Below, piece after piece: positions 1 through 64,000 of a stretch of 64,000 bases of DNA. Made by a program: the position numbers and the translations under genes. Source of the stretch: Neoarius graeffei. Lineage: Eukaryota; Chordata; Actinopteri; Siluriformes; Ariidae. Positions within the stretch are counted from its first letter, which is position 1. The number at the start of each line of letters is the position of its first letter. The stretch spans positions 34,259,443 through 34,323,442 of the forward strand of contig NC_083571.1 of assembly GCF_027579695.1 (NCBI RefSeq). The letters run 5' to 3'. Under the pieces are notes generated by a model. That model was not told where the DNA came from, did not search any database, and saw only the letters and a list, made by a program, of their open reading frames with translations.

Positions 1-8
1 TGCAGCGT

Positions 9-476
9 GTGGGGCGCACGCCCGAACAACAGCGCCAGCGCTTCCGCGCGCTGCGGATGGAGGAAGTCGGCCGGCCATTCACGTTCGGCCAGCAGCTCCG
101 GGATGCCTGCTGGCGGTGGCTGAGGGCCGACAATCGCGACGCCGACGGAATCATCGATCAGGTGGTGCTGGAGCAATTCATCGCCCGCTTACCAGCCGGA
201 ACCGTGGAGTGGGTCCAGTGCCACCGCCCGGCGTCGCTGGATCAGGCTGTAGGACTGGCGGAGGATCATTTGGCGGCTGTTCCGGCGGCAGGACGGCTGA
301 CGACGCCGTCTCTTCTCTCCTCTTCTCTCTCTCTTTCTCCCCCCCCTTCTGTGTCCAGTCCTCGCCCCATTCCCCCACCACGGAGGCGGGGGCCGGCTCC
401 ACCCCAGCCGGCCCGCCACACCCGTGGTGCCCTCCCATCTCTCCCTTCTGTGTCTGTCTCTCCCCCCCTCAGGTGA
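9..476 (+). CDS. Gag fragment with SCAN-like capsid domain
   Basis: The first roughly 95 residues look like a SCAN fold: an RFR start, a CWRWLR helix, then VLEQFIARLP and a WV-x-PxSLDQAVxLAED tail. SCAN domains of vertebrate zinc-finger proteins are thought to come from Gypsy/Gmr1-type capsids. From about residue 95 the reading is low-complexity Ser/Pro sequence over C-rich DNA, and it stops at 474-476. The zinc knuckle (CWRCGEPGHLQQQC) is found in another frame after about 515, so a frameshift in the C-rich tract separates capsid and knuckle. The ATG at 9 is only the first one in the window; the true start is probably upstream. Confidence 0.75.
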   Translation: MGRTPEQQRQRFRALRMEEVGRPFTFGQQLRDACWRWLRADNRDADGIIDQVVLEQFIARLPAGTVEWVQCHRPASLDQAVGLAEDHLAAVPAAGRLTTPSLLSSSLSLSPPPSVSSPRPIPPPRRRGPAPPQPARHTRGALPSLPSVSVSPPLR

Positions 477-3400
477 GTGAGCCCCAGAACACAGCTGCAG
501 AGGGAAGGCCCGGGCCGGTTTGCTGGCGCTGCGGGGAACCGGGCCACCTGCAGCAACAGTGCGCAGCTATGGAGGTGGGGGCAGTGGTGCGGATCCCCAA
601 CGCGCCAGAAGCTGCCCTCGATCGGGCCGGAGCGTATCGCATACCGGTGAGTGTACAAGGGGCTACATATCAGGCGTTGGTGGATTCGGGTTGCAATCAG
701 ACCTCGATCCGCCAAAGCCTGGTGCAAGACGAGGCATTGGGGGGAGCACAGGGGGTGAAGGTGTTGTGTGTGCATGGGGATGTTCACAGATACCCGTTGG
801 TGTTGGTCCACATATATTTCAGAGGGGAAAAATCTATAGTGAAGGCGGCGGTTAATCCTCGCCTTACCCACTCTTTGATTTTGGGGACTGATTGGCCGGG
901 ATTTCAGGGTTTAATGGCATGCCTAGTAAAGAGTGGGTCCTGCCGGTTGAGAGGGGAGGGTCCCGGTGTCGCTTTGGCTGGAGCTGCGGTCGCAGAGCCA
1001 TCTATGTCATCTCCACGACAGAGTGAGGAGCCGCCAGCTCCTCCTCTTTCTATTGGGGAATCCCTCGCGGATTTCCCACTAGAACAATCGCGAGATGAGA
1101 CTCTGCAACACGCGTTTGACCAAGTGAGAGTAATCGATGGTCAAACGCTCCAGCTGAACGCCACCCCATCCTTCCCCTATTTTTCCATTTTGAAGGATAG
1201 ATTATACCGAGTGACGCAGAACACTCAGATGAAAGAGCGAGTCACCCAGTTATTAATTCCAAAGAGCCGCCGGGAATTGGTATTCCAGGCAGCTCACTTT
1301 AATCCCATGGCTAGACACCTTGGGCAGGATAAGACACTAGCCCGAATAATGGCCCGATTCTATTGGCCGGGGATTTGCGGCGACGTCCATAAGTGGTGTA
1401 CGGCGTGCCGCGAATGCCAGTTAGTAAATCCAGCGGCCATTCCAAAAGCGCCCTTGCGCCCCCTACCATTAATCGAGACCCCGTTCGAAAGAATTGGGAT
1501 GGATCTCGTCAGGCCATTAGATCGGTCAACATGAGGGTACCGCTTTATATTGGTTCTGGTGGACTATGCAACGCGATACCTGGAAGCGGTGCCTCTTCGC
1601 AATATCTCAGCACGCAGTATTGCAGAGGCCCTCTTCCACGTCATCTCCCGGGTTGGAATCCCGAAAGAGATTCTGACTGACCAAGGCACCTCGTTTATGT
1701 CACGAACACTGAGCGAACTGTATGGGCTACTGGGTATTAAGCCGATCCGCACCAGCGTTTATCACCCACAAATGGACGGCTTAGTTGAACGGTTCAATCG
1801 CACCCTCAAGAATATTATCAAAAAATTCGTAAGTGAGGACGCACGTAACTGGGATAAGTGGCTCGAACCCTTGTTATTTGCAGTGTGAGAGGTCCCCCAA
1901 GCATCCACGGGGTTCTCCCTGTTTGAATTATTATATGGGTGTAAGCCGCACGGCATCTTAGATGTACTGCGGGAAAATTGGGAGGAGGGACCTTCACAGA
2001 GCAAAAACGAAATTCAGTACGTTATGGACCTGCGCGCAAAACTCCACACGCTCACCCACCTAACTCAGGAGAATTTGCGGCAGGCCCAGGAATGGCAAGC
2101 CCGCCTGTACAACAAGGGCACGCGCCTTAGAGAGTTCACTCCGGGAGATAAGGTACTCGTCCTGTTGCCCACGTCGAGCTCCAAATTAATCGCCAAGTGG
2201 CAAGGACCCTTTGAGGTCACACGGCGAGTCGGGGACGTCGACTATGAGGTTAGGCGAACGGACAGGGAGGGGGCACTACAGATCTACCACCTCAATCTGC
2301 TGAAACTCTGGAACGAGGAGGTCCCCGTGGCGTTGGTGTCGGTAGTTCCGGAGAAGGCGGAGCTGGGGCCGGAGGTTCAAAAACAGACATTGGCATCACG
2401 TACCTCTCCAGTCCCCTGTGGAGACCACCTCTCCCCGACCCAACTCACGGAGGTCGCCCAGTTGCAGGCCGAGTTTTCGGATGTGTTCTCGCCCCTGCCC
2501 GGTCGCACTAACCTCATAGAACACCACATAGAGACACCCCCGGGGGTGGTAGTGGGTAGCCGCCCTTATAGACTACCCGAACACAAAAAAAAGGTGGTTC
2601 GGGAAGAACTTCAGGCCATGCTCAAAATGGGCATAGTCGAGGAGTCCCACAGTGACTGGAGCAGCCCGGTGGTCTTGGTTCCCAAGGCCGACGGCTCGGT
2701 CCGGTTCTGTGTGGACTATAGAAAAGTCAACGTGGTGTCTAAATTCGACGCGTACCCAATGCCTCGTATTGATGAGCTGCTCGATCGACTAGGCACGGCT
2801 TGCTTTTACTCGACACTGGATTTGACAAAGGGATATTGGCAGATCCCCTTGACTCCATTATCCCGGGAGAAAACGGCCTTTTCCACACCGTTCGGCTTAC
2901 ACCAGTTCGTCACACTTCCGTTTGGGGCGCCCGCTACGTTTCAGCGGCTGATGGACCGGGTCCTCCGGCCCCACGCCACCTATGCGGCCGCTTATCTAGA
3001 CGACATTATCATTTATAGTAATGACTGGCAGTGGCACCTGCAACACCTGAGGGCTGTCCTTAGGTCGCTGAGGCGGGCGGGACTCACTGCCAACCCAAAG
3101 AAGTGTGCGATTGGGCAAGTGGAAGTATGGTATCTGGGCTTCCACTTGGGCAACGGGCAGGTGCGTCCCCAAATTAATAAGACAGCAGCGATTGCGGCCT
3201 GCCCGAGGCCCAAGACCAAAAAGGGGGTGAGACAGTTCCTGGGGCTGGCTGGCTACTATCGTAGGTTTATACCTAATTATTCGGATGTCACCAGCCCGCT
3301 GACTGACCTCACTAAAAACGGGGCGCCAGATCCGGTCCAGTGGACGGAGCAGTGCCAGCGGGCTTTCTCTGAGGTAAAGGCTGCACTGTGTGGGGGGCCA

Positions 3401-3946
3401 CTTTTACACTCCCCTGACTTCTTACTCCCTTTTATGTTACAGACGGATGCGTCAGACAGAGGGCTGGGGGCCGTTTTGTCCCAGCAGGTGGAGGGGGAGG
3501 ATCGCCCCATCCCATACATCAGCCGGAAGCTGTCAGTGCGTGAGGGGCACTACAGCACGATTGAGAAGGAATGCCTGGTGATCAAGTGGGCGGTCCTCGC
3601 CCTCCGTTACTATCTGCTGGGGCGCCCTTTCACCCTCTGTTTGGACCATGCGCCTCTCCAGTGGCTCCACCGCATGAAGGATGCCAACGCGCGGATCACC
3701 CGTTGGTATCTGGCACTCCAACCCTTCAACTTCAAGGTGGTCCACAGGCTGGGGGCGCAGATGGTCGTGGTGGACTTCCTCTCCCGTCAAGGGGGGGGGG
3801 AGTCGGCTGCAGGCCGGACGAGCGCCCGGCCTGAGTCGGGCAGTGGGGGTATGTGGCAGCGGGGGCATGGTCAAGCGCCGGTCTGTGACAGGAGGGCGGA
3901 GCCAGGGAAGGTGAGTGGCAGAATCGCTACACCTGATGGTAGTTAA
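477..3946 (+). pseudogene. Gypsy zinc knuckle-protease-integrase-RT-RNase H polyprotein, broken
   Basis: One frame carries the whole region: CCHC knuckle (about 520-565), protease with DSG (about 683), integrase HHCC finger (about 1297-1420), integrase core (about 1480-1900), a chromatin-binding-like C-terminal part (about 2130-2320), reverse transcriptase with YLDD (2993-3004), and RNase H (DAS near 3445). It is interrupted by TGA at 1532-1534 and TGA at 1886-1888; the second sits where an arginine CGA is expected and looks like CpG decay. The rest of the frame is open for more than 600 codons, so the copy is fairly young. The reading runs into the LTR and stops at 3944-3946. Confidence 0.85.
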
Positions 3947-4041
3947 CCTGTGTTTTGTGTGTTTTCCCAGTAACCGCTCCCTATTTAAGGAGGCAGAGAG
4001 AGAGCAGAGGGAGCGCAACCCGGGACCAGAGCAGAGTGTGC

Positions 4042-4094
<53 letters not shown>

Positions 4095-4203
4095 GGCTTA
4101 TGCCAAATTTAGAACTGAAAAGTTGTCTAATAAATAGCCTTCTCTGCCTCTAAGCGTTGTCCTGCCGTCCTCTGTGCTCCACCCACACTTTGCAAGCGCT
4201 ACA
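3852..4203 (+). repeat. 3' LTR of the Gypsy element
   Basis: The LTR probably starts with TGTGGCAGCG just after a G-rich polypurine stretch (GGCAGTGGGGG) and ends with GCGCTACA. Inside are a TATA-like TATTTAA at 3982-3988 and a polyadenylation signal AATAAA at 4129-4134, the usual promoter and terminator layout. Both boundaries are inferred, since the 5' LTR is not in the window for comparison. Confidence 0.65.
4037..4090. repeat. (GT)n microsatellite inside the LTR
   Basis: A nearly pure GT run lies between the TATA-like box and the AATAAA signal of the LTR, so it would be in transcribed LTR sequence. Confidence 0.9.
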
Positions 4204-4209
4204 CACACA

Positions 4210-4278
4210 TCCTCAAAATGCCTTTATTTCAAGAATGATGATGTCTACAAGTACGAGTCCAGTCTGCTCATGAGCTAA
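4210..4278 (+). pseudogene. Possible 3' stub of a third member of the secreted-protein family
   Basis: Right after the LTR a short reading gives CLYFKNDDVYKYESSLLMS and a stop at 4276-4278. It resembles the C-terminal part of the gene at 25989-27455 (CLLDYEIYQYESSVHIGPG), including an identical 13-nt stretch GTACGAGTCCAGT, and less closely the gene at 10389-11915 (YEYESS). The IGPGVQARF motif that follows in both full genes is missing. I read this as a paralogue cut off by the retrotransposon or an associated rearrangement. The match is short, so chance similarity is possible. Confidence 0.45.
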
Positions 4279-4799
4279 GGCTTCTAAGTTCCATTCCCTT
4301 TGTGGCAATGTCTGAGAGTAAACTAGGTTTCTGATCTGAAACAGTGCCTCATAGTATTTTCTTTAAAGTATTGGATTATTATTATTTGTTACAGGTTCAT
4401 CAACATTCCAGCAATGGAAATGGACCAATTTACTTTTGAGAAGGCTAATGTTATAAATCAGTTTGCTAATTTTTTAAATAATACATAAATGTTTCAATAA
4501 AAATAATGAAACACTTTGGACTGAAAATGATCATTTGGTTATAGAATGTATCTACTGTCCTTAAAGCTCCATGACCTGGTATATTTTATTTCTTGCATCT
4601 TGGAGAAACTGCCAGCTCTTCTGGAGCCTGACTATGACTATAATTAAAAAAAAAAGTGCTTGATTACTGAATATGTTACTAAAATTTTCTCAAAATGAGA
4701 GATGGCAGTGCATGCACATGCTGCGGCTTCTCTCTCTCCTGACAAAATGATGTTTTCGTGTTCTTTGTCCTGTGAGTCGCAGTGTTTTTGTACATCTTC
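4279..4799. other. AT-rich intergenic sequence
   Basis: No gene, RNA or clear repeat recognised. The left part could be 3' flank of the stub at 4210-4278. Confidence 0.5.
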
Positions 4800-5193
4800 A
4801 TCTTGTCTACATGTCTCGAAGCGCACATACAGCCATGAGTTCCTGCTCAACATCAGCTAAACCACGCCATTCAGCTTGAGCGGCTAACGTGCTATCGAAC
4901 GGACAGAGCTCTCGTTGAAGGAAGTAAGACCCGCGGCGGGGGGGCTCTGTGTTTACATCAGTGATGCCTGGTGTCGCGATGCTGCTGTGGTCTGCAAACA
5001 CTGCTCACTGTTAGTGGAGTTTATGGTTATTAAGTGCTGATCATTCTATCTACCGAGAGAATTTACAGCCGTTATAATCGTTGCTGTTTATATCCCTCCG
5101 AGCTCCAATAAAAACAATAGGAGTGAAACACTGAATGAACTGTATTAGCACATCAGTGAGTAGCAGACAGCCCACCCAGATGCTTTTCTCATC

Positions 5194-6652
5194 TTGGCTG
5201 GCAATTTCAATCATGCAGGTCTAAAGAGTGTGTTTCCCAAGATATATCAACATATAGACTTTCCAACATTGTCCATTGTCCCTACATGCTTCAAAGCCAC
5301 CACCATCATCCCTGTCCCAAAGAAGGCGTCGCCCTCCTGTTTCAATGACTATCATCTGGTGGCACTCACCTTCATCCTTATGAAGTGCTTTGAACGGCTA
5401 GTCATGCAACACATTAAGCCTATCCTTCCCCCCTCCCTGGACCCCTTCCAATTTGCATATCGGTCCAATCACTCGATCAGTGATGCCATCTCCACTGCCC
5501 TCCACACAGCCCTCACACATTTAGACACAAAAGATTCTTATGTTAGAATGCTATTCATTGATTTCAGCTCAGCATTTAACACTATCATCCCCCAACAGCT
5601 CATTTTCAAACTGGACAGGCTGGGGCTGAACACCTCACTGTGCAACTGGCTGTTAGACTTCCTGACCGGGAGACCACAGGCAGTACGGGTCAGCAGTAAC
5701 ACATCCAGCACCATCACACTGAACACGGGGGCCCCCCCAAGGATGTGTGTTGAACCCCCTTCTATTTACTCTGCTGACACACGACTGCACACCAACGCAC
5801 AGTTCTAACCTCTTCATCAAGTTTGCAGATGACACAACTGTGATGGGTCTCAGCAACAACGATAAGACAAACAACAGGAGTGAGGTGAGCTGCCTGGCCT
5901 TGTGGTGCAGACACAACAATCTCTCTCTGAACATTGATAAGATGAAGGAGATTGTTGTGGACTTCAGGAAAATGCACATCCAGCATGCTCTAACCATCAA
6001 CGGTACTGCCGTGGAGAGGGTGAGCAGCACCAAGTTCCTGGGAGTGCATGTCTCAGAGGACCTGTCCTGGAGCAACAACACAGCATCACTGGCCAGGAAG
6101 GCTCATCAGCGCCTCTACTTCCTCCGCAAGCTGAGAAGAGCTAGAGCCCCAACCCCCATCATGTGCACCTTTCACAGAGGCGCCATTGAGAGCATCCTGA
6201 CCATCTGTATCACTGTGTGGTACGGCGCCTGCACCATGTCCTGCCGCAAGACCCTCCAGCACATCATGAGAGCAGCTGAGAAGATCGTCGGCACCTCTTT
6301 CCCCTCCCTCCAAGACATACACAGCACCCGCCTCACTCAGAAAGATCTCTGCATGGCAGGTGATCCTACCCACCAACTACACAGCTTTTTCAGCCTGCTG
6401 CCATCAGAGAAGAGACTGCAGAGTCTCCAAGCTAAAACCAGCAGACTGAGGGACAGCTCTGTCCACCAGGCTGTCAGGATGCTCAACTGTCTCTCTGCTC
6501 TGCCCCCCCCTTTTGGCCCCTGCACACACAAACTTTGGATCCTGATCCCCCCTCCCCCATTAATACCAGACTTTGCCATCATCAAGAACTGGTTACGCAC
6601 ACATCACTTTAGGCAGTCTATAAGCTCATCCAATTTGCACTACTGTTTATAA
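5194..6652 (+). pseudogene. L2-type reverse transcriptase, frameshifted
   Basis: Two overlapping open stretches, 5194-5808 and 5747-6652, together cover the reverse transcriptase core, thumb and C-terminal region. The frame break falls in the conserved block just before the FADDT motif. The second stretch carries FADDTTVMGL, STKFLGV and the C-terminal RAAEKI/LLPS region typical of L2/CR1 elements. It can make no full protein. It lies between the Gypsy element and the gene at 10389. Confidence 0.8.
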
Positions 6653-7110
6653 TGGCACTAGTCATACCCACAGACTTACCCCTGAAATCTGTTAGGTGCC
6701 TATGTCACTTTATTGTTCTGATGTCAATATCAGGGACTTTTATATTTATCTTTTATATGTCTTTTATATATTTTATATATCTCATAGGGCGGCACGGTGG
6801 TGTAGTGGTTAGCGCTGTCGCCTCACAGTAAGAAGGTCCGGGTTCGAGCCCCGTGGCCGGCGAGGGCCTTTCTGTGCGGAGTTTGCATGTTCTCCCCGTG
6901 TCCGCGTGGGTTTCCTCCGGGTGCTCCGGTTTCCCCCACAGTCCAAAGACATGCAGGTTAGGTTAACTGGTGACTCTAAATTGATCGTAGGTGTGAATGG
7001 TTGTCTGCTCACTTCAGCTCGCTTCAGCTCACTTCAGCCCGACACGGCTCGCGTTTCGACTACCAAAAACCAGCACGACTCAGCTCGTTTCAGCCCTGCT
7101 TAGCTCCTAA

Positions 7111-7802
7111 TGGCCCTTTTCCACTACCCTTTTTCAGCTCACTTCAGCTCGCTTCAGCTCACTTCAGCCCGACACGGCTCGCGTTTTGACTACCAAAAAC
7201 CAGCACGACTCAGCTCGCTTCAGCCCTGCTTAGCCCCTAAAACTCGCACCATTTTGGAGTGGGGCTGAAGCGAGCCAAGCCGTGCCGAGTGAGGTTGGGG
7301 GCGTGAGCAGACACTCCCCTGTGCACTGATTGGTGAGGAGGAGTGTCCTCACATGCCCACACACGCCCCGCGAGCGCGCTGGGATCTGTAAACACCGCAA
7401 ACCCGGAAGAAGGAGAATTACGAATTACGAGAATTATGAAGCCTTATGCGCCTCGCCTCATCTATACGCTCTTGCCAGTATCTGTCCGCGTTGTCGGTGA
7501 CAACAAGCCACAGCACCAAGACCAGCAACACTAACGACTCCATGTCCTCCATGTTTATTGTTTACTATTCGGGTCGTGAGACTACCGCTTAAAAGCTCAC
7601 TGATGTCACTGTTTGCGCTGCTTAACGACATCACGTGACGTCCACCCACTTTCGCTAACTCCACCCAATGTGTCCACCCACTTCCAGCCAGCACGGTTCA
7701 GCACGGTTGTAGTCGAAATGCAACTCCAACAGCCCCGCTCAGCCCGACTCAGCACGGCACGGCTCAGCCCGACTCAGCCGCGTTTGTAGTGGAAAAGCGG
7801 CA
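7111..7802. mobile_element. Harbinger-like MITE (inner copy) inserted into the outer copy
   Basis: The ends are TGGCCCTTTTCCACTAC and, inverted, TGCCGCTTTTCCACTAC, flanked by TAA at 7108-7110 and 7803-7805. The sequence left of 7110 (CTGCTTAGCTCC) continues across the insertion at 7806 (AACTCGCACC), just as the inner copy itself reads at about 7219-7240. The inner copy therefore landed in another member of its own family. Confidence 0.75.
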
Positions 7803-8169
7803 TAAAACTCGCACCGTTTTGGAGTGGGGCTGAAGCGAGCCAAGCCGTGCCGAGTGAGGTTGGGGGCGTGAGCAGACACTCCCCTGTGCACTGATTGGTG
7901 AGGAGGAGTGTCCTCACATGCCCACACACGCCCCGCGAGCGCGCTGGGATCTGTAAACACCGCAAACCCGGAAGAAGAAGAATTACGAATTACGAGAATT
8001 TCTGAAGCCTTATGCCCCTCGCCTCATCTATACGCTCTTGCCAGTATCTGTCCGCGTTGTCGGTGACAACAAGCCACAGCACCAAGACCAGCAACACTAA
8101 CGACTCCATGTCCTCCATGTTTATTGTTTACTATTCGGGTCGTGAGACTACCGCTTAAAAGATCACTGA

Positions 8170-8737
8170 ATCAGTGACATACAGAGCATCGTGGACGAGT
8201 TCGCGGAGCGCAAGGCTCGTTGTATGCCCTTCAAATAATGCGCGCAGTAGGCTATTGATGTTTTATTATGAGCCATGTACAGTATGTCACCTAATGTTTT
8301 TTTGTTTCTGAGTTACATGTTCGTTTGAAGGACTTAATGTACAAAATAACATAGTTGCACCCCGTAGTGTTGAAATTGGTAAACACAGTGCATTCAGTGA
8401 GGTTTGCACCGCCCTCCTTTTATTTCTGACTCTTCCTGTCACCGTTGCAACCTCTGAGCGCTCATTCGTATGCCCTTCAAATAATGTGCGCAGTATAGGC
8501 GATTGATGTTTTATTATGAGCCATGTACAGTATCCTAATGTTTTTTTGTTTCTGAGTTACATGTTCGTTTGAAGGACTTGATGTACTAAATAACATAGTT
8601 GCACCCGGTAGTGTTGAAATTGGTAAACACCGCAGTTGCGGACATTTTGTAGCCTAAAATGATGTTATGATAAGCTTTAATAAAGGGCCCGGTCATTTGC
8701 CCCGCCCCCGGCCCGGCTCTGACTTGTTCCGCCACTG
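8170..8737 (+). mobile_element. Decayed hAT transposon fragment with internal direct duplication
   Basis: This 568-bp block is absent from the inner MITE copy and is bounded by TCACTGA at 8163-8169 and 8738-8744. Its right end GTTCCGCCACTG is a hAT-type terminus. At about 8389-8470 a frame reads LFLTLPVTVATSERSF, the hAT C-terminal dimerisation signature, and 8180-8220 reads like the very end of such a transposase (DEFAERKAR). Two segments, 8223-8386 and 8469-8630, are near-identical direct copies. Confidence 0.7.
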
Positions 8738-9251
8738 TCACTGATGTCACTGTTTGCGCTGCTTAACGACATCACGTGACGTCCACCCACTTTCGCTAAC
8801 TCCACCCAATGTGTCCACCCACTTCCAGCCAGCACGGTTCAGCGCGGTTGTAGTCGAAATGCAACTCCAACAGCCCCGCTCAGCCCGACTCAGCTCGACT
8901 CAGCACGGCACGGCTCAGCCGCGTTTGTAGTGGAAAAGCGGCATAAGTGTCAGCCCTGTGATGACCTGGCGACTTGTCCAGGGTGTACCCCGCCTTTCGC
9001 CCGTAGTCAGCTGGGATAGGCTCCAGCTTGCCTGCTACCCTGTAGAACAGGATAAAGCAGCTAGAGATGATGAGATGAGATGAGATATATCTCATAATAA
9101 TCTTTATGATTAGTGTGTATTAGTCCTATATTTTATGCTTAGTGTTTATTTAATGCTTAATGTTTACTGCTGCATCATAGGTTTGAGAGTAACGCAATTT
9201 TAGTCTTCTGTATGTCCTGTACATATTGACAATAAAGTAGACTTTGACTTG

Positions 9252-9325
9252 ATGTTTTTGTAAAGCACTTTGTGACTTTTGTTTGTGAAAAGTGATATAT
9301 AAATAAATTTGACTTACTTACTTTT
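9252..9325 (+). repeat. LINE 3'-end fragment
   Basis: The sequence TGTAAAGCACTTTGTGACT followed by GATATATAAATAAATTTGACTTACTTAC resembles the short 3' tail of other fish LINEs. No coding part is attached. Confidence 0.4.
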
Positions 9326-10380
9326 ACTATATGAAAAGAATATTATGTAATAATTTATGATGCCAAGACGGTCCCCCCCCCCAAAAAGCAATGTGAATGT
9401 ATTTTGAATAATGTATTTCAAGTAATGGGATCTAAATTGTTTAAAGCCCTAAAACCTAAAAAGTCTTTGGATTTCCTGGAGCTGAGGAATGAAAACAGTG
9501 ACTTGAAAATGGATTTAGACAAACATTCCTTATTCAATTCCAAAACCCCATTCATGTTTTTGCTCGATTCAAAATAACTCTTACCCCTGAAATCAAGGTC
9601 AGCACAAGTTGCCTAAATGTGTGTATTGAAAAACATCGATTCAGTACATAGTAAGTGGGACATGGTTAAACATTTACCAACCATTCTCAAAGGGGTTTGA
9701 TTTAGGAAATATGATCCTGTTGAGGTAGATTAGTGTTTGTGAACAGTGAGTTAAGTATTTTCACTGCTTACACATTAGGTAAGACCAATATATAAATTTC
9801 TGAGGCTGTATAAATTGATTTTAATGATTATTTTGACATTGGGAAAGGTGTGTCTTGATGCATTCTAATTTCCATCTTCTGAAAGATGTTTATACAGTAA
9901 TTGCTTTTCACTAAACAAGGCATTAAGGTTTAAGTTCATATATGATAACATGCCCTTGTATGGTTACCTGATCTCTTTCCTTTTTATGCTTTGCTGCTTT
10001 GAAATGAAAGATTCAGGAAGTGGATATGCTCAATAGCCAAAAGTGCATTGACCCAAAAAATGTCACATCTATACATGCATGTTTAGCATGTTATTTATTC
10101 AAGTGTGTTTAGAAATATAACAAAAACCCCATACTACTAATGCCACTTTTTTTTTGAATGAGATATTCAAATAACTTACTTACCAGCTGTATTCAACTCT
10201 TAACAGTGTAGTCAAAGATAACTTTTTTGAACAAAATATGAACTGTAAATAACCATGCAGTTATTCTTTATTGTCTTTTTTGTCCACTGAAACCCACTGA
10301 TCTCTTCATGTCATTAATTTGAGGGTGCACTTACAAATGTCTCAGTGGTACATTGATTTAATTATTTTCATTGTGTACAG
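9326..10380. other. Flank or 5' intron of the gene at 10389
   Basis: AT-rich sequence with no recognisable gene or mobile element. It ends in a splice acceptor (ATTTTCATTGTGTACAG, AG at 10379-10380), so at least its right part should be an intron between an unlocated 5' UTR exon and the coding exon. Confidence 0.5.
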
Positions 10381-10388
10381 CATTCATC

Positions 10389-11915
10389 ATGGAGTGGACA
10401 AGGCTTCTCTTTTCTCTCACTCTCTTCTTTGTCTATGCTGGTGTGTTCACGATTGAGACCTTACACAAAATCGAGGATCTAAAAAGCAAAAAGTTTGGTC
10501 ATGAATACCCACGCCATGGTCTTCTCCTGCTGCACTGGTTAGCCAACCACATCTCCATCAATCAATCAGAAGACATCCTGCTTGATTTTGATCCTGTTCG
10601 GCAGGACTATGGCTTCCAGTATTATGAGAACACCAATAATACCAATACTGCCTTTCTGCATTTGAATGACTCAGGTGATAGGGTGTACTACTCTTTGGGC
10701 AGTCTCAGTTCAGAGTCTGTCCGAACTAAGCTGCCTCTGTATGTCACCCAAGACTACTATAATGCCTTTGAGGACCCCAAGAGAGACCTGGACCGCATAG
10801 TCCTCCAAGTACAAAGGGGCAACCCAAGCCAAGCAGATAAAGTGTACATCACACAAGCAGTGATCAATAAGCAAGAGGTGGACTATGACCCAGATGAAAC
10901 TTTTGAGATCAGTCCTAAACTCTTGACACAAATACAGATTCTCAAAAACCCTCTTGATTTAATACAAGCCCTAGAATCACATGTGACTGGCATTCAAAAC
11001 TCAGATGATCCTAGACTTGTCCTCTCCAAAGACCAACTTCTCAAACACTTGAAATATACTGACAAAAGTCTTCAGACTATTTTTGAAGACCCAAGCATGA
11101 GGTGGCTTCTGATTCTGGCTGGATATGACATAGATAACAGGTACAACATCCATAAGAAAACTTGGTCCTGTTCAACTGCTGAGCTAATCCATCATGACCA
11201 AATCTCCAGTGAGCCTGAGACACTGTGTGAAGGCCATAGTACAGTAAAGATAGAGGTGAAAGCCACAGAAAATGGATATGCAAAAATCATTTGGAGTGGT
11301 ATACCAAAGAACATCATAGAACTGAACACTACTGTTGCCCTATTTAGTAGCGACACATCTAGTGATTTTCAGAGGTTCACAGACATCCTCGACCAAAGTT
11401 CAGGATTCTATGAAACCTACTTGGCGCTGAATCACGGACTTCAACCACGTCTGGTCACGTTCAATTTTGCCACCAAATATGGTTTCATTGGCTTCCATTA
11501 CTCAGTAATTTGGAGAGGACCACAGTTTGATGAGGCTAACGGAGTGATTCCTACCGAAATTTCTGGCTACAATGCAAGCCTTCAGCTTTACACCAATTGT
11601 GGCTACGCATGTGTTCGGATATATATCAGAAACTCTTTCACTGATTGGAAAAACGAGTTTGCCAACTCATGGGTGTCTTTCTACACCAGCCATCAAGATC
11701 GGGACAGAGACTATAAACATTATCAGTGGGTCACCAAGTTCAGGAAAGTTGATGACACTAAAGAATATCTAATCTATGAGTACGAGTCATCCATGAGTAT
11801 TGGACCTGGAGTCCAAGCTCGCTTTCTGTTCTCTGGCAAAAAACGTTTTTTTCTCATGTTGTCTTCTGCAATTGTAAAAGCTCGCACTGTTCCTTGGGAG
11901 AGCATGAATAACTAA
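10389..11915 (+). CDS. Uncharacterised secreted protein, family paralogue A
   Basis: This 508-residue protein is encoded in one uninterrupted exon. I do not recognise the family. It starts with a signal-peptide-like segment (residues 1-21, LLFSLTLFFVYAGVF) and has several N-glycosylation sequons (INQS, NDSG, NTTV, NASL), so it is probably secreted; no later membrane segment is seen. It aligns over its whole length with the gene at 25989-27455. Shared blocks include PRHGL-LLHW-AN, LDFDP, YYSLG-L, NLDR/DLDR, AGYDID-R, GYAKI-WSGIP, IW-GP-FD-AN, SLQLYT, YIR-SF-WK, WV-FY, YESS, IGPGVQARF and ART-PWE. I chose the ATG at 10389 over the one at 10371 because the paralogue starts at the equivalent residue and a splice acceptor ends at 10380, exactly 8 nt before it, which places the upstream ATG in the intron. 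A possible AATAAA lies at 12166-12171. Confidence 0.85.
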   Translation: MEWTRLLFSLTLFFVYAGVFTIETLHKIEDLKSKKFGHEYPRHGLLLLHWLANHISINQSEDILLDFDPVRQDYGFQYYENTNNTNTAFLHLNDSGDRVYYSLGSLSSESVRTKLPLYVTQDYYNAFEDPKRDLDRIVLQVQRGNPSQADKVYITQAVINKQEVDYDPDETFEISPKLLTQIQILKNPLDLIQALESHVTGIQNSDDPRLVLSKDQLLKHLKYTDKSLQTIFEDPSMRWLLILAGYDIDNRYNIHKKTWSCSTAELIHHDQISSEPETLCEGHSTVKIEVKATENGYAKIIWSGIPKNIIELNTTVALFSSDTSSDFQRFTDILDQSSGFYETYLALNHGLQPRLVTFNFATKYGFIGFHYSVIWRGPQFDEANGVIPTEISGYNASLQLYTNCGYACVRIYIRNSFTDWKNEFANSWVSFYTSHQDRDRDYKHYQWVTKFRKVDDTKEYLIYEYESSMSIGPGVQARFLFSGKKRFFLMLSSAIVKARTVPWESMNN

Positions 11916-12768
11916 TTGTATCAGAGTAAAATGCCTGAAGAAAATCCTGTATTGGAAACAAATGAGCATATGATGAAAATACACTGAGCTTCAAATATCA
12001 TTAGGCTAAAGATTCAGTTGTTTCAATGTCAGGTTTAATTCCAATGAAATGAATGGACACAGAGATGATAAACAGGAAAACAAATGTACACAATATTCTG
12101 TCTGGTTTATTTGGATGAATCTGCAAACAAAATGTGTGTAAAATGTTATATAAGATATTGAAAAAATAAAAATGATACCACAGCACTTGGTCAGAAGGTG
12201 CTGATTATATGGTGAGGCTTTCTGTAAAGAGACATTCATTCATTCATTCATGTATTTATGGAAGGGGTCTCCAGCATCAGCATGTTCAGTAAGTATTGCG
12301 ACACATACAAGCCAAGGAGTTTTGGGGTTTTATTCACATCAAAAGAGATAAATGAGAGCCTGGGGACGGGATAACTGTTTATAGCTGCTATAACATAAGT
12401 AGGGACAGGATGTAACATATTTCATGGACATTCCACATTAAATGTAACTATAAATGAATTAAAAAAAAGTATGACATAGCATTCTTGAATTTGTTCCAGT
12501 GCAAAACTAAACACTACATATAGGGGTGATCAATTTATTTTTGGGTTGAGGTGAGGGGTGACTTGGGAATTTATTTATTTATTTATTTTCAAATTGGACT
12601 TACTGCAAAACTATTCCTTTGATTCATTTGTTTTTAATTAGATCTAAAATGTTTGTGATGTGTCCAACAATAAAAAAAGATAAGCTTAAATTTGAAATCC
12701 TAGTTTTTACTTTTACACTTTCTTCATCTTCATTTTGGCAAAAATGTCTAAAATGACTCACAGGTGAC
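11916..12768. other. 3' UTR and intergenic sequence
   Basis: The probable 3' UTR of the preceding gene runs to about 12190, with AATAAA at 12166-12171. The rest is AT-rich with no recognised feature. Confidence 0.5.

Positions 12769-12839
<71 letters not shown>
12769..12839. repeat. (GATA)n microsatellite at a LINE 3' end
   Basis: About 17 units of GATA abut the 3' end of the minus-strand LINE that follows, so the tract probably grew from that LINE's tail. Confidence 0.95.
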
Positions 12840-13550
12840 TTATTGTCATTCACCTGTACTTTCAGAATGCACATTTGAGCAAAATTTCGTTCCACTGGCT
12901 TACGTCATAAAACTGCTGCATATAACTATTGCACATAGTCCGGTAAACACAATGTCAAATTTTACGATTTGATACTTTAAAAAAAAACTTGAATAAAATA
13001 TACTAACTATGCTACATATATTAAATATTAAGTATATTGCACAACAAAGGATATTATAGCAGCATGTAGGATATTGCACATATTCTGGATAATGAGGTAC
13101 TTGTCCAGATATATATGGTAGGGGATTATTTAGAGCTCAGGAGTCTGATGGCTTGGGGGGGAAAGCTGTTACAGAACCTGGTTGTTCTTCTCCGGATATT
13201 GTGGAACCTCCTGCCAGAGGGCAGCAGGGAGAACAGTCCGTGATGCGGATGGGTGAGGTCTTTTATAATGTTCTGAGCCCTGGTCAGACAGTGTTTGACT
13301 GCAATGTCTTGGATGGAAGGCAGAGACATCCCAGTGATCCTTTCTGCTGTCCTCACCACTCTTTGCATGAGGGTCAATGACATGACGCCTATATTTTCTG
13401 TCCAACTGCAATTTCTTCAGTTAAAAAGTGTTTAAATTTCATAATAATTTACCACATATATGTAGTACATGTGACCTCCATGGAACTAAATCTTTTTTTC
13501 AGAAATAATTAGTTAGCATGCAATTTTTTTGTCCTCAAAGTGTTAAAAAG

Positions 13551-15955
13551 TCATGTGGTGCGACCGTCCGACCTTAACTGCTGATTTTTAAACTTTTTAA
13601 AAATTACTCTAAATCTAATCAAATTTATTGTCTTTCTTTTTTGGCATATTTTCTGAAGTGTTTTGTAGTCCCACATGAAATTTCAGCTTTCTTGAATATA
13701 TATTTTCCCCATAATATACAAACAAATAATGTCCGAGCCTGTCTATTTTTCCAAATATCATGTGGTGCGACCATCAAGAAATTACCATTTTGGGACTTTT
13801 ATTTTAAATCCAAGTGAAAGACATGAAGTTGCATCATTCATCAATAGGCAAAGGACACATGGAATCAACAGGCAGGTCTGTAACCCTCTTTCATACATTT
13901 CTAAAAGTAATGATTTTAAGTGCTGTGATGCTGTTGCCATATTTGGATGTCATGCGGTATGAACCCAAAAAGAAAACTATAATACAGTTTTATTTACAAA
14001 TGTATATTTTGATAATATAGTTCAAGGTGACCTTCTGTCAGAAACCAGCTAGTTTCATTACAGTGGCTAATGCTAGGTCTGTAAATTTTCACTGAATCTA
14101 GAAAACATCATTTGGTGCGACCAATATCATGTGGTGCGACCATTGCAGGATACTTTGAATTACTTGTATACATTAAAGAGCTACATTTATTGTGCTTCAA
14201 AAGTTATTTTCATGATTAATACAAACAAAGGATTGATTGTAAAATATGTTTTTCCCATTTTTGAGTATTTTTTGTGTATTTCAGGAACAACGAGTTATAA
14301 TTCATATTTCATAGTATAATTAGAAAAAACATAAAAAGTAAGTGAGATCTTGTCACTGCGATAACATATATTTCCTATTTTATATATATTTATATATTTT
14401 AACTGTTTTTAATGTGGTTTTTTTTCAATCAGATGCCACTGTCCAGCAAAATAAAGACTGCCCGCCATAGGGAGCAGGTCAACTCTGACCCAGCAGTATT
14501 AGACCTCACCCCACCATCTATGGAGAGCATTCCACCAGCTCTCCTTAATGTAGCTGTAGCTCCCAACCCATCCGGAAATGTGAATCTAGTGGACCCAATA
14601 TTGAATGACGATTTTAGTCCACCAGTGGTGTCCACACCAGTGAGAGATGAGAGAAGGGATAAGTCAGGCCAGAAACTTTGCAAAAAATTGCAGCAGGAGA
14701 AGATAATGCTTAAAAAGCAAGTCTTGCATCTCAGGAAAAAGCTGATGGAAATGCAGAATAATGAAAAATAAAAGTAGAAAGCGTGAGATGAGAATGATGG
14801 AAATGCAAAGGAAAGTGAGAAGTGGAAAGGTCAAACAAAAGGGTCAGAAGAGACTGTCAGCTGAGAGAAAGCAAGCTGTTATACAGTTTTTGTTGAGAGA
14901 TGAAAACAGTTGCCTTCTACCTGGAAAAAAAGACACAATCACGAAAAATAAACAAAGAGTACAAAGAAGAGTCCTGATAAAGCCTCTCAAAGAGCTCCAC
15001 ACACAGTATCAAACAGAGGTAGAACAGCACCTGTTCATGTCTTACAGACAGTTTACCCGACACAGGCCCTTTTACATTACAGAGCCAAAGTTACGGGACC
15101 GAGATACATGTGCATGTTCAGAACATGAGAACATCCGACTGTTGGCGAACAAACTAGCGAAGACAGGGCTGCTGAAGACAACCAGTGCCTCGGAGTTAGT
15201 GGGAATGATTGTGTGTGACCCCAAAAACAAAGCATGTATGGATCGTGTGTGTCCCGAATGCTGCTTTGATGAAATCATCTTCCCGGAGACAGACAACTGT
15301 GAGACTACATCCTGGGAACAATGGGAGCGGGTGACATCAACTAATGGAGACAAAAACTTTGCACATGTTGTAGACTTGTTGTGCACTGTTGTGAATGAGA
15401 AAAAGTGAAAACTGAAATGACAATGTTGTGAAAAGAAGTAGACATGAAATGGAAAAAAAGATTAAATTTTCATTTTCACTGAGTGTTAAAAGGCAATAAA
15501 ATTTGATTTAATCATGCATGTTGCTTGCACTTTATCTGTTACTAATTTATTGCTATTTGTTTTGCCAATATGAGGATTTCCTGTCATTTGGTGCGACCAT
15601 GCATCATATGGCACGACCAAAAATAGCAGTAATTTTCTCAAAATAAGAATATGGCATTTCACTTCTATGGCTGGAATTTTAATAACTGACAAAGTTTACT
15701 TGGGTGGATGTTGTTCTTCAGGTATTTTTTCTTCATTTTGTACATTTTATAAGGAAAAGTCTTGTTTTAATTAGACGCAAGCAGGTGACTGCCATATTGG
15801 ACATCAAAAGAAAATAACAATATGCATTAAAAGTCAAAATAAATGTCAATGGGTTGTTTCTATACGCATCATACTACTCAGAACTTAGATTAATATCCAA
15901 ACCATGTTTTGGAAAATAAAACAATTTTAAGGTTATTCTCGGTCACACCACATGA
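13551..15955. repeat. Seven copies of a 16-bp motif TCATKTGGTGCGACCA
   Basis: Direct copies are at 13551-13566, 13758-13773, 14108-14123, 14127-14142, 15584-15599 and 15604-15619 (the last degenerate), and an inverted, one-base-different copy is at 15941-15955. All lie inside the 13371-16134 element, on both sides of its coding part and none within it. Four are arranged as two close pairs (14108/14127 and 15584/15604, starts 19-20 bp apart). This layout suggests protein-binding sites, for example for the transposase; that role is inference. Confidence 0.85.
14433..15408 (+). pseudogene. Transposon-borne uncharacterised protein, N-terminal part, frameshifted
   Basis: Two overlapping frames make one protein: 14433-14771 and 14761-15408, joined by a one-base shift near 14765. 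The first part is acidic and proline-rich and then becomes a Lys/Glu-rich coiled coil (LCKKLQQEKIMLKKQV). The second is basic and then shows a Cys-rich section (DRDTCACSEHEN, CDPKNKACMDRVCPEC) and a W-x-QW motif. I recall long fish and invertebrate uncharacterised proteins with this arrangement, followed by an RNase H-like region that is absent here. The start ATG directly follows a T-rich tract and CAG, so an acceptor at 14430-14432 is possible. The reading ends at 15406-15408. Confidence 0.6.
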
Positions 15956-16735
15956 CATTTTTTAAGGTTGTAGCCAATTCATGTACATAAAAAACACTAA
16001 AAATGCCCAATATGAATATCAAAAATATATTTATGCATACCTGACATTGTAAATATTTGAACATTCTCAATAGAAATTAATATTTTTTATATTTTAAAAT
16101 TTGCAAGTTGAAAATCCTTATCCGTCATTGACCCATGATCTTCCAGTCTGAGGCTGTGCAGTCCCCAAACCAGACAGAGATGCAGCTGGTCAGTACACTC
16201 TCTATAGTGCTCCTATAGAAAGTGGTGAGGATGGGAGGGGGGAAGTATGATCTTTTTATCCAGTGTAGAAAGTGCAGGCACTTCTGTGCTCTCTTCGCAA
16301 GAGAGGTAATGTTGAGGGACCAAATCAGACTGTCCGTGATCTGCACCCCCAGGAACTTGGTGCTGCTGGCTAACTCCACCGCGGTGTCATTGATGAGAAA
16401 TGGTGTGTGACTGTGCCTATTTCTTCTTAAGTCCACAATGATCTCATTTGTTTTTTTCAAAATTCAGGACCGGGTTGTTTTCATTGCACCAGTCCACCAG
16501 CTGTTTCATCTCTTCCCTGTAGGCCTGTTCATTGTCATCCTGAATGAGGCCAATCACTGTCGTGTCGTCTGCATACTTCACAATGTGATTTGTACTGAAC
16601 CTGGCCCAGCAGTCATGGGTCATCAGGGTGAACAGTAATGGACTCAGGACACAGCCCTGAGGGGAGCCGGTATTCAGGGAGATGGCGCTGGAGATGAGAC
16701 AGCTTTCCAGCCCATACAGATTGGACCAACTTGAA

Positions 16736-17996
16736 CTAAAATGATTATTGTAACTTTGGCTCCCTCTCCTGTCTCACTGGTTATTCAACAACACACTGGT
16801 TCACAATAGCCCCCAAGTATAAGTACATCATCACTTGTTTATCGCAATGCAATATGGGGGATAGCTGGGGTCAGTAGTGGTGCAATATAGCAAATGTTAG
16901 ATTACTTTTATGTGAGAGTGATGTGAGAGGAGTAATTTTGCCATGCTCTGTTGTGAAAGACAATGAAATTGGTGATTTAAAGAGGTGAATAACATGTCGA
17001 GGGTTTACAGCAGGAAAATCTGAATCCAAATCAAGCTTGGTGAGAAGGTAAGATATAAGTGAAAAGAATTCATACAACCTAGAGATTGACTGAGTCAATC
17101 TCTGTATAACAACGACATCAAATTTCAGAATGTCTTATCAAAACATTTATAAATGAGTAATTAGTTAAATAAAACTTGATATCAGGAAACATTACAAAAA
17201 AAATCTTTGGAAACCTGCTGATCTGCCATGTCATATTCAGTATATATGCATTTATTTCAATAAATGCCTTTAGTGAGGTACACTGAACATTATACATACC
17301 CGAAAGAGAACCCTTGGTGGTTTGGGTGTTTTATCAGTCCGACAGGCTCATTCAGCTGCCCAGTGATTTGGCACGTTGAGAGGCAAAGGCCAAAGAATGC
17401 TTCTTTGTTTTACAGGCTTTAGAATATCGCTAGTTTCAGACGATGAACAATGTCAATTGTTATAATCATCTATAACCAAATGCCATTCCACAGACCATGG
17501 AACTATTGCTGGGTCACAGTTTAAGGATGTCTTTTTCCCACCAGAGAAATGTAAGCTACAAACACTTGTCCATTTTGATTCAGATCAAAAGTTTTCATTG
17601 CGGATTAAACTTATCCATTTCTTTCTTCTCTTCTCCTTGATTGGCAGCTGAAAAAAGCTCAAGTTAGGTGTTCTCTTTGTTGTGGAGGCACAGTTAGGCA
17701 CACAGCAATTCACTTTAGGCATGGTTAAAACTGGTTAGACAGAACAATGCAGTGTTTAACAAAGGTGAAAGTAAACAATATAGCGGAGCTGACCCTGGGT
17801 ATCGCCCATAATGCATTGCGGTAAACAAGCAATGACGTAGTCAGGGGTTAGGGTTATTATACTATTTATAATCTTTTGTTTATCATAAAGTGCTCTTAGA
17901 AGTAAGCAAAAGGTTGTACAGTCTCCTGCTGCAGCTTTAAAATGAACGAGTAAAACTGGTTATATTTAGCATTCTAATTGAATTAAATAATACATG
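16736..17996. other. AT-rich intergenic sequence
   Basis: Nothing recognised on either strand. Confidence 0.5.
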
Positions 17997-18006
17997 AATG
18001 AAAAGC

Positions 18007-18385
18007 TGGGCGGCATGGTGGTGTAGTGGTTAGCACTGTCACCTCACAGCAAGAAGGTCCTGGGTTTGAGCCCAGCGGCCGGTGAGGGCCTTTCTGTGTG
18101 GAGTTTGCATGTTCTCCCCGTGTCCGCGTGGGCTTCCTCTGGGTGCTCCGGTTTCCCCCACAGTCCAAAGGCATGCAGGTTAGGCTAATTGGTGGCTCTA
18201 AATTGACCGTAGGTGTGAATGTGAGCGTGAATGGTTGTCTGTGTCTATGTGTCAGCCCTGCGATGACCTGGCAACTTGTCCAGGGCGTACCCTGCCTTTC
18301 GCCCGTAGTCAGCTGGGATAGGCTCCAGCTTGCCTGCGACCCTGTAGGACAGAATAAGCGGCTACAGATAATGGATGGATGGATG
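18007..18385 (+). mobile_element. tRNA-derived SINE, full length
   Basis: It has the tRNA-like head with boxes A and B, the conserved body and a (GGAT)n tail. The target duplication AATGAAAAGC is exact at 17997-18006 and 18386-18395. Confidence 0.95.
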
Positions 18386-18529
18386 AATGAAAAGCAGAAT
18401 CATAGAAATATTTACAGATTTTTTTTAGACTTCCAGTATTTCAGAATGAGCAGAAACAAAATATTTTGAACAGCTGATGTGGTAAAGTGAAAATGATATG
18501 ATATCTCATCTCGTCTCGTCTTCTTCCTC

Positions 18530-21166
18530 TTATCTGGAGCTGGGTTGCGGAGGCAGCAGTCTGAGCATGGAAGCCCAAACTTCCCTTTCCCCAGACATCT
18601 CAGCCAGCTCCTCGGGAAGAACACCGAGGCGTTCCCAGGTCAGCCGAGAGACATAGTCCCTCCAGCGTGTCCTGGGTCTTCCCCAGGGCCTCCTCCTGGG
18701 GGGACAAGCCTGGAACACCTCCCCAGGGAGGCGTCCAGGAGGTATCCGAAAGAGATGCCCGAGCCACCTCAGCTGATTCCTCTCGATGTGGAGGAGCAGC
18801 GGCTCTACTCCAAGCTCCTCCCGAGTGACTGTGCTTCTCACCCTATCTCTAAGGGAGCGCCCAGCCACCCTGCAAAGGAAACTCATTTCGGCCGCTTGTA
18901 TCCGCGATCTTGTTCTTTCGGTCATTACCCAAAGCTCATGACCATAGGTGAGAGTTGGAACATAGATCAACCGGTAAATCAAGAGCTTCGCCTTTTGGCT
19001 CAGCTCCTTCTTCACCATGACGGACCGGTAAAGCGACCGCATCACTGTGGAGGCCGCACCGATCTGCCTGTCAATCTCACACTCTATCCTTCCCTCACTT
19101 GTGAACAAGATCCCGAGATACTTAAACTCCTCCACTTGAGGCAGGACTTCTCCATCAACCTGGAGGGAGCAAGCCACCCTTTTCCGGTCGAGAACCATGG
19201 CCTCAGACTTGGAGGTGCTGATTCTCATCCCAGCCGCTTCACACTTGACTGCAAACTGCCCCAGTGCATGCTGAAGGTCCTGGTTTGAAGAAGCCAACAG
19301 GACAACATCATCCGCAAAAAGCAGAGATGAAATCCTGTGGTTCTCAAACAGGATTCCTTCCGGCCCCTGGCTGCGCCTAGAAATTCTGTCCATAAAAATT
19401 ATGAACAGAACCGGTGACAAAGGGCAGCTCTGCTGGAGTCCAACATGCACTGGGAACAGGTCTGACTTACTGCCGGCAATGCGAACCAGACTCCTGCTCT
19501 GTTCGTACAGGGACCGGACAGCCCTTAGCAAAGAGCCCCGAACCCCATACTCCTGAAGCACCCCCCACAGAATACCACGAGGGACACGGTCAAAGGCCTT
19601 CTCCAGATCCACAAAGCACATGTGGACTGGTTGGGCAAACTCCCATGAACCCTCGAGCACCCTATGAAGGGTATAGAGCTGGTCCAGTGTTCCGCGACCA
19701 GGACGAAAACCGCATTGTTCCATCTGGATCCGAGGTTCGACTATCGGCCAAATTCTCCTCTCCAGTACCCTGGAGTAAACCTTCCCTGGGAGGCTGAGAA
19801 GTGTGATTCCCCTATAATTGTAGCACACTCTCCGGTCCCCTTTCTTAAAAAGAGGGACCACCACCCCAGTCTGCCACTCCAGAGGCACTGTCCCCGACCA
19901 CCATGCGATGTTGCAGAGGCATGTCAGCCAAGACAGCCCCACAATATCCAGAGACTTGAGATACTCAGGGCGGATCTCATCCACCCCTGGTGCCTTGCCG
20001 CCGAGGAGCTTGCTAACCACCTCAGTGACCTCGGCTTGGGTAATGGATGAGTCCACCTCTGAGTCATCAGCCTCCACTTCCTCAGTGGAAGATGTGATGG
20101 TGGGATTGAGGAGATCCTCAAAATATTCCTTCCACCGCCTGACAATGTCCCCAGTCAAGGTCAACAGCTCCCCACCTGCACTGTAAACAGTGTTGGCAGG
20201 GTACTGCTTCCCTCTCCTGAGGTGCTGGATGGTTTGCCAGAATTTCTTCGAGGCCGACCGACAGTCCTCCTCCATGGCCTTACCGAACTCCTCCCAGTTC
20301 TGAGTTTTTGCCTCCGCAACTGCCCGAGCTGCGGCATGCCTGGCCTGCCGATACCTGTCAGCTGCCTCAGGAGTCCCGGAGGCCAACATGGCCCGATAGG
20401 ACTCCTTCTTCAGCTTGACGGCATCCCTTACTTCCAGTGTCCACCACTGGGTTCGGGGATTGCCGCCATGACAGGCACCGGAGACCTTGCGGCCACAGCT
20501 CCAAACAGCCGTGTCGACAATGGAGGCAGAGAACATGGTCCACTCAGACTCAATGTCCCCTGCCTCCCTCGGAAGCTGGGAGAAGCTCTCCCGGAGGTGG
20601 GAGTTAAAGACCTCCCCGACAGAGTGCTCAGCCAGACATTCCCAGCAGACCCTCACCAGACATTTGGGCCTGCCAGGTCTGTCTGGCTTCCTCCTCCGCC
20701 AGCGGATCCAACTCACCACCAGGTGGTGATCAGTTGACAGCTCAGCCCCTCTCTTCACCCGAGTGTCCAAGACATGGGGCCAGAGATCCGATGAAACGAC
20801 AACAAAGTCGATCATCAACCTCCAACCTAAGGTGTCCTGGTGCCACGTGCACTTATGGACACCCCTATGCTTGAACATGGTGTTTGTTATGGACAAACCA
20901 TGACTAGCACAGAAGTCCAATAAGAAAACACCACTTGGGTTCCGATCGGGGAGGCCGTTCCTCCCAATCACACCCCTCCAGGTGTCACTGTCATCGCCCA
21001 TGTGAGCGTTGAAGTCCCCCAGTAGAACAATGGAGTCCCAAGTCTGAGCACCTCTCAGTACCTCTCCCTGGGACTCCAAGAAGGCCAGATACTCTATACT
21101 GCTATTCGGCCCGTAGGCACAAACAACAGCAAGAGCCCTCTCCCCAATCCGAAGGCGCAGAGGCAA
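18530..21166 (-). CDS. LINE endonuclease (C-terminal part) plus reverse transcriptase
   Basis: This 878-residue frame is unbroken. Residues about 1-150 are the rear of an AP-type endonuclease (GDFNAHMG, then STDHHLV). Residues about 380-680 are the reverse transcriptase, with [31 protein letters not shown] and the catalytic FADDVVLLA. The C-terminal part ([18 protein letters not shown]) is usual for this LINE group. The first Met here is not the natural start: the endonuclease N-terminus lies upstream in another frame, behind a stop and a frameshift near 21170-21300. Reverse transcription activity could survive, but target cutting is probably lost. Confidence 0.85.
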
Positions 21167-21291
21167 CCCTCTAGTTCACTGGGGTAAACTCCAACACATG
21201 GCAGCTGAGCTGGGGAGCTATAAGCAAGCCCACACCAGCCCGCCGCCGCTCACCATGGGCGACTCCAGAGAAGTGGAGAGTCCAGCCCCTC

Positions 21292-21732
21292 TCAAGGAGC
21301 TGGGTTCCGGAGCATGGAGGTGAGCCCGACTATCTCTAGCCGGTACCTCTCAACCTCCCGCACAAGCTCAGGCTCTTTCCCCCCCAGCAAAGTGACATTC
21401 CATGTCCCAACAGCTAGCTGCTGTGTTCGGGGATCAGGTCGTCGAGGCCCCTGCCTTCGACTGCCACCCAATCCACACTGCACCAGCCCCCTACAGCTAC
21501 CTCTGTGGGTGGTGAACCCACAGGAGGTCAGGCCCACGTCACCACTTCGGGCTGAGCCTGGCCGGGCCCCATGGGCAAAGGCCCAGCCACCAAGTGCTCG
21601 CATACGAGCCCCAACCCCGGGCCTGGCTCCAGGGTGGGGCCCCAGCTGCACCATACAGGGCGATGTCACGGTCCTTGATTGATTGTTATCCATAAGGGGT
21701 TTTGGTGAACTGCTCTTGGTCTGGTCTGTCAC
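21292..21732 (-). pseudogene. LINE 5' region and endonuclease N-terminus, out of frame
   Basis: The end of this reading (QLAVGTWNVTLLGGKEPEL, then RYRLEIVGLTS) is the first block of an AP endonuclease. It loses frame near 21300, and a TAG plus frame change near 21170-21180 separates it from the open reading at 18530-21166. The N-terminal 90 residues are low-complexity Gly/Arg/Pro and may be untranslated. Confidence 0.65.
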
Positions 21733-21999
21733 CTAGGACCTGTCTGCCTTGGGAGACCCTAACAGGGGTGTAATGCCCCCGACAACGTAGCTCCTAGGAT
21801 CATTCAAGCACACAAACCCCTCCACCACAATAAGGTGGCAGTTCTCGGAGGGGATGATATGATATGCCTCTATTTATCATTTAACGTTCTTTCATAGTTT
21901 TCGACTTTTTGTAACTAAAATCTAGGAAAAGTACAAATAGGGCACATAAATATAGAAGTAGCCTAATATATATATATTGACTTTGAGACTTTAGTAACA

Positions 22000-22132
22000 T
22001 CTCATCTCATCTCATTATCTCTAGCTGCTTTATCCTGTTCTACAGAGTCGCAGGCAAGCTGGAGCCTATCCCAGCTGACTACGGGCGAAAGGTGGGGTAC
22101 ACCCTGGACAAGTCGCCAGGTTATCACAGGGC
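22000..22132 (-). mobile_element. SINE fragment (3' part only)
   Basis: It has the (GATGA)n tail and about 110 bp of SINE body, ending abruptly at the ATCACAGGGC position. This is a 5'-truncated copy. Confidence 0.85.
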
Positions 22133-22287
22133 ATTTTTATTTATATTATAATATTTTTAATTCATATTTTAAATTGTAATTTATATTTCTTGACTTTAGC
22201 AGCATATTATAAATAGCATAATAATGTTTAGGATTCCATGAGCTGATTTTATTCTGTACTACTATGACACCTACTACTACTACTACT

Positions 22288-22288
<1 letters not shown>

Positions 22289-22341
<53 letters not shown>
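22289..22341. repeat. (TAA)n microsatellite
   Basis: A pure trinucleotide run preceded by a short CTA run. Confidence 0.95.
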
Positions 22342-22439
22342 CCTTTAACATACTTTCACAGACTCACGGTCACTATGTGATGATGTTTCCTGTGATTGGC
22401 TCGTTTTACTCTCTGACTCCTAGTTACGCAACAGTTTGT

Positions 22440-22506
22440 AGCCAAAGAAGACAAGACACCGAACTAATGACCTCAGTGTTGCTCATTCTGAGAACCTGAA
22501 TGTCAG
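22440..22506 (+). other. Candidate 5' UTR exon of the gene at 25989
   Basis: The sequence CTGAATGTCAG followed by GTATGT is a strong splice donor (GT at 22507). The acceptor before the coding exon is at 25979-25980, which would give a 3.47-kb intron holding the Tc1 copy. An inverted CCAAT box (ATTGG) lies about 110 bp upstream of the donor. The exon's 5' edge is a guess. Confidence 0.3.
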
Positions 22507-22839
22507 GTATGTATTAATTCCACTATTACCATTATTCCATTTTTTCCTTCTTATTATTTTAATTATTTAAATAAAAAAGTGGGGGGCATGCCTTTGGAGT
22601 AGATATGTGCTGTACCTTTGTTTGGTTTGATTTAATAGGTTTTGTTAGGCTACTGCATACAAATTTTTACACAGCAGTAGAATTCGTAGCCTAGTTTTCA
22701 TTTATTACAAAGAAACAGTAACTCACTTTTAAAACTCCAGACAAAAGCATTATATTTCGGGTTTATTTCAGAGTGCTGTGTATTTTAAATGTTAATTTTT
22801 AAACCAACACAAAGGCACATGTTTACTTTATTTAAACTG

Positions 22840-22841
<2 letters not shown>

Positions 22842-22903
<62 letters not shown>
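22842..22903. repeat. (GT)n microsatellite
   Basis: About 31 GT units without interruption. Confidence 0.95.
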
Positions 22904-22905
<2 letters not shown>

Positions 22906-23492
22906 ATTTTAAAATCTGCACATCACGAATAAAACAACCTTGAACATGGTTTACATGTATTTTCACTGAATTTTAGTTGACTTGTGAAATTAACAATGTT
23001 ATATCAATTCAAACTTTTTGCTAGTTAGAATCCAATACTCAAATACTGGGAACATTTGGCAAACGTACAGTCCCTAGCAAAAATAATGGAATCACCACAC
23101 TTCAAGGATGTTCACCGAAGATATGAAGATATGAAGATATGACCCAAAACAGTTTTTGTTTTATAGCTGAACATTCTATCTTCATGAAACATGAACCATA
23201 CTTCAAACAATTAGTACAGAACTAATAGGGGAGACTGGGGTAAGATAAGCCTTTTTCAAATTTTTTTTTTTTACATTCTTCAATGTTCTAATGTGTCACA
23301 GAGGTTTTCTTTACAAGCTTCACACAAACAAATGTTTAAAGTGTTACCACTTCAGTACTCAGCAACTTTAAAATCGCTTAGCTGGGTAAACATATATACA
23401 GGTACTCTGAAGTAAAGTTTGTCTTGTGGAACAACTTACCCTGTGTGTTGTCAAGCCAAAACAAAGATTTCAGGCGTCACATTTTTTATGTA

Positions 23493-25106
23493 CAGTGGCA
23501 TGCAAAAGTTTGGGCACCCTTACTGAAAATGTCTGTTCCTGTGAATAGTTAAGTGAGCAGAAAATGAACTGATCACCAAAAGACATAAAGGTAAAGATGA
23601 CACATTTCTTTTCAGCATTTTCTGCAAGATTTGTGTATTATTTTTGTTTTGTGCAATTGGAGAGTGAAAAAAGAAAAGGAACACCATGCAAAAGTTTGGG
23701 CACCCTAATACATTTGAGTTCTCAGGTAACTTTTACCAAGGTTCCAGGCCTTAATTAGCTTATTGAGCTGTGGCTTGTTCAAATTCTTCATTAGGAAAGG
23801 TCAGATGATGCAGATTTCAAAGCTGTATAAATTCTCCGACTCCTCAAACTTGTCCCTAAAATCAACAGCCATAGGCTCCTCTAAGCAACTCCCTCGCATT
23901 ATGAATAATAAAATAATTGATGCTCACAAAGCAGGAGAAGGCTACAAGAACATAGCAAAGTGTTTTCGGGTAGCTGTTTCCTCAGACTGTAATGTTATTA
24001 AGAAATGGCAGTTAACAGAAACCGTGGAGATCAAAGTGAGGTCTGGAAAATGAAGAAAACTTTCTGTAAGAACTGCTCATTGGATTGCTAGAAAGGCAAA
24101 TAAAAACCCCTGTTTGACTGCAAAAGACCTTCAGAAAGATTTAGCAGACCCTGGAGTGGTGGTGCACTGTTCTACTTTGCAGTGACACCTGAACAAATAT
24201 GACCTTGATGGAAGAGTCATCAGAAGAAAACCTTTCTTGCATCCTGGCCACAAAATTCAGCATCTGAAGTTTGCAAATGAACATCTAAATAAGCCTAGTG
24301 CATTTTGGAAACAAGTCCTGTGGACTGATGAAATCAAAATAGAACTTTTTGGCCACAATGTGCAAAGGTATGTTTGGAGAAAAAAGGGTGCCAAATTCCA
24401 GGAAAAGAACACCTCTCCAACTCTGAAGCATGGAGGTGGATCGATCATGCTTTGGGGTTGTGTTGCAGCACACGGTACATTTCATTGGTCAAGGGAAGCA
24501 TGGATTTGAATAAATACCAGCAAATTCTGGAAGCAAACATCACACGATCTGCAAAAAAGTTGAAGTTAAAAAGAGGATGGGTCCTACATTAAGACGATGA
24601 TCCAAAACACACCTCAAAATCTACAATGGAATACCTCAAGAGGCACAAGCTGAAGGTTTTGCCCTGGCCCTCACAGTCCCCTGACCTAAACATCATTGAA
24701 AATCTGTGGATAGATCTCAAAAGAGCAGTGCATGCAAAACAGCCCAAGAAACTTGTAGAACTGGAAACCTTTTGCAAGGACAAATGTGTGAAAATCCCCC
24801 AGGTAAGAACTGAAAGATTATTAGCTGGCTACAAAAAGTGTTTACAAGCTGTGATACTTGCCAAAGGGGGTGTTACTAGGTACTAACCATGCAGGGTGCC
24901 CAAACTTTTGCTTCAGGCTCTTTTCCTTTTTTGTCATTTTGAAAATGTAAAAGATGAAAATAAAAAAATGTTTTTGCTTAAAATATAAAGGGAATGAGTC
25001 ATATTTAACTTTATGCCTTTTGGAGATCATTTCATCTTCAACTTGCTTAATTGTTCACAGTAACAGCAATTTTGACCAGGGGTGCCCAAACTTTTGCATA
25101 CCACTT
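23493..25106 (+). mobile_element. Tc1-type transposon, copy A, defective
   Basis: The ends are CAGTGGCATGCAAAAGTTTGGGCACC and its degraded inverse, flanked by TA at 23491-23492 and 25107-25108. Transposase pieces on the plus strand (from 23763) include the paired-type DNA-binding region, [23 protein letters not shown] and DPKH-to-E spacing consistent with DD34E. The reading is broken by TGA at 24051-24053, TGA within the 24170s-24190s, a deletion after 24475, and TAA at 24590-24592. Confidence 0.9.
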
Positions 25107-25108
25107 TA

Positions 25109-25980
25109 GTTCAAATAAAGGAGGAAAACAGTGTTGCAAAATCCATATGAAAACTAGTAGAACAAAACAATTTTAAGATTTTTAGTAAAGCTCTATTATT
25201 TTGCTTAAATGGGAAGCCTAAAGATGAGAGAAGTGGCTTTGGGACCAAAAGGCCATTGGTTTGAATCCAAAAAAATATGTTGGTGGGGCTGGGGAGGAGT
25301 GAATAAACAGCACTTTATTACTCAAAGTGCCCTTGAACAAGGTACCTAACCCCTAACTGCTCCCTGCTGCTGCCTACTGTCCTGGGGATGTTAGCACATA
25401 GCAAATTCAATGATTCAACACCACTGGTTATGAGTTTGATTGATTGATTTTAAGTGCAGTCAAAATAAAATTGACATTGTTTTAGACTACAAGCAATGTC
25501 CTGTAATAAATACTTTTTCCCAGATAAACCTGTGTGCTTCACTTATTTAGAACCCATTCAGTTGGTGACCAATTATATTCACATCCATAAATAATTAGAA
25601 TGTCATTAAAAACATTAAAAAAAAATGAGTCAAGGGAAAAAGACTCCCTCTAAACCATAATGTTGGTGAGCTGGTTTGAGTCACCTTGAAATTCCTGTCG
25701 TAGTAACTCAGTAATTTACAACCAGAGCTGTCTGGGTTGAACTGGTGAAAGTTTTGAATGCAGAAAATTTTTATACATTTGGAAGTGAGCAGGCATACAA
25801 CATATGGAATAGGTTATAATAAACCCAATAAACCATGATTCTGAAGTAGTTGGGACGCCCCTAGGCTAGACCAATCCAACACCTGTCTTTGGCTAGTGTT
25901 AACTAGAGTATCAATATCACTGATAATCTGTTAACGATGTTGTGTTAGTAATTCCCTGCTTTCTTTCTTTTTCTGTGTAG
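25109..25980. other. Flank or intron before the gene at 25989
   Basis: No coding signal. It ends in a good pyrimidine-rich acceptor (TTTCTTTCTTTTTCTGTGTAG, AG at 25979-25980). Confidence 0.5.
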
Positions 25981-25988
25981 TTTTTCAA

Positions 25989-27455
25989 ATGGAGAGGCAA
26001 GAACTGCTTTGCGGTTTTCTTTTCTACCTGATCTTGACCAATGCTGCTGCCATTCAGATCCTAAAAGACATTAATGACTTGAAAAACATAACAACTTCTA
26101 TGAAAGAATTCCCCCGACATGGCCTAATGCTTCTGCACTGGTTTGCTAACAATGTCGAAGTTGATTCAAGTGGAGAGATGCAACTTGATTTTGATCCAGG
26201 ACAGGGTAGCTATGGAATACATTGCTATAAAGATACTTATCAAAGAGTACCTTTTGACTCTTCTGAAAGTCTTTATTACTCTTTGGGTGACCTTGATCGT
26301 AGAAGTGCCCGAATGCTACCATTTTATGTTACGCATGATTTCCATCATTCGATGGAATCACCTCAGAAAAATCTAGACCGAGTGTTGATTCAAGTTCAGA
26401 AGAGCTATCCAACAAAAATAGAGAAGGTGTATATTACAGAGCACCAGAAGAACCACAGCCAAGGAAGCAGCTACAATCCAGATTGTACCTATGAGATCAC
26501 TGCTGAGCTTCTGATTCAAATTCAAGAACTTGGTACAGATATAATATGTGATACCGGTATGTATAATCCTAGACTAGACTTTAGCCTGTGTGAGTTCTTG
26601 AATCACCAACAAAAAGCTGCCAAAGTATTAATGATATATCCAAAGACTCCAGGTCTTGAATGGTTTTTGACTCTGGCTGGTTACAACATTGACTCAAGGC
26701 TTGATGTATTTTCCCAAGCATCATTTTGTGCAATTAACGAAACTGAAAATCCAAATAATTGTTCTCCACCCTCCACTGGTATCAGTGACATCATACACAA
26801 CAAAGTAAAACTAGAGGTGAAATCCACTTCTGGAGGGTATGCAAAGATCATGTGGAGCGGAATTCCAGAGAATATTGCAAGAATGAAGCTGAAAATAGGC
26901 CTTTATAAGGGCAGAGCCAGTACAGACCCTTTGAGAGAATATCCACTGAATGGGAGGACATATGGATCCAAAGACACCAGTGTGCCTCTAAATCCTGGCC
27001 TTCAGGTACAGCTTCTACAAAGTGAGACGATTCCTTACTACTTTTTTTTCGGAACCACATACTACACAACAATCTGGAAAGGCCCAGAGTTTGATGACGC
27101 CAACAGGATTCCTCCAGCTAATATCAGAGGTTATCAGAGCAGCCTGCAGCTTTATACTAAAGATGGCTATGCCTGTGCCAGACTCTACATCAAGAAGTCC
27201 TTCATGAATTGGAAAAATGTCTTCAACAATGCTTGGGTGGGATTCTATGCTAGCAAGGCAGATGATAATACGAAATATAAAGCATATGCATGGAGTATAA
27301 CCTTTGAGAAGAATTCAGAAGATGACTGCCTTTTGGACTATGAGATTTATCAGTACGAGTCCAGTGTGCATATTGGCCCTGGAGTCCAGGCTCGATTTAT
27401 GCTGACCACACATCATGGTAGTGAGAAAGCTCGAACTGCACCCTGGGAGGAATAG
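25989..27455 (+). CDS. Uncharacterised secreted protein, family paralogue B
   Basis: This 488-residue protein is encoded in one uninterrupted exon, paralogous to 10389-11915 over its full length. It has a signal-peptide-like start (LLCGFLFYLILTNAAA) and no later membrane segment. Shared motifs include FPRHGL-LLHWFANN, LDFDPG, SLYYSLGDL, NLDRVLIQVQ, GYAKIMWSGIP, TIWKGPEFDDAN, SLQLYTKDGYAC, SFMNWKNVF, WVGFY, YESS-HIGPGVQARF and ARTAPWEE. The tail motif (GPGVQARF) and the W-rich C-terminal third are the best conserved, so the function may reside there. A splice acceptor ends 8 nt before the ATG, as in paralogue A, so the gene pair kept its exon structure. Function unknown; domain searches would be needed. 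Confidence 0.88.
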   Translation: MERQELLCGFLFYLILTNAAAIQILKDINDLKNITTSMKEFPRHGLMLLHWFANNVEVDSSGEMQLDFDPGQGSYGIHCYKDTYQRVPFDSSESLYYSLGDLDRRSARMLPFYVTHDFHHSMESPQKNLDRVLIQVQKSYPTKIEKVYITEHQKNHSQGSSYNPDCTYEITAELLIQIQELGTDIICDTGMYNPRLDFSLCEFLNHQQKAAKVLMIYPKTPGLEWFLTLAGYNIDSRLDVFSQASFCAINETENPNNCSPPSTGISDIIHNKVKLEVKSTSGGYAKIMWSGIPENIARMKLKIGLYKGRASTDPLREYPLNGRTYGSKDTSVPLNPGLQVQLLQSETIPYYFFFGTTYYTTIWKGPEFDDANRIPPANIRGYQSSLQLYTKDGYACARLYIKKSFMNWKNVFNNAWVGFYASKADDNTKYKAYAWSITFEKNSEDDCLLDYEIYQYESSVHIGPGVQARFMLTTHHGSEKARTAPWEE

Positions 27456-27932
27456 TCAATCTTCAGATAACAGCTGTACTTTTAGGACAAGCTTGACTAG
27501 TTTTTCTAGACCCTTAGATTTCTGCCTTGGTAGGAATGGTCAACTTTTAAACAATGACAAACCTTCTAGGTCTGAGATTTTCAGACTATTAATAACTCTT
27601 TATAAATAGGATAGTCAATGTTCAGATAATAGCTAAAGTTCTAGGGCTAGGTTCACAAGAATGTTTACTCTTGTGTTTTAAGGTAAAAACCACCCAGGGG
27701 TCTCTCGTCTTTGTGCCTTCAGAGCATAAGCATAGCCAACCATCAAAATTCAAGTGTTTCAATGCACCAAATTTCACTTACTAGGTTTTTTAGGTTACCT
27801 TGAAAAAATAGTCAACCTTTGAACAAAACAACTTTTAAACAGCAGAACATCTAGGACGAGACATGAAAGAAAGAATAATGAAAGAATAACCATTAAACAA
27901 CAGCTTAACATCTTGGACTATTTTTTATCATT
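27456..27932. other. Downstream region of the gene at 25989
   Basis: Probable 3' UTR, with a recurrent AAACAACAGC / TCTAGG(A/T) phrase (near 27545, 27640, 27830-27860, 27900, 28340-28470) that looks like a decayed local repeat. No clear polyadenylation signal is decisive. Confidence 0.4.
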
Positions 27933-27944
27933 AACTCTTGTGTC

Positions 27945-28313
27945 AGTGGCACAGTGGTGTAGTGGTTAGTGCTGTCGCCTCACAGCAAGAAGGTCCGGGT
28001 TCGAGCCCCGTGGCCGGCGAGGGCCTTTCTGTGCGGAGTTTGCATGTTCTCCCCGTGTCCGTGTGGGATTCCTCCGGGTGCTCCGGTTTCCCCCACAGTC
28101 CAAAGACATGCAGGTTAGGTTAACTGGTGACTCTAAATTGACCGTAGGTGTGAGTGTGAATGATTATCTGCGTCTATGTGTCAGCCCTGTGATGACCTGG
28201 CAACTTGTCCAGGGTGTACACCGCCTTTTGCCCGTAGTCAGCTGGGATAGGCTCCAGCTTGCCTGCGACCCTGTAGAACAGGATAAAGCAGCTAGAGATA
28301 ATGAGATGAGATG
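27945..28313 (+). mobile_element. tRNA-derived SINE, full length
   Basis: Same family as at 18007. The exact target duplication AACTCTTGTGTC is at 27933-27944 and 28314-28325. Confidence 0.95.
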
Positions 28314-28325
28314 AACTCTTGTGTC

Positions 28326-28887
28326 TTGGTAAAAATAGTAGCTAAAATACTAGGTGTAATTTTCTAGACGCATCGTCTTTGTGCCTTGAGAAGAACCAAC
28401 CATCATACAATAGCCAAACCTCTGGGACTAGGATTTCAAGACCATTTTTGCCTTTGGAAGAATACACAGCCTTCAGACAAGAGCTAGTTTACTTAGATCC
28501 TGATCTGTTTGCCCTAATTTTTTAGAACATTAATATTTCTTGTCAGTTTTAGTCTGTTGTCAGTTATGTGTTTCTGTCATTACTCATATCCAGCTTCTGT
28601 CTCCATATCTAATATACTTAGCTGTTTCAGGTCATATTAAGGAATCTCTTGAGCCTCAAACTAGACATAATGTGTTTGTAAACCTGAGCCAAATCCCCTT
28701 TCATGACAGAATTCTTATGTAATGAGCTTTGCAATATTAACCAATAAATCACCTTCACTTAAATCTTAAATGAATAATATAAATAAAATTGTTATGAATA
28801 ATTTGATGTGAATACTGGTGTCAGGTCTTTCCACGCAAAATGTTATTCATTTATTAGATTAATGTGTTGAACAAATATAGCTAATAA

Positions 28888-28941
<54 letters not shown>

Positions 28942-29840
28942 GTATAGATCCTAAGAGGAAAGTCTTGCTTTACTCCACCTATAAACATTAATTACTTTCC
29001 TTGTCGAAGCCTTTTTTATAAACATTATTTGATATGACATGTATATTTCAGCTTGCACCAAAAAATCTATAAAATGAGATTTAAAATGATATAAAATGAG
29101 AGTTCATTTACACATGCTAGATGCAATCTGTAACGTATCAAATGACTGTTTTTTACCTCATGTAATTGAATAACACATAACTCATTAGAGTGCATTACAA
29201 ACTCATTACGAACACCCAGCACACATTAAACTGACATTCTGACTGAATTGCCTTTTTAGCAGCGGAATAATTTGATCATTAAGCTTTTTGCCCATAGACC
29301 TGTTGATTGATACATAGCCAACTAACTCAGGCATCTAAGGAGTGCTCTTAAGTGGCACTCTTCATAATAGGCATGTAATAATTCACCAAATTCTCGATAT
29401 TGGGTTCATGATTCAATTTTCCCATGATATTTTTGAAAAAAATTAAGAAAATTTTACCAACAATAATGATTTGTTTGTAAAGGTTGGAGTAACATATAAT
29501 AGCCCATTTACTAAAAATATTCCTTTCATTAAAAATGAAAAAAAAAAATAATAACAAGTAGACCTTTCCTTCATAAACGTTTATGAACATTTGTACTGCC
29601 TCCATTTGCTTCTTTTTTCTTTATCTTTCAGCAGTCTGTAAAAAGAAAGCTCTGATTTCTTGTTAAATCTATTTATACAATCACACAACAGCTCTTCCCC
29701 ATTTTAGATCTGTTTGTTTTTGTGTGTTTGCAGAATAAAAGCTGTGTTACTACCACCTACAGCGAAGTCACATGCTCTCTATTGTATACCCTCTGCTGTC
29801 TAAAAATGCAATTACAGCTAGGAAAAATGAAGAGCTTATG
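28326..29840. other. Intergenic, with an (ATT)n microsatellite
   Basis: A pure ATT run occupies 28888-28940. An AATAAA at about 28743 could belong to a long 3' UTR of the gene at 25989. Nothing else recognised. Confidence 0.5.
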
Positions 29841-29855
29841 CAGCCTAATAATAAT

Positions 29856-30206
29856 CCATCCATTATCCATAACCGCTTATCCTGTGCAGGGTTGCAGGCA
29901 AGCTGGAGCCTATCCCAGCTGACTACGGGCGAAAGGCGGGGTACATCCTGGACAAGCCGCCAGATCGTCACAGGGCTGACACATAGAGACAAACAACCAT
30001 TCACACTTACGGTCAATTTAGAGCCACCAATTAGCCAAACCTGCATGTCTTTGGACTGTGGGGGAAACCGGAGCACCCGGAAGAAACCCATACAGACATG
30101 GGGAGAGCATGGAAACTCCGCACAGAAAGGCCCCCATTGGCCACTGGGCTTTAACCCAGAACCTTCTTGCTGTGAGGCGACAGTGCTAACAATTACATCA
30201 CCGTGC
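29856..30206 (-). mobile_element. tRNA-derived SINE, full length
   Basis: Minus-strand copy with the exact target duplication CAGCCTAATAATAAT at 29841-29855 and 30207-30221. Confidence 0.95.
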
Positions 30207-30447
30207 CAGCCTAATAATAATAATCATGATTCATTTTTTATTTTTATTCGAATTGTCATAAATTTGTATTGCAATTTATTGTTGCACGATATATTGTTAC
30301 ATGCCTACTTGATAAAATGGCCAAAAAGTACAAATACTAGGACTAGGTAGCTAATAGCCTGTTCAATTTAAGGACATCAGAATTGTTAAGATCTGAGCTT
30401 TTTTCTTAACTACTTAAAAATAATAAATAAATAAATAAATAAATATA

Positions 30448-31826
30448 CAGTGGCATGCAAAAGTTTGGGATTTGGGCACCCTTACTGAAAATGTCTGTTA
30501 CTGTGAATAGTTATGTGAGCAGAAGATGAACTGATCACCAAAAGGCATAAAGGTAAGGACGACACATTTCAGTGTTTCCTGCAAGATTTGTGTATTATTT
30601 TTGTTTTGTACAATTGGAGAGTGAAAAAAGAAAAGGAACACCATGCGAAAGTTTGGGCACCCCAATACATTTGAGTTCTCAGGTAAATTTTACCAAGGTT
30701 CCAGACCTTAATTAGCTTATTGAGCTGTGGCTTGTTCAAATTCTTCGTTAGAAAAGGTCAGATGATGCAGATTTCAAAGCTGTATAAATTCTCTGACTCC
30801 TCAAACTTGTCCCTAAAATCAACAGCCATAGGCTCCTCGAAGCAACTCCCTCGCATTCTGAATAATAAAATAATTGATGCTCACAAAGCAGGAGAAGGCT
30901 ACAAGAACGTAGCAAAGTGTTTTCAGGTAGCTGTTTCCTCAGACTGTAATGTTATTAAGAAATGGCAGTTAACAGAAACTGTGGAGATCAAGGTGAGGTC
31001 TGGAAGATGAAGAAAACTTTCTGTAAGAACTGCTCATTGGATTGCTAGAAAGGCAAATAAAAAACCCTGTTTGACTGCAAAAGACCTTCAGAAAGATTTA
31101 GCAGACCCTGGAGTGGTGGTGCACTGTTCTACTATGCATTGATACCTGAACAAATATGACCTTCATGGAAGAGTCATCAGAAGAAAACATTTTCTGTGTC
31201 CTAGCCACAAAATTCAGTGTCTGAAGTTTACAAATGAACATCTAAATAAGCCTGATGCATTTTGGAAACAAGTCCAAAAAGACTGATGAAATCAAAATAG
31301 AACTTTTTGGCCACAATGTGCAAAGGTATGTTTGGAGAAAAAAGGGTGCCATATTCCAGGAAAAGAACACCTCTCCAACTCTGAAGCATGGGTGTGGATC
31401 GATCATGCTTTGGGGTTGTGTTGCAGCCAGTGGCACAGGGCACATTTCATTGGTCGAGGGAAGCATGGATTCGAATAAATACCAGCAAATTCTGGAAGCA
31501 AACATCACACCATCTGTAAAAAAGTTGAAGTTAAAAAGAGGATGGGTCCTACAATAAGACGATGATCCAAAACACACCTCAAAATCTACAATGGAATACC
31601 TCAAGAGGCCCAAGCTGAAGGTTTTACCCTGGCCCTCACAGTCCCGACCTAAACATCATTGAAAATCTGTGGATAGATCTCAAAAGAGCAGTGCATGCAA
31701 GACAGCCCAAGAAACTTGTAGAACTGGAAACCTTTTGCAAGGACGAATGTGTCATCTTCAACTTGCTTAACTGTTCACAGTAACAGCAATTTTGACCAGG
31801 GGTGCCCAAACGTTTGCATACCACTG
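30448..31826 (+). mobile_element. Tc1-type transposon, copy B, defective
   Basis: Same family as copy A. Its left end carries a small GGGATTT duplication after CAAAAGTTT. The reading begins near 30720 and is broken by TGA at 31008-31010, TGA near 31140 and TAA at 31555-31557. About 260 bp is deleted between 31751 (GACGAATGTGT) and 31752 (CATCTTCAAC) relative to copy A, removing the transposase C-terminus. Confidence 0.88.
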
Positions 31827-31850
31827 TGTATATATATATATATATATATC
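31827..31850. repeat. (TA)n microsatellite
   Basis: Short TA run between the Tc1 end and the SINE head. Together with the run at 32223-32265 it suggests that the SINE landed inside a TA tract. Confidence 0.9.
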
Positions 31851-31854
31851 TCAT

Positions 31855-32220
31855 AAGGCAGCACAGTGGTGTAGTGGTTAGCGCTGTCACCTCACAGCAA
31901 GAAGGTCCTGGGTTCAAGCCCAGCAGCCGGCGAGGGCCTTTCTGTGCGGAGTTTGCATGTTCTCCCTGTGTCTGCGTGGGTTTCCACCGGGTGCTCCAGT
32001 TTCCCCCACAGTCCAAAGACATGTAGGTTAGGTTAACTGGTGACTCTAAATTGACCGTAGGTGTGAATGTGAGTGTGAATGGTTGTCTGTGTCTATGTGT
32101 CAGCCCTGTGATGACCTGGCGACTTGTCCAGGGTGTACCCTGCCTCTCACCCGTAGTCAGCTGGGATAGGCTGCAGCTAGCCTGTGACCCTGTAGGACAG
32201 GATAAGCGGCTACAGATAAT

Positions 32221-32223
<3 letters not shown>
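31855..32223 (+). mobile_element. tRNA-derived SINE
   Basis: Same family; it has a tRNA-like head, body and GGATAAGCGG-type 3' end. It is flanked by TA runs, so the target duplication cannot be delimited. Confidence 0.9.
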
Positions 32224-32274
<51 letters not shown>

Positions 32275-32275
32275 C
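32223..32275. repeat. (TA)n followed by (CA)n
   Basis: TA run from 32223 to about 32265, then four CA units. Confidence 0.95.
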
Positions 32276-32890
32276 AATTGAATCCCTACAGTGGTGCAAA
32301 AAAGATATTAAAATTATGTCTTATGATATACCAGTCTACTTACTACAATTTCATACAGCAGGACATAATCATCAGTGTACCTCGTGAAAAGCTATATCAA
32401 CTAGGGGGTAGGGTAGGGGACAAAACATCAACAGTGGAGGAGGCTACTTTACTGTTAAATGTTGTGAATAATGGCAGAAACATTGGCAGCATCACCAGCA
32501 CAGACCATCTGCTAGGTCGTTAAATCAATATTTTTGTTTCTGGTGCTGATATGACGTCACATCGTAATATCGCACCCCACCATTTATTTTGGGATTGCAT
32601 CATGCAAGGTCTATAGCATTAATTTCTAAGCATGTGCACAAGCTGTGCTCTAAAACATCCACAGGATACATGTGGCAGCCATCTTGTGTATGTGTAGCTA
32701 CACGCAAGAATAATCCAGGCTTTACAGAAAAGGCTTCTGTAAGAGTTCTTCAAGTAAAGTGTTCTAGCTTCTTAAATAAAGGACAAACTGAAGAACTCTT
32801 CAGGATGCTATATTGTACTCCCCCCGAACAGTGCAATTTGATTTATTGCTTCCTAGATTCCATCTCATGCTTTGGGATGTAAAATAAAGA
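32276..32890. other. Intergenic, downstream of fat1
   Basis: No gene or element recognised. Confidence 0.5.
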
Positions 32891-32899
32891 GACAAGCAA

Positions 32900-33858
32900 T
32901 GGTATTTTTAAGAATAATTTATTGCCAGTAGTAAAGCGATTAAGCTAGTGGCAGTATTAAAAACAAAACAAAACAAAACAAAAAAAACCCCCAAATCATA
33001 AACAAGACCGAAGCACTGCTCACACATGAGCGGTTGCTTGAAAAAAGTCACGAGTCCACACTTCATCTCGCATTATAAATATACCGGGTCCTGTTTTTTT
33101 TGTTTGTTTGTTTTTTTTGTTGGTGGAAAAATAAAGAGCTTTCAAAAGTTTAAAAAAAAAACAAAAAAAAAACAAAAAACCCCAACAACAACAACAACAA
33201 AAAACCCACAATAAATGAAACTGACATCACAATAATATGCAGTCGCCCATCAGAGCGGAGCAGGAAGTGTGGAGATGGTCACACACACACATTTTTTTTA
33301 ACCACTGTTTAGATTGTTTTTGTCCTCTTTTGTTGTACTGCAAAAGCTGATAATGACACACTGATTTTTTTCTGTTGGCTTTTTTTTTAAAAATAAAAAT
33401 ATCTACAAAAAGAACTAGTCAACCCTTAAAATCAAAACTGTACAGTACCATTTACATTACAAATGAATGAGCATTTGTAATAATTAAAAAAAATCAGATT
33501 GCATGGTTTTATCTATACAAATACGGACAGCTATCACTTGAAATGACGCTTTTTTTCCATATTATTTTTTTCTTTCATGAACAAGATGGTGTGAATTTTA
33601 TATCAGACATTGTGTGCAGGCAGATACACACCTGTACACACTCGGGTCCACTCGACTCCTACTGAAATTAGCTGCTGTGCTCCAGAGGAGAAATTGTCCT
33701 TGAATGTGTCCATGTCTCAGAGAATGTGTGCGCTTGGATTTATTGTGTGGTCGTACATCTTGTGTGTGTGTGTGTGTGTGTGTGTTTACAACAAGAGTCT
33801 CCTGCATAAGGTTTAATTTTCAGGCACTTTTTGATTTCTGCGCTTTATGGATCCAGTG
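32900..33858 (-). other. fat1: fat1 3' UTR
   Basis: The sequence follows the fat1 stop codon on the minus strand, is T/A-rich, and has a polyadenylation signal AATAAA on the minus strand at 32918-32923. A (GT)n run lies at 33761-33784. The exact 3' end is an estimate. Confidence 0.6.
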
Positions 33859-34415
33859 TCAGACTTCGGTGTGCTGTTGCTGTTGTTGTTGCGGTTGTGG
33901 TGCTACGATGAGCCGTCGAAATTGTGCCCCATCCTCGGCACCACTCTCACAGTCGCTCATCGGCGCCTCTGACTCCTCCACGTCCGAGCATGACACTGTA
34001 GATGCATACAGCGACAGTGAAACGTCGTCAGCTGCGATGCTGCCGCTTTTCGGCGGCTCCGGGTCGGATGAAGGGTACTGGTGGTGAGGGAGGTAATGGC
34101 TGAGCGTGTAGAGCTGGGGTAAAGGTGGGCGCTGGCGTGCCCATGATCCTCCAGGACTAGAGGGGGCAGGGCCAAGCGTGTCATACGTTGTGGGTGGAGG
34201 TGGAGGAGGTGGCAGGTCGTCATGGCTGGGGAAGTCATCAGGTGGAGGTGGGAAATCGCTCTCAATGTCGTAGCCACCCGCATAATAGTCCGTGTCTAAC
34301 AAGGCGGGGTCGTTGTACAGGGTGGGCGGAGATTCCACCACCTCATACTGAGGAAACTCCTGGATTCCAGGAAGTTGAACACTCGGCATCCAATCAGATG
34401 TGTCCCAGTGATACC
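33859..34415 (-). CDS. fat1: fat1 last coding exon
   Basis: A 557-bp exon reading [60 protein letters not shown], and ending [13 protein letters not shown]. The last four residues are a class-I-like PDZ ligand. The polyglutamine run just before it is coded by mixed CAG/CAA codons. Confidence 0.95.
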
Positions 34416-35022
34416 CTATAGGATGAAATGACAAATATCAACCACTACATCACAGTATTACAATGATATTGTAATGTTAAATGGAAACTGGCTAGAATTT
34501 TTAAAACTGTATTTACATACATTTTCAGTTCAACTAATTCATAACGTCCTGAAGGTTAGAATTCAGTAGTGTTGTTAAATTTACATCATCATTATTATTA
34601 ATGCAATAAATTATAGTTCATTCCAAAACAATAACTAACATTGTTACGCAAATTTATTACATAGTGTGTAACAGTTACTAAAAATAAATCAAGATTAGTT
34701 CTCACTCTAAGTCAGTGAATTTGAGTAAGGTGAACTGAAGTGAAATAAAATCCTGCGTGAAACACCTTCATTTTACTTTTGTCAGGGTTCAAAAACAAAA
34801 ACAACACAAAACATTAATTTAAACATCATGCAGCAAACTTTCCACATCAACAACAAATGAGAATCACACAGATAAAACTACACACAGGATACACACATCA
34901 TACACAACACAAAGTAAAAATAGAATAAAATAAATCAAATGATACTGATCCAGAACAGTTTCAGTCTTAGTTACTGTGATATGGAAAAAAAAAGCAATAC
35001 AGCAATAACAATATATATATAT

Positions 35023-35096
<74 letters not shown>

Positions 35097-38000
35097 CTAA
35101 TCCAATGGTTAGTAACAACAGCTACGAGGGGCATGTTAGCATGATTTAATTTTTGTATTAGCATTTCTTTCTTTTTTTTTAATTATTATTAAACCAATGT
35201 CTTTTTTTCCTCACAGCACTGCATGCAGGGAGAAATCACAGGGCTTCAGGCAAACACGGAAAAATTTCAATTCACCTCTCGGGTTCTTGAGCTCACGAGA
35301 CGGGAGTGACTCTTTAGATGCAAGCAAGCGGCCGATACAGAGGAAAGAAAAGGTTAAATACTGTACTGAGAACTACACAGAGAGAAAAAAGAAGGAAATA
35401 TACAGTAGAAAGAAAGGACACAAGGATGCTATCTGCTTCACCAGATGAGTGAGCATGTAAAAATACTCAGTGCAATATTCATAATCAAATTTGAGTCTTT
35501 ATTTGAGACATGCCTGATTAATTAAATAAACAGGGCATCTGTGCATCCTTTTCAATCTCCCACCCAACACCACTCACGAAGATGACACAAGAGACAATCA
35601 AACAAATGGTACCTTGTGTCTCCACCGAGCCAGCCGCCGAGCTGACCAGGTGGATTACAGTCACTATGGAGGCTTGAAAGGGAAGGAAAGAGGTATGGAT
35701 GGATGGATGGATGGAAGGAAGGAGCAGGTTAGACAGCTTATGTTAGTGTGAGGGAAAATGAAGAAGCACCTGGAGTTAAGATGACTACAATGGCATGAAG
35801 TGAATGTTCCTCTCATTGTTTTGTCTCAATGACAGATGATGGTTTCGTTTTGAGCTTTTGCTTTATAGTGTTGCAAAAAAAAAAAATCAATGACTTCAAC
35901 AGATTTGTGGCTTGTTTTAAATAATGTGAATCACTATGGAAATCCAGACCGCGCCCCACGGTAAGGAATAAACATTTAAACTTGAAAGGGTGAAGTAGCT
36001 ACACACTACAGATCTGGATCTGGTTTCTATCTGCACCAGGTTCTGGATGTATCATGGTGGAGTTGTGATGAAGGACGAAGTGAGTGAAGACTCAATGTTT
36101 TTGGATTGATGGGGACATATACAATCGGTGATACCCATGGTTCCACTGACACTGATAGCACGGTACGATATGATACGATATAATACGATATGACATGAGC
36201 AGAAGGAAGGATCGGGATCAGAAGAATTCTCAAGGATAAAAAAGAAAAGTGAGAAAAGGAAAGTGCATTTGGTTCCAGGTGGAAACAGGAAATAGGGTAC
36301 TTTGAGGAACCCCAGGTTGAGGTAAAGTAAAGTAAACAGCCAAGATTAATGGATTGAAATATTTTCAGACACAAGCGGAATTCCTGTACCAGTGAAGTCT
36401 TCAACTATCCGTAGCAGCTTGGAGATAAAAATATCCATAAAAGAAGCAAACAATCAAACCAAATCATTGCAAAGCCAAATAGATTGGAAAATCGGAGAAA
36501 GTAAGTAAGTAAAACAACAACAACAACAACAACAACACAGGCTTCTTTTTTATCCCCTGAGAATCACACTAAGCCTTTTTGTGAGGCGATCCCTTCCTTC
36601 TCCGTGTCACTATGTTTGACTTACGAGTTTAGCTAAAACCTCGCCCTGCGTCTTTGGTGCGGTTTGATCCAAATGGGGGCTAAAGTCCCAAAGCAGCGAG
36701 TTAAAGAGGGGGAGAGAAACATAACACAACAACATGACTCTCAAACCACAAACTGTTTACTCAAGTTACAAAAAAAAAAAATAAAGAAAGAAAGAACGAG
36801 GTGGTTAGTATTCATGCTAATGCTAACAAGACTAGAATGCTACGATGGAAACGGTAAGATTGTAGATAACAAAAGAAGTTCAGTTCAAAATACGGCCAAG
36901 AAAAAAAATTCACAAAGCTAACCTACTAGCTAGCAAATATGTTTTACTTATCATCAGTGTAACTTAACATATGAAGATATACAGTGATTCAGCAGAAAAT
37001 GCTAACATTGCTAATAACAAATGTAGCCAAATTAACATTTAGCCATGGTAATAGTTTCCTCAAAAAATGCTATTTTTCTGCTAATAACAGTTGAAGATAA
37101 ATGCTAGCTAGTTAGCTTTGTGTAAACTAGACTCAGATTTTATTTCCTGCTAGCCTCTTTTGGGTGAAGTATTTCTATAATTTCACTTTGTACAAGTCAA
37201 AAATATTCATGAGAAATACAAACTTCATGAAAATGAGCACAAGATTCAGTTAAGCATATAGATAAATTATAAACTCTTAAATTACGTACATCAGAGCAGG
37301 AACGAGGCTAATGATGTTAACTGCTAAACAATCCAGTAACAGTTAGCATAAAATGCACACGTACCGTTGTCATCACAGGACTCAGACTGGAAAGAGCTGA
37401 GCGACTGCACCTCAGACATGCTGCCCCGGGTGTTATAGGGGTGACACGTGCTGTCCTCCACTGCCTTCTTACTGAAACATGGATCCAGATCTACAACTTT
37501 AGCTGCAAGTAAACAAGAAAGATGCACAAGATGAGCACTCGGCTATACTAATTAGGTACTGTAAGTCCATCCATCCATCCATCCATCCATTATCTATGCC
37601 GCTTATCCGTCAGGGTCGTGGCGGAAGCTGGTGCCAATCTCAACTGACTTTGGTTGAGAGGCGGGGTTCACCCTGGGCAGGTCACCAATCTATTAGGTAA
37701 GGCCATAACAAATTATGAGACTGGAAATGGAATATCAGCTCTGTCCTTACCGTCATAATCATAGTCCCAGCTGGGTTTCTGAATCGAGTCGCTGTCCGAG
37801 GCAGAGTTGGAGGGCGGAGGCGGGGGCAGGTTGGGTGCCACGCTGCACACAGCGACAGTCTTGCGGTGCCCATGTCCTACTGGATCAGGGTTGAAAGTGC
37901 TGAATTCAGTGTGCTCGGGAACAGTTGAGCCTTCAAATGAGCTGCGGTCCAGGTTGTTGCGAGAGTCACTCGGCACGCTGGGGGTGTATGAGATGGGTCG

Positions 38001-40226
38001 CACGGGCACTTGGGGTGGCACGTCAGAGTAGACGTTCCTGCCCAACTTGGAGTCATAATACGGACGCTGCAGGAAGGACGAATGCAGGCGCTTATCATCA
38101 TCGGGCGACTGGGGCTTGGTACGCCGGCATACACGCTTACGGATCCCGACAAATAGCAGAGCCATGATGAAGATCACGGCGACAAAGACAGCAATGCCGA
38201 TAACCTCCTCCAGGCCAATGTTCCAGGATGTAGAGAGCACCTGGTTGCTTATCTGGGCGTGTTGTTCACAGTGGTGACCCCCATAGCCAAGCGAGCAGTT
38301 GCAGGCATATGAGCCGTATGTGTTCTGGCATTGGCCACCGTTGGTGCATGGGTTTTTCAGACACTCGTCCACATCATTCAGGCACCTGACCATGCAGACA
38401 GAGATTGAGTCGATGTATATACAAAAAACCTACTGTCCTGTTCTACTATTACTGAAAATATTTTCAAGATCTCCGAAGGGATGGAGCGTACCTGTCTCCT
38501 TGGAAGCCAGCCTCGCACTCGCACACTGGGCCATCCAGGCTGCCGATACACCTGCCGTTGTTCTTACAAGGGTTCTCTGTGCAGTACGGACCAAGCTGAC
38601 ACCTGTCGCACACCCGAGACAAATGAATAAGATGAGAAAGAGCAGAAAATACCTTGCCAAGTTGTTAATTCCGACGAATCAAATCACTAACTACATCTAA
38701 CCCAAGTGAACAAGCAGCTAGAACTTTTGCAGATTCAGATTTAATCAGAATGTCAAACTTGGAGACACCATATTCATTTCAGGTCAAGTTTACTGCAGGA
38801 CATAAAGTCCCACTGCCATTTCTTTTATTTGCAACAGAGTTCCCTGGTGTCTCCCCATCAAGCTGGCAACATGGTCCACCCTAACATCCTACATCCCTTT
38901 TATATCATGTTTGTTATTGTGCACTTTAATATGGACATTTAATGGCAATTCATTGAGAAGGGGGAACTTGAAATTCCCAAGAAAGTTTGCTATCTGGACA
39001 TCTCAAACATTCGCTCTAGAGACCCTTGTAGGAGACAAGTTGGTCTATTAACAACAGGTCTATCAATGATGAAGTCTTATACTTTAGCCAGAGTGTCCCT
39101 TTAAGGAATTCTGTGGTGACCTTAGTGTTGAGATGTGCACAGGAGAGTGATTTTTTAAAAAAAAATACCACTCTTGCTTACTCGTGAAAGAATTTTGACC
39201 AATCCTGCCTATTCCAGTCCCATGATCCCAGCCCCGATGTACACCTCTACCTTTGTGTGTATGAGCATTAGCAGTCACTATGCAAGCAGACCGGACAGCA
39301 TGAAAGCAACTGTTGGGCTTATAAAACTCTATTTTATATAAAATGGCTATGTTCTTGTGTGTGTTCTCTCACCACTGGCCGGAGTACTGGCCTCGGCACT
39401 GGCAGTAGAAGTCATCTCCACGTGGCACACAGGTTCCACCATAAAGACAGGGATTAGATGAACAGGGGCTGATGCTAACCTCACAGTGGCTACCCATGAA
39501 CAGAGGACTGCACTTACAGAAATAACCTACAACAATAAAAAGTGTGACAAATGTGGACAAAAGGAAAATTTTTTGATGGCACAAGTTCTGAATTTTGGGT
39601 TTCTTTGTCTTTGCATTTTGTACCCATATACAGTACTACTTGACATAACTAGCTAACTCTGGTAAACTAGCACGCTAACCTCAGGACTAAGAGTTTGAGT
39701 ATTCTTTTTATAAGTACGTACTTATTTCTTTACCACTAATATTTTCCATATTTAATTAACTCCCCCCATCCCAGACCCTGTACCTCCATTAGGCAGCTCT
39801 GTGCAAGTTCCTCCATTGGCACAGGGCTCACTGGCACAGCTCGATACCCGAGGGGGTGGTCTGCAACCAGGCACAGCTTCCACAAGTTCCTCCAGCACAG
39901 AGTGCGAGCTACGAGGCTGCGATCTCAGTGGCAGCTCACGTCCGTTCAACACCACCCCCTGCAGGCAGCCCCTCAGGCCGTTGGCTACACCTGCCTGCCG
40001 AACATGACCTCCAAAGAAGACACTGGTGTCGAGGTTGAGCGTGCGAAGGTTGCCTTGTGCTTTGCCTGAGGCGGTGTGTGTTCGGTCAAGCACCAGGCGA
40101 GCGTAGTTGCCATCCACCTCGAGTGAGATTGTGTGCCATTCTCCATCATTCACTAATGGGCTGTGGATAGGGACGACACCGGGCCCACTGCCACAGTCAA
40201 ACTTGTACTGCAGGCGTCCATTCACA

Positions 40227-40264
<38 letters not shown>

Positions 40265-42522
40265 TAGCAGATAGTGCCAATCATTTAGTACACTGCGTAC
40301 ACAAATTAAATACAGATATTGCTGCAAGTTACATTTGATCTGTCAATCACAGACTTTACTACATCACCACTCACCTTTCCTTTCAGTTCTCTGGCTGTTT
40401 ATTGCTCCAGTGCTAATGTTAGCTGACTAATTAGCGAAGTTAAAGCTCAAGTTATCTATCAGGTGTTAAGAAATTAGCTGAGTTCAATGAGCGCAAACTA
40501 ATGTTAGTGAAACTGTTTCATTAGCCAATTCAACTAGCTAATAATGGGCTAACTAGTATAACATGCAAATGAAACAGAGCAGCTAGGTTTGTTAGAAAGC
40601 TAGCTTTTAACTATTATATTATGTATGATATTATCTATTATATTGTGTAATCAGAAAGTTTTAAAAGAACTAAACTGCCAAGTAAATTATTTAATTTGGT
40701 AATTTAGATCAATAGCCAAGATAACATTAGGTGATGTATTAAAACCAGCAGCTAAGTTTGACATGAAGCTAACTAACATTAGGCTATACCAGGGCTATTC
40801 AAATACATTTGCAGGGGGGCCAAACTAGAAAATTATAAAATTTGTGAGGGCCGGAGGGGCAATTGACATAAAATTGATATCAGCTAAAGGCAATTAAAAT
40901 ATACTATACTAAGGTACATAATATATGAAATAAAATAAGGTACATTATTCTTTGCCTTTCCTTTACTATGAAAGCATTCGACACATTCAACAACATGTAA
41001 TGATTACAACAAAAGCTTCCCTAAGTGCAAAACTGCAAATGCAAATACTGCATAAGCCCTGGGGTGATGATAACAAGTATACTGAGAAATATACACAGCT
41101 TTTACCCTTAAAACAGTAAACATAAGTAATAGCTTATATAACAAATTCAGACAATCAAAATAAAGCTGCCATAAGTGCAAACTGCAACTGCAGTTTCAAG
41201 TCTCATCTCATCTCATCATCTGTAGCCGCTTTATCCTGTTCTACAGGGTCGCAGGCAAGCTGGAGCCTATCCCAGCTGACTACGGGCGAAAGGCGGGGTA
41301 CACCCTGGACAAGTCACCAGGTCATCACAGGGCTGACACATAGACACAGACAACCATTCACACTCACATTCACACCTACGGTCAATTTAGAGTCACCAGT
41401 TAACCTAACCTGCATGTCTTTGGCCTGTGGGGGAAACCGGAGCACCCGGAGGAAACCCACGCGGACACGGGGAGAACATGCAAACTCCACACAGAAAGGC
41501 CCTCGCCGGCCACGGGGCTTGAACCCAGACCTTCTTGCTGTGAGGCGACAGCGCTAACCACTACACCACCGCGCCGCCCGCAGTTTCAAGTATCAAATCT
41601 TATTTGGGGTGATAACATTCAAATATCCCTGAAATATACCTTTAAAACAGTACACATTTTAAAACGAGATCAACATTTCAAGTGTACAGTAAGTAAGTAC
41701 AAATCTGCTAATTAAAACAATATGTGCTGTAAACATACTCTTGATGGAAACTAACTACTAACAAGAATAGTTTTTTCCTCATTTAGTTTACCTTATTTAT
41801 CAGTGAGCTCTCTCTTGTTCTGTGCAAAAGCCACCAATTGCACGCTGACTTTGTTCAAAAGAAGTTACCAGTCTGTCTATTCTCCTTCGTCTCTCCTCGG
41901 AGCCCTCTCGGTATTGCTCAGAAAATGAAGCATGTTTTGTTGTAAAATGTCTCTTCACGTTGTACTCTTTGGCCACAGCTACGGATTCGTTACACAATAA
42001 ACGCACAGGTCTATCGCTTGCCGTAGTTGGCAAAGTAAATAAGTACTTTTCAGTCCATTCGCTTTGAAATTTATGGTTTTCTCTGTCAACTTTGCGATGT
42101 TGCTTGGACAGCGCCATGTTGCCACTGCTGTAGCTGCATGGAGTGTGTCACATCGCGAGAATCGGTGAGAATGAGTGTTTGTCACCATGGAGACGACCTG
42201 TACTCTGGTCTGTGCCAGAGCGGTAGAGAAAACTGCGCACCGCGGCAGATACGTAGATATGTTTTTTTTTTAAATCTGCTGCGGGCCGGATTAAATTTCA
42301 ATCGGGCCAATTTCGCCCCCGGGCCGCTATTTGAATAGGCCTGGGCTATACTATCACAAGACGTGTGTTCAAAAGTTTCTCACAAGCTAAATAAAGTATG
42401 ATATAAAAAGTGTGTGTGTGTAACATTCTCACAGAATAAATGTAGCGTAGAGTAGCGTGTGTTTGTACAAAGCAGAAATAGCAGGATGCTGTAATGTGGA
42501 TCACATAGCAGATAACAGTCGA

Positions 42523-42558
<36 letters not shown>

Positions 42559-45500
42559 AGCTGGAAAGGAATCTGTGAGAAAGGACTCTCTCTTGCCCTC
42601 TCACACCACCAAAATAACCCCCTCTCTGTTTTCTGCTGAGACCCTTGAGGTGGCCATATTGAGGAGACGATGGACAGAGTGTGGGAGAAGAGAAAGAATG
42701 GCAGACAGAAGAGAAAGAGGAGGTTTTCCTCTCTCACGCTGTGTGGGAAAACCTGCTGTAGTCATGCTACACTCAAGGACTTCTGTTTAGTGCTGTGTAC
42801 ACTGTCAGTCCCTATAAATAAAGGTGTGGCCTAGCTGTGAGAGAGGCATGGCCTCTGACTGTCACAGTCAGTGAAGGAGGTACAGATTTTGCACTCATCT
42901 TTATGAGAAGGATGAGAAGGAGATGTGGCCTCTGTCCCCTTCAGTGTCAATACAGGAAGTGTGGCCTAACAGTGAATGAGGCAAAGCCTCTGCGCCTTTT
43001 AGTCCCGTTGAAGGAGATGCAGCCTAGCTGTCTCTGCCTCTGTCAGTTTTAGTCAAGAAGGTGTGGCCTGGCAGGAAACGAGGTGTGGTCTCTGGCCTGT
43101 CAATTTTAGTCAAGGAGGTGTGGCCTAGCAGTAAAGAAGGTGTGGTCTCTGCCCCTCTCAAGGAGGTGTGGCCTAAAAATAAAGAAGGTGTCGTCTCTGC
43201 CTCTGTCAGCCTTAGTCAATGAGGTGTGGCAAAAATGTCAGCAAAAAAGTGTTAGTCATGTCTCAAATAAGGGGACGTGGCTTCTCTCTTTCAAGCTAAT
43301 CATATTCGGACTGTTACAGCTGTGCGTGAGCATGTGTATTTGTGTGTTCACCTCCAGGATGCTGTAGTCGGTGCCCTTGGCGTACATGATGGTGGCGTGG
43401 TCCGAGAATGTGCGTAGCCTGAGAGAGAGATTCATCTCCTCCTTATTGTCATTCTCCATGAGCCTGTAGCGCACGTAGCCGTTTCCGCTGAATGTCAGAG
43501 CGTGACCTTCTGAAACACATACATCAGTTATAATGAAGTGTATTCAAAATTTATTTACACGGTGCATTATCCTGAGGCGTTGGGAGAGGACGGCCTTACC
43601 GGCACATTGTCCATGTTTCTCGTCTGAGCATACACAGCTGAATGTGGTGTGTGTTGGGTCTTCTACACACTCCGTACCCTCGGGACATGGGTTCCCGACG
43701 CACAGCTTGCTCAGCTCAGTGCACTCAGCGCCTTCACAAATTTACAAAGAATAAATCAAATCAATTAAATAATACAAATAACTTACACATATGTATCAGC
43801 TAAGTAAGGCTTTGTATGAGAGGAAATGCGGAGTGTGTGTTACCACGGCACAGGCAGTCAGCTGTCCTCGTGTGGCGTGGAGTGACAAAGCTGAGCCTTG
43901 CTGTGCTATATGTTGCCATAGTGCCCGTCTCCAATGTCACCGTCTCCTGGCAGTGACGAGCTGGACAGTCCAAATGAGGGCAAACTTTGTTGCCCACACG
44001 CACAATCCTCACCCCTGTTATCTCCTCAATAGCACCAGCGGAGGCATTCAGCTTCCTCAGCACCACTTCCTGTGCCTGCTCTGGACTTCCTGTTTTGTCG
44101 AGCGCAAGGAGCACTTCCAAATCACCGTGATCAGGCTGTAGGCTGACAAGCTGCACATCGCTGCGCCGGACGCCTGCCGTGTTACGCAACGCCCTTGCAA
44201 AATTGCGCCAATGCTCGCCAACGAACTCTTCAGGTGCAATGGTGCCCAGGCGGATGCTCACGAGATTGATGAGGGAAGGCGCGGGGCGTACATGCACAGT
44301 GACACGTGCCCACGTTGTGAAGCGACCGTCTGTTACAGTGGCGTTGAGTGAGTAGCGACCAGAGTCCAGGGCACCCAGCGCTACAAGTCGGCCATCAGCA
44401 GCTGAGACAGAGAAGAGGCCGGAGTTGTCTGAAGGGGCGGGGTCAGGGCTGATGCCGTAGGTGAGGGTGTCGTGCACATCTTGGTCAGTGGCATGGATTT
44501 TTCCCAGCACTCCACCACCCGCGTACTCAGCAGTCGTCGTGGTGACAAACACATCGAGCGGGAGGATGACAGGCGGGTGGATGCTCTCTTCAATCAGACG
44601 AACAAACACCAGGGTGGAGGAAGACAATGGCGGCCGGCCAGAGTCTGACACCTGAGACAGAGAGAAACGGTTCCATGATTCAGAGTCACTTACAATGTAA
44701 ATGAACTGAATCATTACAAGGATTCAAAATGACCTGAAAAAGGAAAAAAAGACAATAAATAAGAGAAAGAACAAAAGAGAAAAACATTTTTACACGGTAA
44801 ATAATAAAAAAAAAATCAGGTAATTAAATATGTGGTAAATTAATTGATTCAATAATACCCCTTTTCCACCAAATCAGTTCCAGAGCTGGTTCGGGGCCAG
44901 TGCTGGTGCTGGTTCACAACTCGTTCAACTTGCGAGCCAGCTGAGAACCAGTTTGCTTTTCCATAGCTCGCGGTGCTAAGGGAAGACATGTCATTACGTT
45001 GCTGTATACGTCAGTTATGTCGTTGTATACGTCAGTTACGTCACTACGTTTGCATAAACCTTGGCGCGAATATCGAAGCAAAAACAACACGGAAGAAGCA
45101 GCAACAACAATAATAATAATAATGGATGACTTCGCGTTTGTACAGCTGCTGCTTCTCGCCGCTTAAAAATGGCGATTTTTCGCGGTCTTGTTATTGTTGT
45201 TGGTCTTAACAACTCCGCCCCCCGCTGACGTAAGCGGTTCTTTCCTCTGGCCCAGCAGAGAGTTGGTGCTAGCCTGGAACCAGTTTTTCTGGCCCCAGAG
45301 CCAGTTCTTTGTCAGTGGAAACAGAAAACCCGGTTCCAAACTAAGCACTGGCCCCGAACCAGCCCTGGAACTGCTTTGGTGGAAAAGGGGCATAAGAGAA
45401 AAGATAAAGAATTATTTGGGAGAATAAAGGAGAATTTAAAAGTTGAATTCAGAATCACCACTGAATCTTTTCCAGGATAAATTAATCATTTGACTAAAAT

Positions 45501-47483
45501 GAATTAAAAGAGAGGAGTTTTGTGATGGGTGGCACGGTGGTGTAGTGGTTAGCGCTGTTGCCTCACAGCAAGAAGGTCCGGGTTCAAGCCCCGTGGCCAG
45601 CGAGGGCCTTTCTGTGCGGAGTTTACATGTTCTCCCCGTGTCCGTGTGGGTTTCCTCCGGGTGCTCCGGTTTCCCCCACAGTCCAAAGACATGCAGGTTA
45701 GGTTAACTGGTGACTCTAAATTGATCGTAGGTGTGAATGTGAGTGTGAATGGTTGTCTGTGTCTATGTGTCAGCCCTGTGATGACCTGGCGACTTGTCCA
45801 GGGTGTACCCCGCCTTTCGCCCGTAGTCAGCTGGGATAGGCTCCAGCTTGCCTGCGACCCTGTAGAACAGGATAAAGTGGCTAGAGATAATGCGATGAGA
45901 TGAGATGGATTTTGTGATTTGGAGTCACCAAAGAGTCACTAATTCAAAAAAAAAAAAGGAATTAAAAGAAATGGACTCAGAAAAAGGAAAAAATGGCAGA
46001 GAGAGAGAGAGAAATTCAGGATCACAACTGAGTCACAGGATAAATGAATCATTTTAGGAAAAATGAATGATGATTCTGAATCACTTCTGACAGGCGACTG
46101 AAAAAAGAGATAAATAAAATGATTGTTTAGTCAGACAACAATGTTTTCAAGAGTTGAGTCTGAACTTTCTAAAAGTTGATGAACAGATAAATATCAGGAA
46201 AGCACCAGCGTGGTGGATTTCGGTCTGACACACCTGTCTGAGCTCCTATAGAGATTTCTATCAAAGTGAGTATTTACAGCAGCTTTCTGCTGCCAGTACA
46301 GAGATTTATCAAGCTTTTGTTTTGTGAGTGTAAACCCAGTGTGAGATTGTTCAGGACGTGCAGAAGCAGCTGAAGTGTTAGCAGTTGTAAATGTCTTTGA
46401 GGTGGATCATTACAGCAATTTCGGCAGCAGCAGCAGCAGCACAGGAACACATTGATATCAGGGCACACAGCGGGAACACAGTGTTTGTGTATTTGTGTAA
46501 AAACTCAGACAAATCAGCAGAGCACCTCAATACACAGTGCGCTTGTGCTCATTTCAATACAAGGAAAACACTTCCCCAAATTCTTTATTCAAGTCAACTT
46601 TTCCATCTCAGTTTTATCGCTAATTACCAATAAAGCAATGCTGAATAAAATCAGTCCGCTCCTCTAGCCCACCTGAATCCCCAAGACGTAGTTATCCTTG
46701 TTGCGGCGACTCAGCGTCCCGACTGACACCAGCGCTCCCTGAGACGTGATGTCAAACGTGTGATCCTCGTTACCGTTGATGATGGAGAAGGAGAACGGCG
46801 GCCCGTTGTGTGAGGCGTCTCGGTCTGATACGCTCAGCTGGAGGACACTGGTCCCCACTGGACGGTTCTCCTACACATAAAACACACACAGTATTCATTC
46901 ATTAACGCACATATATGTATTGCACTTCCCCAAAAACGATTCACATACAGCATCTCCGCCCACTTGGTAAGTGTTTTTGGGTAAATGAATAACCCCAGGT
47001 GACTGAATTAAAAGAGTGGGGTTTAATAGTTCATGAATCAAATTCAGGTACAAGGTGAATCAACTGATTCGGTAAAAGAAAAGATTCAGATTTACACACC
47101 GAGTAAGAGAGAATGAGAAAGAGGATGGCTTATTGTTAAAATTTTCAATTGAGAATCACCACTGAGTAATTAAAAAGAGCACTCAATCATTTCAGTAATT
47201 TGAATTATGAAAGAGGGTTTGAGGTTTGACACGAATCACGCACAAATGTAAAGGAATCAATACAGCACATAAATTAAGATTAAGATTTACCTGGAAGAAG
47301 GAGAACAAGACAGAGACAGCAAAGATTTGTCTCTGTCTCTATTTGTTCGAGATTTCATGACTTACAGAGTGTTTTACAGGATAAATGAATCATTTCAATC
47401 AATGAATCATTAAATGACTAACAAGGAAAAGGAACTGATTCGGAAAATGGAAAAAAGAGAGAGAAAGAGGGAAACACACATAT

Positions 47484-47521
<38 letters not shown>

Positions 47522-47946
47522 GATTCACCACTGAGTCACTGAAATGAATCAATTCAGGTATTATGATTCAGAATCACACATGATTCAGGAATCATCCTAA
47601 ATGGACTCATATTGTAAGCGAGTGATTTTGAAAAATGTTTAATGCTTTGTTAAGTGATAGATCCTTGAAGGTTCTTCTATGTGACCTTCTGTGTGTGTGT
47701 GTGTGTACCTGGATGATGAGTGTGTAGTTGCTCTGGGAGAACACTGGAGGGTTGTCGTTGATGTCGGAGACATCAATGTTGATTTTGGTGGTGCTTAAAC
47801 GAACTGGACTCCCGTTATCAGACGCCCTGACAGTCAGAGTGTAACCAGACACCTACACACACACAAAGACAAAGCAAAACAACAAACAAACAAACAAACA
47901 AAAAAAAATTAAAATTAGTGATGAAGGTTGATCAAATGCATGTTCC

Positions 47947-47984
<38 letters not shown>

Positions 47985-50900
47985 CTTCTCTCGGTCCAGA
48001 TGCCGTGCCACCTTCACCTCTCCCTTTAAAGGGTCAATAGAGAAAGGGCTTCCTTGGTTGCCGCTGACGATGGAGTAGCGCACCTGGTTACTGGAGGGTC
48101 CGTCTGCATCTTCAGCCATGACCTACCCACACAGACACACACACACACACACACACACAGTTCAGCCGACCCCGTTAGCATTAGGCTCTCTTTGCGCACT
48201 CGGTTGCCTATTTACGGTCATTACATGTCATGTAACTTGTGAGGGGGTGGAGACTCACCATCAGCACCATTGTGCCCGGCTCGATGTCCTCGCTCACCAC
48301 GGCTGCATAAACCGACTGGCTGAAAACAGGGCTGTTATCGTTTACGTCTGTCACATTGATACTAACAATGGCCCTGTCGCTTAGAGACGGTGTTTCTCCG
48401 TCTGTCGCCTCCACCGTCAGAGAAAACTCACGGTATAATTCATAATCCAGCGGTGCAATCACGAAAATGACACCTACAATGGCAAGGATGGAGAGTTAGT
48501 GAAAGAAATATACGAGAATCATTTATTGCCAAAATAGTTTCATTTTGGCGTCTAGGTGGAGACAGAGTTAAACTGATATCACAGTGGGATGAGTCTCTGA
48601 GTTTACCTGTGTGTGTATCCACGCTGAACACGCCTCTCTCGTTCCCATCGACGATGGCATAGGAAATTTGAGCTTCAGCGTCACGGCTAGCCGCATGCAC
48701 GCGCAGCACCTGGGTTCCCGCGGCAATGTCCTCAGGGATGGTAGCGATGTAATCATGGCGCTGGAAGACAGGAGGGTCGTCGTTCAGGTCCAGGACAGAT
48801 ACCGTCACCGAGCAGATGGTGGAGAGGGGGCGGGGCCAGCCACGATCCATTGCTTGGGCTTGGAGAGTGTACAAAGGCTGGAGCTCACGGTCAAGGGGCG
48901 TGGCCAAGCGGAGAACACCAGAGTGCTCGTCAATAGAGAATGCTCCGTCAGCCGAATCCAACAAAGAGTACACGAGTTCACCGTTCGAGCCTGGGCAGAT
49001 ACATGGGATACAAACACGTCAAAGACAAGTGCAAGGAAACCCTGAGACTGGAATTAAAGATCCTCTTCCAGAAAACCTTAGCTGAACTATCATCAGAGCT
49101 GCTGTTTGAGTAAATAAATGCAATCAGAAGCGAGAACCCAACAGCGCTGTGCTATAGTGGTGCTTGAAAGTTTGTGAACCCTTTAGCATTTTCTATATTT
49201 CTGCATAAATATGACCTAAAACAACATCAGATTTTCACACAAGTCCTAAAAGTAGATAAAGAGAACCCAGTTAAACAAATGAGACAAAAATATTATACTT
49301 GGTCATTTATTTATTGAGGAAAATGATCCAATATTACATATCTGTGTGTGGCAAAAGTATGTGAACCTCTAGGATTAGCAGTTAATTTGAAGGTGAAATT
49401 AGAGTCAGGTGTTTTCAATCAATGGGATGACAATCAGGTGTGAGTGGGCACCCTGTTTTATTTAAAGAACAGGGATCTATCAAAGTCTGATCTTCACAAC
49501 ACATGTTTGTGGAAGTGTATCATGGCACGAACAAAGGAGATTTCTGAGGACCTCAGAAAAAGCATTGTTGATGCTCATCAGGCTGGAAAAGGTTACAAAA
49601 CCATCTCTAAAGAGTTTAGACTCCACCAATCCACAGTCAGACAGATTGTGTACAAATGGAGGAAATTCAAGACCATTGTTACCCTCCCCAGGAGTGGTCG
49701 ACCAACAAAGATCACGCCAAGAGCAAGGTGTGTAATAGTCAGCGAGGTCACAAAGGACCCCAGGGTAACTTCTAACAACTGAAGACCGCTCTCACATTGG
49801 CTAATGTTAATGTTCATGAGTCCATCATCAGGAGAACACTGAACAACAATGGTGTGCATGGCAGGGTTGCAAGGAGAAAGCCACTGCTCTCCAAAAAGAA
49901 CATTGCTGCTTGTCTGCAGTTTACTAAAGATCACGTGGACAAGCCAGAAGGCTATTGGAAAAATGTTTTGTGGACGGATGAGACCAAAATAAAACTTTTT
50001 GGTTTAAATGAGAAGCGTTATGTTTGGAGAAAGGAAAACACTGCATTCCAACATAAGAACCTTATCCCATCTGTGAAACATGGGGTGGTGGTAGTATCAT
50101 GGTTTGGGCCGGTTTTGCTGCATCTGGGCCAGGACGGCTTGCCATCATTGATGGAACAATGAATTCTGAATTATACCAGCGAATTCTAAAGGAAACTGTC
50201 AGGACATCTGTCCATGAACTGAATCTCAAGAGAAGGTGGGTCATGCAGCAAGACAACGACCCTAAGCCCACAAGTCGTTCTACCAAAGAATGGTTAAAGC
50301 AGAATAAAGTTAATTTTGGAATGGCCAAGTCAAAGTCCTGACCTTAATCCAATCGAAATGTTGTGGAAGGACCTGAAGCAGTTCATGTGAGGAAACCCAC
50401 CAACATCCCAGAGTTTAAGCTGTTCTGTATGGAGGAATGGGCTAAAATTCCTCCAAGCCGGTGTGCAGGACTGATCAACAGTTACCAGAAATGTTTAGTT
50501 GCAGTTATTGCTGCACAAGGGGGTCACACCAGATACTGAAAGCAAAGGTTCACATGCTTTTGCCACTCACAGATATGTAATATTGGATCATTTTCCTCAA
50601 TAAATAAATGACCAAGTATAATATTTTTCTCTCATTTGTTTAACTGGGTTCTCTTTATCTACTTTTAGGACTTGTGTGAAAATCTGATGATGTTTTTGGT
50701 CATATTTATGCAGAAATATAGAAAATTCTAAAGGGTTCACAAACTTTCAAGCACCACTGTATAATGACTATTAGAACAAGCCTGTTATTATACTGCAGAA
50801 TAAATCGTGGATCTGCACAGGAGAAAACATCATCATGTTTCTAATAAGCGGGTTACCGTGTTCGGCTTGCGTAATGACTTCATTATTTACCAGTATCTAC

Positions 50901-52855
50901 GTTATTGATTTCATCCTTGCCATCACGATGCATTAACACGTCTCTGCTACTCATATGCATTGATTTTGCAATCGGCGCCAGAACAAATAATCTAGCTGCT
51001 GTGCTAACACGGACACAGCTGACTTGTAAAAACTTGGGAGAAGAATTTGCGGCTCTTTGCCTAGACAGCATTTAAAAAGAGAACTGAGTCACACACACAC
51101 ACACACACACACACAGTGTGGGACGAGACTGAGATACAGCACATAATTGGCATTTTTTTCTCCTTGTGCATGTGTTATTAGATTCGCATTTATAAAACCC
51201 CGAGGTCCTCTGATTCCCATCGTACCGTGTTTGTGTTTTAAAATTGGCTAATGACGTTTAAGTAAATCAAGTCGAGTGATTTTTCTCTCATGTCATGGCT
51301 CGGAAGCTCAAATGAAGAGACACTTGAAGTGCTAATCAGAAACCAGTCCGAATCACACCAGCATTTAAAATCACATTTCTGTTTAATCAGTCGGCAGACG
51401 CTTTTATTGAAGGTTTCGGGTCTGGAACAGCAGTCGTGACGGTTTATAGCACAGGTTTGTATTAACATGCTCTTTATAATACGTTATCGTTTCTATAGTA
51501 ACAGCTTGTTCAGCTTTCGTTTGTTCTTTGAACTTTGCTTTTACTCCATCTGTTCTTTGAAGTCTGCACTTTGAAGCAGGACAAAAGTTTTCCCCGTTCA
51601 CTGATAAGCAGATCCATTTCCCCGTCCTGGTTAAACATAGCCGACTTTATCAGTGTGTGTGTTCACTGATTATTTCACGAGCGTGTGAAAATTCAGCTGT
51701 CTGCTCATTTCGAGAGCCTGACCATCAGGAAATGGAACAGCGTGAAATGTTTTTGGTAAAATATCACAACAACGATTTAAGTCATTTTTCCAAAATAAAA
51801 TAAAATAAAATAAATGCTGTTAACACAAGTTCATGTGCTAATTATAAATATCTCATCTCATCTCATTATCTCTAGCCGCTTTATCCTTCTACAGGGTCGC
51901 AGGCAAGCTGGAGCCTATCCCAGCTGACTACGGGTGAAAGGCGGGGTACACCCTGGACAAGTCGCCAGGTCATCACAGGGCTGACACATAGACACAGACA
52001 ACCATTCACACTCACATTCACACCTACGGTCAATTTAGAGTCACCAGTTAACCTAACCTGCATGTCTTTGGACTGTGGGGGAAACCGGAGCACCCGGAGG
52101 AAACCCATGCGGACACGGGGAGAACATGCAAACTCCACACAGAAAGGCCCTCGCCGGCCACGGGGCTCGAACCCGGACCTTCTTGCTGTGAGGCGACAGC
52201 ACTAACCACTACACCACCGTGCCGCCCCATGTGCGAATTATAAATATTCATAAAGTAAACAATCAGAGATTTTTTTCTATATTCTAAAATCTCGAATCCG
52301 AGTCATGACGTCATCGTCGTCTAATCTGGTATTTGCGTGACAGAAACAGTGGCTGTAGCTCACCGGTGTCAAGATCGGTGGCCTGCAGCCGTGCGACAGG
52401 TGTGTGTATCTCCGTATTCTCAAACACGGTGATGGCGAAGGGGTCGGCGCTGAAGCGTGGCGCGTTATCGTTGACGTCCTCCACCGTGACCTCGATGTCA
52501 GCCTCGCAGTATCGGCCTCCTCCGTCCACCGCACGCACCTTCATCCTGTGCAGCACTTCCTCCTCATAGTCCAGAGCGCTAAAGATCTTCAGCTCACCTT
52601 CAAGAACCAAAAAACACACAGCAGGTTGAGTCAGAACAGTACAGTACAGTACAGCTCCCACCTCAAACACACGGCATTTTACTTGCCAGAGAAGCCGAGA
52701 AGATTTAACGGTCCAAAGGAACTTTCAGGAAGCTTTTTGTTAAAGATTTTTTATCAAATAAATAAAAACAAACATAACAGACAAACGAAGTAAAATCAAC
52801 TGATGGTTGATGGGTTTATGACTCAGAGATGTTTAAATCAACCAAGAAATGTAAA

Positions 52856-52925
<70 letters not shown>

Positions 52926-53264
52926 GTTATTTTCAACATTTTTGAAAATTGCTTAATGCTTTGCATGTGGAATATGTTTCACTCAAATTTAAACAAGAGC
53001 AACAAAAAGTAAATAATTAAAGGACAGAAAGACAGAGAGAAAAAAATAGGGATAGAAGGAAGACAGAGGGGTGAATGATGGAGGGAAAGCAAGAAAGAAT
53101 GTGTGTGTGTGTAAGAATAGTTAATAAAAGAGACACCGTGTGTGTATGTGTGTGTTTCTGTGTGTACGTTTGTATACATTTGTGTGTGTGTGTAGGTGTG
53201 TGTTTGTTTCTGATGTGGGTTTGTTTGTGTATGTGTGTGTGTGTGTGTGTTTCGTGTGTGTCCA

Positions 53265-53307
<43 letters not shown>

Positions 53308-53502
53308 TTGAATGTCACACTGATCATCTAAAACACTGAACCACTAAAGCTGGGTGCCTCTGTAAAGCCCAGTCTCATCAGATCCCTGCACTGAACCCTC
53401 TGAGGCCTGTAGGGGGCAGTGTGGCTGTTCATCGGGACGGAGAGGAGGACGATTACTCGTTCACGCTGAGAAACCTCTCACATTCTCTATGAGGGAGAGG
53501 AA

Positions 53503-53568
<66 letters not shown>

Positions 53569-53618
53569 CCCCTCATGGCTAAAGACTGTCAGATGATGAG
53601 AAAAGTAAATAATTAAAG

Positions 53619-53655
<37 letters not shown>

Positions 53656-54147
53656 GACTGAGGGAAGGAAGGAACTCAGGAAGAATAGGAAGTACTTGAG
53701 ATAAAAAGACAGATAAAGTGGATAGAGTTAGAAAAACAGAGTGAGATGTTCTTAATAACTTCACTTGAGGAAAGAAAGCAGGGAAGAAAGAAACGAAAGC
53801 AGGAAAGAAAGAGTGCTCTTGCAGACATGTGTCTTTGCAGGACTCTTGGCATCGCAAACCTTCAACAAAGCTCCTTTTCTTTTCCATCAACGAACAAAAG
53901 CGGGAAAAAACATGGAGAAAACCCTGCAGATACGTTAATCCCACACCCAACAGCAGCGCTCCTTCTGTGTGTGTGCATGTGTGTGTGCCAACACATAACC
54001 ACACACACACGCAACCTTCTTCCTCGCAGCTGCTGACTTGCACCTTCACAATAGGCTTTGTGTTGTAGCGCCGTGATGAGATGCTAACACACATGCCCAA
54101 ACATACACACACACTGCTTGCCTGCTGGCTGTGTGTAATGCTTAATT

Positions 54148-54197
<50 letters not shown>

Positions 54198-54279
54198 GGG
54201 AGGTTGGAGTTAATAAGCACCATCAGACCACTAAATAGCCTCGGTTTTCAATAATGCATCTTAAATTACTTGCAGGGCT

Positions 54280-54315
<36 letters not shown>

Positions 54316-54417
54316 AGAGAGAGAGAAAGAGAATGACAGAGAGAGATTAATTTTCCTTGTCCATTGCCTATTTGGTTAAAATCTAGAGTGAATGAGCACA
54401 CAGGACTCGTGTGAGGA

Positions 54418-54476
<59 letters not shown>

Positions 54477-54567
54477 AAGAGAATGATAGAGAGAGATTAA
54501 TTTTCCTTGTCCATTGCCTATTTGGTTAAAATCTAGAGTGAATGAACACAAAGGACTCATGTGAGGA

Positions 54568-54635
<68 letters not shown>

Positions 54636-55030
54636 CAGCTTTGGGAGCACTGAGACTGTCAAAACAAGACTGAGCGTCAACTTCCATATAAGCCACAACA
54701 CTGACAGAGAACCGCGCGAACGCACGCACGCGCACACACACACACGCTGTACCTGTCTCAGGGTCGATGCTGAAGTGTTCAGCTCCGGCTCCTGAGAGCT
54801 GATAGTTGATATGAGCATTGGAGCGAATGTCAGCGTCCGTAGCAGAGACCTGGAGGACGTAACGTCCGGATACGGCATCCTCCAGGACTCGTACCGTGTA
54901 CAGGGACTAGAGACGGAGAGAAAGCAGAGGCAGGTAATGAGGATAGAGTATTACAATATAGAAAACAATCAAAGATAATGTGTGGGTGATCAAAAAATAA
55001 TAAAGCAAAGAAAACTGGAGCAGGTTTTAT

Positions 55031-55105
<75 letters not shown>

Positions 55106-58100
55106 AAGCAGGGAGCAATTCAAACACAATTGAGGCAGATTACGGCCTAAAGAAGGACTCAAAGCTCTCACCGGTGCAGTATGACGCTTTTGTCTTTCAA
55201 ATGCGAGGTTTCACACAAGGACCTTTCCAAAATCACGGCTCTGTGAAATCCATTCTGTTTGTCTCAATTTGTTCTCTTGCTGTGTGACAAATCCTCACTT
55301 ACTTTTGAATTTGCATGAAGCGGATGAACTTTCTTCCAGTTTCACTGAGAGTAGGCACTCATTTATAGGCCTTTATTTTAACTATCCGCGCATACACAAA
55401 ATCCAAAAAAGGTTCTCAAAAGTTATTAAAAATTCAGACCGAACTTGGATCGATGCATCAGTTTCAAAGGCAACATCTCATCTCATCATCTCTAGCCGCT
55501 TTATCCTTCTACAGGGTCGCAGGCAAGCTGGAGCCTATCCCAGCTGACTACGGGCGAAAGGCGGGGTACACCCTGGACAAGTCGCCAGGTCATCACAGGG
55601 CTGACACATAGACACAGACAACCATTCACACTCACATTCACACCTACGGTCAATTTAGAGTCACCAGTTAACCTAACCTGCATGTCTTTGGACTGTGGGG
55701 GAAACCGGAGCACCCGGAGGAAACCCACGCGGACACGGGGAGAACATGCAAACTCCACACAGAAAGGCCCTCGCCGGCCCCGGGGCTCGAACCCAGGACC
55801 TTCTTGCTGTGAGGCGACAGCGCTAACCACTACACCACCACCAAAGGCAACAATAGAAGTGAATCGATACAATGACTTGCACTAGCTCAGAACCTAAACT
55901 ATTGAGCTCCAAGAGTCTAGAACCCTTGAAAAACCTTGGACAAACAATGAGACATCCAAGCAATAGCCTACATGCATGCATCACTATCTTACCTTTTCAC
56001 AAACAGGACTGTTGTCGTTGGCGTCCAACACTTTGACCTCCACCACTGCCCGGGCAGTGAAGGTGCCGTCTGTCGCTGTGATGTTGAGCTGGTAATTGTC
56101 CGTCTCCTCCCTGTCTAATGGCTTTCGCACCAACACCTTCCACTCGCCCTGTGTGTGCTCTACACCAAACTGCCCCAGAGGGTCACCACCTTTAAACAGC
56201 CATGGAGATCAAGTCATTAACCCAGTGCACAGATTTCAGTTACAGCTCACACTCAATCAGCAAATAATATTTCTGCAACCTCTGCAAAGCTGATAAACCA
56301 GTGGGAAACCTAAGGTTGCTTATACAGTGGTATGCAAAAGTTTGGGCACCCCTGGTCAAAATTGCTGTTACTGTGAACAGTTGAAGATGAAATGATCTCC
56401 AAAAGGCATAAAGTTAAAGATGACTCATTCCCTTTATATTTTAAGTAAAAACATTTTTTATTTTCATCTTTTACATTTTCAAAATGACAAAAAAGGAAAA
56501 GGGCCCGAAGCAAAAGTTTGGGCACCCTGCATGGTTAGTACCTAGTAACACCCCCTTTGGCAAGTATCACAGCTTGTAAACACTTTTTGTAGCCAGCTAA
56601 TAATCTTTCAGTTCTTACCTGGGGGATTTTCACACATTCGTCCTTGCAAAAGGTTTCCAGTTCTACAAGTTTCCTGGGCTGTCTTGCATGCACTGCTCTT
56701 TTGAGATCTATCCACAGATTTTCAATGATGTTTAGGTCAGGGGACTGTGAGGGCCAGGGCAAAACCTTCAGCTTGGGCCTCTTGAGGTATTCCATTGTAG
56801 ATTTTGAGGTGTGTTTTGGATCATTGTCTTATTGTAGGACCCATCCTCTTTTTAACTTCAACTTTTTTGCAGATGGTGTGATGTTTGCTTCCAGAATTTG
56901 CTGGTATTTATTCGAATCCATGCTTCCCTCGACCAATGAAATGTGCCCTGTGCCACTGGCTGCAACACAACCCCAAAGCATGATCGATCCACACCCATGC
57001 TTCAGAGTTGGAGAGGTGTTCTTTTCCTGGAATTTGGCACCCTTGTTTCTCCAAACATACCTTTGCACATTGTGGCCAAAAAGTCATATTTTGAGTTCAT
57101 CAGTTCACAGGACTTGTTTCCAAAATGCATCAGGCTTACTTAGATGTTCATTTGTAAACTTCAGACACTGAATTTTGTGGCTAGGATGCAGGAAAGGTTT
57201 TCTTCTGATGACTCTCCCATGAAGGTCATATTTGTTCAGGTGTCGCTGCATAGTAGAACAGTGCACCACCACTCCAGGGTCTGCTAAATCTTTCTGAAGG
57301 TCTTTTGCAATCAAACAGGGGTTTTTATTTGCCTTTCTAGCAATTCAATGAGCAGTTCTTTCAGAAAGTTTTCTTCATCTTCCAGACCTCACCTTGATCT
57401 CCACGGTTTCTGTTAAGTGCCATTTCTTAATAATATTACAGTCTGAGGAAACAGCTACCTGAAAACACTTTGCTATGTTCTTGTAGCCTTCTCCTGCTTT
57501 GTGAGCATCAATTATTTTATTATTCAGAATGCGAGGGAGTTGTTTAGAGGAGCCTATGGCTGTTGATTTTAGGGACAAGTTTGAGGAGTCAGAGAATTTA
57601 TACAGCTTTGAAATCTGCATCATCTGACCTTTCCTAATGAAGAATTTGAACAAGCCACAGTTCAATAAGCTAATTAAGGTCTGGAACCTTGGTAAAAGTT
57701 ACCTGAGAACTCAAATGTATTGGGGTGCCCAAACTTTCACATGGTGTTCCTTTTCTTTTTTCACTCTCCAATTGTAGAAAACAAAAATAATACACAAATC
57801 TTGCAGAAAACGCTGAAAAGAAATGTCGTCTTTACCTTTATGCCTTTTGGTGATCAGTTCATCTTCTGCTCACTTAACTATTCACAGTAACAGACATTTT
57901 CAGTAAGGGTGCCCAAACTTTTGCATGCCACTGTACATATGCAGTGTTTGAATGGAACCCCTCTGGCAAAAAGTTGTTCATCTTTCTCCATGGGCATATT
58001 TCTAACCAATGAGTCAGCAAGCTTTACATATACCTTTCCAGCCTTACATTCCCCTCAGATAACCTTTTTTTTTGCTTTTTGGTTTGTTTAACGTGCATTA

Positions 58101-61100
58101 TGAAACCAAACTGAATAGCAAAAACAACCACATGTATCAAGCTTGCCCTGGTTTGAACTCTGACAAATTGAACAATAGTTGTGAAAGAACCATCACAAAA
58201 ACATCACCTTTTACAAGATTGATATTTCAATCATAATTAGAGGTTCTGCAAAGAGAACCATAACAAAGGAATTAAGGCTGCTGAGGTGCAAGCAGACATT
58301 CATCACAACCTCTTTTCTAAGATCTTGGGATATTCAACATGGCAGAGTTTTTCACACAAGCTAATTAATACCAGAGTATGCCCATTTCCCCCAGCCAATT
58401 CTGAAGAGTTACTGGAATAATTACAAAAGCAGGACTTTTTCTACTGACCTAAATATTTAAGCTTGTAATTTGAAACTTGTTTACTGATTGAATGTGGAGA
58501 ATATTTAAACAAGCAGATGGTATCTTTATACTGGCTGATTTAAGTGGCTCGGCAGTGATAAGCTGTTATTAGTGCAGGATAATTGAGCGCTTATAGATTA
58601 GCAATAGTGTGAATTCACAATTTCTGTATGTTTACAGACAATTATAAATGTTTAGATATCAGTAACAGAAATGGCATCCAGCCATGTTTTAGGATTTTGC
58701 ATACCTGTAATGAAGTACTCGACTTGTTTGTTGATGTCCTTGGAGTCTGCGTCGGTTGTGCTGAGGATGGCGATCACTCCACCAGGAGGATCATCTTCAC
58801 TCACTGTGCCTTTGTAGATCTCTGCGGTAAATTTGGGTGGGTTGTCGTTCACGTCGGCTACCATTACTTCCACTCTAGTGCTTGCTGTAAGCTGCACCTT
58901 GTCTCCACGGTCAATGGCTAGGACTGAGATGGTGTACTTGTCTCTCTGCTCGCGGTCCAACTCCTTCAGCATGGTCACCCAGCCCGTTTCGCTATTGACA
59001 GCAAACAATTCTGCTATGTCTACTGAATCCTGGATGGGATCCAGGCTGTAACTCACCTGCCCATTGGTGCTTGAGTCCAAATCCATTGCCTTCACCTGTA
59101 TCACCGACGTGCCTCCAGGGAGATTCTCAACCACAACAGCTTCATAAGGGTCTGACTCAAAGACTGGACTGTTATCATTTACATCCTTGACCTGGATGTT
59201 AACATCCACAGAAGAGATGACTTCATTCCCTTCATGGTCACTTTGTGCTTGGAGAGTGAACTGATACCACTTGGTGCTTTCATGGTCCAGTTTCTTCACC
59301 AGCTTCAGGGCTCCTGTTTCACGGTTAATCTCAAAAACTTCATCTTTGTTGCTCTCTAGGGTGTTACCCTTTACTAGACTGTAGAACACTGGCTGGTCAC
59401 TCTCTGCCTGAATCATGTCTATTTGTGAGCCTAGAGAACGATCTTCTTCAATGGCAAACCTGTAGTATGGTTCTACAAACTTTGGCACTTTAACCTCTGG
59501 GGCAAGTACTCTAACATAGACAGGGACAACAGAGGATCTTGAAGGGTTACCACCATCCTTCGCACGTACAAGGAAACCATAGAGCTCATTTTCTAATCCA
59601 ATGAGACTCTCTTTAGTCATGATGACCCCACTGAGTGGGTGGATCTCAAAGTTCTCAGATACGTTATCAGAGTCTGCTTCAATAGTGTATGTGATGTCTG
59701 CATTGCTGCCTTCATCCATGTCAGAAGCTGCAATTTTAACCACCATTGTTCCTCTAGGAACATCTGATCCTATGTTGACTTTGTATTCTGCAACTCTAAA
59801 CTGTGGGGAATTATCATTAATGTCGGTTAGGATCACATTGATGGTGCAGAATCCCACTTTGCCACCACCATCTTTTGCCATCAAGGAGACCTGAATGATT
59901 TTCTCCAAAGCATTCTCGCGATCAAGGCTCTCCAAGGTGAAAAGTTCACCATCTTCATTTACAGAAAATTTATCTTTAGCAATGTCATTGACAATGTGGT
60001 ATGTGACTCGTCCATATATGCCCGCATCTTCATCCGATGCTGGAGCCTCTACCACTAACGTTCCAACAGGAGAGTTTTCTAGAAGCTCGACTATGTGGTC
60101 GACTTGAGGGAAGGAAGGACTGTGGAAGTTTGCACCATTGACAGTAATTTTCACAAGAGCAGAGTTCCTGAATACACCATCAGACACAGAAACATTAAGG
60201 TTATACAGAGGCTCCATGTGTGGCTTCCTGTGATTGGAAATCACAACAGCTCCAGATTTTTTATCTATGACAAAGTTCTGTTCCTCATTTCCTGACAAGA
60301 TTGAAAACTCAAGGTTTGCACTATCAGAGCTGTCAGCATCCGAAGCCTGAACCTGTGTCACGAAATGGCCACGGGGAGCCAGCTCACTGACAGCTGCTTC
60401 GTAAACCTTCTGTGAGAACTGAGGAGGATTGTCATTAAGATCTATAACGTCAATCATCACAGTGACTTCACTGGAAAGTGCTGGAACTCCTCCATCGACA
60501 GCTCTGACTGTTAGCTTGTATTGCGTTTTCTCCTCATGGTCTAGCATGCGAGCTGTCCAGATCATACCAGTGTCACGATCGACAGTAAAATATTCAGAGT
60601 TTTTATCATTGCTGGCTATTTGGTAGAACAGAAGCTTATTGTTACCTGTGTCTGGATCAACAGCAGATACCTGTACTGCAGCAGTGCCGATAACAGAGGC
60701 TTCAGAAAGGCTTGCATTATAAGACTTGGCTAGGAACACAGGTGGGTTGTCATTCACATCCTCTAAAATTATGTCAACAAATACGTCAGCTTTAGCACCA
60801 GTCAGTGAATCTGTGGCTCTTACACTTAGTTTATAAGCAGGGTGTGTCTCAAAATCAAGAGGCTGTACTACTTGAATAACACCTGTGTTGAAATTGATGT
60901 AGAACTGATTGTAAGGATCACCCTCTGTGATGGTGTACACTACCCTTGGTCCTTCTGAATTGCTAGCTTGTACATGGATAATGGGAATGTGTAGCTGTAC
61001 ATTCTCAGGGATCTCTAGACTATAGAAAGGTTTTTCAAACACCGGTATGGCTTTATCCACTACAGTTATAGGCACTTCAACAGTTGCTGACAATGATGGC

Positions 61101-62772
61101 TCCCCACCATCTGTAGCCACAACCATGACCACAAACTCGGAGTCCACCAAGTCCATCTCAAATGAATTTTTCAGTGAAAGTTCACCACTTGCACTTATTT
61201 GGATGTATTCATTTAGCTCCTGGAGATGATATCTAACGTCAGCATTATTTCCTCTATCCGAATCCATAGCAGTCACTTGTCTAATAACTTGGCCCACCTC
61301 GGCGTCCTTCTGAACCAGTGCATGGTAAGGCAGATTCACAAACATGGGTGCGTTGTCATTAACGTCCTCGATGGTTACTGTTACAAGAATGTGAGCCACA
61401 TCAGATGATTTGTCCTCTCTGGTCACTTCAACTACAATGTCATAAGCATCCTGCTCCTCACGGTCAAAGGGTATGCCAGTCGACGAGACGACCCCAGAAG
61501 TACGGCTGATCTCAAACCTTTTATCTGGGTTTAAAATGGTGTAAAACAGTGGATCATTCACTTGGTTTCCCACAGCAGCAATTACAGCCAGAGTTTTCTT
61601 TTCCAAGGAGTTTTCCTGTACAAAAGCCTTGTAGGCATTCTGAGTGAACTTCAGACTGCTCGCTTTATTCTCTCGAATGCTGATCTTCACTGATGCCATT
61701 TTGGAAAACCTGCCATCAGACACCCTAGCCTTCAACTCGTACCTACTTCTCAATTGGGTGACATTTTGAATAGTAATGACTCCTGTGAGTGGATCAATTT
61801 TGAACTTATCTCCAATGTTGCCCTCTGCGATCGAGTAGAGGAGTCTCACATTTGGTCCCGAGTCGGCATCAGTCGCATTGATTGTGATGACTTTCACACC
61901 TTTGTAAGTTGGCACTAGAACTGTCGCCTCATACAAGTCTTGGCTAAACTGTGGTGGACAATCATTGACATCTACGACTTTGATGGTCACATTGGCAGCC
62001 TTCTCTGCAAAGTGACGTGGGATTCCCATGTCATGTACTTGAACTGTGAATCGGAAAACAGATTTTTGTTCATAATCCAACTCGGTTGTGGTTCTTATTG
62101 CTCCAGTGCTAGAATCAATAGCAAAGTAGTTGTGGGCAAATGGTTCCACAATTTGGTAGACAAGCCTAGCATTTGCATCATGATCCATGTCTAAAGCACG
62201 TATGACTAAAGGAGTGCTATCTTTGGTGAGGACCACACTTTTCACAGGAGATGACTCACTAACTAGCCCGGTAAACTCCTCCTGGATGAAAACTGGAACA
62301 TTATCATTTTCATCCTTTAGGTGAATCAGAAGTGTAGCATTGCTAGCTTGGCCAGCCATGTTAGAACCCTGAATGGTCAATGTGTACGATGGAATGGTTT
62401 CATAATCCAGAGCCCTTTGAGTCACAACGACTCCGGAGTTGGGATTAATGTCAAACGCTCCATTCACATTTCCTCCCTTGATCTGGTAGAAGACTGATGA
62501 TTGGCTAGTGGCTGTAACCAGACTTACAAAAGTTCCAGGAAGTGCAGTTTCACTGATCTCAGCAGAAAACTCTTTCTCAGTGAATTTAGGCAAAGCGTTG
62601 TCCGAGACAGTGACTGCTATGTCAACGGTCGCTGTAGCGCTAAGGGGCGGAGTTCCTCTATCTGTAGCTTTCACTGTCAGCTCAAAGTGATTGTTGTTGC
62701 TTCGGTCCAACTCTTTTGCCACAGTGATGGTCCCGAGGACAGGATCGATGGCAAATGAATTAGCCACATTTC
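33859..62772 (-). CDS. fat1: FAT atypical cadherin 1 (fat1a/fat1b type), 3' 18 exons
   Basis: This is a giant single-pass membrane cadherin used in cell-cell contact, planar polarity and actin control. Eighteen exons with GT-AG borders were placed; phases agree and give 2955 codons. Going 5' to 3' they encode about twelve full cadherin repeats plus partial ones in one 4068-bp exon, further cadherin repeats, EGF, laminin G, more EGF (one with the calcium-binding DVDEC start), a membrane segment ([20 protein letters not shown]) and a tail of about 400 residues. The FAT1 assignment rests on the tail: [44 protein letters not shown] and the final HTEV. FAT3 is the nearest alternative but ends differently. 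The upstream exons lie right of the window. Confidence 0.9.
35276..35311 (-). CDS. fat1: Candidate fat1 cassette exon, 36 nt
   Basis: The acceptor CATCTAAAG and donor GAG/GTGAAT enclose 36 nt that read [12 protein letters not shown] in the phase of the neighbours. It is symmetric in phase 1. The pyrimidine tract (CCTTTTCTTTCCTCTG) lies 25-40 nt upstream of the AG, which is somewhat far. Alternative exons of similar size are, as I recall, reported in the mammalian Fat1 tail. Confidence 0.55.
35613..35672 (-). CDS. fat1: Candidate fat1 cassette exon, 60 nt
   Basis: On the minus strand a strong pyrimidine tract and CAAG acceptor (CTTTCCTTCCCTTTCAAG) and an ACAAG/GTACCA donor enclose 60 nt. In the phase of the flanking exons it reads [20 protein letters not shown] without a stop, and phase 1 is kept on both sides, so it can be included or skipped. 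It would lengthen the tail just before YHWDTSDW. Confidence 0.65.
36390..36404 (-). CDS. fat1: Possible fat1 15-nt microexon
   Basis: An AG (at 36405-36406, minus strand) and a GT donor (at 36388-36389) enclose 15 nt, in phase, coding for VEDFT before the shared glycine. An alternative acceptor 13 nt upstream would give 28 nt and a stop. Weak evidence; the signals could be chance. Confidence 0.2.
37365..37502 (-). CDS. fat1: fat1 cytoplasmic exon
   Basis: A 138-bp exon reading [32 protein letters not shown]. It ends in phase 1, matching both the last exon and the candidate cassette exons. Confidence 0.92.
37559..37691 (-). mobile_element. SINE/LINE 3'-tail fragment
   Basis: A (GGAT)n tail on the minus strand followed by about 100 bp resembling the conserved SINE body but diverged. 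ATTAGGTA occurs at 37551-37558 and 37692-37699 as a possible target duplication. It lies in the intron between the two fat1 cytoplasmic exons. Confidence 0.6.
37751..38385 (-). CDS. fat1: fat1 last EGF, membrane segment and inner tail
   Basis: A 635-bp exon with a calcium-binding EGF ([16 protein letters not shown]), an extracellular stem, the membrane helix [20 protein letters not shown] followed by a basic stop-transfer RKRVCRR, then a tail with [27 protein letters not shown] and KPSWDYDYD. The Pro-rich stretch is an EVH1/SH3-type ligand candidate, as known for FAT1 binding Ena/VASP proteins. Confidence 0.95.
38492..38602 (-). CDS. fat1: fat1 EGF exon
   Basis: A 111-bp exon with one EGF ([25 protein letters not shown]). 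It joins the previous exon in phase to give SGQWCQLG. Confidence 0.9.
38603..39372 (-). other. fat1: fat1 intron
   Basis: No repeat family or other feature recognised. Confidence 0.5.
39373..39526 (-). CDS. fat1: fat1 EGF exon
   Basis: A 154-bp exon completing one EGF ([15 protein letters not shown]) and encoding most of the next ([23 protein letters not shown]). Confidence 0.9.
39784..40228 (-). CDS. fat1: fat1 laminin G exon 2 and EGF start
   Basis: A 445-bp exon with the rest of laminin G ([48 protein letters not shown]) and the start of an EGF repeat ([18 protein letters not shown]). Its acceptor directly follows a (GT)n run on the minus strand. Confidence 0.92.
40229..40262. repeat. 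(CA)n microsatellite at a fat1 acceptor
   Basis: The run begins one base past the acceptor of the laminin G exon 2 and replaces the usual pyrimidine tract with (TG)n on the sense strand. Confidence 0.9.
41202..41579 (-). mobile_element. tRNA-derived SINE inside the hAT element
   Basis: Full-length minus-strand copy with the exact target duplication GCAGTTTCAAGT at 41190-41201 and 41580-41591. Confidence 0.95.
41800..42117 (-). pseudogene. hAT transposase N-terminus with BED-type zinc finger
   Basis: The 105-residue reading has C-x2-type cysteines and histidines in BED spacing ([23 protein letters not shown]) after a basic start ([25 protein letters not shown]). It resembles the N-termini of hAT-derived host proteins of the SCAND3/ZBED/GTF2IRD2 type. 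The catalytic part is absent, so it is a truncated transposon gene. It could bind DNA if expressed. Confidence 0.7.
42524..42557. repeat. (TC)n microsatellite
   Basis: About 15 TC units in the same fat1 intron. Confidence 0.9.
42820..43235. repeat. Degenerate minisatellite in a fat1 intron
   Basis: About seven imperfect units of 45-75 bp share GGTGTGGCCTAGCAGTGAA, AGGTGTGGTCTCTGCC and TCAGTTTTAGTCAAGGA. The array ends about 115 bp from the laminin G exon 1 donor. Plain tandem array; function unknown. Confidence 0.8.
43352..43509 (-). CDS. fat1: fat1 laminin G exon 1
   Basis: A 158-bp exon encoding the first half of the laminin G domain ([32 protein letters not shown]). It is followed by the minisatellite-bearing intron. 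Confidence 0.9.
43600..43731 (-). CDS. fat1: fat1 EGF-like exon
   Basis: A 132-bp exon with six cysteines in EGF spacing ([19 protein letters not shown], then [13 protein letters not shown]). Its acceptor is TTTGTGAAG and its donor GTAAGG. Confidence 0.88.
43844..44651 (-). CDS. fat1: fat1 last cadherin repeats and pre-EGF region
   Basis: An 808-bp exon. It finishes a repeat ([12 protein letters not shown]), encodes the last repeat ([21 protein letters not shown]), then a conserved membrane-distal region ([15 protein letters not shown]) and a Cys-rich start of the EGF section ([15 protein letters not shown]). Confidence 0.92.
44856..45392. mobile_element. Harbinger-like MITE
   Basis: The ends TACCCCTTTTCCACCAAA and, inverted, TGCCCCTTTTCCACCAAA are flanked by TAA at 44853-44855 and 45393-45395. 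The GGTTCGGGGCCAGTGCTGG and GGTTCCAAACTAAGCACTGG-type inner repeats extend the inverted symmetry. No coding capacity. Confidence 0.8.
45527..45909 (+). mobile_element. tRNA-derived SINE, full length
   Basis: The target duplication TTTTGTGAT is exact at 45518-45526 and 45910-45918. It is antisense to fat1. Confidence 0.95.
46673..46870 (-). CDS. fat1: fat1 cadherin exon
   Basis: A 198-bp exon reading [29 protein letters not shown] and NYVLGIQ. It is bounded by ATGTGTAG and GTGGGC. Confidence 0.9.
46871..47708 (-). other. fat1: fat1 intron
   Basis: Contains (GA)n at about 47487-47516 and several copies of the degenerate GAATCACCACTGAGT phrase (47149, 47518 and others). Confidence 0.6.
47709..47852 (-). 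CDS. fat1: fat1 cadherin exon
   Basis: A 144-bp exon reading [24 protein letters not shown] and NYTLIIQ. It contains an NYT sequon. Confidence 0.92.
47950..47982. repeat. (GT)n microsatellite next to a fat1 donor
   Basis: The run touches the donor of the 138-bp exon; a matching (CA)n at 48136-48160 touches the other side. Confidence 0.9.
47985..48122 (-). CDS. fat1: fat1 cadherin exon
   Basis: A 138-bp exon reading [16 protein letters not shown] through HLDREK. Its donor GTACAC abuts a (GT)n run and its acceptor a (CA)n run, so both splice sites are embedded in dinucleotide repeats. Confidence 0.92.
48259..48473 (-). CDS. fat1: fat1 cadherin exon
   Basis: A 215-bp exon reading [27 protein letters not shown] and [10 protein letters not shown]. 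The donor is GTGAGT. Confidence 0.92.
48607..48990 (-). CDS. fat1: fat1 cadherin exon
   Basis: A 384-bp exon reading [31 protein letters not shown] and then [17 protein letters not shown]. It covers one repeat end and most of the next. Confidence 0.92.
49155..50759 (+). mobile_element. Tc1-type transposon, second family, defective
   Basis: The ends are TAGTGGTGCTTGAAAGTTTGTG and its inverse, flanked by TA (49153-49154, 50760-50761). This is a different family from copies A, B and D. The transposase starts at 49527 ([20 protein letters not shown]) with the helix-turn-helix region, then LWTDE, YVWRK and QQDNDPK. It is broken by frameshifts near 49782, 50090 and 50335. The DNDPK motif is followed by P rather than H. 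Confidence 0.9.
51852..52227 (-). mobile_element. tRNA-derived SINE, full length
   Basis: It is flanked by a 20-bp target duplication (51832-51851 and 52228-52247) with one mismatch. Confidence 0.95.
52364..52597 (-). CDS. fat1: fat1 cadherin exon
   Basis: A 234-bp exon with a repeat end ([24 protein letters not shown]) and the start of the next repeat (ATDLDTG). The donor is GTGAGC and the acceptor TTGAAG. Confidence 0.92.
52598..54752 (-). other. fat1: fat1 intron rich in microsatellites
   Basis: Runs include (GATA)n 52858-52924, (GT)n 53270-53303, (CA)n 53503-53565, (GA)n 53624-53653 and 54151-54194, and the duplicated GT/GA block 54283-54632. No exon or transposon recognised. Confidence 0.7.
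54283..54632. repeat. Tandem duplication of a GT/GA block
   Basis: A (GT)n-(GA)n stretch followed by about 90 bp of unique sequence (TTAATTTTCCTTGTCCATTG, AAATCTAGAGTGAATG, GTGAGGAGACGTG) occurs at about 54283-54422 and again at 54421-54572, differing by a few bases, and ends in a third (GT)n. Confidence 0.9.
54753..54906 (-). CDS. fat1: fat1 cadherin exon
   Basis: A 154-bp exon ([33 protein letters not shown]) encoding the first half of a repeat. It is bounded by CTCTAG and GTACAG and sits between long (CA)n and (GT)n tracts. Confidence 0.9.
54907..55992 (-). other. fat1: fat1 intron with (CA)n and SINE
   Basis: (CA)n at 55032-55101 and the SINE 55476-55841. No other feature. Confidence 0.6.
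55476..55841 (-). mobile_element. tRNA-derived SINE, full length
   Basis: The target duplication CAAAGGCAACA is exact at 55465-55475 and 55842-55852. The final bases of the head are altered (CACCACCAC). Confidence 0.93.
55993..56189 (-). CDS. fat1: fat1 cadherin exon
   Basis: A 197-bp exon encoding the second half of a cadherin repeat ([26 protein letters not shown]). Its acceptor is TTTAAAG and its donor GTAAGA. The linker reads DANDNSP. Confidence 0.9.
56190..58704 (-). other. fat1: fat1 intron with Tc1 copy D
   Basis: Holds the Tc1 copy at 56325-57933. The rest is AT-rich and unremarkable. Confidence 0.6.
56325..57933 (-). mobile_element. Tc1-type transposon, copy D, defective
   Basis: Same family as copies A and B, flanked by TA (56323-56324, 57934-57935). 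This is the best preserved of the three: transposase pieces run from 57665 down to 56535. It still has TGA at 57375-57377 and TAA at 56829-56831 (minus strand), at the same codons as copies A and B. Confidence 0.9.
58705..62772 (-). CDS. fat1: fat1 large cadherin-repeat exon
   Basis: A 4068-bp exon, open throughout, with its acceptor in CTCTTCTGCAG (just right of 62772) and donor GTATGC (just left of 58705). It starts inside one cadherin repeat, contains about twelve complete ones, and ends inside another. Calcium-binding DxNDNxP linkers recur (e.g. DENDNVP, DVNDNAP, DINDNSP). Several linkers have lost the motif ([26 protein letters not shown]), as is usual in FAT proteins, and should be flexible, calcium-free joints. 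Confidence 0.95.
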
Positions 62773-64000
62773 CTGCAGAAGAGAGGCAATAAAACAGATG
62801 TTGTATATTACCATGCTTGGATAAAGTATTGATTTCTTTTATTCTCTCAGGCAACTAAGCTGTAGTTTGAGGTATATATTTTGTGATTGTGACTACACAT
62901 TTAAATCAATTCAGTGGAGATATTAATGAGATGTCATGATCTAACATCAGGGTTTTTTTTCCTTACATTAATTAGTATTCTATTGAACATATTTCAGGGT
63001 GAAAATATGACATTTTAATAAAACTTTGGCTGTATTATTTCATCACCTCGGCCTTTTTCTGGTGATTATGAATGTGTTTCTTTTCCACAAAAGTAGTCTC
63101 TAACATCTTTTATTGACAACACATTGATATTTAGCAGACCTTCAGAGCTACATTAATAAAATAAATCAAAAATAAAATATTTTCACCTTTCAACAAGGCA
63201 CATAAAGAGCGTGTGGTCCACGAGTAGTGCTGACTGTCTGAACTTTACACTCCAGTTAGCTTAAGTCATGCGAGACGCTACAAAAATGTGCATTCTCAAC
63301 ATAGCACATCGTGTCAGAGATACCGTCCATCCCCGCTCTGCTGTCCAAACACTGGCTATTTATTAAGACAACAATAATGGGAAATGAAAAAGGGGAGGAA
63401 ACCCCCAGCCTACTGCATGCTTCACAATTTTCTTTAATTTGTCCATGTCATTTTTTCTTCCCTCTCTGCTATCCCTCGCTCTGCATCCTTCGCTTGGCCA
63501 CTCGGCTCTCTCCTCCTCCCACGTCTTCAGTCTTTTTCCGTCTCTCTACATGACGTCTTCTCGCTTTCAAATGTGCCATTCATGATTGAGAGGCTGGTGG
63601 GTTGGAGACCTCTGGATGGGACACATAAACTCTCCCATTTTCATCTCTCGCTGGTTATCCTCTCTTTATGGACAGAGACACAAAGGGGAATGTGGGCAAC
63701 ATGACAGGAATGCTCTGCCTACCGCTCGGGGTCTGTCAAAGCATGTCGACTCATGCTCTCTGAACCTTTTCATGTGGCACTGTGCTACGGGTGCAAAATG
63801 TAAAGTCCTTAAACATGAACAGCTAGGACATAAACCGAATATTCTATTCGAAGTAGTCGCCTAAAGCGTTTCAAATAATACCGCCTGCTTGAAGGTATAC
63901 AGCGCTAATCCATTACCTCCCAGAAGGTTGTGATTAAAACCACAATTTCTCCATAGTAACTATTTACTACAGTATGTTACACGATTCACAGAGAAAGCTT
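62773..64000 (-). other. fat1: fat1 intron upstream of the large exon
   Basis: No exon or transposon recognised. A C/T-rich plus-strand tract at about 63430-63550 is not organised as a repeat. Confidence 0.5.

Follow-up and report, generated by a model that had tools for sequence, protein, structure and literature searches.

An internally deleted DNA transposon, most probably a Sola element, at an ATGA site within a LINE reading frame

A cut-and-paste DNA transposon interrupts a LINE at an ATGA site, and we consider it very likely that this element is an internally deleted, non-autonomous copy belonging, most probably, to the Sola superfamily. It occupies positions 13371..16134 (+; 2764 bp) of the window, by which we mean the whole 64,000-nt stretch of DNA analysed, and it is delimited by its ends, its target duplication, the restoration of the LINE frame and its homology to transposases of the DDD/E type. 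The first-pass annotation had described a DNA transposon with exact boundaries and a 4-bp duplication inside a LINE; both the ends and the LINE frame agree with this, and a real insertion is confirmed. The same annotation left the transposon unclassified: the transposon and its boundaries stand, and what it missed is that the element is an internally deleted copy from a large animal transposase family.

The inverted ends, GGGTCAATGAC, are both exact (13371..13381 on the plus strand, 16124..16134 on the minus strand), and the inverted match between them is 11 bp long with none beyond. At this one insertion site ATGA abuts both ends, at 13367..13370 on the left and 16135..16138 on the right by comparison of the flanks, so that the ends and duplication reported earlier were both found again in the same places. 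There is no second copy of the element within the window, where its sole matches are to itself and to the motifs it contains. As a separate observation, the window contains a repeat of about 370 bp at about 18007-18388, with seven further near-full copies of 85-93% identity (at 27948, 29854, 31857, 41204, 45526, 51854 and 55474) and four partial copies (at 6787, 8944, 21998 and 37572); some copies are arranged as inverted pairs, such as 41204-41579 with 45526-45910.

The minus-strand LINE frame enters the element from its right side. When the element and one ATGA are removed, this frame reads DWKIM and then QRVVRTAERITG across the joint, and continues unbroken to its stop. The upstream part of the frame (16139..16463, -) and the downstream part with the stop (13126..13370, -) were defined from the ORF list, the joining of the frames and an alignment with another LINE copy; for the upstream part there is also a Pfam match, to PF09004, in the right-hand LINE piece at 16128-16463 (E 1.1e-13). 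This model frequently matches the C-terminal part of fish LINEs. The other copy, at 5933-6487 (+) of the same window, is independent and is 45% identical to the interrupted LINE over 186 aa, with a single gap that lies elsewhere and none at the insertion point; to judge from this alignment, it represents a LINE of this kind that has diverged further and is uninterrupted at that point. The restoration of the LINE frame that had been reported is borne out by both the open frame and the second copy. A GATA microsatellite lies at 12769-12843, about 290 bp past the stop of the interrupted frame.

The element contains two coding pieces that sit in different frames and both align with the N-terminal half of a transposase some 760 aa long. 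The first (14433..14756, +; ORF list, homology and coiled-coil prediction) corresponds to the N-terminus of the truncated transposase and a predicted coiled coil, and has lost 58 residues in frame relative to the full-length relative P0010. The second (14761..15405, +, in a frame open from 14746; ORF list and homology) corresponds to a helical domain with conserved Cys and His residues, and stops before the catalytic core. A search with the second piece gave 23 relatives at E <=0.01 among 268 candidates, the nearest named ones being from the fish Myxocyprinus, Myripristis, Epinephelus and Cirrhinus; to judge from these, the host is very probably a fish. When 120 relatives were compared with the noncoding parts of the element (13371-14433 and 15396-16134), there was no match at E <0.07 and no remnant of a catalytic region; therefore, the window copy shows no catalytic domain. 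For the two coding pieces, Pfam gave nothing above the cut-off, a PDB sequence search with the window piece gave a single match (E 0.28), and Foldseek with the N-terminal piece gave two (E 8.8 and 9.3). To judge by its coding content, the element has undergone internal deletion and is non-autonomous.

The best match of the second piece, P0003, is a protein of 331 aa from another contig (2669 bases, source tag lgn), in which the same truncated protein is encoded in one unbroken frame. P0003 and the window protein differ at 6 of the 322 residues compared, and have in common their start (MPLSS), their N-terminal loss and their C-terminal tail. Relative to P0010, both are without residues 21-78 (the 58 residues mentioned above, among which basic positions are conserved) and have nothing from about residue 370 on, a region that includes the catalytic core. 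P0003 may be a further copy of the element; alternatively, it may represent this very locus in a different individual or in a sister species. In a tree built from the window piece together with 45 relatives, hand-picked from those found, the window piece and P0003 are paired with a support of 1.000; the pair stands beside relatives that, where named, are fish, at an exact place that is unsupported (0.055).

The first-pass annotation proposed a search for full-length relatives with an intact protein, and such relatives exist: the nearest long ones (P0004, P0010, P0012 and P0014) have 693-761 aa. A search with P0010 gave 110 related proteins among 6241 candidates, and a search with an alignment of 27 sequences gave 281 relatives among 7984 scored, with 120 of these listed. 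Among the matches listed, the named relatives come from fish, moths, butterflies, beetles, bugs, bivalves and one spider, and by homology the coding part of the truncated element belongs to a large and widespread family of animal transposases. One member, P0210, is recorded under Sedimenticola, a bacterial bin, which probably reflects contamination from an animal host. Viral contigs and genome contigs that were searched for relatives gave pattern matches, none of which was confirmed, and the phages searched gave no match.

The full-length relatives are predicted, by modelling, to consist of an N-terminal part with basic, coiled-coil and Cys/His regions, an RNase H-like core and a C-terminal Tudor-like barrel. 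The predicted core is an integrase-like RNase H domain with three invariant aspartates, D422, D503 and D545, which are present in 51 of 51 relatives examined; E536, an alternative third residue, is present in 49 of the 51, and the core itself is absent from the window copy. None of nine relatives reached the Pfam cut-off. With the family profile, the PDB sequence search gave seven matches (E 0.038-0.61), the best of them to coiled-coil stretches, and Foldseek with the full-length model gave 602 matches at E <=10 and none at 0.001. The family is unlike retroviral integrases and the Mos1 mariner transposase, to which there was no PDB sequence match and in which other domains surround the core.

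A few relatives carry other Pfam domains, such as zinc fingers. For example, the predicted fish protein P0024 (Anguilla) has an N-terminal part of the transposase joined to C2H2 zinc fingers, and in P0076 (Triplophysa), also a predicted fish protein, the catalytic and C-terminal part is joined, for the most part, to such fingers; these joins are either real fusions or gene-model errors. In P0209, a relative from Mytilus edulis that one source calls Vertnin, a weak OTU-protease-like stretch follows the catalytic core (PF02338, E 0.0079, below the cut-off).

The element carries an array of a short motif, TCATGTGGTGCGACC. When up to three mismatches are allowed, the window has seven copies, all of them inside the element, against a chance level of 1.0 on average and 4 at most in 100 shuffles of the window, and of 0.03 on average and 1 at most in 100 shuffles of the element. 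The copies found by this search are at 13551..13565, 13758..13772, 14108..14122, 14127..14141, 15584..15598 and 15604..15618, all on the plus strand, and, in the opposite orientation, at 15941..15955 on the minus strand. The first, second and fourth are exact, the sixth has three mismatches and the remainder have one each. Two pairs of copies are spaced 19 bp (from 14108) and 20 bp (from 15584), start to start. The outermost copies are mutually inverted and lie almost symmetrically, at distances of 180 bp (left) and 179 bp (right) from the termini. An inverted-repeat search extends this pair to a subterminal inverted repeat of 22 nt with 91% complementarity, the left arm of which (13545..13566, +) lies 174 bp inside the left end and the right arm (15940..15961, -) 173 bp inside the right end. 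The sites are probably binding sites of the transposase.

As to the superfamily, we consider it fairly probable that the transposase family belongs to Sola, an assignment that is judged by features. The published descriptions of Sola, cited here from excerpts, give a DDD transposase, 4-bp duplications and terminal inverted repeats of 11 to 1124 bp (PMC10741241), place Sola in the RNase H-like superfamily (PMC3985635), and report it from zebrafish, medaka and stickleback (PMC4746887) and, as Sola1-3, from bivalves (PMC10294476). The element has a 4-bp duplication, namely the ATGA on both sides whose removal with the element restores the LINE frame at this one site, and exact inverted ends of 11 bp, the minimum in the excerpted range (PMC10741241). 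It also resembles Sola1-3 in the occurrence of its family in fish and bivalves (PMC4746887, PMC10294476), and may do so in the three invariant aspartates (PMC10741241), which are a feature of the relatives and not of the window copy and next to which E536 is an alternative third residue. On the other side, the window copy is internally deleted, the comparison with Sola is with descriptions only, and ATGA, at the one site compared, does not fit the AT-rich AWWT duplications that the excerpt of PMC3627910 gives for three Sola2 families of Dictyostelium. Sola, which the first-pass annotation had named as a candidate, is the best-fitting named superfamily by these published features. Its other suggestion, a poorly described superfamily or a new branch of one, is not established: there is no Pfam name, but a published superfamily description fits. 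A clear match to a known superfamily with another duplication length, which it had held would speak against its reading, was not seen.

We give some, although limited, credence to the reading that the same element has a transposase from a separate animal DDD/E superfamily that also makes 4-bp duplications. This would agree with the mismatch to the AWWT of Sola2 in the source excerpt and with the Pfam results for the element's pieces and the nine relatives, none above the cut-off; moreover, Sola is represented here by description and not by a named Sola protein sequence, and E536, in 49 of 51 sequences, leaves a DDE triad possible. However, apart from AWWT, the Sola features that can be checked against the excerpts (the 4-bp duplication, the 11-bp inverted repeats, the three aspartates and the occurrence in fish) all fit, and bivalves, in which the transposase family also occurs, are reported to hold Sola1-3 (PMC10294476).

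A further reading, compatible with the others and in our analysis doubtful, is that the truncated protein itself has been selected and, like the KP protein of the P element, would bind the motif array and repress its parent. In the P element, as described in the excerpt of PMC7776569, there are 11-bp subterminal inverted repeats, and some repressors, the 207-aa KP protein among them, can be products of copies with internal deletions. In the present case subterminal inverted repeats are likewise found at both ends, the deleted copy likewise keeps N-terminal coding sequence, with the coiled coil and the Cys/His domain retained, and P0003 has the same truncated frame unbroken. Unlike the P element, with its 8-bp duplication and N-terminal THAP domain according to the same source, the element has a 4-bp duplication and no Pfam domain, and its likeness to the P element is one of layout and not of membership.

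It is rather improbable that these two readings combine, so that the element would represent an unregistered animal DDD superfamily near but outside Sola, with P-element-like subterminal sites, whose deletion derivatives spread while their N-terminal frame represses the parent. A text search of the literature for the ends, the motif and words describing the protein returned papers with a match that were unrelated by title.

It is very improbable that the element belongs to Chapaev (CMC) or Ginger: both are described in the excerpts as making 4-bp duplications, in agreement with the present length, but Chapaev has 5'-CAC...GTG-3' termini (PMC4079192) and Ginger TGTNR termini with a Gypsy-type integrase (PMC2836005), whereas the ends here are GGG...CCC, beginning GGGTC, and there was no Pfam integrase match in the nine relatives. 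Kolobok and piggyBac were rejected; the rule of TTAA duplication given for them in the excerpt of PMC9587614 is broken by ATGA.

The ends and the duplication are not significant by themselves, since pairs of perfect 11-bp inverted ends that are flanked by a perfect 4-bp duplicate and lie 300-6000 bp apart occur on average 0.85 times per window in 20 dinucleotide-shuffled windows. The real window contains 922 pairs of this kind, which, among the matches listed, are mainly AT microsatellites and, in some cases, longer inverted repeats. What carries the case is the restored LINE frame, together with the homology to transposases and the motif array inside the element. That the ends and duplication are coincidental, as their frequency in shuffled windows would allow, and that the transposase fragment came by another route is scarcely credible, because the same two points restore the LINE frame, as the second LINE copy confirms, enclose the transposase fragment and bracket the symmetric motif array.

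Returning to the internally deleted Sola-like element, we propose that the transposon inserted at ATGA within the LINE and duplicated those four bases. The window copy retains its ends and the motif array, but of the coding sequence just that of the N-terminal half. Since only this half is present, it is probable either that an intact full-length relative moved the copy in trans or, alternatively, that the catalytic part was lost after insertion; the truncation in common with P0003 favours movement in trans, which we regard as probable. The transposase would probably bind at TCATGTGGTGCGACC, and the two outermost copies, being placed symmetrically, would probably help to pair the two ends. It is possible that the truncated protein represses the parent transposase.

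In other respects the element is ordinary, one damaged representative of a superfamily that is probably known already. Its site offers exact ends, a target whose interruption is clear and putative binding sites in a symmetric arrangement, and its transposase family is widespread in animals, yet without a Pfam match in the proteins tested. The truncated transposase frame that is common to two sequences may bear on how the family controls itself.
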